A stretch of 64,000 nucleotides of DNA from an unicellular cyanobacterium SU3 (lineage in GTDB: Bacteria; Cyanobacteriota; Cyanobacteriia; Cyanobacteriales; Microcystaceae), in contig NETF01000007.1 in NCBI GenBank assembly GCA_002172675.1, positions 1 to 64,000 on the forward strand. Direction: 5' to 3'. A program made the translations under genes and the position numbers. How positions within the stretch are numbered: the stretch's first letter is position 1; each line of letters opens with the position of its first letter. Below are positions 1-64,000 of the stretch, one piece after another. Under the pieces are notes generated by a model, which worked only from the letters and a program-made list of their open reading frames with translations, was not told the DNA's origin and made no database searches.

Positions 1-660
1 CTAAATCTCTAACTTACGCCTAAATATCTTAACCAGAAAAATCTTTAGTATTACTATCAATTATAAAGCTAAAGAAAGAGAGTTTTAAGATTTTTGTTAG
101 CGGACAGCATACGCTAACTTTTCTCTTCCGTTTCTAGGTAACTTTTGAAATTAAAGTTGTAAGGCAAAACTCCCTTGACATCTGACTTACAGCCTTAAGT
201 TGTCACGAATGGATTAGGAAAGGGTTGATTTTTTTCAATTCCTGAATAGTTAGCTGAAGAGAATTCGATAGAAGTTTGGTTGCTATTCATAACAAAAAAT
301 TTGTTTTTTAGAGAAATAAAAAATTATGATGATTAAAAAATGATTTGTTTAATATAATGAGTGTATACAGGTATTACATCCCTTCTAATGTTTGGTTAGA
401 AGTAATATTAATAAAGATTCAATTAGTCTAATAATCAATAATTTAATCCATCTAGTCCTAGAGTAACTATTACTATGAAATAAACGGATTCGTAAAATTA
501 CTGAAATCATCTATTAATTTTTGGAAAAAATTATAGAGAAATACGGATCGATACTCTACTTTTTATCAAAAATGGAATATTATTTCTTAAACAAAGTAGA
601 AGAAGAACTTATTAGTTAATTTTATTTTATTTTATTAGTTCTCAAGTAACTAATATTAAA
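1..660. other. gene-free AT-rich region downstream of murD
   Basis: I see no convincing reading frame, RNA gene or repeat family here. The stretch is AT-rich with scattered stop codons on both strands. The only structure noted is a weak hairpin at 634-654 (ATTAGTT, seven-base loop, AACTAAT), 7 bp short of the murD stop codon. Its stem is nearly all A/T and no U-tract follows it on the murD strand, so a terminator role is only a possibility. Confidence 0.5.
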
Positions 661-2037
661 TCAATTGTATTTTAATTGTTGACATAATTCTCGAAAATTA
701 TCTCCTCGATGTTCAAAGCTTTGATACTGATCAAAACTGGCACAAGCAGGAGATAAAAGAACTACTTTTGCATTAACTTCTTTTCCTAAAATCAAACTTT
801 TTTTTACTGCTTTATCCATTGTGTCAATGATTTCATAATCGTGGTAATCAGAATCATGAAGACGTTTGGCAAAGTTTTCAGCAGCTTCACCGATGAGTAA
901 GACTTTGGCAACTTTTGACTTAATTTGTGCGATCCATTTACTATTATCTCCCTTTTTTTCTTCTCCTCCTGCTATTAAAATGATAGGAGATTGTACAGAT
1001 AACAAACCTACTTCTGCTGCATCATAATTAGTTGCTTTACTATCATTAATAAAATCAATTCCGTCAATAGTTGTGATATATTCTAGACGATGAGGAACCC
1101 CTGTAAAGGTTGCTATTGCAGAGGCGATTGCCCCTTTTTCAATACCAGCTAATCTGGCTGCTGCAATAGCCATTAATAGATTTTGTTGGTTATGAAAACC
1201 TGGCATCTTAAAGAGATTTAAGGGTAAAATTAACTCCCCAAAAGCGACAACCCAATTATCTTGAATATAAACCCCTTTACTAGAATCACACAGTAAATTT
1301 TCTTTTCCTTTTACAGTAGTCCAATAAGCATCAGCCCATTGATGTAACCCTGTTTGATGTAAATAAGGATCATCACCATTAAAAATCTGATATTCGCTAC
1401 GATATAGTAAAGATGCTTTAATTGCGTAATAATTTTCTAGGGTTTTATGACGACTTAAATGATCAGCTGTAAAGGTTGTCCACAAACCAATTTTAGGGCT
1501 TAATTGTTGAGATGATTCACATTGATAACTACTAATTTCTGCAATGATCCAATCATAATTATCCGTGTTATCTTTATTCAATTGAGATAAGGCTAATTCG
1601 CAAGCCGCATAACCAATATTACCGCAAGAGGGTGCGTTTAATTTTGCGCCCTGAAAAATAGCTGCAACTAAAGCGGTGGTGGTGGTTTTGCCATTGGTTC
1701 CTGTAATACCTACCCAAGGAGATGACTGAAGATATCGCCAAGCTAATTCTAATTCTCCTATGGTATCAATTTTTTGCTCACGGGCTTTTATTAAGAAAGG
1801 AATATCCCAAGGAACCCCAGGACTAACAACAATTAATTCAGGTATGGTAGTAGAATTTAAGTTAGGGGTATGACCTAATTCAACGGTGATTCCTTCTGCT
1901 TGTAGTTGTTGCTGTAAATGGTTTAAATTGGAGGAGGTAGAGCGATCGCTAATGATCACGTCCCACCCGTCTTGCTTGAGGCATTTTGCTGCAGCAATTC
2001 CCGATCTTCCTAGTCCGATAATATAAGCTATGGCCAT
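661..2037 (-). CDS. murD: UDP-N-acetylmuramoylalanine--D-glutamate ligase MurD
   Basis: Cytoplasmic Mur ligase that adds D-glutamate to UDP-MurNAc-L-alanine using ATP, an early step of peptidoglycan synthesis. The 458-residue length is normal for the family. The N-terminal Rossmann-like part starts with GLGRSG (residues 8-13). The ATP P-loop GTNGKTTT is at 113-120. The central domain carries NDSKATN, typical of MurD, and the C-terminal domain ends with LSPACASFDQY, also diagnostic. It starts at an ATG and stands alone; the homogentisate prenyltransferase gene lies 116 bp upstream on the same strand. No anomalies seen. Confidence 0.97.
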   Translation of the reverse strand: MAIAYIIGLGRSGIAAAKCLKQDGWDVIISDRSTSSNLNHLQQQLQAEGITVELGHTPNLNSTTIPELIVVSPGVPWDIPFLIKAREQKIDTIGELELAWRYLQSSPWVGITGTNGKTTTTALVAAIFQGAKLNAPSCGNIGYAACELALSQLNKDNTDNYDWIIAEISSYQCESSQQLSPKIGLWTTFTADHLSRHKTLENYYAIKASLLYRSEYQIFNGDDPYLHQTGLHQWADAYWTTVKGKENLLCDSSKGVYIQDNWVVAFGELILPLNLFKMPGFHNQQNLLMAIAAARLAGIEKGAIASAIATFTGVPHRLEYITTIDGIDFINDSKATNYDAAEVGLLSVQSPIILIAGGEEKKGDNSKWIAQIKSKVAKVLLIGEAAENFAKRLHDSDYHDYEIIDTMDKAVKKSLILGKEVNAKVVLLSPACASFDQYQSFEHRGDNFRELCQQLKYN

Positions 2038-2153
2038 CTGTTTTATGGCTTCCTTGTCTATGGATAAAGCAAATTTAATGTTACCACTTTATGAGGAGAT
2101 CACCCAACATAAATAGAAAAATTTACAGTACAAAACATTACTAAATAAAATAT

Positions 2154-3116
2154 TTATTCAATATTGCCTGCCAATAAACAAGCCAGAGGAAATAGTAAAT
2201 ATTCTAAGAAAAATAATCGCCAAATAAACTGATAAAATTGAGCAATAGAATCTTTTTCATCTAAATCAACCCTCTGACTTCGCCATAACAATAATATTAA
2301 TAACCCAAAATGAGAAAATATTAAAAATCCTTGATTGATATTAAAAATAGAGGAAAGTCCCCCTATTATCATTCCTAAATAGCAAGCAATAATAATAGCA
2401 CAAGAAATTTTGAAAATTGCTTTTTTCCCTAATAAAATGGTAAAAGTTGTAATATTATATTCTTTATCTCCTTCCATATCAGGAACATCTTTGAAAATGG
2501 CGATCGCAATAGTAAAAATTACTATAAATGCTGTCAATATCCAAACTGTGGGAACTAAAAAAGGGCGATTGGTAAAAGCATAAGTAAAATGAAGAAATAG
2601 TCCTACATTAACAATAATTCCTCTGACTGTAAAAATACAAAAAGCAGCCAACAAAGGAAAACGTTTTAATCGAATAGGAGGTAAAGAATAAGCACTTCCA
2701 ATCATTAAACTAATTGCCACAGTTCCCCCTAGCCATCTACTTCCTAATAAAGAAATAATTAAAGCCAAGATACCGGTAATTGTTACGATATAACGTCCTT
2801 GAATAACAGACAAATCTCCTGAAGCAAGAGGAAGATAGGGCTTATTAATTTTATCAATTTCTTGATCTTCTAGTTGATTTAATCCAACAATATAAACATT
2901 TCCACATAAACAAGCTATCAAAGGAACCAGTAAGTATTGAATATTTTTAAAAGTAATATTATCTTCAATGGTTGCTAAAGCAATTAAGTATAAAGCTAAG
3001 ACACTTAGACTGGTTCCGACTATGGTATGAGGACGGGAAAACTCCCAGAAACTTAATAACCATCCAAGGGGATTTTTCAAAAAAATTTTAGGGCTATTAA
3101 CTGAGGTTTGAGGCAT
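2154..3116 (-). CDS. homogentisate phytyltransferase (UbiA family)
   Basis: Integral membrane prenyltransferase expected to join phytyl diphosphate to homogentisate, the committed step to tocopherols (vitamin E) in cyanobacteria; Synechocystis Slr1736 is the reference. The 320 residues form about eight or nine hydrophobic segments. Two Asp-rich prenyl-diphosphate motifs are visible: NQLEDQEIDKINK (about 80-92) and DVPDMEGDKEY (about 210-220). Both sit in cytosolic loops in UbiA enzymes. The second motif and the following NITTF fit the homogentisate branch better than chlorophyll synthase. No operon partner is evident; the downstream murD is 116 bp away. Confidence 0.9.
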   Translation of the reverse strand: MPQTSVNSPKIFLKNPLGWLLSFWEFSRPHTIVGTSLSVLALYLIALATIEDNITFKNIQYLLVPLIACLCGNVYIVGLNQLEDQEIDKINKPYLPLASGDLSVIQGRYIVTITGILALIISLLGSRWLGGTVAISLMIGSAYSLPPIRLKRFPLLAAFCIFTVRGIIVNVGLFLHFTYAFTNRPFLVPTVWILTAFIVIFTIAIAIFKDVPDMEGDKEYNITTFTILLGKKAIFKISCAIIIACYLGMIIGGLSSIFNINQGFLIFSHFGLLILLLWRSQRVDLDEKDSIAQFYQFIWRLFFLEYLLFPLACLLAGNIE

Positions 3117-3183
3117 AAAATTTCAACTAATCTATATTGTAATTACTTTCAAGTTTTTGGGACTATGGTATCAAATACAGTTT

Positions 3184-4356
3184 TTAATTGTTGCTGTGTA
3201 CGGACGATAAAACTTGATAAACTTGCTTGGCAAAGTTTTCAATTGAATAATTTTCGCTGGCTACTTTCCAGGCATTTTCACCTAACTGTTGAGACCAAGA
3301 AACATTTTCTACAAATCTTTCCATACACAATGCCAATGGTTGCGGTTCATTTTTTTGATAAAGTAACCCTGTAAGCTCATGTTCAATTAACTCTGAAGTT
3401 CCTGCATTATCATAACCGATAACGGGACGACAAGTCCCCATCGCTTCTACTGTTACTCTACCCATACCTTCGTTGAGAGAACACATGAGAACTGCATCCG
3501 AAGCGAGATAAGCTTGAAAAGGGTCTTTGATATAGCCCCAAAACTCAACCTTATCGGCGATTTGTAATTCATGAGTTAATTGTTGAAGATATATCTCATA
3601 ATTTTTTTCTCCCGAACCTACCAGAATCAGACGAATATTTTGATATTTTTTTGCTAATATTCCTATGGCTTGTATAGCGATTTCTTGACCTTTCTGGGGA
3701 GAAATTTTACCTACTAATGAAAAGGTATAGGTTTTTGTTTGGTTAAAAGGGTAAGGATAACGCTTTTGATAAAGTTGGTCAAATTTCGATTTAGAGGCTA
3801 CACCATTATAAATGATCGAAAGAGATGGATTTGATTTAGCTTGAAAGTAATGAGTTGCAATAGCTGTAGAAATAGCAATGGTTGCTGCTGAGTTTTCAAG
3901 ACAATATGTCACTATATTTTTTCCCCAATCAAAGCTAAAATTATAATCAAGATCAACAAATTCCCGAAGGTGCCAAACATGAGTAATGTTTAATAGTTTT
4001 GATAATAAAAACCCTATATTAGTAACCGTAGAATTAGTATAAATTATTTCAATATTCCATTCATTAATCGTTTTTACTAATTTAGGAAGTAGTTTTATAT
4101 TATTGGATAAACGTTGAATTTTCCTATAATTTTTTTTGAGGGAATTACCTGATCTTTTTGGCCAATCAATCCAACATTCGAAGGGAATAATGGCAAAGGG
4201 AATATTACGGGATTTAAGGGATTGCATCATTGCCCCTTTCTTGGGAATTATTACATAGCAATTAACAGAATAGTTTTTTAAGCCATCAATTAAATTAAGT
4301 AGAGAGCGATTCGCACCATATAATTCGGTATAATGTGAGAAAAAGACGACATTCAT
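3184..4356 (-). CDS. glycosyltransferase family 4
   Basis: Predicted cytosolic retaining GT-B glycosyltransferase, probably for cell-surface polysaccharide; donor and acceptor are unknown. The 390-residue protein begins MNVVFFSHYTELYGANRS, the usual acceptor-side start. The C-terminal donor domain contains SLVGKISPQKGQE and the E-x7-E element in EGMGRVTVEAMG, with the GTSELIEHELTG loop typical of GT4. Its stop lies 67 bp downstream of the prenyltransferase start, so the two are probably not co-translated. The second GT4 gene is 19 bp upstream, suggesting a two-gene transcription unit. Confidence 0.85.
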   Translation of the reverse strand: MNVVFFSHYTELYGANRSLLNLIDGLKNYSVNCYVIIPKKGAMMQSLKSRNIPFAIIPFECWIDWPKRSGNSLKKNYRKIQRLSNNIKLLPKLVKTINEWNIEIIYTNSTVTNIGFLLSKLLNITHVWHLREFVDLDYNFSFDWGKNIVTYCLENSAATIAISTAIATHYFQAKSNPSLSIIYNGVASKSKFDQLYQKRYPYPFNQTKTYTFSLVGKISPQKGQEIAIQAIGILAKKYQNIRLILVGSGEKNYEIYLQQLTHELQIADKVEFWGYIKDPFQAYLASDAVLMCSLNEGMGRVTVEAMGTCRPVIGYDNAGTSELIEHELTGLLYQKNEPQPLALCMERFVENVSWSQQLGENAWKVASENYSIENFAKQVYQVLSSVHSNN

Positions 4357-4375
4357 TGTAATAGTTAATCTTTAT

Positions 4376-5629
4376 TTAGTTAAGTGTTTTTTCATAAATC
4401 TCTACCAATTGATCCATGACTTTATCCATATTATAATTATTTTCTACAAATTTTCTACCTTGTGAGCCCATTTCTGACCAAACTTGAGGATTTCTAACAA
4501 GATACTGCAGTTTTTCCGCTAAAGCATTGACATCTTTTTCAGGAACAAGAAATCCAGATTTTTCATCTACAATTGTTTCAGGAATACCACTATGGAATGT
4601 GGATATAACTGGTAAGCCAATGGCTTGGGCTTCTTGTAAAACAGTGGGCAAACCTTCTTGATCTCCATTAGAAGCTGTAATACTAGATAGAATGAAGATA
4701 TGACTATCTTTATATAATTCTTTGACTTCTGTTTGAGGCATTCCTCCTAACAGTTGAATCTGATTAGATACTTCTAATTGCTCAATTAATTCAATTAGAT
4801 TTTTTCTGAGATTTCCTGACCCTATTATTCTATAATTGATTTTAAGTTCTGGATTTTCTTTAATAACTTTACTAACAGCTTTGATGGAGTATTCTAATCC
4901 TTTTTTTTCTACTAATCTAGCAACAGTCAATAATTTAATGGGTTCGTTTTCATGGAGTACACAAGACTTGAAATTATAGTTTGTAATATTAACGCTAGTA
5001 GTCGGAAGTTTTTTTAATTTTTCAGGAGAACAGCCTAATTCTATTAACTGTTTGTTCATTAAATTTGTCAGTCCTAAAACTAAATCTGTTTTTTTAAATA
5101 AGGAGTGGTAAACATCATTACCTCTAGTTTGTGGTAACATAGTTACATCTAAACCGTAAAATGATACTATAAATTTTTTACCACTAATTGCTCCTGATTC
5201 TTTAAGTATCATTCCCTTAATTCCTATGATGCCAAAATGACAATGAATAATGTCATAATTTTCGGTTATTCGCATACAAGAAGTAGCCGAATAGAATAGT
5301 TCCAGTAATTCAGAAGAATTACCAGGTTTAACAAATTTTAGTATTTTGATTAAAATGGGCAAGCCTTTAATAGGATGAGATAAAAAGTGAGTCAATAGCA
5401 ACCTAAAACTGTTGCGATAGCCTAATGACTTTTGTTTTGGTTGATTATCGTAATAAGTTCTTTCAAGTAATTTATATTTTTCAACATCTGGATGTATTAT
5501 AGAATCCTTTTTAGGTTTACTGGCATAAATATCTACTTGATGACCCCGATCAATTAATCCTATAATTTGATTAAGAATAAATGTTTCTGATAACGCTGGA
5601 AACTGACCTACGATAAAAGCAATTTTCAT
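4376..5629 (-). CDS. glycosyltransferase family 4, WcaL/colanic-acid-like
   Basis: Predicted GT-B glycosyltransferase of 417 residues. The N-terminus FPALSETFILNQI is characteristic of WcaL-like exopolysaccharide glycosyltransferases. The donor domain shows LTVARLVEKKGLEYSI and then a conserved acidic patch (SNGDQEGLPTVLQEAQAIG) with STFHSGIPE. It ends 19 bp before the other GT4 gene, so the two probably form one unit making a surface glycan. The specific sugar cannot be told from the sequence. It starts at an ATG preceded by an AT-rich 140-bp gap. Confidence 0.85.
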   Translation of the reverse strand: MKIAFIVGQFPALSETFILNQIIGLIDRGHQVDIYASKPKKDSIIHPDVEKYKLLERTYYDNQPKQKSLGYRNSFRLLLTHFLSHPIKGLPILIKILKFVKPGNSSELLELFYSATSCMRITENYDIIHCHFGIIGIKGMILKESGAISGKKFIVSFYGLDVTMLPQTRGNDVYHSLFKKTDLVLGLTNLMNKQLIELGCSPEKLKKLPTTSVNITNYNFKSCVLHENEPIKLLTVARLVEKKGLEYSIKAVSKVIKENPELKINYRIIGSGNLRKNLIELIEQLEVSNQIQLLGGMPQTEVKELYKDSHIFILSSITASNGDQEGLPTVLQEAQAIGLPVISTFHSGIPETIVDEKSGFLVPEKDVNALAEKLQYLVRNPQVWSEMGSQGRKFVENNYNMDKVMDQLVEIYEKTLN

Positions 5630-5770
5630 AGTATTTTTGCTACCATATTTTACCTAAAAAAACACAAAAGTAATTATTGTATAAAATCATATCATATATT
5701 TATTCTTTCTGTAAATAGGCAATTTTTAGTATTTTTTAAAATTAAAATTTATTAGGCTTTATTTGATAGT

Positions 5771-8482
5771 TTAGGGTCGTATCCTAGGGTTATTGATAAA
5801 TTTACTGTTCCCATAAACTAATAATTTATTTAAGGTTTCTAGTCTATTTTCCCAAACTTGGACTTGATAAGAATAAACTTGTTTATGGTTCCTCATCCAG
5901 TTAGGAAACTGTCGTTGAAATTGTTTTAAATATTGTTGAGCGATTCTAAGATTATTTGCTGATGGTTCTGCTACTAATTTTTCTAGTGCTTTTTCTAATT
6001 GCTTCCCTTGATCATCAATTTTCTTAAGACTATTTTTATCCAGTTTTAGCTGTTCTTTATTCGCTAAAAAAGTCCATTCTTTTTGTAAAGATTGATAACG
6101 AGATAAGGCTGTTTCAAAAGGTTGACGATAAGGTAGGGGTTGAGGATTTTGTGTGCTTTGAATACGACTTAATAAAGTTTGTAAAGAAGGGCTTAAGTTT
6201 TCTGTTGCAAAGAGTGAAAAACCACTAATGGGCATATTACGAACGAATTGTAATTGATCGATGGTTACAGGGTCAGGAACCTTTAATAAACGTAACCCAG
6301 GAATAACCAAAGCAGATCGAGGTAAACTATCATCAAAAGCCAATTTGATCCGTTCTTCTAAGTTACCAGTATCTAGAGCGTAGGTCATTAAAACGATCAT
6401 ATCGACCCATTCTTGTTCCATCCATTCTTCCCAATTTTGTTGCAGACTAAAGAGGCGATCGCGTTGTTCAATGGGAAACACAGAAGCAGAAATAATTAAC
6501 TCAGGATTGATCTGTTTTAAATGAGTTGAAGCAGTCGCCACAAAACTATCAATTTGACGAATACGAAACCCTGTCCACTGATTCCATAAATGATGACCGG
6601 GAGAAATGTCGATGGGATCAACCCCTGTCATTTCTTTAAACAGATAACGAGAAGATTGACTATAACCAAAGGTTTGATTATTTTGGGGTTGTTGAAAAGG
6701 ATAACGAATATAATCAAATTGAATTCCATCTACATCATAATTACGGACGATTTCATCGAATAAAGAAAGTAAATATTTTTGAACTCTAGGATTAGCAGGA
6801 TCAAGAAAAGCCTTCTTAAATTGTGGACCTCTATCAAAATGATTGCCATTTTTATCAGTTATTCCCCAGTCAGGGTGACGAGAAAGCACTGGGCCTAAAT
6901 AGTCCTCTGGTTGTTCTAAAACCTTGTTATGACCTTGATTAGCGGCTGCGAATACCCACACCCAGGCGTGAAGTTCCATATTACGTTCGTGGGCTAATTT
7001 CACTGCGGCTTTGAGAGGGTCCCATCCTTTGGTTAAGGGGTTTTGTTCTGGGGCGACTTGACTCGGATAAATGGGATAACTGGCGTTAACAGTTTCCATG
7101 AACACCGTATTAATACCTGCTTCGGCCATGCGATCAAATAGTACCGCTAACTCTTCTTCTGAACGGGTTTTGACGATAGTGCCACGATCTAACCACATAG
7201 CCCGCACTTCTGCTTGAGACACAGGACGATCCGTGGGATAGTTATCCCAGAGACTACGACGAGCTTTTAACCACAATTGTCTCGCTTGATCATATTGCCT
7301 TTGATTCAGTAATCGCTCAAAATTTTGCAGACTAATTTTAGCTTGATCTACGGCTTCTTGGGACTGACGTAAAGCGAATTGATTTTGGCTAGAAATAGGT
7401 TGACTATGAGCTTGGGCTGCTAAGAGGGTGCTTTCAAAACGAACAATGAGGTTAGATAACTCTTCGCTCATCGTTTGAGCTTGTTGAGGGGAAATAACCG
7501 CCACAGAGTTCTGATTAACTCCATAATTGAACCCTTGAGAACGGCGGTCGCTGACTAGGGTTGGAGAAGGTACAGATGAATCAGGAGATAATTCGATTTC
7601 AATGGAGGGTTCAGGCCCAGTTTCAATTTCAGGTTCTTCAGGTTTGGGGATGTAGGCAGGGGGTAAGATAGGGAAAGGCTGTCGAGGGGGATTAAGATCG
7701 AGTATATTACAGGGGGGAATATCCACACTTCTTTCTGCAATCAACTGATTCACTTCATTAATACCGTAGCGATTTAAAACAGTTTTTAACCAAGTTACAT
7801 CAAAGATAGGGGAGGTTACCCCGCTTACGCCCCAACGCCAGCCTAAAAAAATGGTTTGATCATTAATAATAACGGCAGGAGGTTTATTTTCTGTTAACCA
7901 CACCGCAAGGGGTTGAGCCGTAATAGCACTGGGAATTACCACACCGCCGATTAAGGTATCACTAAGACTGTCCGGATTAACTAGAGAAAGTTGATTGGCT
8001 TGTTCAACTCGAATGGTGGAAGGATTGGAGTTAGAAAAGCCCCAATAAGCCCCGAATAAAGCCCGTAGTTGGTCTTTAACTGCTGATTCTGACAAATTCC
8101 CCGTCGGTCCGCTAACAATAAGATTTCCGCCTTCGGTTACCCACGTTTCTAACGCTTGCGCTTGTTGACCGGTAATCGTTTCTACATTGGGTAGAAATAG
8201 GGTCCGAACATTTCTAAGGTCTTCTGCTGTTTTCCAGTTTTCTGATTCTATTAAACAAAATTGAATACCAGTGGCTAAGAGACGGTTGCGAATAGAAGTC
8301 CATTGGTGTTGATTTTCTGGACTTTTGACCACTCCAACTTTTCCAAGGAGTGCATGGGAAGGTGTAATCAAGAAACTCGAAGCAATGAGGGACGATATGA
8401 GTTTTAATAGGGGTTTTGAGGAAAAAATTAGGGTTTTTCTGCCCCAGGTTGTTACTTTGTCCCATTGAATTTTCCTCAACAC
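5771..8482 (-). CDS. large secreted glycoside hydrolase-like protein (GHL10/DUF187)
   Basis: About 903 residues. Domain order: signal-type N-terminus (hydrophobic segment near 25-45, then SHALLG), a Rossmann/amidotransferase-like domain (about 50-250), a proline-rich linker (about 265-300), a helical segment (about 330-410), a TIM-barrel GHL10 domain (about 430-740) and a C-terminal coiled-coil region. The barrel has HAWVWVFAA and YDVDGIQFDYIRYPF, where acidic residues typical of this hydrolase family lie. Expected in the periplasm or envelope, acting on an unidentified polysaccharide. An in-frame GTG 9 bp upstream would leave almost no space after AAGGAG; the GTG at 8482 gives 8 bp and is preferred. 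Confidence 0.8.
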   Translation of the reverse strand: MLRKIQWDKVTTWGRKTLIFSSKPLLKLISSLIASSFLITPSHALLGKVGVVKSPENQHQWTSIRNRLLATGIQFCLIESENWKTAEDLRNVRTLFLPNVETITGQQAQALETWVTEGGNLIVSGPTGNLSESAVKDQLRALFGAYWGFSNSNPSTIRVEQANQLSLVNPDSLSDTLIGGVVIPSAITAQPLAVWLTENKPPAVIINDQTIFLGWRWGVSGVTSPIFDVTWLKTVLNRYGINEVNQLIAERSVDIPPCNILDLNPPRQPFPILPPAYIPKPEEPEIETGPEPSIEIELSPDSSVPSPTLVSDRRSQGFNYGVNQNSVAVISPQQAQTMSEELSNLIVRFESTLLAAQAHSQPISSQNQFALRQSQEAVDQAKISLQNFERLLNQRQYDQARQLWLKARRSLWDNYPTDRPVSQAEVRAMWLDRGTIVKTRSEEELAVLFDRMAEAGINTVFMETVNASYPIYPSQVAPEQNPLTKGWDPLKAAVKLAHERNMELHAWVWVFAAANQGHNKVLEQPEDYLGPVLSRHPDWGITDKNGNHFDRGPQFKKAFLDPANPRVQKYLLSLFDEIVRNYDVDGIQFDYIRYPFQQPQNNQTFGYSQSSRYLFKEMTGVDPIDISPGHHLWNQWTGFRIRQIDSFVATASTHLKQINPELIISASVFPIEQRDRLFSLQQNWEEWMEQEWVDMIVLMTYALDTGNLEERIKLAFDDSLPRSALVIPGLRLLKVPDPVTIDQLQFVRNMPISGFSLFATENLSPSLQTLLSRIQSTQNPQPLPYRQPFETALSRYQSLQKEWTFLANKEQLKLDKNSLKKIDDQGKQLEKALEKLVAEPSANNLRIAQQYLKQFQRQFPNWMRNHKQVYSYQVQVWENRLETLNKLLVYGNSKFINNPRIRP

Positions 8483-8575
8483 AACACACACTCCTTATTG
8501 CTAAGTTGTCAGAATTTCTAAAATCTTGACTATTCTACCGTGAACTCTCCCAATTCAGCATTACACAAAAAGCAG

Positions 8576-9505
8576 TTAATCTCTACTTTCTTTGAGATAG
8601 GCAACCCCTAACCCTTTGGGAGGGGACGCTTTACCTCCTAATCCTAGTAGAGCTAATAATGCTACAAGATAGGGCAACATATTCAAAAATTGATAAGGAA
8701 TCTTAATATCGAAGGTTTGTATTCTTAACTGTAGTGATTCAGTCGCTCCAAATAAAAAACAAGCTCCGAGAATTCCTAGAGGATGCCACCGTCCAAAAAT
8801 TACGGCAGCTAAGGCAATATAGCCTTTTCCTGCCACAATTCCCTCAGCAAAATATTGAATATGAACCAGGGCTAAATAAGAACCTCCTAGTCCGCATAAT
8901 ATTCCTGATAACAGTACACAACTATAACGAATCCAATCCACTGAAATTCCTGCCGTTTCTGCTGCTAAAGGATATTGCCCTACTGCTCTAACGGATAAAC
9001 CAAAATTAGTATAAAATAATAGATAAAGACTTCCCAGGCTCAAAACAAGCAAGAAAAATATAAATAGGTTTTCAGGAGATAGAAATTCTTGTAATTTTGA
9101 TTGAGAAAAAAAATCAAAAAATGATAATTTAGATAAGGTATTTGTATCGCCCCCAGAAAAAATAATCCGACTAAAAAAGGCAGTTAATCCAGCTACAGAT
9201 AGGTTAATACCCAATGCTGAAACAATTTGATTAATTTGTAAAGTAACAGACAGATAAGCGTGTATTAATCCCACGAATCCCCCTATAATACCTCCTATCA
9301 TTAACCCTAACCAAGCATTATTACTAATAAAAGCCACCGAAGCACTAACAAAAGCTCCTGTTAATAACATCCCTTCTAAGGCAATATTTAAAACCCCAGA
9401 CCGTTCTGACCACATTCCCCCTAAAGCAGCAAATCCTAATGGAATTGATAAACGAATCGCTGCGGTTAAATAATCGACCAAAAAACTTATTTGCGTTTCA
9501 TTCAT
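8576..9505 (-). CDS. ABC transporter permease, sugar/nucleoside type
   Basis: Inner-membrane permease of the BPD_transp_2 family (309 residues, eight or nine predicted membrane segments). The N-terminus GFAALGGMWSERSGVLNIALEG is the hallmark of permeases of the BmpA-dependent nucleoside/simple-sugar importers, and the loop GLSVRAVGQYPLAAETAG is also conserved. Such systems need a second permease, an ATPase with two nucleotide-binding domains and a lipoprotein. None of these is adjacent, so the subunits must be encoded elsewhere. The neighbouring hydrolase gene starts 93 bp downstream on the same strand and is functionally unrelated as far as I can see. Confidence 0.85.
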   Translation of the reverse strand: MNETQISFLVDYLTAAIRLSIPLGFAALGGMWSERSGVLNIALEGMLLTGAFVSASVAFISNNAWLGLMIGGIIGGFVGLIHAYLSVTLQINQIVSALGINLSVAGLTAFFSRIIFSGGDTNTLSKLSFFDFFSQSKLQEFLSPENLFIFFLLVLSLGSLYLLFYTNFGLSVRAVGQYPLAAETAGISVDWIRYSCVLLSGILCGLGGSYLALVHIQYFAEGIVAGKGYIALAAVIFGRWHPLGILGACFLFGATESLQLRIQTFDIKIPYQFLNMLPYLVALLALLGLGGKASPPKGLGVAYLKESRD

Positions 9506-9768
9506 TAATCCATCTGTAATCTTCTATGACGTAATTTTCATCAATAATAGCCTATCAGTTAAATTTCATAATAGAACAATTAAAAATATCAAATAATAAT
9601 TATATCTTAACCTAATCACTACTTCAACATAATTAGTTACAGAGTTTTCTAATAATTACAACTGTCCGTATCTCTTGTATATTGCCTTTACTGAGTGCAT
9701 CATTAATTTTGTGTTCTTACTTATTGTTATAATAAGAATCACTAAAACTCTTACTAAGGACAAATTTT
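9506..9768. promoter_or_regulatory. dps upstream region with -10 box and Fur/PerR-like palindrome
   Basis: The intergenic space between the divergent permease and dps genes is very AT-rich. A perfect TATAAT lies at 9728-9733, 35 bp before the dps ATG. It sits within TTATTGTTATAATAA (9721-9735), a 7-1-7 palindrome with 6 of 7 half-site matches, which resembles a Fur/PerR-family operator. AAGGA lies about nine bases before the ATG. A good -35 at 17 bp spacing is not obvious. Regulation by a peroxide or iron sensor is inference. Confidence 0.4.
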
Positions 9769-10311
9769 ATGGCTACTGCACAAGTTACGAACAGTCCTAA
9801 CGCCTCATCCAAAGCCCGTTTTTATCCAACTCGTATCGACTTATCTGCTGATATTCGTCAACAAGTTGTTAGTATTCTCTCTCCAACATTAGCTACTACT
9901 TTAGACCTAAAAACCCAAGCTAAGCAAGCCCATTGGAATGTTAAAGGACTCAATTTTTATCAACTCCATGAACTATTTGATGTTCTAGCAGGAGAATTAG
10001 AAGGATATGTGGATATGGTAGCAGAAAGAATCACCGCTTTAGGAGGAACTGCTATGGGAACCGCTAGAATTGCGGCGAATGAGTCTTTGCTACCTGAATA
10101 TTCTTTTGACGCTGTTGAAGGTCCCGAACACGTTGAAGCTTTAGCAGAACGTTATGCTGCCTATGCAGCCCATTTACGTGAAGGAATTGAGAAAACTGAA
10201 GAATTAGGAGATGCAGATACCGCAGACTTATACACTGAGATTTCCCGTGAAGTGGATAAACGGTTATGGTTCTTAGAAGCTCACCTAGTTACCAAAAGTG
10301 ATGTGAGTTAG
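9769..10311 (+). CDS. dps: Dps-type ferritin-like protein
   Basis: DNA-protection/iron-storage mini-ferritin that oxidises Fe(II) with hydrogen peroxide and stores iron in a dodecamer, in the cytoplasm. The 180-residue chain has all five inter-subunit ferroxidase ligands at the spacing found in E. coli Dps: His55 (AHWNVKG), His67 and Asp71 (HELFD), and Asp82 and Glu86 (DMVAER). The first 20 residues are a short polar, basic tail that could contact DNA. A monocistronic gene with its own promoter is likely (-10 at 9728). It faces cimA tail to tail. Confidence 0.95.
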   Translation: MATAQVTNSPNASSKARFYPTRIDLSADIRQQVVSILSPTLATTLDLKTQAKQAHWNVKGLNFYQLHELFDVLAGELEGYVDMVAERITALGGTAMGTARIAANESLLPEYSFDAVEGPEHVEALAERYAAYAAHLREGIEKTEELGDADTADLYTEISREVDKRLWFLEAHLVTKSDVS

Positions 10312-10322
10312 GGCTATATTCT

Positions 10323-10387
10323 GAGAGTAAAGAGTAGAGGAATGGGCAAAACAAAATCGTTTAAATCTTTGTCTCTTTCCTACTCTC
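10323..10387. terminator. possible bidirectional terminator between dps and cimA
   Basis: GAGAGTA (10323-10329) pairs with TACTCTC (10381-10387). Pairing can extend through AAGAG/CTCTT with a three-base bulge, closing a long loop between two convergent genes. There is no strong U-tract, so efficiency is uncertain. Confidence 0.3.
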
Positions 10388-10406
10388 AAGCAATTAAGAG
10401 TGATAT

Positions 10407-12041
10407 TTAAGAAGAAATAGTTTGAGCCGATTTTTTAAGACTTGACTTTAATAACAAACCATATTCAATCCCTTCTACCACTGCTTGATAAGAAGCTTCT
10501 AAAATGTTAGGAGAAACCCCTACCGTTGTCCAACGTTCATGACCATTACTCGACTCAATTAAAACACGAGTATTGGCAGAAGTTCCGGCACCTCCATCTA
10601 ATATTCTTACTTTATAATCTGTAAGATGAAATTGAGCAATTTCGGGGTAAAAATTCACCAAGGCTTTACGTAATGCACTATCTAAAGCAGAAACAGGGCC
10701 ATTTCCCTCGGCTACTTCTAATCTATCCTCTCCATTAACCGTTACTTTAATGGTAGCTAAGGCATTACTATAGGGCATTCCTTCTCCATATAACCTATCA
10801 CAATGAACCTGAAAACCTTGCAGTTGAAAAAAGCTTTTTGTTTGTCCTAATGCTTGACGCATTAACAGTTCAAAACTAGCTTCTGCTGCTTCAAATTGAT
10901 AACCTTCGTGTTCTAATTCTTTAATTTTTGCTAAAATTTGGCGACAGGTTGCATCCTCTTTATTTAACTCAATACCAAAGGTTTTGGCCTTGGATAAAAC
11001 ATTACTTAATCCCGCCATTTCTGAGATTACAATGCGTCTTTCATTGCCAATGTTTTCGGGTTTAATATGTTCATAAGTTAAGGGATTTTTCTGCACCGCC
11101 GACACATGAATACCTCCCTTATGAGCAAAAGCAGAACGGCCCACAAAAGGCGCGTGATCATCAGGGGCTAAATTAACCATCTCACTAATTAAACGGCTAG
11201 TTTTGGTTAGTTGGGTTAACTGGCTTTCTTCTAAACAATGATAACCCATTTTTAACTGTAAATTAGGAATTAAAGTACATAAGTTCGCATTACCGCACCG
11301 TTCTCCATAACCATTAATGGTTCCCTGTACCATTCTCACCCCTTTTACCACTCCAGCCAAACCATTAGCCACAGCAGTTCCGGAATCGTTATGAGTATGA
11401 ATACCTAATTGGGGACTGTCCTTATCGGGTTGAATGTCCAAAGAAGTGATCACATCTTGAACAATACGAGTAACATCATGGGGTAAGGTTCCCCCATTGG
11501 TATCGCATAACACTAACCATTCTGCCCCGGCTGCTTTAGCAGTTTTGAGGGTTAAGAGTGCATAATCTGGGTTATTAATATAGCCATCAAACCAATGTTC
11601 GGCATCATATATAACACGCCGTCCCTGACTGCGGAGATATTTGATCGTATCTCCTATCATTTCTAAGTTCTCTTCTAAGCTGGTTTTTAGCCCCTCTGTA
11701 ACGTGGAGATCCCAAGATTTACCAAAAATAGTTACCCATCGCGTTCCGGCAGCTAAAATGGCTTTTAACAGCGGGTCTTCGGCTGCTACTTTATGGGGAC
11801 GACGAGTTGAACAAAAAGCGACTACCTCGGCTTGGGTGAGGGGTTCTTCTTGTAATTTCCAGAAAAACTGCACATCTTTGGGATTAGCCCCTGGCCAGCC
11901 CCCTTCAATAAAAGGAATCCCCATTTTATCTAATTGACGGGCAATTTTGAGCTTATCTTCTAAGGATAAGGCAATGCCTTCCCGTTGGGCCCCATCTCTG
12001 AGGGTGGTATCGTAGAGCCAAATGCGGTTAGCTGTCCCCAT
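10407..12041 (-). CDS. cimA: (R)-citramalate synthase CimA
   Basis: Condenses acetyl-CoA with pyruvate to give citramalate, the entry to threonine-independent isoleucine synthesis. This pathway is known from Cyanothece-type cyanobacteria. The 544-residue protein starts with LYDTTLRDGAQREG, the DRE-TIM metallolyase signature, followed by EGGWPGANPKD. It has the metal-binding HTHNDSG and ends with a regulatory LeuA-dimer domain (about 400-530, ILDGGAGTSANTRVLIES). Length and the EGGWPG signature separate it from 2-isopropylmalate synthase. It starts at an ATG, is probably monocistronic, and has a HIP1 site just upstream. Confidence 0.92.
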   Translation of the reverse strand: MGTANRIWLYDTTLRDGAQREGIALSLEDKLKIARQLDKMGIPFIEGGWPGANPKDVQFFWKLQEEPLTQAEVVAFCSTRRPHKVAAEDPLLKAILAAGTRWVTIFGKSWDLHVTEGLKTSLEENLEMIGDTIKYLRSQGRRVIYDAEHWFDGYINNPDYALLTLKTAKAAGAEWLVLCDTNGGTLPHDVTRIVQDVITSLDIQPDKDSPQLGIHTHNDSGTAVANGLAGVVKGVRMVQGTINGYGERCGNANLCTLIPNLQLKMGYHCLEESQLTQLTKTSRLISEMVNLAPDDHAPFVGRSAFAHKGGIHVSAVQKNPLTYEHIKPENIGNERRIVISEMAGLSNVLSKAKTFGIELNKEDATCRQILAKIKELEHEGYQFEAAEASFELLMRQALGQTKSFFQLQGFQVHCDRLYGEGMPYSNALATIKVTVNGEDRLEVAEGNGPVSALDSALRKALVNFYPEIAQFHLTDYKVRILDGGAGTSANTRVLIESSNGHERWTTVGVSPNILEASYQAVVEGIEYGLLLKSSLKKSAQTISS

Positions 12042-12276
12042 AACATTACTTTCTGTTTGTCACCTTATTTCTAGATTACCTTATGATAAGCGATCGCAGT
12101 TATTAATTAGTGATTAATTATTTTCACTTGTTTTACTCTTCTTAGAACAACAGAAGCAACTGTCAATGGTTTTGGTTATAGTCGATAAGTCATTATCACC
12201 CCTATAATTATAATTAGAGATAAGGAAATCTCCTAAAAAAATTAAGATTTTGTCATTACTGTCGGGGGAAAGAGCC

Positions 12277-12630
12277 ATGAGCAACAAACCGTTAAGTTTA
12301 CTTTTAGGAATTAGCCTATCTTTGTCGGTTTTAGCAACAGAAACTTTAGCTTATCCTAACCGAGTTCGCTTCAATCCTAATGCTGGCGTTCATCGGACAA
12401 TTATTGCTCCTAATACCAATGTTGGTATTCGTTATCCTAGAGGTAATTATTATCGTAGAGGTGGGGAAAACTACACTTTCCGAGAAAGAATTATTATTCA
12501 AAGGGATCAACGGGGAACTTGCTATAATTGTGGTTATTTTAATGGTTATAATATTCACCGAAATTACCGAGGCAATCATAGGAATTACCGATTTATTCCT
12601 CAAAATATATCCTCTCCCTATTATCGATAA
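12277..12630 (+). CDS. small secreted Arg/Tyr/Asn-rich protein
   Basis: No family recognised. 117 residues from the ATG at 12277, chosen over an in-frame TTG at 12250 because a purine-rich GGGGGAAAGA run precedes it. Residues 1-25 form a signal peptide (SLLLGISLSLSVLATETLA, cleavage near LAYP). The mature part is highly basic and repetitive in Arg, Tyr and Asn (for example RNYRGNHRNYRF), with one CYNCG motif giving two close cysteines. Composition suggests an exported, perhaps wall- or glycan-associated protein. Overlapping frames in both directions are low-complexity shadows. Confidence 0.7.
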   Translation: MSNKPLSLLLGISLSLSVLATETLAYPNRVRFNPNAGVHRTIIAPNTNVGIRYPRGNYYRRGGENYTFRERIIIQRDQRGTCYNCGYFNGYNIHRNYRGNHRNYRFIPQNISSPYYR

Positions 12631-12636
12631 GGTAAG

Positions 12637-14436
12637 TTATAAACCATAAATTATCATAATGAAAAAAGGCACCAAAAAGGTAAATATTAAAGTCAGGGGT
12701 AAACCAACTCTAGTGAAATCTAAAAAACGATAACCACCCGGTCCGTAAACCATGGTATTAGTTTGATAGCCAATGGGGGTTATATAACTATTAGAAGCAG
12801 CAAACATAACAGCTAACATAAAAGCGAGCGGATTAAGGCTAAGATTTTTAGCGACTTCAACAGCCACAGGTAACATTAATAGAACTGCTGCATTATTAGA
12901 GAGTATTTCAGTCAACAAAGCAGTGAAAAAGTAGAAGAGAACTAAAACAAAATAACTGGGTAAATAATCCCCTACAGTAACAATATATTTAGCAATTAAT
13001 TCGTTAGTTCCTGATTTATCCATAGCAATTCCTAGGGGAATTAATCCTGCTAAAAGAAATATAATATCCCAACGAACTGCACCATAAATTTCTCCTGGTT
13101 TCAAACATCCTGTAAAAATCATCAATACGACTCCAACTAAGCTGCTAACTAAAATAGGCAAAATATTGAAAGCAGCTAGAATAACAACTCCGAAAATAAT
13201 GGCGATCGCAATATAGGCTTTATTCTGTCGTAACGTTTCTATATCCCTTTCTTCTAAGACTAATAATTCTCTGGTTGTTTGTAAACCAATAAAGCTTTCT
13301 TTAGGACCTTGAACTAATAATAAATCCCCAAATCGTAAACGAACCTTTCCTAGCCTTTCCCTTAATAATTCTTCTCCTCGACGAATGGCAATAACCGTCG
13401 CATTATATCGTTGTCTAAACCGTAAATCTTTAAGAGTTGAACCAATTAAACGAGAGTTAGATAAAATCAGAACTTCTGCTACTTTATCTTCTCCAAAGCT
13501 CAATTCATCTTCAACTTCCTCTTGGTCAAATTTTACATCAGCTAAAATATCAACCCCTCTTTCGTCTCGAATTTGTAGTAAATCTTCTTTACCTCCTCTA
13601 ACTAATAAAATATCTCCTAATGATAAAATTTTATCTGCTAAAGGTTGAGGAAAATGAATATCATTATGTATAATTTCTAGAACATCGATATCAAATTTTC
13701 TTTGGATTCCACTTTGTCTTAAAGTTTGTCCAATTAAATTAGAATGGGGAGTAATAATAATTTCACTAACATAGTCTTTCATACCATAATCAACATCTAA
13801 TCCATCATTACTAACGGATTTGCGATCGGGTAATATTCGCGGAGCAATAAATATTAAATAAGTTAATCCTATCAAAAAAACAGGAATTCCGATAGGAGTT
13901 ATCAAAAAAATACTAAATTCACCATATCCTAATTTCTTTGATAATCCACTTGCTAAAATATTAGTAGAAGTTCCAATAATTGTAAGAACTCCCCCTAAAA
14001 TAGCTGTATAAGATAGAGGGATTAATAATTTAGATAAAGATATTTTTCGTTTTTTACCCCAAGATTCTATAATTGGTAAAAACACAGCAACTACGGCAGT
14101 ATTATTAATAAACGCACTGATAAATCCTACAATAATTCCTAGAGAAGCTATTTGCTTTTTGAGACTTTTTCCCCCCAATTGAAAGAGTAAATCCCTAACA
14201 ATTTGTAAGCCTCCTGTTCGTGTAATCCCAGCACTTAAAATAAACATAGCCATGACGGTAATTGTGGCTGAATTACTAAAGCCAGAAATTCCCTCTTCAG
14301 GAGTAACTAACTGACATAAAATTAATAAAACTGTAATAGCAATAGCTGTGGTATCAACTGGAAAAAATTCACAGATAAAGCTAATTAAAGCGAGGAATAA
14401 AATGATTAAGGTTAAAACAATGGGCGAGATGAACAT
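12637..14436 (-). CDS. SLC13-family permease with two RCK_C (TrkA-C) domains
   Basis: Membrane transporter of 599 residues, related to the divalent-anion/sodium symporter (SLC13/CitMHS) group. Six or so N-terminal helices include INNTAVVAVFLPI, the conserved Asn-containing re-entrant motif. Two cytosolic TrkA-C-like domains follow at about 220-300 and 310-390, and a second membrane half carries SNNAAVLLMLPVA and NSYITPIGYQTN. Sulfate or another anion is the likely substrate, but specificity cannot be read from the sequence. Its stop lies 6 bp from the convergent secreted-protein gene. Divergent from the exopolysaccharide cluster across a 190-bp gap. Confidence 0.85.
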   Translation of the reverse strand: MFISPIVLTLIILFLALISFICEFFPVDTTAIAITVLLILCQLVTPEEGISGFSNSATITVMAMFILSAGITRTGGLQIVRDLLFQLGGKSLKKQIASLGIIVGFISAFINNTAVVAVFLPIIESWGKKRKISLSKLLIPLSYTAILGGVLTIIGTSTNILASGLSKKLGYGEFSIFLITPIGIPVFLIGLTYLIFIAPRILPDRKSVSNDGLDVDYGMKDYVSEIIITPHSNLIGQTLRQSGIQRKFDIDVLEIIHNDIHFPQPLADKILSLGDILLVRGGKEDLLQIRDERGVDILADVKFDQEEVEDELSFGEDKVAEVLILSNSRLIGSTLKDLRFRQRYNATVIAIRRGEELLRERLGKVRLRFGDLLLVQGPKESFIGLQTTRELLVLEERDIETLRQNKAYIAIAIIFGVVILAAFNILPILVSSLVGVVLMIFTGCLKPGEIYGAVRWDIIFLLAGLIPLGIAMDKSGTNELIAKYIVTVGDYLPSYFVLVLFYFFTALLTEILSNNAAVLLMLPVAVEVAKNLSLNPLAFMLAVMFAASNSYITPIGYQTNTMVYGPGGYRFLDFTRVGLPLTLIFTFLVPFFIMIIYGL

Positions 14437-14626
14437 GAAAATAACGTTTCACCTGTGTAAAAGGATTGATCATAGCATAGAATCACTAACATCACTATAA
14501 TCACTTCAGTGGATTATTTTTTTACTTTTACCTTGTCCAGTTTCGTGCCACTCTATGAAATAAAAGAGAAAACTTTTTGAATAACTGGGTATAATTTATA
14601 AGGCAAGTCATCACCAATAATATATA

Positions 14627-16372
14627 ATGAGACGTTCTCCGGCCAGAAGAAAATCTAAAAAGAAACAAAAAGAGACGTTATCCGTTGACATCAAAGATAA
14701 ATTAGCACAGAAACGTAAAGCCAGAGAAGCTAAGCGGAAACTGATGGGTTTGATAGGGTTTTCCGTATTTTTTGCCATTCTGGTTGGTGTTCCCCTTACC
14801 TTTAGCACAAGTCCCAAGATTGGCGCATCGGTAGCCATTTTAATTCCTTCATTTGTTCTTTGTTATAATTATCCTCGGACAGCTTTATGGGCTTTCTTGA
14901 TCTATATGCCCTTTAGTGGGACTGTTACCTATTGGATTGGGGGTGGTAACGCCCTTTTTCAGCTTTCTAAAGATGGTTTTTATATCCCTGCTTTACTGGG
15001 TTTAATGCAAGATTGTCGAAGAAAAAGAAAACCTATTATTGTTTCAAAACCACTGTTAACAACCCTATTATTATTATTGTTTTGCGCCTTACTAACTTTA
15101 TTGGTTGTTAATGGATATAAACAATTTTTACCAACTTGTGATTCTCTTAGTGAATACGATAAATTTTTAAGAGATGCTAATGGAGAATTCATTCTAGATC
15201 AAAATGGAATCGTTATTACAACTCCTTGTAAAGAGTCCATACCTTTCGCTCAAGGATTACTAGGTTTAAAAATATTAATGGGCTACATACCTTTAATTTT
15301 TTGTGCTTATTATTTAATCCAAGATAAAAAAAGATTACTTTTTTTAGGACGCTTATTAGTGGTTTTAGCAATTATTTGTTGTGCATTGGCTTTTGTACAG
15401 TTTTGGTTTCTAAAAACAGGGCGATGTGCAGGAACTAACCATTTAGTCGGAGAGGATTTATTTAAACCGAAACTCGATGCAAAATGTTTTGTGGGAGGCG
15501 CTCTTTTATATGCGCCTAGTCAGGGACAAATTCGACTACCTGGAACCTTTGTTTCTCCTTGGCACTGGGGTTGGTTTTTAGTCGCTAATGCAGCTATTTG
15601 CTTTTCTGTTGCTTTTAGTGACACGGCATTTTTCTGGCGAAATTGCGGTTTAATTGGTATTGCTATGGTCTTTATCAATGCAATTATTTGTGGTCAACGA
15701 TTGGCCTTAGCTTTTGTACCAGGCATTCTAATTATTATGTTATTTTTAACGGGAAAGATTGCTGACGTAAAACGCTTTATTCCCATCGGAATAGGGTTAT
15801 CTGTTGTTTTATTTATAGGCTTTTCTTTTATTAATCCTGACTTTATTCAAGAGCGAATTGATAGTTTTGTCTCTCGGTGGAATGCGTCTCCTCCTTACTT
15901 ATTTATCCAAGAACAATTTGCTTATGCTATAAGAACTCAAAGGGGAATTTTAGGCAGAGGATTAGGAGTGGCTACTAACTCTACTCGAATTTTTGGAGAT
16001 GTTGCCCTGGTAGAAACCTATCATCCTAAACTCTTAGTTGAAATCGGCTATACAGGGTTGGCTGCTTTCATTATTTTTGTAACTCATTTATGTTTTTTAA
16101 CCTTTAAGGCTTATCGCCCTCTCAAAGATCCAACTTTGCGGAGTTTTGCCTCTGGTTTTTGGGTATTTATTCTAATTATTAGTTATTTTCCTTATTGGTA
16201 TCCTTTAGATACTGACCCGGTTGCTATTTATTATTGGTTTTTTGCAGGTGTGATCTTAAAACTTCCCGTAATAGATAAGGAAGAACAAGCTAAACTAAAA
16301 GCTCAAAAAGCAGCAGAAGACGTATCTAAAAAGCGGGTTAAAACTAAAAAGAAAACACCATCAGTTATTTAA
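14627..16372 (+). CDS. O-antigen polymerase/ligase-like membrane protein, HpsL-like
   Basis: 581-residue integral membrane protein with a very basic N-terminal tail (RRSPARRKSKKKQK), about ten to twelve membrane segments and a Lys-rich C-terminal tail. The Wzy_C-like region near RLPGTFVSPWHWGW and LGRGLGVATNSTR is typical of O-antigen ligase/polymerase proteins. Architecture and cyanobacterial context resemble the hormogonium-polysaccharide protein HpsL, but I name it only tentatively. It heads a plus-strand cluster with a GT2 (18 bp downstream) and a GT4, suggesting polymerisation or export of a surface polysaccharide. Start is an ATG; no strong Shine-Dalgarno seen. Confidence 0.75.
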   Translation: MRRSPARRKSKKKQKETLSVDIKDKLAQKRKAREAKRKLMGLIGFSVFFAILVGVPLTFSTSPKIGASVAILIPSFVLCYNYPRTALWAFLIYMPFSGTVTYWIGGGNALFQLSKDGFYIPALLGLMQDCRRKRKPIIVSKPLLTTLLLLLFCALLTLLVVNGYKQFLPTCDSLSEYDKFLRDANGEFILDQNGIVITTPCKESIPFAQGLLGLKILMGYIPLIFCAYYLIQDKKRLLFLGRLLVVLAIICCALAFVQFWFLKTGRCAGTNHLVGEDLFKPKLDAKCFVGGALLYAPSQGQIRLPGTFVSPWHWGWFLVANAAICFSVAFSDTAFFWRNCGLIGIAMVFINAIICGQRLALAFVPGILIIMLFLTGKIADVKRFIPIGIGLSVVLFIGFSFINPDFIQERIDSFVSRWNASPPYLFIQEQFAYAIRTQRGILGRGLGVATNSTRIFGDVALVETYHPKLLVEIGYTGLAAFIIFVTHLCFLTFKAYRPLKDPTLRSFASGFWVFILIISYFPYWYPLDTDPVAIYYWFFAGVILKLPVIDKEEQAKLKAQKAAEDVSKKRVKTKKKTPSVI

Positions 16373-16389
16373 TTTTAAATCTAAAAATC

Positions 16390-17424
16390 ATGTCTTATCC
16401 GTCAATTTCAATTATTATTCCAACTTACAGAAGAGAACAAATTTTAAAAGATACCTTAGAAGATGTTCTTAAACAGGATTACCCTTATTTTGAAATTCTG
16501 GTTGTTGATCAAACAGAAAGTCATGATCCTACTATTCAAAGTTATTTAGAAACTTTAGCTAACACGAATAAAATTAAATGGTTTCGTGTCAGTTGGGCAA
16601 GTTTACCAGCAGCTAGAAATTATGGAGTTCGTCGCTCTCAAGGAGACATTATTATTTTCATCGACGATGATGTTCAATTACCAGCTAATTATCTACATAC
16701 TCATATAAAAGTCTATCAAGAAAAATTAGAAATTGGAGCCGTAGCCGGCAGGGTTTTAGATAGAATGAAATTGGCTGATTCTGAAAAAATTAATCACTCT
16801 GAAGACCCTTATACCATAGAAATGCTACCTCCAGAAGCCATGGACCCTGGTATTGCTTGGTATTATATTGATTTAGTTCATACTACCAAACCTCAAGAAG
16901 TTATTTCGACTCGTGGTTGTAATATGTCTTTTCGGCGAGAAATTTTTACTAAATATAATATTTGGTTTGATGAAAGATTTAGAGGCAATGCAGTTAGAGA
17001 AGAGTCAGATTTTTGCTTACGTTTACGTCAAACAGGTTATACAATTTGGTACGAACCTGATGCTTATCTAGTTCATTTAGGAGAAGAGACTGGAGGCTGT
17101 CATGATATTAGTACCCGTTCTTTTTCTTATCAAATCACTTTTTATCATAACCATTTTTTAATGGCACTAAAAAACTTAACTTTATCAGAACAATTTAGAC
17201 TGTATGCCAAGCTATTTGATTGTCATGTTTTAGGTAATCCTCCTTGTAATAAAGGCGGTTCTCCGATTAAAATTATAGTACGTTTATTATTCTATATTTT
17301 AGGACTTGTAGATGCTATTAAAACAATGATAGTATCCCAATGGAATGATGGACAAATTTACAGTAAAAATGATATAAAGACTCAGAAATTACAACCTGAT
17401 CAGTCGCTAGAATCTGTCTCTTGA
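16390..17424 (+). CDS. glycosyltransferase family 2
   Basis: 344-residue GT-A glycosyltransferase. The start SYPSISIIIPTYRREQ is classic GT2, followed by the nucleotide-sugar/metal site IIFIDDDVQLP (DDD near 97-99). The acceptor side has TRGCNMSFRRE and REESDFCLRLRQTG, where the ED-type catalytic acid is expected. Near the C-terminus there is one hydrophobic stretch (RLLFYILGLVDAI), so it may be membrane-associated. It follows the polymerase-like gene by 18 bp and precedes the GT4 gene by 21 bp, so the three probably form an operon for one glycan. Confidence 0.85.
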   Translation: MSYPSISIIIPTYRREQILKDTLEDVLKQDYPYFEILVVDQTESHDPTIQSYLETLANTNKIKWFRVSWASLPAARNYGVRRSQGDIIIFIDDDVQLPANYLHTHIKVYQEKLEIGAVAGRVLDRMKLADSEKINHSEDPYTIEMLPPEAMDPGIAWYYIDLVHTTKPQEVISTRGCNMSFRREIFTKYNIWFDERFRGNAVREESDFCLRLRQTGYTIWYEPDAYLVHLGEETGGCHDISTRSFSYQITFYHNHFLMALKNLTLSEQFRLYAKLFDCHVLGNPPCNKGGSPIKIIVRLLFYILGLVDAIKTMIVSQWNDGQIYSKNDIKTQKLQPDQSLESVS

Positions 17425-17445
17425 TATTCAATCATCTATGAAACT

Positions 17446-18633
17446 ATGAAAGTTTTAGTCGCAAGCCACACTTATATTGTTGATCTTAATTGTGAAAAAT
17501 TTAAAACTTTAGCACAATTAGATCCTAACATTGAAGTTACCATTATTGTTCCTAAAAAATGGAAACCAGGAGGCGTTCAAAATAAACTAATTGAAACCAA
17601 ACCTCGTGTAGAAGGTAACTTTAAAGTGATTCCTATCACTAATTTTAGTCAAAATAATCAGGGATTATTAACCTTTGGCACGGATATTATTGAAGTTTTA
17701 AATAATTTCAAACCGCAAATTATTCAAGTAGAACAAGGAGTTAAATCTTTTGCTTACGCTCAATTAATTACCCTCAATAAATGGTTAAATTTAAAAGCAA
17801 GAAATGTATTTTTTACTTGGTGGAATCTTCCATATCAGTCAAAATTTCCTGTTTCCTATTTAGAACAATATAACTTAAGTAATACTGATGGATTAGTAGC
17901 AGGAAATCAAGACGCTGCTGATATTTTACGAGATCACGGTTATAATAAATCAGTAACAGTTATGCCACAATTAGGAGTGGATCAAGTTTTATTTTCCCCT
18001 AAAAAACAACTAGATTTAGCAAAAAAATTGGGTATTAAAAAAGAAGATTTTATTATTGGTTTTGTTGGAAGATTTGTTAAAGAAAAAGGAATTTTAACTC
18101 TTTTAAAAGCTGTTAAGTCTTTGCAAAATAAACCTTGGAAACTTTTATTATTAGGTAGAGGAGAACTGAAAAATGAAATTATAGAAGAAAGCAAAAAAAA
18201 TGAGATAGAAGATAAATTAATAATGGTTGAAAGTGTGGCTCATGACCAAGTACCTCACTATATAAACTTGATGAATGTGTTAGTGTTGCCATCAGAAACC
18301 ACCTATCAATTTAAAACATTAACTGCTGTGGGTTGGAAAGAACAATTTGGTCATGTATTAATTGAAGCAATGGCGTGTCAAATACCAGTGATTGGCTCAG
18401 ATTCTGGAGAAATACCTAATGTTATTAATGATGCTGGTTTAATTTTTCCTGAAGGAAATTCTACAGAGTTGAAAAACTGTTTAAGTCAATTGATGTTAGA
18501 TCCTGCTTTTGCAGATAAACTAGCGGAAAAAGGTTATAGAAGAGTATTAGAAAATTATACGAATAAAGCACTAGCTGAAAAAACATTAAAATTCTACCAG
18601 TCCATCAGTGATATCAGCACAACTAATAAATAA
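17446..18633 (+). CDS. glycosyltransferase family 4
   Basis: 395-residue GT-B glycosyltransferase, third gene of the exopolysaccharide cluster. The donor domain carries IGFVGRFVKEKGILTLL and LLLLGRGELKNEI. The conserved E-x7-E region is in EQFGHVLIEAMACQIPV, and IGSDSGEIPNVI follows. Length is normal for the family. The sugar is not predictable. Twenty-one base pairs separate it from the preceding GT2 gene. Transcription probably ends in the 70-bp AT-rich gap before ndhS. Confidence 0.85.
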   Translation: MKVLVASHTYIVDLNCEKFKTLAQLDPNIEVTIIVPKKWKPGGVQNKLIETKPRVEGNFKVIPITNFSQNNQGLLTFGTDIIEVLNNFKPQIIQVEQGVKSFAYAQLITLNKWLNLKARNVFFTWWNLPYQSKFPVSYLEQYNLSNTDGLVAGNQDAADILRDHGYNKSVTVMPQLGVDQVLFSPKKQLDLAKKLGIKKEDFIIGFVGRFVKEKGILTLLKAVKSLQNKPWKLLLLGRGELKNEIIEESKKNEIEDKLIMVESVAHDQVPHYINLMNVLVLPSETTYQFKTLTAVGWKEQFGHVLIEAMACQIPVIGSDSGEIPNVINDAGLIFPEGNSTELKNCLSQLMLDPAFADKLAEKGYRRVLENYTNKALAEKTLKFYQSISDISTTNK

Positions 18634-18705
18634 GTCACAAAAATAGTATAATTATTATTGATAACAAACAAAGAATATGCTATCATTCAAAAGAAAAATT
18701 AATCA

Positions 18706-18885
18706 ATGAAAATAATGTTAATCTTACCAGGATCAACTGTCAAAGTTACTAACCCTAACGATACCTATTACCGTTTTGAAGGATTAGTACAGCGAGTCAG
18801 CGATGGGAAAGCTGCTGTTTTATTTGAAGGAGGAAACTGGGATAAATTAGTGACTTTCCAGTTATCAGAAATAGAAGCGGTTTAA
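18706..18885 (+). CDS. ndhS: NAD(P)H dehydrogenase-like complex subunit NdhS
   Basis: Very short gene, 59 residues. The sequence [18 protein letters not shown], then [20 protein letters not shown] and DKLVTF, matches the SH3-like DUF3252 family. Synechocystis Ssl0352 (NdhS) of that family binds ferredoxin at the photosynthetic NDH-1 complex. Expected on the cytoplasmic face of the thylakoid NDH-1, supporting cyclic electron flow. Start could be the ATG at 18706 or the one at 18715, since family members often begin directly before LPG. No strong Shine-Dalgarno decides this. The HAS-barrel gene follows after 64 bp. Confidence 0.8.
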
Positions 18886-18949
18886 TGACCAAGCAAACTA
18901 AACCATAACGTTAAGGTAAAAATCATTAGTTATCTTTGTCATTGCTATT

Positions 18950-19618
18950 ATGCGCCTCCCTCTACCGCAATTTACCACAGATAATCGTCATCCCGATCAT
19001 ATTGCCGAGGTCATCGAAACATCAACCACACAGTTTTTGGCTCAATGTTTAGAACCCGAAGACCTAAGTTTTCCGGTGATGCCACCTTTTGGAAGTTGGG
19101 TAAAATCCTTAGACGAAGAGTCAGGCAATAAAATTGTAGCCGTTGTAACTTACGCTACCACAACTCCCATAGATTCGGTGCATCGTGCGAGGGCGTTGGG
19201 GTTATCTTTACAAGAATTGCGACAACAACAACCCCAAATCTTTGCCATGTTAAAAACAGAATTTAAAGCCACTATTGTCGGTTTTGAAAATTCTCAAAGT
19301 GCAGAAAACGGTAATGGCCATAACTTGGGCAAAGCCTATCAATATTTACCCCCTCGCCCCCCTCAAATTCATCAAGGGGTTTATCGTTGCGAAGCAGTAG
19401 AAATTATCAATTTTAGTGAAGAAGTAGAATTTTTACGGATATTACTACAAGTTCGAGATGCCCCCGTAGATGCTTTAATTGCTGCTGCTGTTAGGGATAT
19501 TTATCTATTAAGAAAAGCGGATAAAAACTGGTTAGTGAAAGTAGGAAGAACCCTTAGTATTTTACTCAGAGATGATTACGATCGCCTTCAATATATTCTC
19601 AGTCAAGTTACCCTTTAA
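18950..19618 (+). CDS. HAS-barrel domain protein
   Basis: 222-residue cytosolic protein of a conserved cyanobacterial family with an N-terminal HAS (HerA-ATP synthase) barrel. The barrel covers residues 5-110, with FGSWVKSLDEESGNKIVAVV and TTPIDSVHRARALG as recognisable segments. The rest (PPRPPQIHQGVYRCEAVEI) is specific to the cyanobacterial group. No catalytic motif is seen and its partner is unknown. It lies 64 bp after ndhS on the same strand and 117 bp before a kinase-like gene; conserved association with either cannot be judged here. Confidence 0.75.
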   Translation: MRLPLPQFTTDNRHPDHIAEVIETSTTQFLAQCLEPEDLSFPVMPPFGSWVKSLDEESGNKIVAVVTYATTTPIDSVHRARALGLSLQELRQQQPQIFAMLKTEFKATIVGFENSQSAENGNGHNLGKAYQYLPPRPPQIHQGVYRCEAVEIINFSEEVEFLRILLQVRDAPVDALIAAAVRDIYLLRKADKNWLVKVGRTLSILLRDDYDRLQYILSQVTL

Positions 19619-19735
19619 TGGTACACATTAGAGGAAATTTCTCCTAATACTGTTCGGTTCTACTCCTGTTGTAAATCTCTTAATCCGTTTATCATCAAGG
19701 AAGTTAGAGGTGAATATGTTAAGTAAGAGAAGTTT

Positions 19736-21196
19736 ATGATGATTTCTGAGGCTTTATTAGAAAAATTAAGCGATATTATCAACCGTGATCCAGGGGTGAC
19801 TATCGTCCCCTCTCTGTGGGAACCGACGGCCATAGAAATAGAAGAACAACGACTGAAAGCCCAGGGACAATGGGTTAGTGCGATCGCATCCTTAGAAATC
19901 TTACTCCTATCTTACTTAGACACGACAACATCCGACAACAAGAACCTTCAAGGATTGGTTTTATCAGCCCCAACCCCTATTTTATGTCATCCAAAGCTTA
20001 CGAATACAGTACGGACAGGTATTTTTACCCTGCAACCAAGTCAACACAGTTGGAAACAATTTCAACTCCCTGGGTTTGCTGAAGCTGAAAACCGAAACCA
20101 TCGACCCAATATTAAAGAATTTCCTTTATTTCCTCAAGATCCCTTAGCTACTGAGCAATTTTGTTTAGTTTTAACGTCTCAGTTTTCCTTATTAATGGTT
20201 TTAGGGGAAGATAGCTTAGGACTTCCTGCCTTTCAATTTTCTTTCGATCCTGATATCGTCTATCAGGGATGGTTAGGGTTACGATCTCGTCTCAGTTTAG
20301 TCAATCATCCCCAACTCTGCGACTTAGACGAGTCAGTTAAACAATTTACACCTTCAACTCCCAGTTATCAAGTTGTTACAGAATTTAGCCGTTTATTACT
20401 TCATTATTTTCCCCAAATTTCTACTATCATTAATCAAAAAAATCGCTATAGTCAAGACTTAGACAATATAAATAATCAAGCCTCTTCATCGCAGAAAAAT
20501 CCTTTAACTACTTGTACCGTTGAAGAAGCCACCGATGTCGCCTTACTCCAAGCCTTAAGTCATGAAATTCGTACGCCTTTAACCAGTATTCGTACCATGA
20601 CACGGTTGCTATTAAGGAATAAAGATTTAGACCCTAAAATGATCCGCTTATTAGAAAATATAGATCAAGAATGTAGCGAACAAATTAACCGCATGGAACT
20701 CATTTTTCGTGCCACAGAATTAAGAAGTAAAGGGTCTCAAGATCCTTCGGTAGAATTAGTTAGAACCTCGTTAGATAGCCTATTTCATCAATCTATTCCC
20801 CGTTGGAAGCGACAAGCGCAACGACGTAATGTTGATTTAGAGATAGGAATGCCGAAGAAATTGCCCCAAGTGGTTAGTGATCCAGGAATGTTAGATCAAG
20901 TGTTAACTGGGTTAATTGAAAAATGTACTCGTAGTTTGTCAGGTGGAGGACAAATTAAAGTACAAGTAAGTACCGCAGGACATCAATTAAAGCTGCAATT
21001 TCACACAGAATCCTATCGACAACATAATCCATTTAAAGCGTTAGGACAACTATTGTTATTACAACCCGAAACTGGTAGTGTTAGTTTAAATTTAGATGCT
21101 ACCAAAAATCTCTTTAATCGTTTGGGAGGTAAATTAATTGTCCGTCAGCGATCGCAGCAAGGGGAGATTTTTACGATCTTTTTACCCTTACCTTAG
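19736..21196 (+). CDS. histidine-kinase-like sensor protein with degenerate ATPase lobe
   Basis: 486 residues, apparently soluble. An N-terminal ligand- or sensor-type domain (1-230, no family recognised) is followed by a dimerisation domain with the normal H-box SHEIRTPLTSIRTMTRL (His276). In the ATPase lobe the N-box reads DPGMLDQVLTGLIEKC, without the usual Asn, and the expected D-x-G box is replaced by QFHTES. Only the terminal IFTIFLP strand is well kept. It may be a pseudokinase that retains a phosphorylatable or scaffold His, or accept phosphate from another kinase. No response regulator gene is adjacent. Confidence 0.75.
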   Translation: MMISEALLEKLSDIINRDPGVTIVPSLWEPTAIEIEEQRLKAQGQWVSAIASLEILLLSYLDTTTSDNKNLQGLVLSAPTPILCHPKLTNTVRTGIFTLQPSQHSWKQFQLPGFAEAENRNHRPNIKEFPLFPQDPLATEQFCLVLTSQFSLLMVLGEDSLGLPAFQFSFDPDIVYQGWLGLRSRLSLVNHPQLCDLDESVKQFTPSTPSYQVVTEFSRLLLHYFPQISTIINQKNRYSQDLDNINNQASSSQKNPLTTCTVEEATDVALLQALSHEIRTPLTSIRTMTRLLLRNKDLDPKMIRLLENIDQECSEQINRMELIFRATELRSKGSQDPSVELVRTSLDSLFHQSIPRWKRQAQRRNVDLEIGMPKKLPQVVSDPGMLDQVLTGLIEKCTRSLSGGGQIKVQVSTAGHQLKLQFHTESYRQHNPFKALGQLLLLQPETGSVSLNLDATKNLFNRLGGKLIVRQRSQQGEIFTIFLPLP

Positions 21197-21301
21197 GAGT
21201 GTCACTCATGAGTTCATTCAATGAGTGAATATAAATTAACCCTTTCTGATCAATGTCCTTATGGTTTTGAAGATTTAATGAGAAGATTGCCAGAAAATTA
21301 A

Positions 21302-22306
21302 TTAAAACTGACTCAAAAATCGGATATCGCTATTATAAAGACGGCGAATATCATCAATTTGATGTAATACCATAGCAAAACGTTCGATCCCTAAACCAGC
21401 AGCAAACCCTGTATAAACTTCGGGATCATAACCAACTGCTTTTAAAACATTAGGATCAACCATTCCACAACCCATCACCTCTAACCATTTTCCTTTCCAT
21501 TGGACATCAACTTCTGCTGAGGGTTCAGTAAACGGAAAATAACTAGCGCGAAACTTAACGGGTAATTCTTCGCCGAACATTTGAGTCAAAAATTCTTTAA
21601 TCGTCCCTTTGAGATCGGTAAACTTCAAACCTTTATCTACCGCTAAAATTTCTACTTGATGGAAAACCGCCGAATGGGTAGCGTCCACCGTATCTCGCCG
21701 ATAAACCCGACCGGGGGCTACAATACGGATAGGAGGTTCATGCTTTTCCATGTAACGAATTTGTACAGGAGACGTATGAGTTCTCATCAACACATTTTCA
21801 GTTAAAAAGAAAGTATCCTGCATATCCCTAGCCGGGTGATCCGGGGGAATATTCAAGGCCTCAAAATTATAATAATCTGTTTCTACATGGGGGCCAGTGG
21901 ACACTTGATATCCTAACCCCACAAATATGTCTAATACTCGGTCTATGGTACTATTAAGGGGATGAAGACGACCCAAAGGACGGCTAACCCCTGGCATGGT
22001 TACGTCCAGGGTTTCAGCTGCTAATTGTTTCTTTAATTTAGCGGTTTCTAGACTGTTTCGTTGCTGATCTAAATTGTTTTGTAAAGCTTCTTTTACTTCA
22101 TTAGCTAAAGAACCAACACGGGGACGTTCTTCCGCGCTTAATTTACCCATTCCCCGTAAAATTTGGGAGAGTTTGCCTTTTTTCCCTAAATAATTAATTC
22201 TCAGTTGTTCTAATGCTTCTAAACTGTCGACGGCAGTAATCTCTTTTTCTGCCTCTTGTTGTAGGGTTTGTAAGTCTGTTTCTAGGGTATTAGACATTGT
22301 AGCCAT
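21302..22306 (-). CDS. pheS: phenylalanyl-tRNA synthetase alpha subunit
   Basis: Catalytic alpha subunit of the (alpha-beta)2 enzyme that charges tRNA-Phe. The 334-residue chain has an N-terminal coiled coil (about 10-90), class II motif 2 ([20 protein letters not shown]) and motif 3 ([13 protein letters not shown]). Motif 1 lies around residue 120. Three in-frame starts exist: a TTG at 22324 and ATGs at 22306 and 22297. I prefer the ATG at 22306 on codon grounds; 22297 is equally plausible. It is on the opposite strand from pheT and about 1.3 kb away, so the two subunits are not co-transcribed. Confidence 0.96.
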
Positions 22307-22447
22307 TGAGTTGGGATAGGACAAAATTTAGACACCCATTCTAGTGTAGCGAAGTTTGGCACTATGGCATAGTATTTATCAGGAAAAGGCGAGTGAAGAA
22401 ACAGATGGGTATTAATAAAAAAATATTGCTTTTGTCGTTTCAAAGAT

Positions 22448-23461
22448 TCAAAAATCAATAAATTCTTGCAAGTCCTTTAAAATATTTTTAATTCTTTCCT
22501 CATCTTTTAATTCCCAGTTACTAACTCGAAAAACGTGTCAGTTTTCTTTCCGTAATTTTCTATCTTCTTTCAATCGCTTTGCGTAAGATTCCTCATTTGC
22601 ATACCATTTAGAATTTTGTTTTATAGCATAATGACTAATATCATCAACTCAAATCACAAATCTTTTATTTTTCCAAAATGCTACAAAGTCAACTCGATAA
22701 ATATCGTGGGAATGTCTGGATGAAATTGAACGGAGGTTTTTTTTAGACTGTGAATGCCACTGAATCCATGCTTGAGGGATTAGCACAGGTATATTGTTAT
22801 ATGCCATTCTTAATTGTCTCGCATATTGTAAAAAAAATTCTTTTTCATATTTAGTTTGATTCATATTAACAAGACTATTTTTTAATGTCTTATCTGTCGA
22901 TTCAGTAAGACTATATAAGGATTGAAGAGAATTAAAGGAAAAATTTGGATAAACTTTCCCCTTTAACAATCCTAGTCCACTTTGTAGTTCAAAATTGAGT
23001 TTTTGAGTACCTTTTTCTGCTGCTATAGAAAAACAAGGTTTGGGAATTCCAAAAGGTAAACCAGCAGGAAACTGTACATCAAATAAATTTTCAATAACTA
23101 TTAAATCTTCTCGAATAAGTTTTCCATCTTTTATCTTGAATCCATTTTTAATACATAAATTACGAAGAAAATTTTTAGTGTCTTCTTCTATATAGAATAA
23201 TTGTAAAGTGTACTCTATAACTTTTAGAAAGTTTTGAACGGTCTCTTGAATTTCCCAGTTTGCATAGTTGTAATAAGCTTCAACAAGTCCGCGGCGAGTT
23301 CCATCATTTAAAGAGTTTTCTTCTAACAAGATAAAACCTGCATTTGAAAAAATATCATTAATTTGTCTCAGAATGAGATGCTTTACACAAAATTCCCTAA
23401 ATTCTAATTTAATAAGATTAATTTGAGCCGTCAAAGTTTCTGTTGCCTGATGGATAGTCAT
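22448..23461 (-). pseudogene. nuclease-like protein with two in-frame TGA codons
   Basis: An uninterrupted frame of 337 codons runs from the ATG at 23461 to a final TGA at 22448-22450, broken only by TGA at 22649-22651 and at 22538-22540. The translated tail after the breaks reads VDDISHYAIKQNSK..., YAKRLKEDRKLRKEN then HVFRVSNWEL. This resembles the end of Vsr/DUF559-like PD-(D/E)xK domains, with VDFVAFWKNKRFVI just before. The first TGA falls where these folds usually have the catalytic Glu; the second probably replaces Trp. The N-terminal 200 residues match no family I know. Most likely a recently inactivated gene. Confidence 0.7.
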
Positions 23462-23622
23462 AAAAAACCCTTTTTTCTTATTATTCCCAATCTATAGCAA
23501 TCAGTTGTCAGTTGTGAGAATTAAGTTTGAGTAGAAAATATTAACGTCCATTATTAAGGAGAATGGGGTCGTACCTTTGGTAAACTAGAATTTGGCCACC
23601 GATCGCACCATACAAAAATACT

Positions 23623-26064
23623 ATGAAAATTTCCGTTAACTGGCTGCGGGAACTCGTTAACGTCACCCTCACCCCCGAAGCATTAGCCGATCTTTTGACC
23701 ATCGCCGGGTTAGAAGTGGATGACATCGAAGATCGTCGTCAATGGGCCGATGGGGTTGTGATCGGTAAAATTATAGACCGTCAACCTCACCCCAACGCTG
23801 ATAAATTAAGCGTCTGTCAAGTGGATATTGGGCAAGAAACCCCCTCGACTATCGTTTGTGGGGCCCCTAACGCTAAAGCTGATATTTACGTTCCTGTCGC
23901 CACATTGGGAACCTATTTACCGAAAATTGACCTGAAAATTAAATCGGCAAAACTGCGGGGAGTGAAATCAGAAGGGATGATCTGTTCTTTAGCAGAGGTA
24001 GGACTAACTAAAGAATCAGCCGGAATTCATATTTTTGAAGAAGATAACCTAAAATTAGGAGCAGATGCTCGTCCCTACTTAGGTTTAGATGATGTTATTT
24101 TAGATATTACTCCCACTGCTAACCGGGCCGATGCCATGAGTATGATCGGTGTGGCCAGAGAAGTGGCAGCCTTAACCGGCGGAGAATTAAACTTACCCCA
24201 ACCCCCTCAAACTTCTTTATCGGATGAACAAAGTTATCCTTTAACCGTAGAAGTGAGTGACGAGAATGCTTGTCCTACCTACATCGGAACCGTAATCCAA
24301 GGGGTAAAAGTTGCGGACTCTCCTGACTGGTTAAAACAACGGTTAGAAGCAGCCGGGGTTCGTCCTATTAATAATGTTGTCGATATCACCAACTTAGTCT
24401 TATTAGAATGGGGTCAACCCCTTCATGCTTTTGATCTCCAGAAGTTAGAAACCGTAGCAGGAAATAAAGATCATTTAACCGTTGGTGTACGCTTTGCCAA
24501 CGAAACAGAAACCCTGAAAACCTTAGATGGTCAAGAAAGAAAGCTAAACCCAGTTAACTTACTAATTACCGCTAATGATAAACCGGTTGCCCTTGCTGGT
24601 GTTATGGGAGGAGAAGAAACAGAAGTTGCTGAAGAAACACAAAACATCCTTTTAGAAGCAGCTTTATTTGAACAAGTAACTATTCGTCGTTCTTCCCGTA
24701 GTCAAAGTTTACGCAGTGAAGCATCAGCAAGATACGAACGGGGAATTAATTATTCTGAGTTAGAATTAGCTTGTCAAAGGGCGATCGCTTTAATTACCGA
24801 GTTAGCAGAAGGAACCCCTGTCACTCAGAAAATGGCTGATCATCGTCCAGATCGATCTGATCAGTCTATCGAGTTACGCTTAGATCGTATTCATCATGTT
24901 TTAGGCCCCGTGGAAAAAGACGGTCAAAAGACCAACATTTCAGCAGTGGATGTAGAACGTATTCTAAGTGACTTAGGCTGTACTTTAACCCCCATAGCAG
25001 GAGAAAATACAGTTTGGTCTGTCAGTGTTCCTTCTTATCGTTATCGTGACTTAGAACGAGAAATTGATCTTATTGAAGAAGTGGCCCGTCTCTATGGTTA
25101 CGATCGCTTTTATGATGAACTGCCGGCCAAAACCGAAGCCGGCGCACTTTCTCTTGAATATCAAACCCAACGGAAGGTAAGAGAAGTATTTAGAGGCGTT
25201 GGTTTGACAGAGTTAGTACAATATTCCCTCGTTAAACCCGAAAAAGCAGATATTGTGATCAGTAATCCCTTATTTGCTGAATATTCCGCCTTGAGAACCA
25301 ATCTTTTAGATGGTATCATTGACGCTTTTTCCTATAACCAGTCTCAAGGAAACGGCGCATTAAATGGCTTTGAAATTGGTCGTATTTTCCGCAAAATTGA
25401 CGGAGAAAGAACAGAATGGGATAATCTCGCTGGTATCATGGGCGGTGATTTACTACCTCAAGGTCGTTGGACCAGAAGCGGTAAACCAAACCCCATGACT
25501 TGGTATGAAGCGAAAGGTATCCTAGAAAGTGTTTTTGAACGGTTAGGGGTATCCGTAGAATATCAACCCGATAGTGAAGACGAACGGTTACACCCTGGAC
25601 GGACTGCCTCTTTATGGTTAAATGGAGAAAAACTAGGGATTTTTGGTCAAATTCATCCACAACTACGGCAAGAAAAAGACTTAATGGACGAAGTTTATGG
25701 GTTTGAATTAGATTTTCGTTGTTTGATGAAGGTTCTCAACCGAGATAATTTATTAACTCCTCATTTTGAAGTTTATTCTACCTATCCTGCAGTAGAGAGA
25801 GATTTAGCCTTTTTTGCTGCTTTAGATGTTCCCGTTGCAGACTTAACCAAAACCATGAATAAAGCAGGAGGAAAACTATTAACTGGGGTAGAATTATTCG
25901 ATGATTATCAAGGCAAAAACGTCCCCGATGGACACAGAAGTTTAGCCTTTAGTTTAGCCTATCGTTCCGGCGATCGTACCTTAACCGATGAAGATGTTGA
26001 ACCGGTTCATGATAAGATTCGTCAGACATTGGTTAAACAGTTTGATGTTACGTTGCGTAGTTAA
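23623..26064 (+). CDS. pheT: phenylalanyl-tRNA synthetase beta subunit
   Basis: Beta subunit (813 residues) that carries tRNA recognition and editing. Domains in order: N-terminal B1 with the OB-fold tRNA-binding EMAP-like part (40-150, [15 protein letters not shown]); the B3/B4 editing domain (about 210-400, [24 protein letters not shown]); B5 (about 405-500); a catalytic-like core (about 500-690, [19 protein letters not shown]); and a C-terminal ferredoxin-fold anticodon-binding B8 domain (about 720-813, [11 protein letters not shown]). Length is normal for bacteria. A strong stem-loop lies just downstream (26080-26141). Confidence 0.97.
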
Positions 26065-26079
26065 AAAACCTTATTTTAG

Positions 26080-26141
26080 GGTGGGTTAGACGGGAATAAT
26101 TTAGGTTATGACTAGACTATAACTATCCGTCGTAACCCACC
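26080..26141. terminator. stem-loop between convergent pheT and membrane gene
   Basis: GGTGGGTTAGACGG (26080-26093) pairs with CCGTCGTAACCCACC (26127-26141) with a single-base bulge. The loop is about 33 bases. It fills the 87-bp gap between two convergent stop codons and could stop transcription from both sides. The GGTGGGTTACGACGG arm looks like a dispersed repeat; a close variant (CTGGGTTACGACGAATG) begins at 58381. Confidence 0.5.
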
Positions 26142-26151
26142 AATTTAAGAG

Positions 26152-26895
26152 TTATTCAGAATTCTCATTTTGATGTTTAATATCTGTGTCATCACTCTGC
26201 CAACCTTGTATAGCAGCGATTATAATTGAACTACTGGGATCACTTCTAATAGTATTCAAAGACTGCATGAATGCTTCAGTACCAGCAACTTTCACAGCGT
26301 CCACAATTCTTTGTTTTAATGATTTATCTTGTTCTATATTTTCAATCGTTTTAGCAGCAATAGATAAATCTCTGTTGGTTAAATCTTTAGCTTTTTCTGG
26401 ATCATTTTGTTTAATTTCTTTAATTATTCTTGCCTCAAGAACTGGCATTTCTTTAATATCTGAATCTGTTGTATTTTCCGATAATTCGTCAATAATTTTT
26501 TTGATTTCTCCTGCAACTTCTTCTAGATTTTCTTTTGAAGAATAATTAGTATTCTTAGTATGATGATATATATTTTCTCCAGTGTAATTGTAATAATAGT
26601 TATTTTCTATTTTTGGATAAGGTAATTTAAGATTAGAATTTGCAGTTTTAGTATCTTTCTTTAAGAAATCAATAGCCACGATGATTAGTAATCCAATAAT
26701 CACCACTAAAAATCCTTGTACGTCTTGAGAAATATTACTAGAAGTTAATTTGTTAATTAAGTAAAGAGCAAAAATAAGTAAACCAAAACCAATAGGTATA
26801 TTTTTGTCAAACTCTAATAAATCTTGTAAGAAAAAATCACTTTTACTCTTTTTAGATTTATCTAAATTGTTATTTTTATTGACTGTCATCTTCAT
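26152..26895 (-). CDS. unknown membrane protein with C-terminal helical domain
   Basis: No family recognised. 247 residues: a basic N-terminal tail (NKNNNLDKSKKSKSDFF), two adjacent membrane segments (about 33-50 and 60-80, with LVVIIGLLIIVAI), a low-complexity linker of Asn and Tyr (NNYYYNYTGENIYHHT), then a charged helical domain (about 115-220) rich in Glu, Lys and Ile. The start follows the stop of the upstream membrane gene by 10 bp, so the two are almost surely co-transcribed. The layout suggests a membrane-anchored cytosolic adaptor or sensor, which is inference only. Confidence 0.7.
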   Translation of the reverse strand: MKMTVNKNNNLDKSKKSKSDFFLQDLLEFDKNIPIGFGLLIFALYLINKLTSSNISQDVQGFLVVIIGLLIIVAIDFLKKDTKTANSNLKLPYPKIENNYYYNYTGENIYHHTKNTNYSSKENLEEVAGEIKKIIDELSENTTDSDIKEMPVLEARIIKEIKQNDPEKAKDLTNRDLSIAAKTIENIEQDKSLKQRIVDAVKVAGTEAFMQSLNTIRSDPSSSIIIAAIQGWQSDDTDIKHQNENSE

Positions 26896-26905
26896 ATTCC
26901 TCTTA

Positions 26906-27385
26906 TTAATTTTGATTTTCTTCAGAATTAGATGGCGATAAATTCTTGTTAGTTTTTGTCACATAATTTCCAAAACTTTCTAATAAACCTGAAACATCTG
27001 AGGGTGAGTATCCAAGAAGCTTAACTAAACCAAGTAGGATAAAAAATATACCAGCATATCCTGTATAAGATAGGATACCAAGAATAGGGAGAGCAATTAA
27101 TCCAGAACCCATAACAATACTTAACAAACTACCTAATTTTATTCTAGCTTCTTGAGCTTTTTGTAAGTCACGTTGATATTGATTATTTTCTGAGATTTCT
27201 ATTTGATATTCTAACTCAGCTCTCATCGCTAACAATTCTCTCTTTTCTTCTGGAGTTTTAGCTGATGCAATACTTTGAGCAATATCCTGCCTAATTATAT
27301 CAATATCCGACGATGGTTGAGAGTATGGAACAATAGAACCACTGTTATCAGATTGATTAGTATCAGATGGTGTACTTTCCGTCAT
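26906..27385 (-). CDS. unknown two-TM membrane protein
   Basis: No family recognised. 159 residues: a polar Ser/Asp-rich N-terminus (1-28), a charged helix (about 28-85, SAKTPEEKRELLAMRAELEY) likely to form a coiled coil, then two membrane segments (about 88-105 and 110-130, SLLSIVMGSGLIALPILGIL), and a short Asn/Ser-rich tail. First gene of a two-gene unit, 10 bp ahead of the other unknown membrane gene. Both proteins combine a helical cytosolic part with a two-helix membrane anchor, so they may form a complex. Confidence 0.65.
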   Translation of the reverse strand: MTESTPSDTNQSDNSGSIVPYSQPSSDIDIIRQDIAQSIASAKTPEEKRELLAMRAELEYQIEISENNQYQRDLQKAQEARIKLGSLLSIVMGSGLIALPILGILSYTGYAGIFFILLGLVKLLGYSPSDVSGLLESFGNYVTKTNKNLSPSNSEENQN

Positions 27386-27472
27386 GACATTGATTTTATT
27401 TTAGCTAAACCTTATCTCAAGATTCTGTAAGATTATTATAATATGGTATAGTTTCAAAAACACTTAAAAATT

Positions 27473-27742
27473 ATGCCGAAATATATTTTATTTGGTAGTT
27501 ACTGCGAAAATGCTTTAGAAAAAAGAACCCCTTACCGTCAAGATCATTTAGACGGTTTAAAACAGCAAAAAGAATCAGGGATTTTAGTTACCCTTGGACC
27601 CACTAAAGATAATACTAAAGTCTTCGGGATTTATGACGCAGAAAATGCCGAAAAAATCAAAAAATTAATTGAAAATGATCCCTATTGGAAAAATGAAATT
27701 TGGACAGATTACGAAATAAAAGAATGGATACAAGCTTTTTAA
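27473..27742 (+). CDS. YciI family protein
   Basis: 89-residue protein with a ferredoxin-like YCII fold. The N-terminus MPKYILFGSYCENALEKR is followed by HLDGLKQQKESGILVTLGPT, where a conserved His and a Gly-Pro pocket occur, and by the FGIYDAENAEKIKKLIENDP segment typical of the family. Some YciI members are dehydrogenase-like or dehalogenase-like, but most have no known reaction. It starts at an ATG, appears monocistronic and has a TATAAT-like box in the AT-rich upstream region near 27440. Confidence 0.85.
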   Translation: MPKYILFGSYCENALEKRTPYRQDHLDGLKQQKESGILVTLGPTKDNTKVFGIYDAENAEKIKKLIENDPYWKNEIWTDYEIKEWIQAF

Positions 27743-27800
27743 TTGATTTGTTTTAAAAGTTTATTCTTCAAGTTCAATTGGTTATTTATTAATTAGAAAC

Positions 27801-28283
27801 TTAATTGTTCGGTAAGATTGTTCTTTGATCATTGGGAAAGAAATTCTTGTCTAATATTTGTTCAATTGTAAAAGGGCAAAATTTTGGATAATCATAAGTC
27901 TTATTTCTTTTCCAGTCTTTTTCTAATAATAGTAACTCAAGAACTTCTTCATAAATGGGTGCAATAGCTGTTTGTAAGTAAGAATCTAAGGTTTGAGGAT
28001 ATTGTTTGATTAATTTCTTAATAAGAATTCGATGACGTGCTATATTAATCATCCATTCACTATTAAAATCTAAATAAACATTTCTTTGAACAGCAGTTTT
28101 CATTAAATATAAAAGCAACATCATCAAATAGTCATTGATCAAATTACGGTGAAAAGTGGACACATTTTTAAGTTCTCCTGCTAAATTATCCCAGTCTAAA
28201 GTATCAGAATCTCTTTTTTCTACGGCTTCTATTTGCTGTTTTAGCCATAAATCATAATTAGTTTCATGTAAGTTATTATTCAT
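27801..28283 (-). CDS. DUF29 family protein
   Basis: About 160 residues of the DUF29 family, common and multi-copy in cyanobacteria and of unknown function. The diagnostic N-terminus YDLWLKQQIEAVEKRDSDTL and DWDNLAGELKNVS is clear, followed by a long helix with DYLMMLLLYLMK. The ATG at 28283 is preferred to an in-frame TTG at 28310 because GAGGA lies a short distance before it and family members begin near NNLHETNYD. Many DUF29 proteins are suspected to belong to toxin-antitoxin or mobile modules; no partner is adjacent here. Confidence 0.8.
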   Translation of the reverse strand: MNNNLHETNYDLWLKQQIEAVEKRDSDTLDWDNLAGELKNVSTFHRNLINDYLMMLLLYLMKTAVQRNVYLDFNSEWMINIARHRILIKKLIKQYPQTLDSYLQTAIAPIYEEVLELLLLEKDWKRNKTYDYPKFCPFTIEQILDKNFFPNDQRTILPNN

Positions 28284-28449
28284 TAGAAAAAAATCCTCAT
28301 TTAGTTTCAAACTATTCTAGCATAAGTAAAAGAGATTAATAAATGTTGAATAAAAGCATGACAAAATCAACAGATATGATCTATAATTAGAAAATCTTAT
28401 TAAAAGTAATAAACTACAGGGATTTTATCCACATTATGAAACCTAAGTA

Positions 28450-28998
28450 ATGATTATGCCAACATTAGTAAAATGGACAATTGAAGACTATCACAACATG
28501 ATTGATGCTGGTATTCTAGCGCAAAAAAAAGTGGAGTTAATGGCAGGTAAAATAATAGAAATGACTCCAGAAAAACCGTTTCACAGAAGAGTTACTTTTA
28601 AAATTGCTGACTATTTTAGAGAAAAATTAAGAGGAAAAGCAATCATTTTTGAAGCTCATCCTATTACCCTTTTTGACTCTGAACCTGAACCCGATATTAT
28701 CATAGCGAAATTACCCCTAGAACGTTATGATAATCGTCATCCCTATCCTGAAGATATTGAGTTATTGATAGAAGTTTCTGACACTACTTTAAAATATGAT
28801 TTAGAAACAAAACAAAAAATTTATGCCCTTGCTAAAATTAAAGAGTATTGGGTTATAGACATCAAAAACAGTCAAGTGATCATTTTTCAACAACCCGAAA
28901 ATGATCATTATTTAAAACAAATGAAAGTAACTAAAGGAGTTATATCGCCTCTAGCTTTTCGGGATCTTAAAATAAACAGTCAAACAATCTTAAACTGA
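28450..28998 (+). CDS. Uma2 family (DUF820) restriction-endonuclease-fold protein
   Basis: 182 residues of the Uma2/DUF820 family, PD-(D/E)xK-fold proteins present in dozens of copies in cyanobacteria. Visible are VELMAGKIIEMTPEKPFHRR (N-terminal strand and His), PEPDIIIAKLP (acidic metal ligand), ELLIEVSDTTLKYDLETK (the E-x-S plus downstream Lys) and KEYWVIDIKNSQVIIF. All expected catalytic positions are kept, so the enzyme is probably active, but its substrate is unknown. The stop codon lies inside a run of 7-bp repeats shared with the hflX 3' end. Start is at the first of two close ATGs. Confidence 0.88.
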   Translation: MIMPTLVKWTIEDYHNMIDAGILAQKKVELMAGKIIEMTPEKPFHRRVTFKIADYFREKLRGKAIIFEAHPITLFDSEPEPDIIIAKLPLERYDNRHPYPEDIELLIEVSDTTLKYDLETKQKIYALAKIKEYWVIDIKNSQVIIFQQPENDHYLKQMKVTKGVISPLAFRDLKINSQTILN

Positions 28999-29028
28999 TG
29001 ACTGATGATTGATAACTGATAACTGTTA
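28994..29028. repeat. degenerate 7-bp tandem repeat joining uma2 and hflX stops
   Basis: Five consecutive heptads: ACTGATG, ACTGATG, ATTGATA, ACTGATA, ACTGTTA. They cover the entire 27-bp gap between the two convergent genes and include both stop codons (TGA 28996-28998; TTA 29026-29028, the complement of TAA). Confidence 0.7.
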
Positions 29029-30738
29029 AAAACTAGAATTATTTAACGCATATTGAACCAGTTGACTTAATTTATGGCGTAACGTTTCTAACCCTAACCG
29101 TTGACTGGCAGAAATAAACACAGCTAAAGGATACTCTTCCTGTGCAGTCCGTAAGGTTTCTCCGTCTACCGTATCAATCTTATTAAACACTAATAAAATT
29201 GGACCAGGAACTAACGGCATTTCCTGTAAAATGGTCATTACAGACTGTATATGATGCTGCCAAGCAGGGTGAGATAAATCAACCAAATGCAACAAAGCAT
29301 CTGCTTCTGTCACCTCTTCTAAAGTTGCACGAAACGCATCAACCAAAGACGGGGGCAACTCATGAATAAATCCTACCGTATCTGTTAACAAGAAAGTGTA
29401 AGGTTGTTGTGTGTTATTATCAATACCCGATAAACGGCGAGTTGTCGGATCAAGAGTAGCAAATAATTGATCGGCAGTATAAACCTCTGCATTAGTCAGC
29501 GCATTGATCAAAGTGGACTTACCTGCGTTAGTATAACCGACAATAGAGATAGTCGGAACTTCCTGTTTTTGACGTTGTTGACGCAAACGGGACCGATGAG
29601 ACTGTAACTTATTCACCTCTTGTTGCAGCCGAGAAATACGCCGTTGAATACTCCGACGTTCCGTTTCTAGCTTAGTTTCCCCTGGTCCTCTGGTTCCGAT
29701 ACCACCCCCTAACCTAGACATAGCTTGACCTCGCCCTACCAACCGAGGCAACATATATTCTAACTGGGCTAACTCTACCTGTAACTTACCGGCGCGAGAC
29801 TGGGCCCGTTGGGCAAAAATATCTAAAATAACCTCGGTGCGATCAACTACTTTCACCCCTAACTGAGTCTCTAAGTTACGGACTTGGGCCGGGGATAAGT
29901 CGATACTAAACACCACTAAATTCGCTCCCAAAGTTTGCACCCGTAACGCAATTTCTTCTACTTTCCCCTTTCCCACAAGAGTTTGAGGATGGGGTTTTGG
30001 TCGCTTTTGTTGAATGGTTTCCACGGTTTCGCCGCCGGCAGTTTCTACCAGTCTTTCTACTTCAGCCAACTCCTCATTAAAAGTGCGATCGCTCATTTTT
30101 TCAGTTTGTAAACCCACAATGACCACCCGTTCGTGATCCCCTTCCACTTGTTGGGCCACATATTCCCGACGAAACTCTGCCTCTAACCCTTCGACTAACC
30201 CTAAAAAGTCCTGTTCTGAGAGGGTTTCTAAGGTCATGGCCGGGGAAACCGTCCAGTAATAGGTATGGTTGGGGTTAAACTCGGAAGCCGGCAATAAATG
30301 GGCAATATAAGCTTCTTTGACGTATCCTGTTGCCCCACCTCCCCGACGCGTTTTTCCTTCTGAGGTAACTGATAACATTACCAACGTATCGAGGCGTTGC
30401 AGTACCATTGCCGTTAAACTGGACTCTTTCGGGGGATCAGCCTTGAATTGAGTCCCAATGCAACGAATACCGCAAAGTCGTTCGGCCCCATAACGAGGTA
30501 ATTCTAATGCTGGTATTTGAGTTTGCCGAGGGGTTCCCACTCCCACCCGAATCACTTGGCCACGACGATTAATATAAGCGCATACCCCTTGACCGAGATC
30601 AGAACTCACCGCCGCCAGCCGTTGGGCAAACTCTGGAGACGTGAAGCGATCGCCCCGTAGTTTTTGATGATAAAGTCGCTTTAACTGCTTGATTTGATTC
30701 GGTTTTAACCCTTGCAGGTTTCCGTAAATAGTATCGAT
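29026..30738 (-). CDS. hflX: GTPase HflX, apparent ATC start
   Basis: Ribosome-associated GTPase that rescues or splits stalled ribosomes. About 570 residues: a cyanobacterial N-terminal extension, the HflX domain with TLVGKGKVEEI, a basic coiled coil, then the G domain with GYTNAGKSTL (G1), DTVGF (G3) and NKID (G4). The first conventional start is a GTG at 30609, but coding similarity continues 43 codons upstream (IDTIYGNLQGLKPNQIKQLK). As I recall, cyanobacterial HflX proteins begin with METIYGNLQG. The codon in the Met position is ATC (30736-30738), preceded by a perfect AGGAGG with 7-bp spacing. Follows the YkgJ gene by 21 bp. Confidence 0.85.
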   Translation of the reverse strand: MDTIYGNLQGLKPNQIKQLKRLYHQKLRGDRFTSPEFAQRLAAVSSDLGQGVCAYINRRGQVIRVGVGTPRQTQIPALELPRYGAERLCGIRCIGTQFKADPPKESSLTAMVLQRLDTLVMLSVTSEGKTRRGGGATGYVKEAYIAHLLPASEFNPNHTYYWTVSPAMTLETLSEQDFLGLVEGLEAEFRREYVAQQVEGDHERVVIVGLQTEKMSDRTFNEELAEVERLVETAGGETVETIQQKRPKPHPQTLVGKGKVEEIALRVQTLGANLVVFSIDLSPAQVRNLETQLGVKVVDRTEVILDIFAQRAQSRAGKLQVELAQLEYMLPRLVGRGQAMSRLGGGIGTRGPGETKLETERRSIQRRISRLQQEVNKLQSHRSRLRQQRQKQEVPTISIVGYTNAGKSTLINALTNAEVYTADQLFATLDPTTRRLSGIDNNTQQPYTFLLTDTVGFIHELPPSLVDAFRATLEEVTEADALLHLVDLSHPAWQHHIQSVMTILQEMPLVPGPILLVFNKIDTVDGETLRTAQEEYPLAVFISASQRLGLETLRHKLSQLVQYALNNSSF

Positions 30739-30745
30739 AGGCCAA

Positions 30746-30751
30746 CCTCCT
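30746..30751 (-). promoter_or_regulatory. Shine-Dalgarno AGGAGG deciding the hflX start
   Basis: On the minus strand AGGAGG ends seven bases before the ATC at 30738. It lies in the short gap after the YkgJ stop codon, so it cannot serve that gene. No ATG, GTG or TTG in the hflX frame lies at a suitable distance; a TTG directly abutting it is out of frame. Confidence 0.7.
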
Positions 30752-30759
30752 GATTGTGG

Positions 30760-31128
30760 TTAGTTATTTTCTCTAATTCCTCTATTATAGTCTTCCATTT
30801 CTACACTTGGCTTCCCATAAACCCCTTCAATTTGTTGCCGACAACAGTCTATAGCAAATTCATTAAAATCAGGGGGATCAATATCATACATTTCTTGAAA
30901 CGTATTGGGTTGCACACGACAAAAACGAGGACGCTGTTCATAAATTAAACATTTTCGGCTTTCATGGTCAAAATGAATGCACCATCCATTTTCCCCTACT
31001 AAACTTAGATAATGCTCTAATTCGTCCGGGGTTAAATAGTCTTCTAAGTCAGGGCGATCGCTTGGATCTAAGTTACAACAAGCCCCACACGCCCCTACAC
31101 ATTTCCATATTTCTTTTTTGGTCTTCAT
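30760..31128 (-). CDS. YkgJ-family cysteine-cluster protein
   Basis: 122-residue protein with eight or more cysteines arranged as in the YkgJ/Fe-S zinc-ribbon-like family: CVGACGACCNLDPSDRPDL near the N-terminus, then WCIHFDHESRKCLIYEQRP with FCRVQPN, and a late DCCRQQIEGVYG. It probably binds an iron-sulfur cluster or zinc; its reaction is unknown. The gene precedes hflX by 21 bp on the same strand and likely shares its transcript. It starts at an ATG in an AT-rich region. Confidence 0.85.
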   Translation of the reverse strand: MKTKKEIWKCVGACGACCNLDPSDRPDLEDYLTPDELEHYLSLVGENGWCIHFDHESRKCLIYEQRPRFCRVQPNTFQEMYDIDPPDFNEFAIDCCRQQIEGVYGKPSVEMEDYNRGIRENN

Positions 31129-31230
31129 TAAGTTTCAATTTATTAATTTCTCTTTCTATTTTACTCTTTTTGATGGCTTGATATAATCAAAGGTAACTAT
31201 GTTATGATAATTATCGAGGATTATTTAATC

Positions 31231-31551
31231 ATGAATACACTTTTCAAACTCAATTTACCTATTTCTTTAAACATTGAACAGATACATGATTTTTGTCAGC
31301 TTCATGATATTCAGAAATTATCTTTATTTGGTTCAATTTTGAGAGAAGATTTTACAGATAATAGTGATGTGGATTTTTTAGTAATATTTGAACCTGATGC
31401 CATTCCTGGATATTTACGTTTAGCCGCTATGGAATTAGAGTTATCAGAAATAATTAAGCGAAAAGCTGATTTACGAACCTTAGCAGAATTAAGTCGTTAT
31501 TTTCGTCATCAAGTTGAAAAAGAAGCGGTAGCTATTTATGTCAAAAATTGA
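31231..31551 (+). CDS. mntA: MntA-type nucleotidyltransferase antitoxin
   Basis: 106-residue minimal nucleotidyltransferase. The catalytic GS-x10-D-x-D motif is intact in FGSILREDFTDNSDVDFLV, so AMP transfer is expected. In type VII toxin-antitoxin pairs MntA adenylylates a Tyr in HepT and so inactivates it. The ATG at 31231 is chosen over the one at 31204 because GAGGA lies ten bases upstream and family members start close to this point. It overlaps hepT by 14 bp. Confidence 0.85.
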   Translation: MNTLFKLNLPISLNIEQIHDFCQLHDIQKLSLFGSILREDFTDNSDVDFLVIFEPDAIPGYLRLAAMELELSEIIKRKADLRTLAELSRYFRHQVEKEAVAIYVKN

Positions 31552-31870
31552 TGATTCTACCAGACTATCCCATATAAAAGATGCTGCTAATGAAGCTTTA
31601 TTTTTTATTCAAGGCAAAACTAGAGAATCTTTAAATACAGACAGAATGTTAGTCTTATCTTTAATTCGTTTAGTTGAAGTGATTGGAGAAGCAGTCTCCA
31701 GAGTCTCTAAAGAAAAACAAAAAGAAATTAATAACCTTCCTTGGCCGCAAATCATTAGCATGAGAAACCGTTTAATTCATAATTATTATGAAGTTTATTT
31801 AGATATTTTATGGAAAACTGTGACAGAAGATTTACCATTCTTACTTAATATTTTAGAGGAGCATATTTGA
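31538..31870 (+). CDS. hepT: HepT-type HEPN ribonuclease toxin
   Basis: 110-residue all-helical HEPN protein (DUF86). The RX4HXY motif is intact in MRNRLIHNYYEV (about 86-97): the Arg and His are the RNase residues, and the Tyr is the known target of MntA-dependent modification. It starts inside the last codons of mntA (14-bp overlap), the standard coupled arrangement for this type VII pair. Toxicity is inferred from the family. Confidence 0.87.
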   Translation: MSKIDDSTRLSHIKDAANEALFFIQGKTRESLNTDRMLVLSLIRLVEVIGEAVSRVSKEKQKEINNLPWPQIISMRNRLIHNYYEVYLDILWKTVTEDLPFLLNILEEHI

Positions 31871-31880
31871 AGGGGAGCAT

Positions 31881-32258
31881 TTAACCTGTCCAAGTTTTCA
31901 ACAACCATCCTAAAATGATCCCTAACCCACCAAAGCGAATAATTTGCCAAAAAACTTCTCCCAATAATCCTTGACGAATGCCCTCCCATAATAGGGTTTT
32001 TACGTCTTCTTCAGTTAACAAATTACTTTCTAAAGTGATGGTTAACTGTTGCAATTCTTCGTTAATTTTCTCCACTTCTGCGGTGTCTTGCGACGAAACA
32101 GTATTTAATCTTTGTTCTAAGTCTAATTTTTGCTTTTGTGCTTGCTGAATTTGTTTGTAGCGTTCTTTGAGCTTCAGTAGCGATCGCTCTACTTCCATCA
32201 AAGCGGTTTCAAATTCTTCGTCAGGGTTTGGGGACTGATTGGATTCAATGGAGGACAT
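31881..32258 (-). CDS. conserved protein with coiled coil and C-terminal membrane anchor
   Basis: 125 residues; no named family recognised. An acidic N-terminus (1-20) leads into a long coiled coil (about 20-85, ALMEVERSLLKLKERYKQI) and a C-terminal hydrophobic helix (about 100-120, VFWQIIRFGGLGIILGWLL). Likely a tail-anchored membrane protein. It is convergent with hepT (11-bp gap) and divergent from a DUF6439-like gene across a region containing a 28-bp palindrome. Confidence 0.65.
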   Translation of the reverse strand: MSSIESNQSPNPDEEFETALMEVERSLLKLKERYKQIQQAQKQKLDLEQRLNTVSSQDTAEVEKINEELQQLTITLESNLLTEEDVKTLLWEGIRQGLLGEVFWQIIRFGGLGIILGWLLKTWTG

Positions 32259-32286
32259 TCTCGCTACGATAATTGGTTAAACTTAA

Positions 32287-32314
32287 AATAGAGCAAGTTT
32301 AATATTGCTCTATT
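32287..32314. promoter_or_regulatory. 28-bp palindrome in a divergent promoter region
   Basis: AATAGAGCAA (32287-32296) and TTGCTCTATT (32305-32314) are exact inverted arms around an eight-base AT-rich centre. The site lies in the 74-bp gap between two divergent genes, 29 bp from one start and 19 bp from the other. It could be a shared operator or an RNA hairpin; the sequence does not decide. Confidence 0.45.
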
Positions 32315-32332
32315 ATTATCTTAAACTGAACG

Positions 32333-32614
32333 ATGTCTTCTATGTCTCAAGTTTTTCAAACCGAGTCTTTACAATCTGATTCATCTCTAGAACTGGCTCA
32401 GATTCTAGCACAGCAGTTAAGTATTACCCCTAATGATTGGCACCGTCTTAAAGGCGATCGCCAAGCACAAGCTAAACAGCAACTTGCAACGGCTTTAGTC
32501 TTTTTACTCAAAAATCAACCGGATGAAGCTTTAGGCCACATTAATCAGGCTGCTGGATGGTTAGATCGCTCCGTTTCTCCCCTTCCTTGTCCTGGTCATG
32601 GAACTAAAGGTTAA
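32333..32614 (+). CDS. small conserved cyanobacterial protein, DUF6439-like
   Basis: 93 residues. The core LAQILAQQLSITPNDWHRLKG, GDRQAQAKQQLATALVFLL and LDRSVSPLPCPGHG is a conserved cyanobacterial pattern that I associate with DUF6439, with moderate certainty. Mostly helical and soluble, with no catalytic motif. Starts at an ATG with a nearby second ATG. Its last codon is 9 bp from the stop of a convergent lipoprotein gene, so the two probably share a terminator region. Confidence 0.65.
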   Translation: MSSMSQVFQTESLQSDSSLELAQILAQQLSITPNDWHRLKGDRQAQAKQQLATALVFLLKNQPDEALGHINQAAGWLDRSVSPLPCPGHGTKG

Positions 32615-32623
32615 AAACTCAGA

Positions 32624-33670
32624 TTAATTTTCATCTGAATTTCCAAAAGGGCGGGCCAGGGGTTCTCCAATAAAGATTCCTTGGCCAACCCAGGCAACAC
32701 TTTTCCAATAAGCGTGCAATAGGTTATCTCCTTGCAGATAATGGTACATAGTAATACCAGGATGAGGGAATTTCTGTACAAAATTACAGGGTTCGACCAC
32801 TGTTCCATAACTACCGGTTGCACCCGCTTTTAGCCATTCGATACTACTCATTTGACCACTATCGGTTAGTTTTCCCCCAAAGGATGTAAGATGATCAGCG
32901 ATCGCCCCTGGTAAAAAAGTGTTAGTTTTTAACTGTCCCACCCTAGTAACACCAGTAAAATAAAATAAAACATCGGTTTTACCTTTCAAAACATTACCTT
33001 TAATAACTTGAATCGGCATTTTGGTTGATAATTGCTCGATAATAGTTGAATACATACCAGAACGCACCTTACGAGCTTTATCTTTCGTATCCATTAAATA
33101 AGCAGTCCCTTGAGGATGAGTATTATCCGAAGCGATACCCCGATCAATTAAAGCTTTTGCATCCTGAAAATTTGTAGCAGCGATCGCCATAGTAGGACGA
33201 ATGCCGAAATCCAGAAAAGGTTGAGAACGATTACTATTAAAGTAAGGATTAGGAGCGATCGCTTGACATCCCTTAGCACAGTGACTGGTATCAAATCCTA
33301 ACGCAAAAGCACTGGTAATAGACATACAACCAACTCGATAGGGTTTTGTCCAAGTTAAAGCGTATCCTTTGACTTCAAAAGGAGTTAAAGCATCTACTTC
33401 TTGTTTAATGCGGATGAAGTCTTCAGGGGATAAATTGGTGTCACTCGGATCAAAAATCACTTCAATGACATGATCGGCTGGAATATTGCGCTTTTGGCGA
33501 TAATATTGACCAATTTGAACACTTAAAGGATCAGCATAGTTAATAATGATAGCTAATTCTTTATTTTGCTGTGTCAGTGGCCATCCTTGACAACTTATTA
33601 ATCCCAATACTATACCAAAATAAAAGATAGTTTGGAGTAATTGTTTGTTTATCCCAATTTTTAAGTTCAT
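32624..33670 (-). CDS. TIGR03790 family lipoprotein
   Basis: About 348 residues of the TIGR03790 family, whose function is not established. Recognisable parts are LAIIINYADPLSVQIGQYY, RQKRNIPADHVIEV and YALTWTKPYRVGCMSITSA, followed by DTKDKARKVRSGMYS. The N-terminus is a lipoprotein signal with lipobox GLISC, so export and lipid anchoring are expected. The ATG at 33670 is preferred over an in-frame TTG at 33685, although the Shine-Dalgarno AAGGAG is unusually close to it. Family members elsewhere are linked to exopolysaccharide or PEP-CTERM contexts; none is adjacent here. Confidence 0.8.
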   Translation of the reverse strand: MNLKIGINKQLLQTIFYFGIVLGLISCQGWPLTQQNKELAIIINYADPLSVQIGQYYRQKRNIPADHVIEVIFDPSDTNLSPEDFIRIKQEVDALTPFEVKGYALTWTKPYRVGCMSITSAFALGFDTSHCAKGCQAIAPNPYFNSNRSQPFLDFGIRPTMAIAATNFQDAKALIDRGIASDNTHPQGTAYLMDTKDKARKVRSGMYSTIIEQLSTKMPIQVIKGNVLKGKTDVLFYFTGVTRVGQLKTNTFLPGAIADHLTSFGGKLTDSGQMSSIEWLKAGATGSYGTVVEPCNFVQKFPHPGITMYHYLQGDNLLHAYWKSVAWVGQGIFIGEPLARPFGNSDEN

Positions 33671-33685
33671 TACTCCTTCTAACAA

Positions 33686-34193
33686 AAATTTATAATAGCT
33701 ACCGTATTTTATCTTTGACTCTCACAATAACACATTTTAGCTTATCCCTCTTTCATCACTCTAGGCAGAAGAATAACAAAAGTCATCCCAAAGATAGACT
33801 AAATAACGTAGATAGTCAACCTCATTTATTTTAGCAATAAGTCTTGGAAATCCCAATGAAAGTTGAGGAATTGGAAATACTTTCAACCACTTTAAAATGA
33901 AATTCAAGTAAAAATAAGGTTGCAAGATTAACTGCACATTATTTAACGTGAGTTCGACGGAGGGAAGCAAGCACTTCCGTTTCCCAAAAATAAAATCAAG
34001 CCATGAGAATAGAAAGCGGTCGCCAGCTATAAGCAATCGCTAAAAATAGAGGTCGAACTCACGTTGAGTAATTCTACTCCCCCAATTATTTTGTCAAGTT
34101 AATGATAAATTAAGCTAAATTACACTTATTTTAGAGGATTTTTAGTCAATAAAAACCACTTACCGTCTGTAAAATATATTTATGGTATAGTCA
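33686..34193. other. gap with a MITE-like inverted-repeat element
   Basis: Besides the inverted-repeat element at 33945-34065, the region holds one 91-codon minus-strand frame (33761-34036) with no recognised similarity. That frame begins inside the element and crosses one of its ends. I treat it as chance or as debris. The 128 bp before mazE are AT-rich and probably contain the mazEF promoter. Confidence 0.4.
33945..34065. mobile_element. 121-bp inverted-repeat element, MITE-like
   Basis: AACGTGAGTTCGAC (33945-33958) and GTCGAACTCACGTT (34052-34065) are perfect 14-bp inverted termini. Between them is a sub-hairpin (GGAGGGAAGC near 33959 against the reverse pattern near 33974) and no sizeable independent gene. 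Size and termini fit a non-autonomous element; I cannot see a clear target duplication. Confidence 0.45.
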
Positions 34194-34220
34194 TTGTATA
34201 AACCTATAACTATCAAAAAT

Positions 34221-34463
34221 ATGACTGTTCAAAAAATAACAAAATGGGGTAATTCTTTGGGAATTAGACTGCCTCAAGAGATTATCAAACAGCTAGGATG
34301 GCAAGAAGGGGTCAAGCTGACGCTATCGCTAGAAAACGACCACTTAATTCTCTCTGCAACTAAACCAAAATATAATCTTAATCAGTTATTGAAAGATAGT
34401 AACCCCGAAGCACAACATGAAGAAATTGATTGGGGAGAAGCAGAAGGAGAAGAAAATTGGTAA
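34221..34463 (+). CDS. mazE: MazE-type AbrB-fold antitoxin
   Basis: 80 residues from the ATG at 34221; an in-frame TTG at 34194 lies too far upstream. The swapped-hairpin AbrB domain occupies 1-50 (VQKITKWGNSLGIRLPQEI), with WGNSLGIRLP the hallmark of MazE. The acidic C-terminal tail (DWGEAEGEENW) is the part that wraps around MazF. It overlaps mazF by 7 bp, the usual coupled arrangement. As a DNA-binding protein it probably represses its own operon. Confidence 0.88.
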   Translation: MTVQKITKWGNSLGIRLPQEIIKQLGWQEGVKLTLSLENDHLILSATKPKYNLNQLLKDSNPEAQHEEIDWGEAEGEENW

Positions 34464-34801
34464 AAATTGACGGTAAAATACCCGAAAGGGGTGATATTAT
34501 TCGATTGCAATTAAATCCTCGTACTGGCAGCGAACAAGCGGGTTATCGTCCCTGTTTGGTGATGTCACCTTTGGCTTATAATCGTATCTCAAAACTAATT
34601 TTGATCTGTCCTATTACCAGTCGTCAGAAAGGTTGGCCGTTTGAAGTGGTGTTACCTCCATCTCTGCAAACCTATGGAGTTATTTTAGTCGATCAAGTCA
34701 GAAGTATCGACTGTCAAGCTAGAAATACTCATTGTGTGGAAACTGTTCCTAATGATGTTATCAATGAAGTGTTAGCAAAACTAGAAACGTTGTTAACTTG
34801 A
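34457..34801 (+). CDS. mazF: MazF/PemK endoribonuclease toxin
   Basis: 114 residues if translated from the TTG at 34457, which has AGGAG seven bases upstream (34445-34449). An earlier TTG at 34430 would add an Arg-rich stretch that shadows the mazE tail. The fold is clear: PERGDIIRLQLNPRTGSEQAG with the conserved Gly and Arg, YRPCLVMSPLAYN, LILICPITSRQKGWPFEV (Thr/Ser active site), then DQVRSIDCQARN. Expected to cut mRNA at short sequences when MazE is degraded. Confidence 0.88.
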   Translation: MVKIDGKIPERGDIIRLQLNPRTGSEQAGYRPCLVMSPLAYNRISKLILICPITSRQKGWPFEVVLPPSLQTYGVILVDQVRSIDCQARNTHCVETVPNDVINEVLAKLETLLT

Positions 34802-34859
34802 AGAGTCACCCGTTACACTAAGAGAAGATGTTAATATTACTTTACAAACTGCGATCGCC

Positions 34860-35741
34860 ATGCAAATAGCTGATCTTTCTTCTACGTCTTCCCTCAGTGG
34901 ACAATATTGGCAATGGCAAGGCCATAATATCTACTATGTCCACGCTGGTAACAAGCAGCCTAACCGTCATCCTTTACTATTAATACATGGGTTTGGTGCA
35001 TCTACAGACCATTGGCAGAAAAATATTGCTCAATTACAAGAAGAGTTTGAAGTTTGGGCGATTGACTTATTAGGATTTGGTCGATCTGAAAAACCTAAGT
35101 TACAATATAGCGGGGATCTTTGGCGAGATCAATTAAAAGCTTTTATTACAGAAATCATCGGTCAACCTGTTATGTTAGCAGGTAACTCTTTAGGGGGTTA
35201 TGCGTCCCTTTGTGTAGCGTCTCAATGTCCAGAAACTTCTAAAGGACTGATTTTAATCAATAGTGCAGGACCATTTAGTGATACTCAGAAAGTCACCAAA
35301 CCTAAAAGAGTACAAACAGTAATGCGCTCTATTTTATTACAACCTTGGGCAAGTTATTTATTATTTCAATATATGCGCCGTCCTGGAAATATTCGCAAGA
35401 CACTCAATAAAGTTTACTACAATAAAGAAGCGGTGACAGAACAGTTAGTTAATGATATTTATCGTCCGTCTTGTGATATAGGTGCAGCGCAAGTGTTTGC
35501 TTCAGTTTTCAAAACACCACAAGGAGAAACGGTGGATCATTTATTACAAGAACTAAAGCATCCTTTACTAATATTATGGGGAGAAAAAGATCCTTGGATG
35601 AATGCACAAGAAAGAGGTAAAAAATATCGTCAATATTATCCTAACTTAACAGAATATTATTTAGAAGCTGGTCATTGTCCTCATGATGAAATCCCTGATC
35701 AAGTCAATAGCTTAATTAGAGATTGGATGTTAAATTTATAG
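34860..35741 (+). CDS. alpha/beta hydrolase
   Basis: 293-residue cytosolic alpha/beta-fold hydrolase. The oxyanion loop HGFGAS is at 43-48, the nucleophile elbow GNSLGG at 108-113 (Ser110), the acid in WGEKDPWMN near 243, and the catalytic His in EAGHCPHDEIPD near 271. All three triad residues are present. The cap domain (about 145-225) is helical. A widespread cyanobacterial family; substrate unknown. It starts 58 bp after mazF and probably has its own promoter; its 3' end enters a 7-bp repeat run. Confidence 0.85.
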   Translation: MQIADLSSTSSLSGQYWQWQGHNIYYVHAGNKQPNRHPLLLIHGFGASTDHWQKNIAQLQEEFEVWAIDLLGFGRSEKPKLQYSGDLWRDQLKAFITEIIGQPVMLAGNSLGGYASLCVASQCPETSKGLILINSAGPFSDTQKVTKPKRVQTVMRSILLQPWASYLLFQYMRRPGNIRKTLNKVYYNKEAVTEQLVNDIYRPSCDIGAAQVFASVFKTPQGETVDHLLQELKHPLLILWGEKDPWMNAQERGKKYRQYYPNLTEYYLEAGHCPHDEIPDQVNSLIRDWMLNL

Positions 35742-35769
35742 CAACTATCAACTATCAACTATCAAATAG
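35742..35769. repeat. tandem heptads at a convergent gene junction
   Basis: CAACTAT occurs three times in tandem and is followed by CAAATAG. The run begins immediately after the hydrolase stop and includes the last codons of the opposing lipoprotein gene, so part of that protein's C-terminus is encoded by the repeat. Confidence 0.7.
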
Positions 35770-36224
35770 CTTTTCCAGGTAGATTCTTGAGTAGATGTTT
35801 TATTGTCTTTACTCAGGAGTCGCCAGGTTTTTCCTTCTGCTTGTCGTTGAAGATAAACATCAAATTTGTTTTTTGTCTGCTTAACTTCTTGACGGAGTAA
35901 AATTAGTTTTAAATTATAGGTTCCTGTGAGATGATAACTAGGTAGGTTCCCAATAGTAACAGGGTCTATTTTTTTGACATTAATATTGCTAATATCTAAC
36001 TTAGGTTTTTGAGTATTTAACTGTTGACTCAAGTGATTTAAACGTTGACTTAATTGAAGAGCGATCGCTTGCTTGACAATATTACCATCAGGAGCAAATT
36101 CTAAAGGAACCACCTTACTTTGACAAGCAGTCAAAATTAAAGAAAATAAGATAACTAATAATCCCTTAATTAAGTCTTGTTTCCGAAAGGATACAGATGA
36201 ATAAAGATTTGGTATCATAAACAT
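35748..36224 (-). CDS. predicted lipoprotein of unknown function
   Basis: 158 residues, no family recognised. A 17-residue basic N-terminal part precedes a hydrophobic segment ending in the lipobox LTAC (Cys34), so the mature protein should be lipid-anchored outside the inner membrane. The rest looks like a beta-rich domain (DPVTIGNLPSYHLTGTYNLK). The last residues (YLIVDS) are translated from 7-bp repeats that run on into the intergenic space, so the C-terminus may have been extended by the array. It faces the gene for a membrane protein 43 bp away. Confidence 0.7.
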   Translation of the reverse strand: MFMIPNLYSSVSFRKQDLIKGLLVILFSLILTACQSKVVPLEFAPDGNIVKQAIALQLSQRLNHLSQQLNTQKPKLDISNINVKKIDPVTIGNLPSYHLTGTYNLKLILLRQEVKQTKNKFDVYLQRQAEGKTWRLLSKDNKTSTQESTWKSYLIVDS

Positions 36225-36267
36225 CAGAATTAATAACGATTATTTAGTTTATCAAGAAACGAAACCC

Positions 36268-36894
36268 ATGAATAATTTTCGTCTTGAACCCTTTTTATGG
36301 ATTCATTTAGCCGGTTTAGCCGTTGCTCCCTTATTATTAATTGTTATGTGGATAGGCTTAGCCGTGAGTGATCCTTGGTCATTTTATTGGCTAGAATTGG
36401 TTTTAGTTGGTGTCATTGGAGTTATCCCCATCCTTTGGATGCAATGGACAAAACCATTTGACTTTTTTAGCCTTCTTTTCGTAGCCGTAAGACCGAGTAG
36501 TTTAACAGAAGAACAAAGGAAACTGTTGCGTCTTTTAACAACTAAAAAAAACAAAATTTTTCATGGTATAATAGCCCTAGGATTACTAGCAATAGGTTGG
36601 TTAGTCTATCAACTCGCTCCCTTTGCGACTCTTACCGCATCTATGTTACCACAATGGCGTATTTTAGGATTAATCATCGCAACGATCGCTTTCTTTTTAT
36701 GTAACCTATTTGTACAAGTTCCTGTCAGTGTTTTGGGAATATTATCCACCTCAAAAAAAACCTGGTTAGCAACTGAGGCCATTCCCTCAGATAAAGTTAG
36801 CGGTAATTTTACCGTCATAGGGTTACGAGTGAATAAAATCTTTTTAATTCCCACCCTTACCCCATCCTCAAATGTGGACGAAAAAACTTCATGA
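36268..36894 (+). CDS. low-complexity-tail membrane protein family
   Basis: 208 residues of a cyanobacterial membrane protein family. FRLEPFLWIHLAGLAVAPLL at the start and QWTKPFDFFSLLFVAVRPS are characteristic. Four membrane segments are predicted (about 13-33, 38-55, 98-118 and 128-155). The usual long low-complexity tail is short here, ending LTPSSNVDEKTS. No function is known. Divergent from the lipoprotein gene. Confidence 0.75.
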   Translation: MNNFRLEPFLWIHLAGLAVAPLLLIVMWIGLAVSDPWSFYWLELVLVGVIGVIPILWMQWTKPFDFFSLLFVAVRPSSLTEEQRKLLRLLTTKKNKIFHGIIALGLLAIGWLVYQLAPFATLTASMLPQWRILGLIIATIAFFLCNLFVQVPVSVLGILSTSKKTWLATEAIPSDKVSGNFTVIGLRVNKIFLIPTLTPSSNVDEKTS

Positions 36895-36984
36895 TTTCTT
36901 CAGAATTGTGTAATAGGTATCAGCAGAGAGAAAAGTATCTGAGTTATGCTAGAAGCAGTGATCTTGACGAGATAGAAAAAACCG

Positions 36985-37176
36985 ATGACAAACTCAACCA
37001 TGACAGCAAACCATCAAGCAGACACAGAAGTGTGGGAAAATCTGCAACAAGTGATCGCTGATTGTTCAGGGTTTCAAGAATGGCAAGCACAACAACAAAA
37101 AGATGTTGATGTCGAATCCCTAGATCAACAAGTACGTTCTTATCTCAGAGAAACCTTAGAAACCTTAGCCTATTAA
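36985..37176 (+). CDS. small acidic Gln-rich protein
   Basis: 63 residues from an ATG; no family recognised. Soluble and helical ([30 protein letters not shown]), acidic, with a single Cys. Codon use looks coding and the frame is clean, but such short genes can be spurious. It precedes rlmN by 79 bp on the same strand, with a stable hairpin in between. Confidence 0.55.
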
Positions 37177-37178
37177 TC

Positions 37179-37228
37179 CTGTAAAGCACCCACGACTACG
37201 CTACGGTTATGTCGTGGCAATCTTACAG
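37179..37228 (+). other. two-part hairpin ahead of rlmN
   Basis: CCACGAC (37190-37196) pairs with GTCGTGG (37211-37217), and the outer CTGTAA (37179-37184) with the end of CTTACAG (37222-37228). It lies just after the small gene's stop and 27 bp before the rlmN ATG. It could be a terminator for the first gene or a translation control element for rlmN; there is no U-tract. Confidence 0.4.
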
Positions 37229-37255
37229 AAATTTGCATTTAATCTAAACATAATT

Positions 37256-38296
37256 ATGACCATGAAAGTGCAAGAAGAAATCTTATTAGGTAAGTCCGTA
37301 GAACAATTAACCAACTGGGTCAAACAACAAGGACAACCTGCTTATCGAGGAAAACAACTCCATCAATGGTTATATCAAAAAGGAGTGCGATCGCTAACAG
37401 AAATCTCTGTTTTTCCAAAAACTTGGCGAGAAGAATTAAAAGATTATCCGATTGGTCGTTCTAACATTTATCATTGTACTATTGCCCCGGATCAAACGAG
37501 AAAGTACCTCTTAAGTTTAGGGGATGGATTAATTATTGAAACCGTTGGTATTCCCACCTCAAAACGCTTAACCGTTTGTGTCTCTTCTCAAGTGGGATGT
37601 CCCATGAATTGTGATTTTTGTGCCACTGGAAAAGGAGGTTACACCAGAGATTTAACTTGTGGAGAAATCGTTGATCAAGTTTTAACCGTACAAGAAGATT
37701 TTCAACAGAGAGTCAGTCATGTTGTTTTTATGGGAATGGGTGAACCTTTGTTAAATTTAAAAGAAGTTGTAAAAGCAGTAAAAATCCTCAATCAAGATGT
37801 AGGAATTGGACAGCGATCGCTTACTATTTCCACAGTTGGTATTCCCAAAAAAATCTTAGAATTGGCTCATCGTAAATTACAAGTGACTTTTGCTGTGAGT
37901 CTTCATGCTCCTAATCAAATCTTGCGAGAACAATTAATTCCCAGTGCTAAATATTATCCTCTTCCTAAACTTTTGGCAGATTGTCGAAAATATGTAGAAA
38001 TAACCGGAAGAAGAGTTTCTTTTGAATATATTTTATTAGGGGGAGTGAATGATTTACCAGAACAAGCAATCCAATTGGCTAAATGTTTAAAAGGGTTTCA
38101 AAGTCATGTTAATTTAATTCCTTATAATCCTATAGAAGAAGCAGACTATCAACGTCCTGATTCTCAAAGTATTAACCTATTTCGTAGTGTTTTAGAAGAA
38201 CAAAAAATTGCTGTTAGCGTTCGTTATTCACGGGGACTAGAAGCTAATGCAGCTTGTGGACAATTAAGAGCAATCTCAACTTCTAAGCAAGAGTAA
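37256..38296 (+). CDS. rlmN: dual-specificity RNA methyltransferase RlmN
   Basis: Radical-SAM enzyme that methylates C2 of A2503 in 23S rRNA and A37 of some tRNAs. 346 residues from the ATG at 37256. The 4Fe-4S motif CPMNCDFC gives Cys115, Cys119 and Cys122. SSQVGCPM and [10 protein letters not shown] are family signatures, and the methyl-carrying Cys lies in the C-terminal [12 protein letters not shown] at 37214 would extend the frame into the upstream hairpin and is not preferred. The aminotransferase gene follows after 23 bp on the same strand. Confidence 0.95.
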
Positions 38297-38319
38297 TTAT
38301 TAATTATTAATTAATTAAT

Positions 38320-39120
38320 ATGTATTGGTATGATGGTCAATTATTTGAACAAGATAAAATCTGTTTATCAATTAATGACCCAGGATTAAAATACGGGGCC
38401 ACAGTTTTTACTACACTTCGAGTTTATCAACAATCTCTAGAACATCCTTTAACTCAATGGAAGGCACATCTTAAGCGTTTAAAAAACAGTGTAGAAACCT
38501 TTAGCTGGTGTTTACCCAATTGGCAAAAAATAGCTCAAGGTGCAAGACATTTAATCAAAACATATCCTGTTTTAAGAATCACTATTTTTCCTGATGGTAA
38601 AGAATGGATAACAGGACGTTTTTTACCTGAAAACTTAGCTCAATTTCAACAACAAGGAATTAAAGGATGGTTAGCATCCTATCCTCTCTTTCAACGAACT
38701 TTAAACAGTCATAAAACAGGTAATTATTTATCCCCTTGGTTAGCCTTACAACAAGCAAAAACTTTTGGCTTCCAAGAAGCTATTTTAGTCGATTCACAAG
38801 GAAATTGGCTCGAAACCAGTACAGGTAATCTTTGGGGATGGAAACAGGAAACCTGGTACACACCGCCTTTAGAGGGTCAAATTTTGCCAGGAATTGGAAG
38901 ATGGCAATTAATCGAGTGGTTGCGTCAGCAAAATATCAAAATTGAAGAAAATCAATGGACTCCCTCATGGATTAAATCCCTAGAAATCATTGCTTATACT
39001 AATAGTGTCGTCGAAGTGATTCCCTTTTCTCAGATTGATTGTAACGGAGAATTACTAACTTTTAATGTTTCTAAGGAAATATTGGAAACATTATGTCAGT
39101 ATTATCAACATAATTATTAA
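38320..39120 (+). CDS. aminotransferase class IV (PabC-like)
   Basis: PLP-dependent fold-type IV enzyme of 266 residues. The N-terminus WYDGQLFEQDKICLSINDPG and YGATVFTTLRVY is shared with 4-amino-4-deoxychorismate lyase and branched-chain or D-amino-acid aminotransferases. The PLP Lys is probably in LNSHKTGNYLSPWL (about 134), and the substrate side has EAILVDSQGNWLETSTGNLW. Folate (PabC) is the likeliest role, but the close relatives cannot be separated by eye. It is 23 bp downstream of rlmN. Confidence 0.8.
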   Translation: MYWYDGQLFEQDKICLSINDPGLKYGATVFTTLRVYQQSLEHPLTQWKAHLKRLKNSVETFSWCLPNWQKIAQGARHLIKTYPVLRITIFPDGKEWITGRFLPENLAQFQQQGIKGWLASYPLFQRTLNSHKTGNYLSPWLALQQAKTFGFQEAILVDSQGNWLETSTGNLWGWKQETWYTPPLEGQILPGIGRWQLIEWLRQQNIKIEENQWTPSWIKSLEIIAYTNSVVEVIPFSQIDCNGELLTFNVSKEILETLCQYYQHNY

Positions 39121-39127
39121 CTATTAA

Positions 39128-39460
39128 TTATTCAGTTTTCTGTTTGCTTTCAACAACTGATGACGAAGCAGAAGACGAGCGAAAAATCCACCAACCAGCC
39201 AAACAAAGGGTACAGTTTCCCACCACTGTTAGAGAAGCTTGTAACGTCACCAACCAATCTAAAGAAGGTGCATTATCAAAAAAATGCCAAGTACAAGCAC
39301 ACATCGCACTCACTAACGCTGGTAACATTCCCCAAGAGAGCGATCGCCAGTATAATTTCTCACTAACTTCTGCATAAGTCCAAACGAATAAAATAGCGAC
39401 AGTCCACTCAATAACACTAGAAACATGAACCATCCAGGTGGGAATTGAAAGGGCATTCAT
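39128..39460 (-). CDS. DUF2499 (Ycf49-like) membrane protein
   Basis: 110 residues of the Ycf49/DUF2499 family found in cyanobacteria and some plastids; function unknown. Three membrane segments are predicted (about 10-30, 42-60 and 68-92). LSIPTWMVHVSSVIEWT and CACTWHFFDNAPSLDWLV are conserved. The C-terminal tail is Ser-rich and polar. It is convergent with the aminotransferase gene (7 bp) and divergent from the LysR gene. Confidence 0.82.
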   Translation of the reverse strand: MNALSIPTWMVHVSSVIEWTVAILFVWTYAEVSEKLYWRSLSWGMLPALVSAMCACTWHFFDNAPSLDWLVTLQASLTVVGNCTLCLAGWWIFRSSSASSSVVESKQKTE

Positions 39461-39526
39461 AATTTAAAAGAAAATACAATATATAGCTAATTATATTATG
39501 TTTAGTAAGTTGACAGTCTCACAGTT

Positions 39527-40414
39527 ATGGATAAATTTGAGAGTATGCGTGCCTTTACTCAAGTGATAGAAGAGGGAAGTTTTGCGGCTGCAGCCAGGAA
39601 GATGAACTTATCCCGTTCTGCGGTTAATAAATTAGTCATTAATTTAGAAAATTATCTAGGCATACAACTACTTTATCGTACGACTCGACAAGTGACACCG
39701 ACAGCCACCGGTCAAGCTTTTTATGAACGTTGTCTTGAGATTCTCAACAATTTAGAAGAGGCGGAATTAGCCGTTTCACAGCAACAAAATCAACCCATCG
39801 GAAGCCTCAAAATTAATGCTCCGATGTCTTTTGGTATTTCTCGTTTAGGGACAATCATTGCTAAGTTTATGACGCGCTATAGTAAGATTAAAATTCAATT
39901 GACTTTAGAAGATCGGTTTATTGATCCCATTAATGAAGGTTACGATCTCATCATTCGCATCGGGACTGCTCCAAAATCGCCTAATTTATTAGTTCATAAA
40001 ATTACGACTATTTCTCGCATTATTTGCGCCTCTCCTCATTACTTAAAAATAAATGGAACCCCTAAAAATATTTCTGATCTTAAAAAACATTCTTGTCTTC
40101 ATTATGGCTATTTACTCAATGGTAGTCAATGGCAATTCATTCATGAAGGAAAACAAGAAAACATAAAAATTGAAGGTTTATTTTGCTCTAATAATGGAGA
40201 AGTATTAAGAGATGCAGCCTTGCAGGGATTAGGTATTGTTATGTTACCTGATTTTATTATTAATCAATACTTAGAAAGGGGTGAGTTACAAATCATTTTA
40301 CCCAGTTATCAAATACCAGAATTAGACCTATCTATTATTTATCCAGTTAATAGACATTTTTCTACGAAAATTAAGTTATTTATTGAATTTCTTCAAGAAT
40401 CTTTGATGAACTAA
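39527..40414 (+). CDS. LysR family transcriptional regulator
   Basis: 295 residues. The winged helix-turn-helix is at 1-60 (MDKFESMRAFTQVIEEGSFA, ARKMNLSRSAVNKLV), followed by a linker helix. A LysR substrate-binding domain spans about 90-295 (IGSLKINAPMSFGISRLGTI, LIIRIG). This subgroup, with DKFESMRAF, resembles regulators of small redox or detoxification genes. The target is unknown; divergent genes (DUF2499, 66 bp away) are typical LysR targets. Confidence 0.88.
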   Translation: MDKFESMRAFTQVIEEGSFAAAARKMNLSRSAVNKLVINLENYLGIQLLYRTTRQVTPTATGQAFYERCLEILNNLEEAELAVSQQQNQPIGSLKINAPMSFGISRLGTIIAKFMTRYSKIKIQLTLEDRFIDPINEGYDLIIRIGTAPKSPNLLVHKITTISRIICASPHYLKINGTPKNISDLKKHSCLHYGYLLNGSQWQFIHEGKQENIKIEGLFCSNNGEVLRDAALQGLGIVMLPDFIINQYLERGELQIILPSYQIPELDLSIIYPVNRHFSTKIKLFIEFLQESLMN

Positions 40415-40555
40415 AAACACCTCCGAACCCCCTACACCTCACACCCCACCCTTCGAGTTCTTGTTTTCTGAAGAAAATTTCCCCATCTAAACAAAATGTA
40501 ACGAAATGCAAAGTATAATGAGTAAGACATAAACCCTTATAGAGAAGAAAAATAG

Positions 40556-41983
<1,428 letters not shown>

Positions 41984-42112
41984 ACTTTTGACAGTTAGTG
42001 ACTTGGAACTTTGCCCGAAATAATGACGAAAGAGTCAATGAATGGGACAATGCTAAGAGTCTAACGGTTAAAAAACTCCTTTTACTATAGAAAATCATTC
42101 TGCTTGTGCTGA

Positions 42113-43045
42113 ATGCTACAATTGCCTAAACGTTCTCAACCCCCAAAAATGCTGGTCTCCATAGAAGAGTCCTACGAACGCTGTCGTCAAATTACCCAGA
42201 AATATTCCAAAACCTTTTATCTGGGAACCCTCTTAATGCCCCCAGAAAAACGACGAGCGATCTGGGCTATTTATGTTTGGTGTCGCCGTACCGATGAGTT
42301 AGTCGACGGACCTCAAGCCAAATATACTACCCCAGAAACCTTAAAACAGTGGCAAGATCATCTTCAATGTCTGTTTAAAGGTCATCCCATCGATGATGAA
42401 GATGTCGCCTTAGTCGATAGTTTAGAGAGGTTTCCTATAGAAATTGAACCCTTCGAGGACATGATTGCAGGGCAACATATGGACTTGTATCGTAACCGTT
42501 ATGAGACCTTTGAAGACCTGAAACTCTATTGTTATCGGGTGGCTGGTACCGTTGGCTTAATGTCTAACGCGGTACTAGGGGTTGAAAAACATCCTTCAGT
42601 CGGTTCTTGGAATAAACAACTTGAAGACTATATTCCCAAAGAAGAGGCGATCGCTTTGGGGATTGCTAATCAATTAACTAATATCTTACGGGATGTGGGA
42701 GAAGATGCCCAACGGGGACGTATTTATTTACCCCTAGAAGATTTAGATCGTTTTAACTATACTGAAACAGACTTACTTAAAGGTGTTATTGACGATCGCT
42801 GGCGTGAGTTGATGGCTTTTCAGATTGGACGGGCTAGGCAGTATTATAAAGATGCAGAACGGGGCATTCGTATTCTCTCTAGGGACTCTCGTTGGCCGGT
42901 TTGGGCAGCATTAATGTTATATCAAGGTATCCTTGATGTTATCGAAGCCAATGATTATGATGTGTTTAATCAACGAGCTTTTGTGCGGACTCCTAAGAAA
43001 ATGGTCTATCTACCCATTGCTTGGCTTAGAGCGCAAGCCCTTTAA
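42113..43045 (+). CDS. crtB: phytoene synthase CrtB
   Basis: Condenses two geranylgeranyl diphosphates to phytoene. 310 residues. The two Asp-rich motifs are DELVD (about 63-67) and DVGEDAQRGRIYLP (about 186-199), with RRTDELVD and YCYRVAGTVG as family signatures. It probably shares a transcript with crtP upstream. A heptad-repeat array lies just after the stop, facing a secreted DUF2141 gene. Confidence 0.96.
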   Translation: MLQLPKRSQPPKMLVSIEESYERCRQITQKYSKTFYLGTLLMPPEKRRAIWAIYVWCRRTDELVDGPQAKYTTPETLKQWQDHLQCLFKGHPIDDEDVALVDSLERFPIEIEPFEDMIAGQHMDLYRNRYETFEDLKLYCYRVAGTVGLMSNAVLGVEKHPSVGSWNKQLEDYIPKEEAIALGIANQLTNILRDVGEDAQRGRIYLPLEDLDRFNYTETDLLKGVIDDRWRELMAFQIGRARQYYKDAERGIRILSRDSRWPVWAALMLYQGILDVIEANDYDVFNQRAFVRTPKKMVYLPIAWLRAQAL

Positions 43046-43054
43046 TGCAGTAAC

Positions 43055-43089
43055 CAGTTAACAGTTATCGGTCACTGTTCACTGGTCAC
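43055..43089. repeat. degenerate heptad array after crtB
   Basis: Five tandem 7-bp units, CAGTTAA, CAGTTAT, CGGTCAC, TGTTCAC and TGGTCAC, followed by a partial sixth. They lie between the convergent crtB and DUF2141 genes, the same placement as at 28.99, 35.74 and 49.68 kb. Confidence 0.65.
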
Positions 43090-43114
43090 TGAACTCTGTC
43101 CTTAAGGACGGGGT

Positions 43115-43570
43115 TTAAAAAGATTGTAATTTAATAGAAATTACTTGGTTTTTACCGGTAATTAAAATAGCAGAATCAGAAAATTTAGGGGGGCCTGTGC
43201 GTACAATAGGATTGCTAGAAAATCCGAATTTTTCTGTGGGTACTCCCAAAAAATTACGGTTTAATTCTCCGTCAGAATTATTATCCCAAAACACGGCTAC
43301 AGCATAGGTGTTTGGCGGTAAATCATTAAAAGTTATTTTAGGGGGCGTTTCTGTAATTTTGACACATCTTTTATCGACAGCATCATTACCACTATCGGGA
43401 AAACCACGACTACTTTTAAAAAGACTAAAACAAATTTGTCCTTGGCGATCGCTAACCCCGTCAATTTCTACAGTAAGATTACTGTTAAATCTTCCGTAAA
43501 CAGGAGCAGAAGCACTTATAACTCCCAAAAACGGCAATAATAGAAAACTAATTAAGTATCTAGAAGTCAT
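43115..43570 (-). CDS. secreted DUF2141 protein
   Basis: 151 residues of DUF2141 (function unknown). The signal peptide is residues 1-26 (SRYLISFLLLPFLGVISASA, cleavage near VYG). The mature domain is beta-rich with GVSDRQGQICFSLFKSS, KITFNDLPPNTYAVAVFWD and NNSDGELNRNFLGVPTE, the characteristic calcium-like loop of the family. Two Cys (QICF and RCVK) could form a disulfide. Monocistronic. Confidence 0.85.
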   Translation of the reverse strand: MTSRYLISFLLLPFLGVISASAPVYGRFNSNLTVEIDGVSDRQGQICFSLFKSSRGFPDSGNDAVDKRCVKITETPPKITFNDLPPNTYAVAVFWDNNSDGELNRNFLGVPTEKFGFSSNPIVRTGPPKFSDSAILITGKNQVISIKLQSF

Positions 43571-43649
43571 GGTTTAGTCAACCTTGAAGAAATTGTTAAG
43601 ATTTATTATACCTTGAACACGCCACAACTAAATGAGATAAATTATAGGG

Positions 43650-43766
43650 TTACGTTTCAATTCCTTTAACTGTTTTCCATGATGGACATCCTAGACTAGC
43701 TTTTACTATTTTCTTAACTCGTCTATGGTCTTGCTCTATCATATTGATACATAATATCGTTAAATC
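43650..43766 (-). pseudogene. IS6/IS240-type transposase fragment (C-terminal DDE end)
   Basis: The minus strand reads NMIEQDHRRVKKIVKASLG, then CPSWKTVKGIET and a stop at 43650. NxIEQDHR-R-KR is the signature around the last catalytic Glu of IS6/IS240-family transposases, and the following GIE is also typical. Only about 39 codons remain and no upstream transposase sequence can be read through the frame. A decayed remnant. Confidence 0.65.
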
Positions 43767-43793
43767 AGATATCTACTTTTTGTTTTGAAAATA

Positions 43794-44405
43794 TCATGGG
43801 TTTTCTCGTAGCATTTTTATATAACCAGGTATTTTTTCAAAATCTTGTAACCATCGTTGAATGTGTAAATAATCAGATAAATCAAAACCCCCTTCGTCTG
43901 CTACATGGGTGTAAGCATATAAGCTGATGTCAGCAATAGTGACATCAGAACCTACAAAGAACTTATTTTGACTTAAATGCTTATCCATAACAAAAAGGGC
44001 TTTATGTCCTCCACTTTGCTTGCCATGATATTCAGATTCTCGCTCTTTAGGTAGCCCTAAATACTTGTTAATATATCTTGCGGTTGCAATATATGGTTCG
44101 TGACTATACTGTTCAAAAAACTGCCACTGTAATACTTTCGCTCTTTCGTAATTATTTTGAGGTAAAAATTTAGTGTTTTCTGCCAAGTAATTTAAAATTG
44201 CATTAGATTCCCAAAGATAGGTACCATTGTTTAATTCTAGGACAGGTATTCTAGCATTAGGATTCATTTGTTTAAACTTTTCAGTTTGAGTTTCATTAGC
44301 AAGAATATTAATATGAATCCATTGATGTTCAATGTCAAGAAACTGCATCAATAATTTAATTTTGTAGCAATTCCCCGATAACATATCGCCAAAAACTTTA
44401 TACAT
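43794..44405 (-). CDS. glutathione S-transferase family protein
   Basis: 203-residue soluble GST. The thioredoxin-fold domain (1-80) has GDMLSGNCYKIKLLMQFL, where Ser (or Cys at 14) may serve as the catalytic residue, and the GSH-binding cis-Pro in NARIPVLEL with ESNAILNYLAE. The all-helical C-terminal domain follows (90-203) with FVGSDVTIADISLYAYTHV. Likely detoxification or peroxide-linked; not further specified. No operon partner. Confidence 0.88.
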   Translation of the reverse strand: MYKVFGDMLSGNCYKIKLLMQFLDIEHQWIHINILANETQTEKFKQMNPNARIPVLELNNGTYLWESNAILNYLAENTKFLPQNNYERAKVLQWQFFEQYSHEPYIATARYINKYLGLPKERESEYHGKQSGGHKALFVMDKHLSQNKFFVGSDVTIADISLYAYTHVADEGGFDLSDYLHIQRWLQDFEKIPGYIKMLRENP

Positions 44406-44534
44406 AGATAGTTATAAACTTGTATTCCTTAATATTCTGCTTCAATATTAAGTCAAATATTTCTATGATAGAATAATACTTCAAAATTGGTTCTCCACAA
44501 TTATTTTCACCAGAGAAGCAAGCGGGTATCAAGT

Positions 44535-45713
44535 TTAATTAATTCCCCAATATTTGCAAGCAGTATAAGCTAAGGTGACAACTCCAGTAATAATGGCAGA
44601 TTCATCTATTTCAAATAAGGGATGATGTAGGGGATAATTAACGGTATCAGGTTGTCCTACCCCTAAGCGAAACATTGTTCCGGGGGCGTGTTGTAAATAT
44701 AAAGAGAAATCTTCTGCCCCTAAAGAAGGTTCTGGAAGTATTTCGACGAGATCATTACCCCAAGCTTCTCGACAAGCACTTTCTAATATTTGCGTTAAAT
44801 TAAGATCGTTTTGAACAGAGGGAACTCCCCGACGGTAAGTCATTTCATACTTAGCCTTGTAAGTATTACAAACATTAGCAACAATTCCTTCTATCCAGTC
44901 TGGTAAGTTCGCATGAGTTTCTGGATGTAGCGATCGCACTGTTCCGGCCATTCTCACATGATCAGCAATCACATTCGGTGCGCGGCCTCCTGTAATTTGT
45001 CCAATGGTCAAAACTAAAGGACGTAAAGGGTTCTGAGTCCGACTGATTGCTTGTTGTAGGGTGGTAATTACTTGAGAGGCAATCCAAATTGCATCCACTG
45101 CTTCATGGGGACGGGCTCCGTGGCCCGACTCTCCTTTAATAAAGATTTCGATATCATCCGCTGCTGCGGTTAATGCGCCGTAACGAATGCCCACAGAACG
45201 AGCCTGAAGAGACGGAAACACATGAACCCCAAAAATGCTATCCACATCCCGCATGACTCCATCTTGCACCATCCAGCTTGCTCCCTGGGCAATTTCTTCG
45301 GCGGGTTGGAATATAAAGCGAATGTTACCAGGTAACTGTTCTCGTAACTGGGATAAAATCATCGCGGTTCCCAGTCCCAAGGTGGTATGAACATCGTGGC
45401 CACAAGCGTGCATTACCCCAGGTTTACAGGATGCAAAGTCAAGTTTTGTTCGTTCTTCGATGGGTAAAGCGTCCATATCGGTACGGATAGCCAAAATCCC
45501 CTTTTTTGTTCCATTGCCCTCTAAGTTACCCACAACCCCTGTTTTTCCTATGGCTTCTTGGACATGAAGCCCACAAGAAGATAACACCCCAGACACATAA
45601 GCTGCTGTTTGGTATTCTTGTCCACTTAGTTCGGGGTGAGCGTGTAAATGGCGACGTATTTCAATCAGTCTCGGGGCTAAGTCTTCAGCAAGGGTTTTAA
45701 TTTGGGAGAGCAT
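44535..45713 (-). CDS. M20 family metallopeptidase / amidohydrolase
   Basis: 392 residues of the M20D amidohydrolase group (N-acyl-amino-acid or IAA-amino-acid hydrolase type). The catalytic domain is split by a dimerisation domain (about 185-295). Metal ligands are visible as HACGHDVHTTLGLG (Cys/His), QPAEEIAQGA (Glu pair), VHVFPSL and a late GAEDFSLYLQ. Domain order and length are normal. The true substrate is unknown. It starts at an ATG and is separated by 65 bp from the hydrolase gene upstream on the same strand. Confidence 0.9.
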   Translation of the reverse strand: MLSQIKTLAEDLAPRLIEIRRHLHAHPELSGQEYQTAAYVSGVLSSCGLHVQEAIGKTGVVGNLEGNGTKKGILAIRTDMDALPIEERTKLDFASCKPGVMHACGHDVHTTLGLGTAMILSQLREQLPGNIRFIFQPAEEIAQGASWMVQDGVMRDVDSIFGVHVFPSLQARSVGIRYGALTAAADDIEIFIKGESGHGARPHEAVDAIWIASQVITTLQQAISRTQNPLRPLVLTIGQITGGRAPNVIADHVRMAGTVRSLHPETHANLPDWIEGIVANVCNTYKAKYEMTYRRGVPSVQNDLNLTQILESACREAWGNDLVEILPEPSLGAEDFSLYLQHAPGTMFRLGVGQPDTVNYPLHHPLFEIDESAIITGVVTLAYTACKYWGIN

Positions 45714-45778
45714 AGAAAATTGTTGGGATTTGGCCTTAATTTAATCTTAGTATACTTTTCATAATAATCTCTATGTAC

Positions 45779-46576
45779 TCATCTGGCTTGTAAATTATTT
45801 CTGCTTTGATTTTCCTCGTAAATGAAATCATGTTTTTGTAAAATTTCTAATAAATTAACATCTATTTCTAATAAACAAGCATGACCACTATCAGGTAAAA
45901 TAGCTAAACGACTGTTAGGGAAAGAATCAACTAACTCTTTTCCTTCATCAACCGAAGGTAATAATTTATCAGCTTGACTCGCTAATACTAATATAGGTTT
46001 TTCAAACATTCTTGACTTTTTTTTGTTAATTTCAAAATCTCGTAACAAAGAAAGTCGCCAACTTACCACTTCTTGGGGAAGAGTTTGCATCGCATTCAAT
46101 AAAGCGCGACTATCCTTATTGGTTATGCGATTTAATGCCCCTAAAAAGGATAAAAGAACCAAAGCAGATCCTTTATAGACAAAGTTAGGAATCCATTGAT
46201 TTAACTCAACTCCCCACTTAAAAAAAGAGCGTTTATTAAAAGAAGATGCTGGATTAACTAAAATTACCTTTTCCACTAATTCTGGGGCAGCTAAAGCGAC
46301 TTGAATGGCTAGACAACCTCCGAAAGATTCTCCGCATAAATAAGCCGAAGAATTAGGATGATACTCTAATTCTTTTTTAATCAAAGTGACTGTTTTCTTA
46401 ACTAAAGTGGGCCAATCACTTTGATCATTAGAGGGAATGGATAAACAGCGAATGGAAAAAAAATCTTGTAATTTTTCTCCTTGTCGATGAAATAATTGTC
46501 CGGTTCCATCCATACCAGGAAAATAGATAAATAAAGGGGTAATCGATTGAGAAGAAAAGGGAGAAAGTAGCCTCAT
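45779..46576 (-). CDS. alpha/beta hydrolase
   Basis: 265 residues. YFPGMDGTG forms the oxyanion region, CGESFGG is the nucleophile elbow (Ser84), ASQADKLLPS near 205 provides the acid, and DSGHACLLEID near 236 the His. Triad complete. The start overlaps the region just after the phosphoesterase gene (5-bp gap), so these two genes probably form an operon, though no shared pathway is evident. Not the same family as the hydrolase at 34.9 kb. Confidence 0.82.
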   Translation of the reverse strand: MRLLSPFSSQSITPLFIYFPGMDGTGQLFHRQGEKLQDFFSIRCLSIPSNDQSDWPTLVKKTVTLIKKELEYHPNSSAYLCGESFGGCLAIQVALAAPELVEKVILVNPASSFNKRSFFKWGVELNQWIPNFVYKGSALVLLSFLGALNRITNKDSRALLNAMQTLPQEVVSWRLSLLRDFEINKKKSRMFEKPILVLASQADKLLPSVDEGKELVDSFPNSRLAILPDSGHACLLEIDVNLLEILQKHDFIYEENQSRNNLQAR

Positions 46577-46581
46577 AAAGT

Positions 46582-47502
46582 TTAATGAATGGGAGAAAGC
46601 ACAGGTTGTTCATAAAGACGATCTTCAGTAGCGATCGCTCCTTGATTATCTACCCATACTAAAGAAATATTAGTGACGTTGCCATTATCCAAGGTAACTA
46701 GGGAAAAATTCCGTAACTTTTTGCCGTTTTCTTCAATAATACGGGGAACACAAGCTGCATTTAAGTAAACAGTTCCCTGTTCATTGCTGACTACCCTAGT
46801 CCGCAGTTGGGAACGGGTATGACGTAAACGATGGTGCATATGACCAAAAGTGACTAAAGGAATCTTTTTTCCTAAATCACAAGTCTGTTCAATGGCTTGG
46901 GTAAAGTCAGGATCACCGTGGTCCCCTCCTATGGGTTGCCAATCTTTGCCACAGATGGCTTCGGGATGTTCTCCTAAACCAGTCGGACCATTATGACCTA
47001 AGAAAATAATATTATCTTCACTGGTTTCTTGTACAGCCGACATTATTTTTGCTGTAGATTCTTTAAAATTAGAAACTTGATAGCGATCGCGTAAAAAGTC
47101 TTTATTTTTCAATTCTGGCCCTCCCCAACTATAGGGACGACTGCCGACAACAGAGAGTTTAAATTGAGGAAAATCTAGTTTATCGTAACCAACATGAATA
47201 TCACCCAATAAGTCTAATTGTTGTTGTAACCAATCTTCTTTATAGCGATCATAAGGGCATTTTTTGCGTCCCCAAGCAGAGGCAGTATACCAAGCGTCAT
47301 GATTTCCCATAATCACCGCTTTTGGCACGGATACCTCCCTAATCTTGCGAACCACGGGAACGGATTCGTTCCCAAAATCTCCTACAAATAAAATCAGATC
47401 AATATCTAACTGTTCTAACGCATTATTATCCGCCTCTTCCCATTGATCGTGAACGTCTCCCACCACAGCAATGGTGATGGTTTGTTTTTGATGAATAGTC
47501 AT
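46582..47502 (-). CDS. metallophosphoesterase, TIGR04168 type
   Basis: 306-residue calcineurin-like phosphoesterase. All metal-binding motifs are present: VGDVHDQWEEAD, VGDFGNESV, GNHDAWY, LGHNGPTGLG and FGHMHHRLR. The length and the GRKKCPYDRYKEDWLQQQ insert suit the cyanobacterial TIGR04168 group. Substrate unknown. Likely co-transcribed with the alpha/beta hydrolase 5 bp downstream. Confidence 0.87.
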   Translation of the reverse strand: MTIHQKQTITIAVVGDVHDQWEEADNNALEQLDIDLILFVGDFGNESVPVVRKIREVSVPKAVIMGNHDAWYTASAWGRKKCPYDRYKEDWLQQQLDLLGDIHVGYDKLDFPQFKLSVVGSRPYSWGGPELKNKDFLRDRYQVSNFKESTAKIMSAVQETSEDNIIFLGHNGPTGLGEHPEAICGKDWQPIGGDHGDPDFTQAIEQTCDLGKKIPLVTFGHMHHRLRHTRSQLRTRVVSNEQGTVYLNAACVPRIIEENGKKLRNFSLVTLDNGNVTNISLVWVDNQGAIATEDRLYEQPVLSPIH

Positions 47503-47560
47503 ACTACATTAATTAAACTGTTTTTGTCTTATCTTATAGGATAAACGGATGTGAACGGAG

Positions 47561-48106
47561 TTAAAAATTCTCTCCTTCAGAACGAGGCTTAACTGAACCG
47601 GGAGGGTTCAAGAATAAGTTACCGGCTGCATCGTTAGGATAGATACAATCAATGGTGGGTTGACTGTCCAAAGAACCGACAAAACCAAAGGTATTCATGC
47701 GATTTCGACAATCTCTAGCTTGTTCTGAGGTTATAAGTCGTTTTTGTTCTAGTAAATTCATATTAGAACGACGTAGAACACATCCAGGTTGCATTTGCGG
47801 TTGCGTGACAAACACACTGAAAGGATTTAAGGTCAGAAAAATCCGCATATCGGCAACAATGGCGCTGGCCCCATATTGAACGCACAGTTCGGCATTGGGC
47901 GCACTTTTATCGATAACTTCTCGTGACGCGACATTTTTCGGGTCAAAACTGGCATTAGAACTCACACCGATGCCAACTCCAATCCCTAAGACAAAAATGC
48001 CTCCAAATAGGGCAATGGTTCCATAGTTAATGTTCGATTTCGGTGAAGGAGGAGGAGACGGATTAGAACGGCGATCGGAATAACGAGGGGGTGGTCTGCG
48101 GGCCAT
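47561..48106 (-). CDS. DUF3172 membrane-anchored protein
   Basis: 181 residues of the cyanobacterial DUF3172 family. A proline- and Arg-rich cytosolic start (RRPPPRYSDRRSNPSPPPS) precedes a single membrane helix (about 28-48, ALFGGIFVLGIGVGIGV). The exposed domain (50-181) contains three Cys (LCVQYG, PGCVLR, DCRNRM, plus DCIYP). Function unknown. A perfect 25-bp palindrome lies 73 bp upstream of its start. Confidence 0.8.
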   Translation of the reverse strand: MARRPPPRYSDRRSNPSPPPSPKSNINYGTIALFGGIFVLGIGVGIGVSSNASFDPKNVASREVIDKSAPNAELCVQYGASAIVADMRIFLTLNPFSVFVTQPQMQPGCVLRRSNMNLLEQKRLITSEQARDCRNRMNTFGFVGSLDSQPTIDCIYPNDAAGNLFLNPPGSVKPRSEGENF

Positions 48107-49603
<1,497 letters not shown>

Positions 49604-49637
49604 TTTGTTGCTTAAAAATTTAAAAATTTAATTATCT

Positions 49638-49669
49638 AGGGGTTAATATTAGTTAATCCCTAATTTTTT
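49638..49669 (+). terminator. rho-independent terminator of gap1
   Basis: AGGGGTTAA (49638-49646), loop TATTAG, TTAATCCCT (49653-49661): nine pairs with one G-U, followed after two bases by six T (49664-49669). Confidence 0.7.
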
Positions 49670-49674
49670 CATAG

Positions 49675-49723
49675 CAGTTATCGGTTATTAATGATTGCTA
49701 ACTGGAAACTGCTCACTAATGAT
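49675..49723. repeat. degenerate heptad array between gap1 and kinase
   Basis: Seven 7-bp units: CAGTTAT, CGGTTAT, TAATGAT, TGCTAAC, TGGAAAC, TGCTCAC and TAATGAT. The last one provides the stop and the final His codon of the opposing kinase gene. Confidence 0.55.
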
Positions 49724-50996
49724 AATATAACCAATCTTGAATTTCTTTAGCTAACCAAGCACATTCTTCTTCTCTTAGATTTTCTCCTATAATATAACTT
49801 CTATTTTTCGTTCTAATTTTCACTTGATGATTATTAGAACTGCCATATAAGAAAACCCCAATAATGTCGTCATTTGAAGTATTAATAGACTGATAGGTTA
49901 ATCCAAAAACAGTTCGCTGAATTTTAAAAGATTGTTCTAGAAAAACAACCCTCATGTCTTTACAATATTGATAGACAAATAATAATACTAAAAGGGAAAA
50001 AGGGAAAAAAGTCAAAGTAACAGCAGCCAGAATACCTATGGTGATAAATAAGCTAGTATTTCCCATTTTATAAGTCACTTTCGGGGGTAAATATAAAGAC
50101 AGTTTATTGTCTGTTTGAGTCACCAGAAAACGACTATAATGAGGTTGTAATAGTTTATTACGGGAATTCTCTGAATAAATGATTGTCTGTTTTTTTTGTA
50201 ACCTTTCTAAAGCTTCTTTTGCGTTTGAAAAGCGTTTTTCTAGAGAAATATTAGTAACCTTTTCTAACCAATCAATAAAATAATCAGCAATATTAACTTT
50301 GTCAGAAAATTGAATTTGAGAGTCTTTATGAGGTAAATCTACTGGGGAGATTCCTGTTAATAAATGAATCAAAGTTGCCCCTAATGCGTAAATATCTGAG
50401 GCAGGAACAGCCCTACCCCAAAATTGTTCTAAGGGTGCATAACCGCTACTTCCCACTACTGTAAAGGTTACACCAGTGACTGCGCCTTGTGCTTGTACTG
50501 CACCAAAATCAATTAAATAAATATGATTATCTTCGCCTAAAATTAAGTTACTGGGTTTAATATCTCGATGAATAACTAACGGGTTTAATTCATGTAAATA
50601 AATCAAAATTTCCAAAATTTCTACAGCAATATTATAGGTTTCTTGTTCAGTAAAAATTTTGCCTCTGTCTACTAATTCTTGTAAGGATGAGCCGGGGATA
50701 TAATCTTGCACTAAACCAAACCAAGCTATTCCACCCCCTAAGTCTTTATCTAAGTCAAAATAGTCTCTATATTTAGGAATTCTATCATGGATAAGAGACT
50801 GTAAAACTTCTGCCTCTCTTTCAAATAATTTTAGCTCTTCCCATTGCATTTGAGGACTAAAAGCTAAGAGTTTTATAGTAACATTTTCTTGGGTAAGTTG
50901 CTCAACGGCTAACCAAGTTTGATGGCCAGTGGCTGTATTTCCTAATCTTTGTTTTAGTTGGTATTTATCAACAAGAGTTTCGCCAGTCTTAAACAT
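49716..50996 (-). CDS. membrane-associated Ser/Thr protein kinase
   Basis: 426 residues. The kinase domain (1-265) has the Gly-loop LGNTATGHQTW, Lys42 (VTIK), HRDIKPSN (Asp145) and DFGAVQ (Asp163), so it should be active. It is followed by a hydrophobic segment (about 318-348, LFITIGILAAVTLTFFPFSL) and a C-terminal beta-rich domain (QSFKIQRTVFGLTYQSINTS) similar to bacterial PH-like domains. Tandem paralogue of the next kinase, 12 bp away; probably one operon. Signal and targets unknown. Confidence 0.85.
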   Translation of the reverse strand: MFKTGETLVDKYQLKQRLGNTATGHQTWLAVEQLTQENVTIKLLAFSPQMQWEELKLFEREAEVLQSLIHDRIPKYRDYFDLDKDLGGGIAWFGLVQDYIPGSSLQELVDRGKIFTEQETYNIAVEILEILIYLHELNPLVIHRDIKPSNLILGEDNHIYLIDFGAVQAQGAVTGVTFTVVGSSGYAPLEQFWGRAVPASDIYALGATLIHLLTGISPVDLPHKDSQIQFSDKVNIADYFIDWLEKVTNISLEKRFSNAKEALERLQKKQTIIYSENSRNKLLQPHYSRFLVTQTDNKLSLYLPPKVTYKMGNTSLFITIGILAAVTLTFFPFSLLVLLFVYQYCKDMRVVFLEQSFKIQRTVFGLTYQSINTSNDDIIGVFLYGSSNNHQVKIRTKNRSYIIGENLREEECAWLAKEIQDWLYYH

Positions 50997-51008
50997 AATT
51001 ATACTAAT

Positions 51009-52511
51009 TTAATTTAACCAATCTTCAATTTCTTGTGTTAACCAAAGTGCTTCTTCTTCTGTTAATTTACTAGCTAAATTATAAATCATTTTTCTTGTAT
51101 TAATAGTTACATTATACCGATGGCGTAATTCATGAATAAAAATCCCTAAAATATTGTTTTTTGATTCTTGTTCTTGATAATACTCGAATCCTAATATTTT
51201 TTCTTGTATTTTTAATGTTTCTTTATCAAAGACTAAATAGGTTTTTGAACTCATACGACTAATAATATAAAGAAAGAGTAATATTAAAACACCAGTGAAG
51301 CTCATCCCTCCCATTATTTCTAAAGATGCCATAATCAATGAAGGATTTTTGACAATTATTCCAGTAAGGATTAAAGAAAAAGGGACTAAAAAAAGTCCAG
51401 AAACAGTCATCAAAGGAATTATTTTGTTAAAATCTAACTGATTATTAATTAAATTTGTTTCGATTTTGAACAATTGGCTAATTAACTTTAATTGAGATGA
51501 TGGGATAATAATTTGTAGTGATTTTTCTGTTTTATTGAATTTTACTTTGGTTTTTAATTCATATTTTTTACGGGATTTAATTAAACTATTTTTTAGCTTC
51601 GTTTTATGTGCTATTTTTCCTGTTTGTAAATCTTGTAATGCTTCCCTTGCCGTTGGATAACGTTGGGATAATTTAATTTCAGTTAACGTTGTTAGCCAAG
51701 CCTTAAAATTATGGTTAATTTTCCCTTCATCTTCAAACTCAATTTGATAATCTTGGTTATGTAAATTGGTTGGAGAAATGCCCGTTAAAAGATGAATTAA
51801 TGTTGCTCCTAATGCGTATAAATCAGAGGAAAAAACCGCTTGACCCCAAAATTGTTCTAGGGGAGTATAACCACTGGTTCCCACTACCGTAAAACTAATA
51901 TTGGTGACTGAATTTTGATCTTGAACTGCACCAAAATCAATCAAATAAATATTATTATCTTCTCCTAAAATTAAATTACTGGGCTTGATATCTCGATGTA
52001 ATACAGGGGGATTTAATTCATGTAAATAGATTAAAATTTTGAGAATTTTTATAGCAATTTCACGAATTTTAGCTTCAGAAAATCTTTGTCCTTCTTCTAA
52101 TAAATCCTGTAATGATTTCCCTGGAATATAATCTTCGACTAACCCAAACCAAGGAACCCCATTGCCTACCTCTTTAGACACTTCAAAATAGTTCCGATAA
52201 CGAGGAATAAAAGGATGCTCTAATCCTTGTAAAATTCTTGCTTCTCTTTCAAAGAGTTTAAATTGTTCCCAAGACAATTGAGGATTAAATGCCAATAATT
52301 TAACCGTTACTTTTTCATAAATTTTAGAGCGAAAAACCTGATTTAAGTTATAAAACCATTTTAACCAAGGAAGTTGCTTTTTTTGCTCAGCATAGAAATC
52401 AATGGGAGAAAATAAATCATCGGCTAACCAAGTTTGATGACCAACGGCTGTTTTTCCTAAAGGTTCTAGGAGTCGATAACGTTGATAGAGAATATCCCCA
52501 ACCTTAAACAT
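51009..52511 (-). CDS. membrane-associated Ser/Thr protein kinase (paralogue)
   Basis: 500 residues, same design as the downstream paralogue. The kinase domain spans 1-300 with LGKTAVGHQTW, VTVK (Lys71), HRDIKPSN (Asp174) and DFGAVQ (Asp192). About 29 residues (DLFSPIDFYAEQKK to RSKIYE) are inserted between the Gly-loop and the catalytic Lys, and they are absent from the shorter paralogue. Two or three membrane segments (about 370-435) precede a C-terminal beta-rich PH-like domain. First gene of the pair. Confidence 0.85.
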   Translation of the reverse strand: MFKVGDILYQRYRLLEPLGKTAVGHQTWLADDLFSPIDFYAEQKKQLPWLKWFYNLNQVFRSKIYEKVTVKLLAFNPQLSWEQFKLFEREARILQGLEHPFIPRYRNYFEVSKEVGNGVPWFGLVEDYIPGKSLQDLLEEGQRFSEAKIREIAIKILKILIYLHELNPPVLHRDIKPSNLILGEDNNIYLIDFGAVQDQNSVTNISFTVVGTSGYTPLEQFWGQAVFSSDLYALGATLIHLLTGISPTNLHNQDYQIEFEDEGKINHNFKAWLTTLTEIKLSQRYPTAREALQDLQTGKIAHKTKLKNSLIKSRKKYELKTKVKFNKTEKSLQIIIPSSQLKLISQLFKIETNLINNQLDFNKIIPLMTVSGLFLVPFSLILTGIIVKNPSLIMASLEIMGGMSFTGVLILLFLYIISRMSSKTYLVFDKETLKIQEKILGFEYYQEQESKNNILGIFIHELRHRYNVTINTRKMIYNLASKLTEEEALWLTQEIEDWLN

Positions 52512-52659
52512 AATATTGACAATTATTTGAGAATTTATTATCTATTTATATATTAATTGATCCCAAGAAAAGAAAATTAATTGATGAAAATTCATATTTC
52601 TTGTGACCATCACCTCTCATAATAGAAAAAGAGAACCAGTTACAAGAGATATTTTAAGA

Positions 52660-53652
52660 ATGAGTAGTCATCAGACCATGAAAGTCGGTATATTAGGTTT
52701 CGGGGGACTCGGACAAGCAGCCACCAAAGTTCTCGCCCCAAAACAAGAAATGACTTGGGTTGCAGCAGCCGATCTCAAAGGTTATGCTTATTGTGAACAA
52801 GGATTAGTCCCTCAAACGGCGATCGCTACTTATGGCCAACAGGGATCAATCGGATATTTAGACCCCTACGGAACCCTTAGCAACCATAGTATCAAAGACC
52901 TACTAGAAACGGCCAAGGTGGATGGTTATTTTTTAGCCCTTCCTAACCTTCCTAACACCTTTATGGCAGATGTCGCTAAGCAGTTTATCGCTTCTGGGTG
53001 GAAAGGGGTGTTAGTGGATGCCCTCAAGCGAACCAGTGCCGTTGAACAATTGCTACAATTACAGGGAGAGTTACAAGCCGCCGGCATCACCTATATGACC
53101 GGTTGTGGTGCAACCCCTGGCTTATTAACAGCTGCTGCTGCGGTTGCTGCTCAAAGTTATCATGAGATTCACAGCGTTAAAATTACTTTCGGTGTGGGTA
53201 TTGCCAACTGGGAAGCGTACCGCGCTACCATTAGAGAAGATATCGCTCATTTACCAGGGTTTACTGTGGATAAAGCCAAAGGGATGAGTGATGCTGAAGT
53301 TGAAGATTTCCTCGATAAAACTGACGGCATTCTGACTTTAGAAAATATGGAACACGCCGACGATATTATGTTAGAGTTGGCCGGTATTTGTTCCCGCGAT
53401 CGCGTTACCGTTGGGGGTGTGGTGGATACTCGCAACCCGAAGAAACCCTTAAGTACAAATGTTCAAATCACAGGTCGTACCTTTGAAGGGAAAATATCGA
53501 CCCATACCTTTACATTAGGGGATGAAACCAGTATGGCGGCCAATGTTTGTGGACCAGCATTTGGTTATCTTAAAGCAGGGTTATCTTTGCATCGTCGTGG
53601 TATTCATGGTTTATTTACTGCAGCAGAAGTAATGCCTTTATTTGTTAGATAA
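52660..53652 (+). CDS. saccharopine-dehydrogenase-like oxidoreductase
   Basis: 330 residues from the ATG at 52660, chosen over a GTG at 52603 for lack of family sequence in the extension. The Rossmann motif [13 protein letters not shown] is near the start. [24 protein letters not shown] and [13 protein letters not shown] follow, as in the conserved cyanobacterial family related to Synechocystis Slr0049. The substrate is unknown; despite the name a lysine role is not shown. Ends at a strong terminator. Confidence 0.82.
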
Positions 53653-53665
53653 AGAGTTGCAAAAG

Positions 53666-53704
53666 GGATAGGTTATGTCGTAACCTATCCTAAGTTGATT
53701 TTTT
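53666..53704 (+). terminator. rho-independent terminator after the dehydrogenase-like gene
   Basis: GGATAGGTTA (53666-53675), loop TGTCG, TAACCTATCC (53681-53690), then six T at 53699-53704. Ten perfect base pairs. Confidence 0.8.
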
Positions 53705-53727
53705 ATGGTGGATATTAAGCTTTCTTT

Positions 53728-53832
53728 TTATTTTTTTTTTGAAGCCAATTTCTTCTTAAAGAAACCACCAAATCCTAAAGCGGTTCCTGCCCCTAAAATA
53801 GTAAGAGGTTCGGGGACTGCACTCACTTCGAC
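53728..53832 (-). pseudogene. 3' remnant of a PEP-CTERM protein gene
   Basis: The minus strand encodes VSAVPEPLTILGAGTALGFG, then a hydrophobic run, FFKKKLASKKK and a stop at 53728. This is a complete PEP-CTERM sorting tail (VPEP box, transmembrane helix, basic end). Upstream the frame runs into the IS630-like remnant, so the rest of the gene is lost. Decay may have followed insertion of that element. Confidence 0.7.
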
Positions 53833-53840
53833 ATATTTAA

Positions 53841-54324
53841 CCAGATAGAAGAGTTTATGTAGATGAAGCGGGATTTGATCATAGAAATGACTATCCCTAT
53901 GGTTATAGTGCGAGAGGAGAAAGATGCTACGCTCTAAAATGTGGAAAGAAAGAAAAGAGAAAGGGCAAGTTGGATTGGGGCTTTAAAAGATGGAAAAATC
54001 TTTGCTCCTTTAACCTTTGAAGGGGGTTGTAATCGAGATTTATTTGAAGCTTGGTTATCTCAAAGTTTGATTCCTCAATTGGAACCAGGAGATATTATTA
54101 TTGTTGATAATGCTACTTTTCATAAAGGAGAAAGTATCAGAGAAATTGTTGAAGATGCTGACTGTGAAATCTGATATTTACCTGCTTATTCCCCTGATTT
54201 AAACAAAATTGAGAATTGGTGGTCTGTGTTAAAAACTTGGATGAAACAAATGTTACCAGAGTTTGAAACAGTCCGAGAATGTGTAGATGCTGCTTTCAAA
54301 AATTGTCCTAACGTTTTTCCGTAG
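53841..54324 (+). pseudogene. IS630-family transposase remnant
   Basis: Begins mid-gene with RRVYVDEAGFDHRNDYPYG (first Asp of the DDE triad in VDEAG). A one-base frameshift near 53930-53950 moves to the next frame (RASWIGALKDGKIFAPLTFE). The second Asp is in IIIVDNATFHKGESI. The frame is then broken by TGA at 54172-54174 where family members have Trp, and resumes with YLPAYSPDLNKIENWWSVLK (final Glu). Stop at 54322-54324. The N-terminal DNA-binding part is absent. Clearly inactive. Confidence 0.8.
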
Positions 54325-54628
54325 TGCTATAGAATTCTTGCAATATAAAGCGATTAAAACAAAAATAGACAAAATTTCACAAAAAACGCTTGATCTATTA
54401 ATCTCTGCAACATTAATATGATTTTTACTAATTAATATATGTTTAAAAATTTGATTTTCTTATATTTATTCAATTCCCTCATTTATCCCATTTTGTTAAG
54501 AATTGCTGACAAAACAAGCAACGAGTTTGCGCTGTTTGAGGGGGTATGATATATTAAAAATGCAGAATGGACGGAATAGCGTATTTAAAAATAAGGTTTT
54601 AATAAATTTGTTCTACTTAAGAAGTTGG
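54325..54628. other. gene-free AT-rich gap
   Basis: About 300 bp between the transposase remnant and the palindromic element, with no reading frame or RNA gene recognised. Near 54530 there is a G-rich run (GAGGGGGTATGATATATT) that could act as a promoter -10 region, but nothing obvious lies downstream of it. Confidence 0.3.
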
Positions 54629-54685
54629 TAGTCAAGATAAAGCGCAACACTCCCGCGGATCTCTTCGAGATCGCTTTCTTGACTA
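54629..54685. mobile_element. TA-flanked compound palindrome, MITE-like
   Basis: TAGTCAAGA (54629-54637) pairs with TCTTGACTA (54677-54685), extended by AAAGCG/CGCTTT across a one-base bulge. Inside is a second perfect hairpin GATCTC-TTC-GAGATC (54658-54672). Both outer ends are TA, the target duplicated by IS630/Tc1 elements, and an IS630 remnant lies 300 bp away. It could also serve as a terminator for ebfC, 13 bp off. Confidence 0.4.
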
Positions 54686-54697
54686 CACATACCTATA

Positions 54698-55051
54698 TTA
54701 CATTCCAGGAAGATTTAAACCACTGGTAAGAGTTTCCATTTTTTCCCTCATGGTTTCAGTGGACTTAGCATAAGCATCCTTCATGGCTGCTGTAACTAAC
54801 GCAGATAAAGTCTCTGGACTATTGCCCATAGCGTCTGGGGAGATAGTGACCTGACGAGGTTCTTGGTTACCACTCATTACCACGGTAACTGCTTTAGCCT
54901 CATCGCTATAACCTTCAATATTCATCTCCTCTAATTCTTGTTGGAGTTGTTGGGCTCCTGCTTGAACTTGTTGAGCTTTTTGGAATGCCTCTTGAAGTTC
55001 TTTGATTTTACCTAATCCGAAGCCAAATCCTTTTCCTTTGTCTTGTGTCAT
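54698..55051 (-). CDS. YbaB/EbfC family nucleoid-associated protein
   Basis: 117-residue DNA-binding nucleoid protein of the EbfC/YbaB family, which forms tweezer-shaped dimers. The N-terminal helix GLGKIKELQEAFQKAQQVQA is followed by a beta region (AVTVVMSGNQEPRQVTISPD) and a final long helix (VTAAMKDAYAKSTETMREKM). In this family ebfC is often linked to recombination genes; here it stands alone. Role in chromosome organisation or gene regulation is family-level knowledge. Confidence 0.88.
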   Translation of the reverse strand: MTQDKGKGFGFGLGKIKELQEAFQKAQQVQAGAQQLQQELEEMNIEGYSDEAKAVTVVMSGNQEPRQVTISPDAMGNSPETLSALVTAAMKDAYAKSTETMREKMETLTSGLNLPGM

Positions 55052-55458
55052 ATTCGTTAAAAATATTGTATGTTGCTAATTAGTTATTTTCAGCCTTAGA
55101 AAAGACTTTTAGGGTTGATGACTATCTTACACTTGATGAGAGATGACTGAATTTTTAGGAGTCAGAAGTTAGGAATCAGGAGGACAAAACTGAAGCTATT
55201 TCAAAGTAATTACGGTTTCTTGTGATTTTTACTTTAAAATAATCGAAATCCATTTTTTCTCTGTTACCTACTTCTTGTTACCTTTAATAATTCGGTATTC
55301 TTATTGTGATGCAAGATATCAGGGTGATGATGATCATCCCTTTGTTACCCTATCATTTTTTGGCTAATCTTGACTCAATTTCTGGGGCCAATCAAAAAAT
55401 TGACGAGCGACTTCGGCGAGGTGTCCTCGCCAAAGAAACGCGCGGTAACCCTGTATAA
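55052..55458. other. gap between hemC and ebfC
   Basis: 407 bp, no gene. It holds three degenerate heptads at 55159-55179 (GAGTCAG, AAGTTAG, GAATCAG) and a perfect stem GGCGAGG-TGT-CCTCGCC at 55415-55431, which on the minus strand lies 28 bp after the hemC stop and is followed 14 bp later by a six-T run, a plausible terminator. The ebfC promoter should be near 55060-55150. Confidence 0.45.
55415..55431 (-). terminator. probable hemC terminator
   Basis: GGCGAGG and CCTCGCC form a perfect 7-bp GC-rich stem with a three-base loop downstream of hemC. A T-run (complement of 55395-55400) follows after a gap of about 14 bases, longer than usual. Confidence 0.4.
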
Positions 55459-56412
55459 TTATCGCTGAATTTCAGCGAATATCTCTGCTAAGATTTCTGT
55501 TGCCCCTGCGTCACGCAAACGTAGAGCTAATTCTTTCCCTAAGTTTTCTGCTTGTGCTGGTTCTCCTTCTATCGTATCTTTAATCAAAGTTTTGCCATCA
55601 AGACTGGCTACCATACCAGTTAAGGTTAAAGCATTGTTTTCTATTTTAGTGTTAACGCCGATGGGAACTTGACAACCTCCTTCTAATTCCCGTAAGAACG
55701 CCCGTTCTGCATAACAGCGATCGCGGGTTTCGGTATGTTCTAATGCTTTGAGAAGGTCTAAAATTTCAGGATCACCGGTACGACATTCAATGCCTAATGC
55801 TCCTTGTCCCACAGCGTGGAGGGAGATATCATCGGGAATGACTTGATGAATGCGATCGCTCATATCTAACCGTTGTAGCCCTGCTACAGCGAGGATAATG
55901 GCATCATATTCCCCTGCATCTAGTTTAGATAAACGGGTGTTAACGTTGCCACGAACATCTTTAAAGGTTAAATGAGGATAATGATGACGGAGTTGGGCTA
56001 AACGACGTAAAGAGGACGTGCCAATGACTGAACCTTCTGGTAAGGTATCGAGTTGTTTATCTTTATGTTTTTCGTTTACCACCAGTGCATCAGCCGGGTT
56101 GACTCTTTCCGTGACGCAGCCCAACATTAAACCTTCGGGTAAGTTGGTGGGTAAATCTTTAAGGGAGTGTACTGCAAAATCCACTTGATTTTGCAACATA
56201 GCCGTTTCTAACTCTTTAGTAAATAAACCCTTATCCCCAATTTTAGCCAAGGCAACATCTAAAATTTTGTCCCCTTGGGTACTCATGGTTTCTACGTCAA
56301 ATTGACGATCAGGGTAATGTTTTTGTAGTTGTTCTTGTATCCAGTAAGTTTGCACTAGAGCTAACTGACTTTTTCGAGAACCGATACGAATAGCACGACT
56401 AGAAACAACCAT
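55459..56412 (-). CDS. hemC: hydroxymethylbilane synthase (porphobilinogen deaminase)
   Basis: Joins four porphobilinogen units into hydroxymethylbilane in tetrapyrrole synthesis for chlorophyll, haem and phycobilins. 317 residues from the ATG at 56412; the frame opens 42 bp earlier at 56454, but that extension is hydrophobic and not part of the family. [15 protein letters not shown] is the N-terminal signature, [14 protein letters not shown] binds substrate, and the dipyrromethane-carrying Cys is in [10 protein letters not shown]. Monocistronic, divergent from Tab2. Confidence 0.95.
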
Positions 56413-56533
56413 AGAAGGTAAGCTAATAATTAATGTAACGATGAGGAGACTCATTCTAGCGTATCGTAGTGTTTGAACCTAGTTAAGGGATTTGGAGACT
56501 TAAGAAGAAAATAGTTACATCTCTTTACAAATT

Positions 56534-56561
56534 GGGGAACAGGGAACGGGGAACAAGGAAC
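56534..56561. repeat. four tandem heptads GGGGAAC type
   Basis: GGGGAAC, AGGGAAC, GGGGAAC and AAGGAAC in perfect 7-bp register, in the divergent region between hemC and tab2, 57 bp before the tab2 ATG. A different heptad from the CAGTTAT type. Confidence 0.7.
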
Positions 56562-56617
56562 ACAAGGTTGATGTTATTATTAATATTGAATAAATTAAAT
56601 TGACTGTATCCAAATCT

Positions 56618-57427
56618 ATGATTATTTGGCAAGCAGATTTCTATAAGCATTTATCACAAGAAAATGAACAGAATACTACCTGGAATCTGATAATTTGTAA
56701 TCAAAAAAGCAAAATTATTCATCAGGCGAGTTGTCAGCAGTCTGAAGCTAACTCTAATTGGTTAATTAAGGAGTTAGACTATTTAGTTAAGGAATATTCT
56801 CCTGATATTATTAAAGTGTTTCGTCCTCAGTGTCTTAGTTTATTTCAATTAGTGGGGGAAACATTAGGGGTTAAAATTGAAGGAACCAGAAGAACCCCTA
56901 TACTGAAACAAATTATAAAAGAAAAGTATCCTAATTCTATTAAATTAGAACAACCACCTCCTCAAGCTATCCCCGAAAGTTTATGGGGTGATAAGTGGCG
57001 TTTTGCTGCATTTAAAGCAGGAGATTTTTTTGATTATTTTAGCGATCGCCCGATTCCTATTAAAGATTTACCGAAACCATTAAACCCTATTAATTTAGGT
57101 GTTGCTTCTAATATAAATATTCCTGGTGTGGTTATTTATGGCGGTAGACAATCGATGTTTTTAGCCCGTTGGTTGGCTAATAATCAACCTGTTGCTTTAA
57201 ATTATATTCCCACAGAGATTAATCAGTCTGGGGGATTGATTTTAGAATCAGGATTAGTTGATCGTTGGGTTTTATTGACGTTTGAAGATTCGGAAATGGC
57301 TCAAGCTGCTCAACAATACGAACAACAAAAAGAAGAAAGTCAAGGACTTCATTTTTTACTAATACAACCTGACGATTCTGGAATGACTCAGACCGGGATC
57401 TGGCTATTGAAACAAGAAGAAATTTAA
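56618..57427 (+). CDS. Tab2/Atab2 family RNA-binding protein
   Basis: 269 residues of the DUF1092/Tab2 family; chloroplast homologues activate translation of photosystem I mRNAs (psaB), and a similar photosystem-biogenesis role is likely in cyanobacteria. The start IIWQADFYKHLSQ, the central FRPQCLSLFQLVGETLGVKIE and the C-terminal LARWLANNQPVALNYIPTE are recognisable. The ATG at 56618 is preferred over TTG at 56600. Its stop is 10 bp before the Ap4A phosphorylase gene, so they may be co-transcribed. Confidence 0.85.
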   Translation: MIIWQADFYKHLSQENEQNTTWNLIICNQKSKIIHQASCQQSEANSNWLIKELDYLVKEYSPDIIKVFRPQCLSLFQLVGETLGVKIEGTRRTPILKQIIKEKYPNSIKLEQPPPQAIPESLWGDKWRFAAFKAGDFFDYFSDRPIPIKDLPKPLNPINLGVASNINIPGVVIYGGRQSMFLARWLANNQPVALNYIPTEINQSGGLILESGLVDRWVLLTFEDSEMAQAAQQYEQQKEESQGLHFLLIQPDDSGMTQTGIWLLKQEEI

Positions 57428-57437
57428 GGTTTTTATC

Positions 57438-58331
57438 ATGAATGAAGTAAATATTCTTTTAGAAGCTAATACTTTATGGCAAAAAGTAAAACAGCAAACA
57501 GCCTACGCTCAGAATTGTGGTGCTTTAAAATCTATACCAACAGAATACGAATTGATAACAGAGCAAGAAATTGACTTTTTAGTTAGAATTGTCAATAATA
57601 TAGAGCGCAAAGAGAATGCTAAAAAAGAACAGAAAAAATTAGGTAAAGATTTTAATCCTTTTTTACCCTACGAGAAAGATTTATTTGTGATGGATATTTC
57701 AGAGACTCATGTTTGTTTATTGAATAAATTTAATGTAGTTGATCATCATTTATTAATTATTACTCGCGAGTTTGAACAACAGGAAACCTTACTAACTTTG
57801 AATGATTTTGCTGCACTGTGGGCTTGTTTATTAGAAATTGATGGTTTAGGATTTTATAATAATGGGAAAATAGCCGGTGCAAGTCAACGTCATAAACATC
57901 TACAATTAGTGCCATTTCCTTTCATCCCAAAACTGCCTAAAACTCCCATTGATAAAGTAATAGAAACAGTAAACTATCAAGATAATATTGGTCAACTTTC
58001 TTGTTTCAATTTTGAGCATGGTATTAGTAAAATAGACTTTCAGGATAATAATAGTTTAAAATTAGCTCAACAAAGCTTAGAAAAATATAATTATTTATTA
58101 AAACGTCTGAATATTACCATCAATTCAGAGGGAAAACCTGAACCTTATAATCTTTTAGTTACCAGAGAATGGATGATGATTATTCCGCGATCGCAACCTA
58201 AATATGAATCAATTTCTGTTAATTCATTGGGGTTTGCTGGTGCATTATTAGTAAAAAATGAAGAACAAATGAAGCTACTAAAAGAAGTAAAACCCTTAAC
58301 AATTTTAGAAAACGTTGCTAAATATAGTTAA
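57438..58331 (+). CDS. ATP adenylyltransferase / Ap4A phosphorylase-like
   Basis: 297 residues, GalT/HIT-like fold of the Apa2 family that splits diadenosine tetraphosphate using phosphate. The catalytic HxHxQ triad is intact in ASQRHKHLQLVPFPF (about 151-165), and an upstream Asn-Asp region (HLLIITREFEQQ) fits the nucleotide site. C-terminal segments (NLLVTREWMMIIPRS) are also conserved. Ten bp after tab2 on the same strand. Confidence 0.85.
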   Translation: MNEVNILLEANTLWQKVKQQTAYAQNCGALKSIPTEYELITEQEIDFLVRIVNNIERKENAKKEQKKLGKDFNPFLPYEKDLFVMDISETHVCLLNKFNVVDHHLLIITREFEQQETLLTLNDFAALWACLLEIDGLGFYNNGKIAGASQRHKHLQLVPFPFIPKLPKTPIDKVIETVNYQDNIGQLSCFNFEHGISKIDFQDNNSLKLAQQSLEKYNYLLKRLNITINSEGKPEPYNLLVTREWMMIIPRSQPKYESISVNSLGFAGALLVKNEEQMKLLKEVKPLTILENVAKYS

Positions 58332-58537
58332 TTGAGGGTTGGAAATCAAATAATTTATAAAAAAAGTAGTACCTAAAATGCTGGGTTACGACGAATGATT
58401 AACTCCTGATAAAATTTTACTAATTCTGACAAAGTAATTTACTGAATTAGTAGACCTCTTTTGTCTCTGTTATATTATTGTTACCAATATAAAGAATGCT
58501 TAATATCAATCCTTCTTGATGTGCGTCAACATCATAA

Positions 58538-58897
58538 TTAGTAATTCCAATGATTAAGAGCAATAAATTGGTTAACTAAGGAAATATTTGCAGCTTCTAA
58601 GTTAGAGATAGCTTTAACTATCCCCTTATAGCTTAGGTCGTTTGAGGGATTGGAATCACTATAAATAGCTAAAATACCAGGATGGTTAGGGTTTTCTAGA
58701 TGGAGATTTTCAAAATCCTTACAGTTACGAGTTAATAAAACTCGATTTTCCTGTTTAGCACAATCAAGAACGAGAGAATCTACTTTGCCCATAAAGTTCA
58801 GTTCGTTGATAGTTTTCACACTATGACCCGCTTTTTGAAGCAAGATCACTAAAACTTTAGCTTGAGTGTCTTCATCCAGAAGTAATCTTAGGCTCAA
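58538..58897 (-). CDS. DUF5615 PIN-like protein
   Basis: 119 residues of the DUF5615 PIN-like family, frequent partner of DUF433. Candidate acidic residues: LLLDEDTQAKV (Asp pair at 7-9), VDSLVLDCAKQ, and LLTRNCKDFENL where the third acidic position (D-x-D) shows N-C-K-D. Nuclease activity and a toxin role are inferred from the family. It overlaps the DUF433 gene by 26 bp. Confidence 0.8.
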   Translation of the reverse strand: MSLRLLLDEDTQAKVLVILLQKAGHSVKTINELNFMGKVDSLVLDCAKQENRVLLTRNCKDFENLHLENPNHPGILAIYSDSNPSNDLSYKGIVKAISNLEAANISLVNQFIALNHWNY

Positions 58898-59258
58898 GGG
58901 GGATTCCTCGCTCTTCTAGATGACGACGTTCGATTAATGCTTCTTGTTTTAATAACTCTTGATGGGTTTGACAATATTCAAGAGATTCTTTGATAGCTTC
59001 TAATGGTAAATCCCAATTGTCAGCAGCTTCTTCTTGGGTCATTTCATTAACAATCATATCTGTCCAAACAATAGATGCTCTCAGTCGTCTTCCTTTGAGA
59101 TAAAGCTGTTTGCGCCAAGAATGGGGACGTTGTTCTAAGTGTTGCCATTCAGTTTGAGAAGATTGAGATTCAAGAGAATCAATAAAGTCTAGGACTTCTT
59201 GTTGTTTATGAGGAGTTAGATTACGCCATTTTTTGAGTAAAAGCTGTTCAGTCTTCAT
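58872..59258 (-). CDS. DUF433 protein with N-terminal DUF2281-like helix
   Basis: 128 residues. The N-terminal helix (KKWRNLTPHKQQEVLDFIDS) resembles DUF2281, and the C-terminal DUF433 part (RLRASIVWTDMIVNEMTQEE, AADNWDLPLEAIKESLEYC) is a winged-helix-like domain. Together with the overlapping DUF5615 gene it forms a common cyanobacterial antitoxin-toxin-like pair, with DUF433 the likely antitoxin. The fused DUF2281-like start is less common. Probably autoregulated, but no operator was identified. Confidence 0.78.
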   Translation of the reverse strand: MKTEQLLLKKWRNLTPHKQQEVLDFIDSLESQSSQTEWQHLEQRPHSWRKQLYLKGRRLRASIVWTDMIVNEMTQEEAADNWDLPLEAIKESLEYCQTHQELLKQEALIERRHLEERGIPLEPKITSG

Positions 59259-59312
59259 TTTGTCTTTTGAAAAATAAACATCTCTTATTATTTTATTCTA
59301 CCTTACTAAAAA

Positions 59313-59329
59313 GGTGGGCATTGCCCACC
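59313..59329 (-). terminator. typA terminator, GGTGGGCA palindrome
   Basis: GGTGGGCA-T-TGCCCACC is a perfect 8-bp stem with a one-base centre (loop must open in RNA), 10 bp beyond the typA stop, followed on the minus strand by five T. The GGTGGGCA/TGCCCACC motif is a dispersed palindrome in many cyanobacteria. Confidence 0.6.
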
Positions 59330-59338
59330 CTACAAAGC

Positions 59339-61132
59339 TTAGCGTTTTGCTAATTTTTTCGTTTTCATTTTCCGTAAACGAATAGACTCTGGTGTCACTT
59401 CCACTAACTCATCAGAACCAATATATTCTAAAGCCCTTTCTAGACTCATTTCTTCAGGGGCCTGAAGTTGAACTAATTCATCTCCACTGGCCGCGCGATG
59501 GTTGGTTAACTGTTTGGTTTTGCACACATTTAACTCTAAGTCTTGGGAACGGTTATGTTCACCGATAATCATTCCTTTATAGACTTTGGTTCCAGGGGTA
59601 ATAAAGAACACGCCACGATCTTCTGCGTTTTTCATGGCGTAGAAGGTGGAAACCCCTTCCTCAAAGGCAATAATCACACCATTGTAACGGGTTTCTAACT
59701 CCCCAGACATGGGACGATATTCTAAGAAACTATGGTTCATGATACCTTCACCCCTTGTAATACGAATAAAGTCACCACGGAACCCTAATAAACCCCTCGC
59801 AGGGACAACAAACTCTAACTGAGTCCGTCCATTAACACCGGTTTGCATATCCTGCATTTCCCCTTTCCGTTGGCCTAAACGTTCAATACAAGATCCGACT
59901 GCTTCTTCGGGAACGTCTAATACTAAGTATTCAAAAGGTTCGTAAGGTTGGCCATTAACTTCACGATAAATAACTTGAGGTTGGGCCACTTGAAACTCAT
60001 AACCTTCGCGGCGCATGGTTTCGATTAAAATACCTAAATGAAGTTCACCCCGACCGGAAACTAAGAATTGATCTGGGGAGTCTCCTGACTCAACCCGTAG
60101 GGCCACATTGGTTTCTAACTCACGATCTAAGCGATCGCGTATTTGTCTGGAGGTGACAAACTTCCCTTCTTGACCAGCAAAGGGGGAGTCATTAACAGAG
60201 AAGGTCATCTGTAATGTGGGTTCGTCTACCTTGATTAAAGGTAACGCTTGGGGGTCATCGGGACAAGTTAAGGTTTCTCCGATATTAGCATCGCCAAAAC
60301 CAGCTACAGCAACGATATAACCAGCAGTTGCTTCTTCTAATTCTACCCGTTGTAGTCCTTCAAAGCCTAACAGTTTACTGATTTTTCCTTTAGCGATGCT
60401 ACCGTCTTCTTTCATCAAGGCTGCTTGTTGACCGGCTGTAATCACTCCGTTGTGGATGCGACCAATAATAATACGGCCTAAATAGTCAGAATAGTCTAAG
60501 GTAGTAACTTGTAGTTGTAGGGGTTTGTTTACGTCGCCAGCTGGTGGGGGAACGTGGTGTAAAATAGCTTCAAATAGAGGTTTCATGTCTTCTGACTCAT
60601 CCTCTAGGTTTTCTTTCGCAAACCCCGATAACCCTGAAGCGTAAAGGGTGGTAAAATCACATTGATCATCATCGGCCCCTAATTCTACGAAGAGGTCAAA
60701 GACTTTATCCACTGCTTTGTCCGGTTCAGCTTGAGGGCGGTCGATTTTATTAACGACAACGATGGGACGTAACCCTTTTTCTAAGGCTTTTTTGAGAACG
60801 AAACGGGTTTGAGGCATGGGGCCTTCGTTAGCATCTACAATCAAGATACAACCATCGACCATCCCTAATACTCGTTCTACCTCTCCCCCAAAGTCAGCGT
60901 GTCCGGGGGTATCAACGATATTAATTAAGGTGTCATCGTAGCGAACGGCTGTATTTTTAGAAAGAATAGTAATCCCCCGTTCTCGTTCGAGGGTGTTGGA
61001 GTCCATCACGCAGTCAGGGATCTCTTCCCCTTCACGAAAGATACCAGACTGTTTGAGAAGGGCATCAACCAGGGTGGTTTTACCGTGATCGACGTGGGCA
61101 ATAATAGCGACGTTACGAATGGGAAGAGACAT
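59339..61132 (-). CDS. typA: translational GTPase TypA/BipA
   Basis: 597-residue ribosome-binding GTPase involved in stress adaptation and 50S assembly. G1 [12 protein letters not shown] (13-24), G2 region ERERGITI, G3 DTPGHADFG and G4 NKIDRP are complete, followed by the EF-Tu-like domain II, EF-G-like domains III and V ([32 protein letters not shown]) and the BipA C-terminal domain ending in KTKKLAKR. Normal length. Single gene with its own terminator. Confidence 0.97.
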
Positions 61133-61347
61133 AAGGATACGGTAGTGAGAAGAGTATAGTTACATTACTACAGATTTCTTCACAATTCTAACTTAGTTTA
61201 GACAAGGTTTACTAAAAACTTTATAAATATCCTAGGGATCAAGGTCTCTAATTGTATAAAAAAAATTAAAAATTATTATTCAATTGAGAAAAATTTAGAT
61301 AAGATTCCTGTGAAACAAAATACAACGTAGGAAAAATAGACAACAAG

Positions 61348-62361
61348 ATGAACCTAATTAACTCAATTAAAACTACTGTTTTCTTATCTTTGCTAAGTTT
61401 AACAGGACTTAATTTAATGGCCGTAAAAGCACGAGCAATGGCTTTATTTGTGGGAAGTTTTGATACCGATTCGGTGTTAAGTTACGATGCTGAAACGGGG
61501 GAATTTATCCGTCCTTTTATTACATCAGGAAGTGGGGGGTTAGATGGCCCTGTAGCGTTAACCTTTGGTCCTGATGAGAACTTTTATGTCATTAGTTTCA
61601 ATAATGATAGTATCCTTCAATATGATGGTCAAACAGGTTTATTTATCGATGAGTTTGTCCCTTCTGGTAGTGGTGGTTTAGATAATGCTCAAGACTTAAC
61701 CTTTGGTTCTGATGGGAATCTTTATGTGACTAATACAGCAACAGATAGTGTATTAAGATTTGATGGGGTTACAGGCAATTTTATTGATGAGTTTGTTCCT
61801 TCGGGTAGTGGTGGTGCAAATCCTCCATTTGGCTTAAGATTTGGTGCTGATGACAATTTATATTTTACCAGTACCTTTACTAATGAGGTTTTACAGTTTA
61901 ATACAGTTACAGAAACAACTTCAAATTTTGCAACAGGAAACGCTGAAGATTTTCCTGGAGGTCTTACCTTTGGACCTGATGGAAATCTCTATGTTGCTAA
62001 CTTTTTAGCCGATAATATTAGCCGTTATGATGGAACAACAGGAGACTTGATTGATGTGTTTGCTGATAACAGTAATGGTGTCTTAGATGGGGGTCCCGTA
62101 CAACCAATTTTCGGTCCTGATGGCAACCTTTATGTTAGTAGTCGAGATGATAATCATGTAGTTCGTTACGATGGAGACACAGGGGACTTTATTGATATTT
62201 TTGTTCCTTCAGGAAATAATGGGTTAAGTACCGCCGGCTGGTTAGCTTTTGGAGAGACACCACAACCCGTTCCTGAGTCTTCTTCTAGTTTAGTATTATT
62301 AGCATTCATGGGTTTTTTAGGAGGAATTGAATTGATAAAATTTAAAAAGAAAAATAAATAA
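61348..62361 (+). CDS. PEP-CTERM-like exported beta-propeller protein
   Basis: 337 residues. Signal peptide 1-30 (TVFLSLLSLTGLNLMAVKARA), then about six 45-residue repeats of propeller type (LTFGPDGNLYV, VLRFDGVTGNFIDEFVPSGS), resembling NHL or SMP-type propellers. The C-terminus is a variant sorting tail: VPESSSS, hydrophobic helix, then KFKKKNK. The usual VPEP is VPES here. Expected at the cell surface, released or anchored by exosortase if the variant is accepted. No partner gene nearby. Confidence 0.8.
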   Translation: MNLINSIKTTVFLSLLSLTGLNLMAVKARAMALFVGSFDTDSVLSYDAETGEFIRPFITSGSGGLDGPVALTFGPDENFYVISFNNDSILQYDGQTGLFIDEFVPSGSGGLDNAQDLTFGSDGNLYVTNTATDSVLRFDGVTGNFIDEFVPSGSGGANPPFGLRFGADDNLYFTSTFTNEVLQFNTVTETTSNFATGNAEDFPGGLTFGPDGNLYVANFLADNISRYDGTTGDLIDVFADNSNGVLDGGPVQPIFGPDGNLYVSSRDDNHVVRYDGDTGDFIDIFVPSGNNGLSTAGWLAFGETPQPVPESSSSLVLLAFMGFLGGIELIKFKKKNK

Positions 62362-62816
62362 ATTCAATGTCTTTGTTGTGGATTGTTTCAGCTAAAATGA
62401 GGTAATAGAAATGTTCGACAAGCGGTTATTGAGCATTGTTGAAATACAGCACAAGCTTTGCTCACTCGCTGCAAAAATAGTGAACAGGATGCTTACACTC
62501 CGTGACATCTGATGCACGGTCATTGACTGAAACAGTTCACTGCTTTAATGATAATAGTAAAAATTGATGATCTTGAATATCCTGATTACTGAATACAAGA
62601 ATAAACAGAAAAAGAGTTAAAAGAAAACTGACTTGATATTTATCATAAGTTAACCAGTAATAATGATATCTCTACATAACAATATTCTGCGTAATGCTAT
62701 TTTGGTTCATCCTATCGGTTATTTTTGTTCACCCCATTGAATGAAGAAATGTTAAGTTAACCATTGTAAGTTAAATAGTATCTTCTAATTTTTGCAACTT
62801 CTAGGAACCAGTCTCC
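62362..62816. other. gap with a possible folded RNA
   Basis: 455 bp without a convincing gene. Complementary arms suggest a three-way structure: TGTTTCAG (62384-62391) with CTGAAACA (62527-62534), TGAGCA/TGCTCA (62430-62435, 62459-62464) and CCGTG/CACGG (62500-62504, 62515-62519). A 33-codon frame at 62411-62512 lies inside it. No known RNA family recognised. Confidence 0.3.
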
Positions 62817-63179
62817 ATGATCAAATATATCATTGCTAGTGGTTTTTCTACTGCTATGTTACTTAATTTAGCTTTTCCTGCATTATCTTCTGAAGATGTT
62901 GCTGTTAACCTGAATCTCGATTCTAATACTAATTATCACACAACGACTAATAGTTTAGGTGCAACAAGTCTTGTTCAATTAGCTTATCAAGGATTTTTTA
63001 AAAATCAAGGTATTCCTAGTCATGGAGGACTTGTTCGTTCTGTTATGTCTCGAAAAGTTGACGCAGAAACCCTAGTAACTGCTGCTATTGCTGTTGGTAG
63101 AGTTTCCCCTGATACTTTGTCTGATAAAGGTTATCTTGATCTGGTTGATCTGAGACTTCAAAGCTTCCGTAATTTTTAA
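62817..63179 (+). CDS. small secreted protein of unknown function
   Basis: 120 residues, no family recognised. Residues 1-24 are a signal peptide (IIASGFSTAMLLNLAFPALS, cleavage near SSE). The mature part has a Thr/Asn-rich linker (DSNTNYHTTTNS) and then LVQLAYQGFFKNQGIPSHGG, DAETLVTAAIAVGRVSPDTL and a final DLVDLRLQSF, which looks like a small helical domain. No cysteines. It starts at an ATG after an AT-rich leader and is probably monocistronic. Confidence 0.75.
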   Translation: MIKYIIASGFSTAMLLNLAFPALSSEDVAVNLNLDSNTNYHTTTNSLGATSLVQLAYQGFFKNQGIPSHGGLVRSVMSRKVDAETLVTAAIAVGRVSPDTLSDKGYLDLVDLRLQSFRNF

Positions 63180-63289
63180 GAGAAAACGTCATCCATGTAG
63201 CAATTTAATACATTTCTAGATTAGTAGAATGAGGGATATTTCTCTCATTCTATTATTTTTTATCCTAAACTGATATGATTATCCACTCT

Positions 63290-64000
63290 TCATGAATAAA
63301 TTAACCAGGGAAACGTACCTACCCCCCATTGAAAATATAAAATAGTTACTGTAACAAAGAACAAAATAAAACCTATCATACAAATATAATCGGTTTGAGA
63401 TAAAATAGATTCGTGTAAATAGGTTCTCTTGGAACTACCAGAAAACGCTTTTGATTGTAACACCACTTCCAATTTTTGAGATTTAGCCATTGCGTTTAAA
63501 ATTAAGGGAACGGCAATAGTAGCATAAACGCTTACTTTTTTAAAAATACTCATCTTTTCTAATGCTAAACCCCGTAATCTTTGCGCTTCTAAAATACCTT
63601 GTATTTCTTCTAATAATAAGGGAAAAAATCGTAAGGTTGATGAAAAAATAAAGACAACTTTATAAGGAATATTGGCTTTGACCATTCCTACAACCATATC
63701 ATTAATATCTGTTGTAAAAATTCCCAACGGAATAATTAAAACCATTGTTAAAGTCTTAAAAACAATATTTAATCCGTAGACAATCCCTTCCTGGTTCATG
63801 GTTAAACCTCCTATCCAAAACCAATCTTCAGGAACGGAAAAAATAGGGGTTAATGTTTCTGTATTTAACAATGTTTGCACTTGGGAAACATTAAAAAAAC
63901 CCATGACAATAACAATTAAAATATAAAAAGGTAACATGACCTTAAGAACAGTGCTGAGATATTCTAGTTTTACCCCTGCAAACAGACAAGAAATGCCAAT
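63290..64000 (-). CDS. ECF transporter T component (EcfT/CbiQ family), 5' end outside window
   Basis: The frame is open to the window edge (237 codons visible including the stop), so the start lies beyond 64000; the ATG at 63937 is internal to a longer hydrophobic protein. EcfT couples the ATPases to the substrate-binding S component in vitamin or metal uptake. The coupling helix has EAQRLRGLALEKM, the first A-x-R-G-type motif, and LQSKAFSG matches the second. Several membrane helices (LKVMLPFYILIVIVMGFF, IVFKTLTMVLIIPLG). Partner genes are not in the window. Confidence 0.85.
   Translation of the reverse strand: MGISCLFAGVKLEYLSTVLKVMLPFYILIVIVMGFFNVSQVQTLLNTETLTPIFSVPEDWFWIGGLTMNQEGIVYGLNIVFKTLTMVLIIPLGIFTTDINDMVVGMVKANIPYKVVFIFSSTLRFFPLLLEEIQGILEAQRLRGLALEKMSIFKKVSVYATIAVPLILNAMAKSQKLEVVLQSKAFSGSSKRTYLHESILSQTDYICMIGFILFFVTVTILYFQWGVGTFPWLIYS

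Follow-up and report, generated by a model that had tools for sequence, protein, structure and literature searches.

The hflX gene examined here lies on the minus strand of a 64,000-nucleotide stretch of DNA from the unicellular cyanobacterium SU3, called the window below. Its coding sequence occupies 29026..30738, which gives 570 amino acids when counted from an ATC codon at 30736..30738, with matches to TIGR03156 and Pfam. Upstream on the same strand is a ykgJ-like gene (30760..31128), whose TAA stop (30762-30760) falls in the hflX frame and closes it above the ATC, leaving a gap of 21 bp between the two genes. Read in the hflX frame, the minus strand runs TAA CCA CAA TCA GGA GGT TGG CCT ATC GAT ACT ATT TAC GGA. 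The junction contains a Shine-Dalgarno (SD) motif, AGGAGG, at 30746..30751 (minus strand), with a spacer of 7 nt to the ATC and of 1 nt to codon −2, and a GCCT in conserved context directly before the start (30739..30742, minus strand). A candidate promoter −10 box, TATAAT, lies at 30784..30789 on the same strand, inside the 3′ end of ykgJ, and is kept in Crocosphaera, with which the window genome groups.

Because the ykgJ stop is in the hflX frame, the start must lie within the seven codons before the ATC, at the ATC itself, or later. No ATG, GTG or TTG occurs in this frame from the ykgJ stop through codon 43 of hflX; the first is a GTG at codon 44 (30607..30609, minus strand), which is probably not the start. 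An earlier note on this DNA had described the AGGAGG seven bases before the ATC, the 21-bp gap after the YkgJ gene and the 43 codons without ATG, GTG or TTG ahead of the GTG, and all of its coordinates hold. Beside ykgJ, two adjoining small ORFs on the plus strand (31204-31870) resemble, by eye only, an MNT/HEPN nucleotidyltransferase pair.

To judge from comparison of the window with its relatives, the reading frame is coding all the way back to the ATC at 30738-30736. The pooled pN/pS is 0.18 for codons 1-43 vs 0.205 for codons 44-115, so purifying selection acts on the first 43 codons as it does on the 72 that follow, and they are therefore coding; the coding similarity reported in the earlier note for the stretch upstream of the GTG is thus borne out. 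Within Crocosphaera, dS is seemingly lower in codons 1-43 (30609-30738) than in codons 44-115 (0.32 vs 0.97 in the relative L006), perhaps reflecting a constraint at the mRNA level near the hflX start.

By its domain content the product is HflX, a predicted ribosome-splitting GTPase: it scores 477 bits against TIGR03156 (GTP_HflX), for which the cut-off is 216.75, and PF13167, PF16360 and PF01926, the HflX N-terminal, middle and G domains, are all above their cut-offs. The Pfam HflX domains start at residue 222, and HflX chains in the PDB align from about residue 166. The preceding N-terminal extension, some 200 residues long (IYGNLQGLK..., window 30130-30738), carries no Pfam domain. An AlphaFold model of the protein, built from a 10-sequence alignment, had a mean pLDDT of 49.6 and was set aside. 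In families f35 and f36, many of the small genomes (1.6-3 Mb; G136, G151, G158, G179, G181, G183 and others) have no detectable hflX that bears the extension.

The earlier note had weighed two readings, real use of a non-canonical start against mutation of an ATG with the internal GTG now in use. Under the latter, a canonical ATG has been lost in this genome, by mutation or sequencing error, and the start now falls at codon 44, whose GTG is indeed the nearest canonical in-frame start. The relatives leave this explanation almost no room. Every Crocosphaera relative has ATC at the column, behind AAGGAGG and with identical spacing, while the GTG of codon 44 is absent in sister Crocosphaera, whose first in-frame ATG, GTG or TTG comes 61-79 codons after the ATC. 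Starting at the internal GTG would also drop 43 conserved codons that are under purifying selection.

The same column is occupied by ATC, ATA or ATT (collectively ATH) far beyond these genomes, in all relatives of the first set (38/38). Among 92 distinct 5′ ends sampled across the phylum, 57 had ATC, 20 ATA and 5 ATT, with ATG limited to second hflX copies and one sister-class genome. Since our first-stage tally (78 genes) was preselected for ATH, frequencies are better read from the main copies of a class-wide sample taken regardless of the codon, where 54 of 62 have ATH (44 ATC, 9 ATA and 1 ATT). Counted by family labels, 48 of the 51 families with hflX show ATH, and the exceptions have a TTG two codons upstream (f34), an ATG one codon upstream (f60) or an unclear alignment (f48). 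ATG is absent at this column from all sampled main copies. A strict N-terminus pattern with ATH gave matches in 47 of 338 class genomes, and the same pattern with ATG, GTG or TTG in its place gave none in the 338.

These counts bear directly on the expectations of the earlier note. It had assigned Met at this position to cyanobacterial HflX proteins; that holds for second hflX paralogues only, and for the main copies, which have ATH, it was mistaken. It had also proposed that ATC in several relatives would speak for real use, and ATH proves to be class-wide. The conserved codon thus gives strong support to the non-canonical start that the note put first. The sister, non-photosynthetic class is mixed, with AGGAGG-N8-ATC in L098, AGGAGG-N6-ATT in L100 and ATG in L101 and L102; because ATC and ATT behind AGGAGG also occur there, the trait may predate the class Cyanobacteriia.

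Several features of the genes and their leaders single out the ATH codon as the place of initiation. In 90 of 131 ATH genes there is no ATG, GTG or TTG between the preceding in-frame stop and the ATH, and in three leaders (L028, L075 and L186) the stop lies two codons before the ATH, with a single codon between. SD 4-mers are found 4-11 nt before the ATH in 42 of 78 leaders, compared with 9 in shuffles (maximum 18), and class-wide they peak at 7-10 nt before it. Of the 131 leaders, 107 have a TANRAT box upstream, compared with 23 when the sequences are shuffled; it ends at a median of 39 nt upstream, so that the leaders are short. Codon usage points the same way: codon 1 is ATC, ATA or ATT in 99, 29 and 3 genes, whereas an ordinary Ile codon of the same proteins, codon 4, is so in 62, 4 and 54, and by this skew codon 1 stands apart from an Ile codon that is read in the normal way (chi-square p 1.6e-16; our tests count genes as independent, and shared ancestry inflates the p values).

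A hairpin separates a G-rich SD-like element from the hflX start in 24 leaders, many of them from family f25 and other groups, and it always lies 9-11 nt from the ATH (the leaders with such a spacer hairpin are listed as L027, L030, L043-L058, L062-L071, L074, L105 and L109). The stems differ in their pairs: GGCCAG/CTGGTC, GACCAA/TTGGTC, GCCAG/CTGGC and GGATCGG/CCGATCC. Taken together, hflX shows three sequence-level marks of genes with conserved non-canonical starts: conserved coding that reaches back to a non-NTG codon and has no canonical in-frame start above it, conservation of that codon among relatives, and a properly spaced SD. We therefore regard AUH as almost certainly the start codon of hflX, AUC here and AUA or AUU elsewhere.

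An unlikely alternative is that translation truly starts two codons upstream (NNG-CCT-ATH, with ATG or GTG in first position in some lineages and ACG or other weak codons in the rest), which would make the ATH a normal Ile codon, the third of the protein. The CCT before the ATH is conserved, a similar arrangement, ACG-CCT-GTG, occurs at infC, and among the 131 ATH genes codon −2 is canonical in 17 (GTG in 10, ATG in 5 and TTG in 2) and ACG in 28. But codon −2 is also TGG, TCG, GGG, AAG, GCG and even a stop, and in Crocosphaera it is only 1 nt from AGGAGG. Four leaders (L011, L012, L014 and L015) do have an ATG or GTG at codon −2, but their SD has the right spacing for the ATC and is too near to, or overlaps, that upstream codon. 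Furthermore, the ATG of the second copies falls at the ATH column, and codon 1 does not have normal Ile codon usage. A start at codon −2 is rejected as a general rule by the stops and non-start codons found there, by the SD spacing and by the paralogue ATG. The start may nevertheless have moved in some lineages with ATG, GTG, TTG or ACG two codons upstream; in family f25, codon −2 is ACG, a possible weak start too.

CCT directly precedes the ATH in 67 of the 131 leaders, as GCCT in 54, and GCCT precedes none of the other 50 ORF starts of the window. Cyanobacterial infC (L110-L135, with L121 from the window genome) reads ACG-CCT-GTG, where the first position may be ACG, ACA, ATG or TTG and a stop often lies just upstream. 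Its start is thus GTG or the non-canonical ACG, and CCT, mostly as GCCT, is common to the starts of infC and hflX. We rejected infC as a control for ATH initiation, as in cyanobacteria it begins with GTG or ACG.

Frameshifting out of a frame upstream, or translational coupling to ykgJ, is a very improbable way for ribosomes to reach hflX. The end of ykgJ does lie 21 bp upstream in Crocosphaera, but the upstream sequence differs outside that group, the leaders contain no conserved upstream reading frame, and there are promoter boxes some 39 nt upstream. Coupling to ykgJ could modulate the start of hflX but not replace it.

In many cyanobacteria hflX occurs twice, and the second, diverged copy usually has ATG (L206-L218, L106-L108 and L096). 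Of 16 second copies, 11 have ATG at the exact start column (L210-L218, L106 and L108), for the most part alongside a main copy with ATH, and no main copy has it there; three second copies of a single family (L207-L209) retain ATC. The difference is highly significant without correction for shared ancestry (Fisher p 2e-13), and it is seen repeatedly, in several families. The second copies with ATG thus offer a ready natural comparison.

One can ask whether the ATH start is simply a neutral relic, in a gene where any of several starts works and nothing is regulated. E. coli growing normally can do without HflX, a factor that splits 70S ribosomes in times of stress (PMC9067457), and a weak start might be tolerated. 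Drift should then often yield ATG, as is seen in the second copies, but no main copy has it, even though many families have exchanged ATC for ATA, and the 29 genes with ATA are a single transition away. This pattern, with ATA one step from ATG, main copies that never have ATG and second copies that do, is what would be expected if the weak start were under selection. We accordingly consider a neutral relic rather unlikely, and selection for a weak start that limits HflX likely; we hold the same degree of belief in the joint claim that AUH is the start and that its weakness has been selected to limit HflX.

How such a start might work can be outlined in three steps. The sequences give good support to the first, in which AGGAGG tethers the 30S subunit to the short leader (many filamentous groups would use a G-rich element that the hairpin brings close), initiator tRNA is placed on the AUH, and synthesis begins with fMet-(Asp/Glu)-Thr-Ile-Tyr-Gly.... 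In the second, the mismatch at the third codon position would make initiation poor and keep HflX scarce. In the third, IF3, which represses non-NTG starts (PMC5472188), would reject the AUH, and translation of hflX would rise whenever there is too little active IF3 for the 30S subunits present, as inferred by analogy with infC and sigR. With HflX splitting 70S ribosomes and IF3, the anti-association factor, holding ribosomal subunits apart (PMC9067457), the two would form a feedback loop on the pool of free subunits.

On the strength of that analogy, we give IF3-dependent control of hflX an even chance. The broader version, in which IF3 activity sets HflX synthesis throughout the class and the GCCU shared by hflX and infC and the hairpin between SD and start are further parts of the control, is more speculative, and we think it somewhat less likely than not. 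Since infC in cyanobacteria does not itself start at ATH, the classical IF3 loop is not carried over unchanged. If it were true, IF3-set synthesis of HflX would link the splitting of 70S ribosomes to the free-subunit pool across a whole bacterial class.

To our knowledge, very few bacterial genes keep a non-NTG start over deep time. From the sequences compared here hflX would be an additional case, with conservation that is unusually deep: a weak start has apparently been kept through most sampled cyanobacteria, in a gene whose product acts on the same subunits that IF3 guards. We found no report of a non-canonical start for hflX in the literature searched, though Sato and Tajima (2012), with their N-terminal alignments, could mention one. 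The practical consequence is that start rules limited to ATG, GTG and TTG would either miss the start of cyanobacterial HflX or shorten the protein by tens of residues.

A close parallel is infC, whose E. coli start is ATT and whose Streptomyces start is ATC (PMC5472188). Like hflX, it has a conserved ATH start and a product that acts on ribosomal subunits; hflX differs in encoding a GTPase that splits 70S ribosomes, and in that its control by IF3 is proposed by analogy only. Streptomyces sigR, which has a GTC start and is repressed by IF3, resembles hflX in that a strong SD precedes an unusual start which its relatives share, and was likewise mis-annotated by start-codon rules (PMC5472188). 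The sigR start was proved experimentally in one genus, whereas that of hflX is class-wide and known from sequence alone. In E. coli hflX also begins with a codon other than ATG, but its TTG is an accepted canonical start, unlike the cyanobacterial ATH, and the E. coli protein is without the roughly 200-residue N-terminal extension of the window HflX. That ATA and ATT can initiate in cyanobacteria is indicated by proteomics of Nostoc sp. PCC 7120, where eight revised genes have such starts, given in the main text without gene names (PMC8557916). ATA is also the first codon of hflX in family f25, taken here as the Nostoc family, and hflX may for this reason be among those eight.
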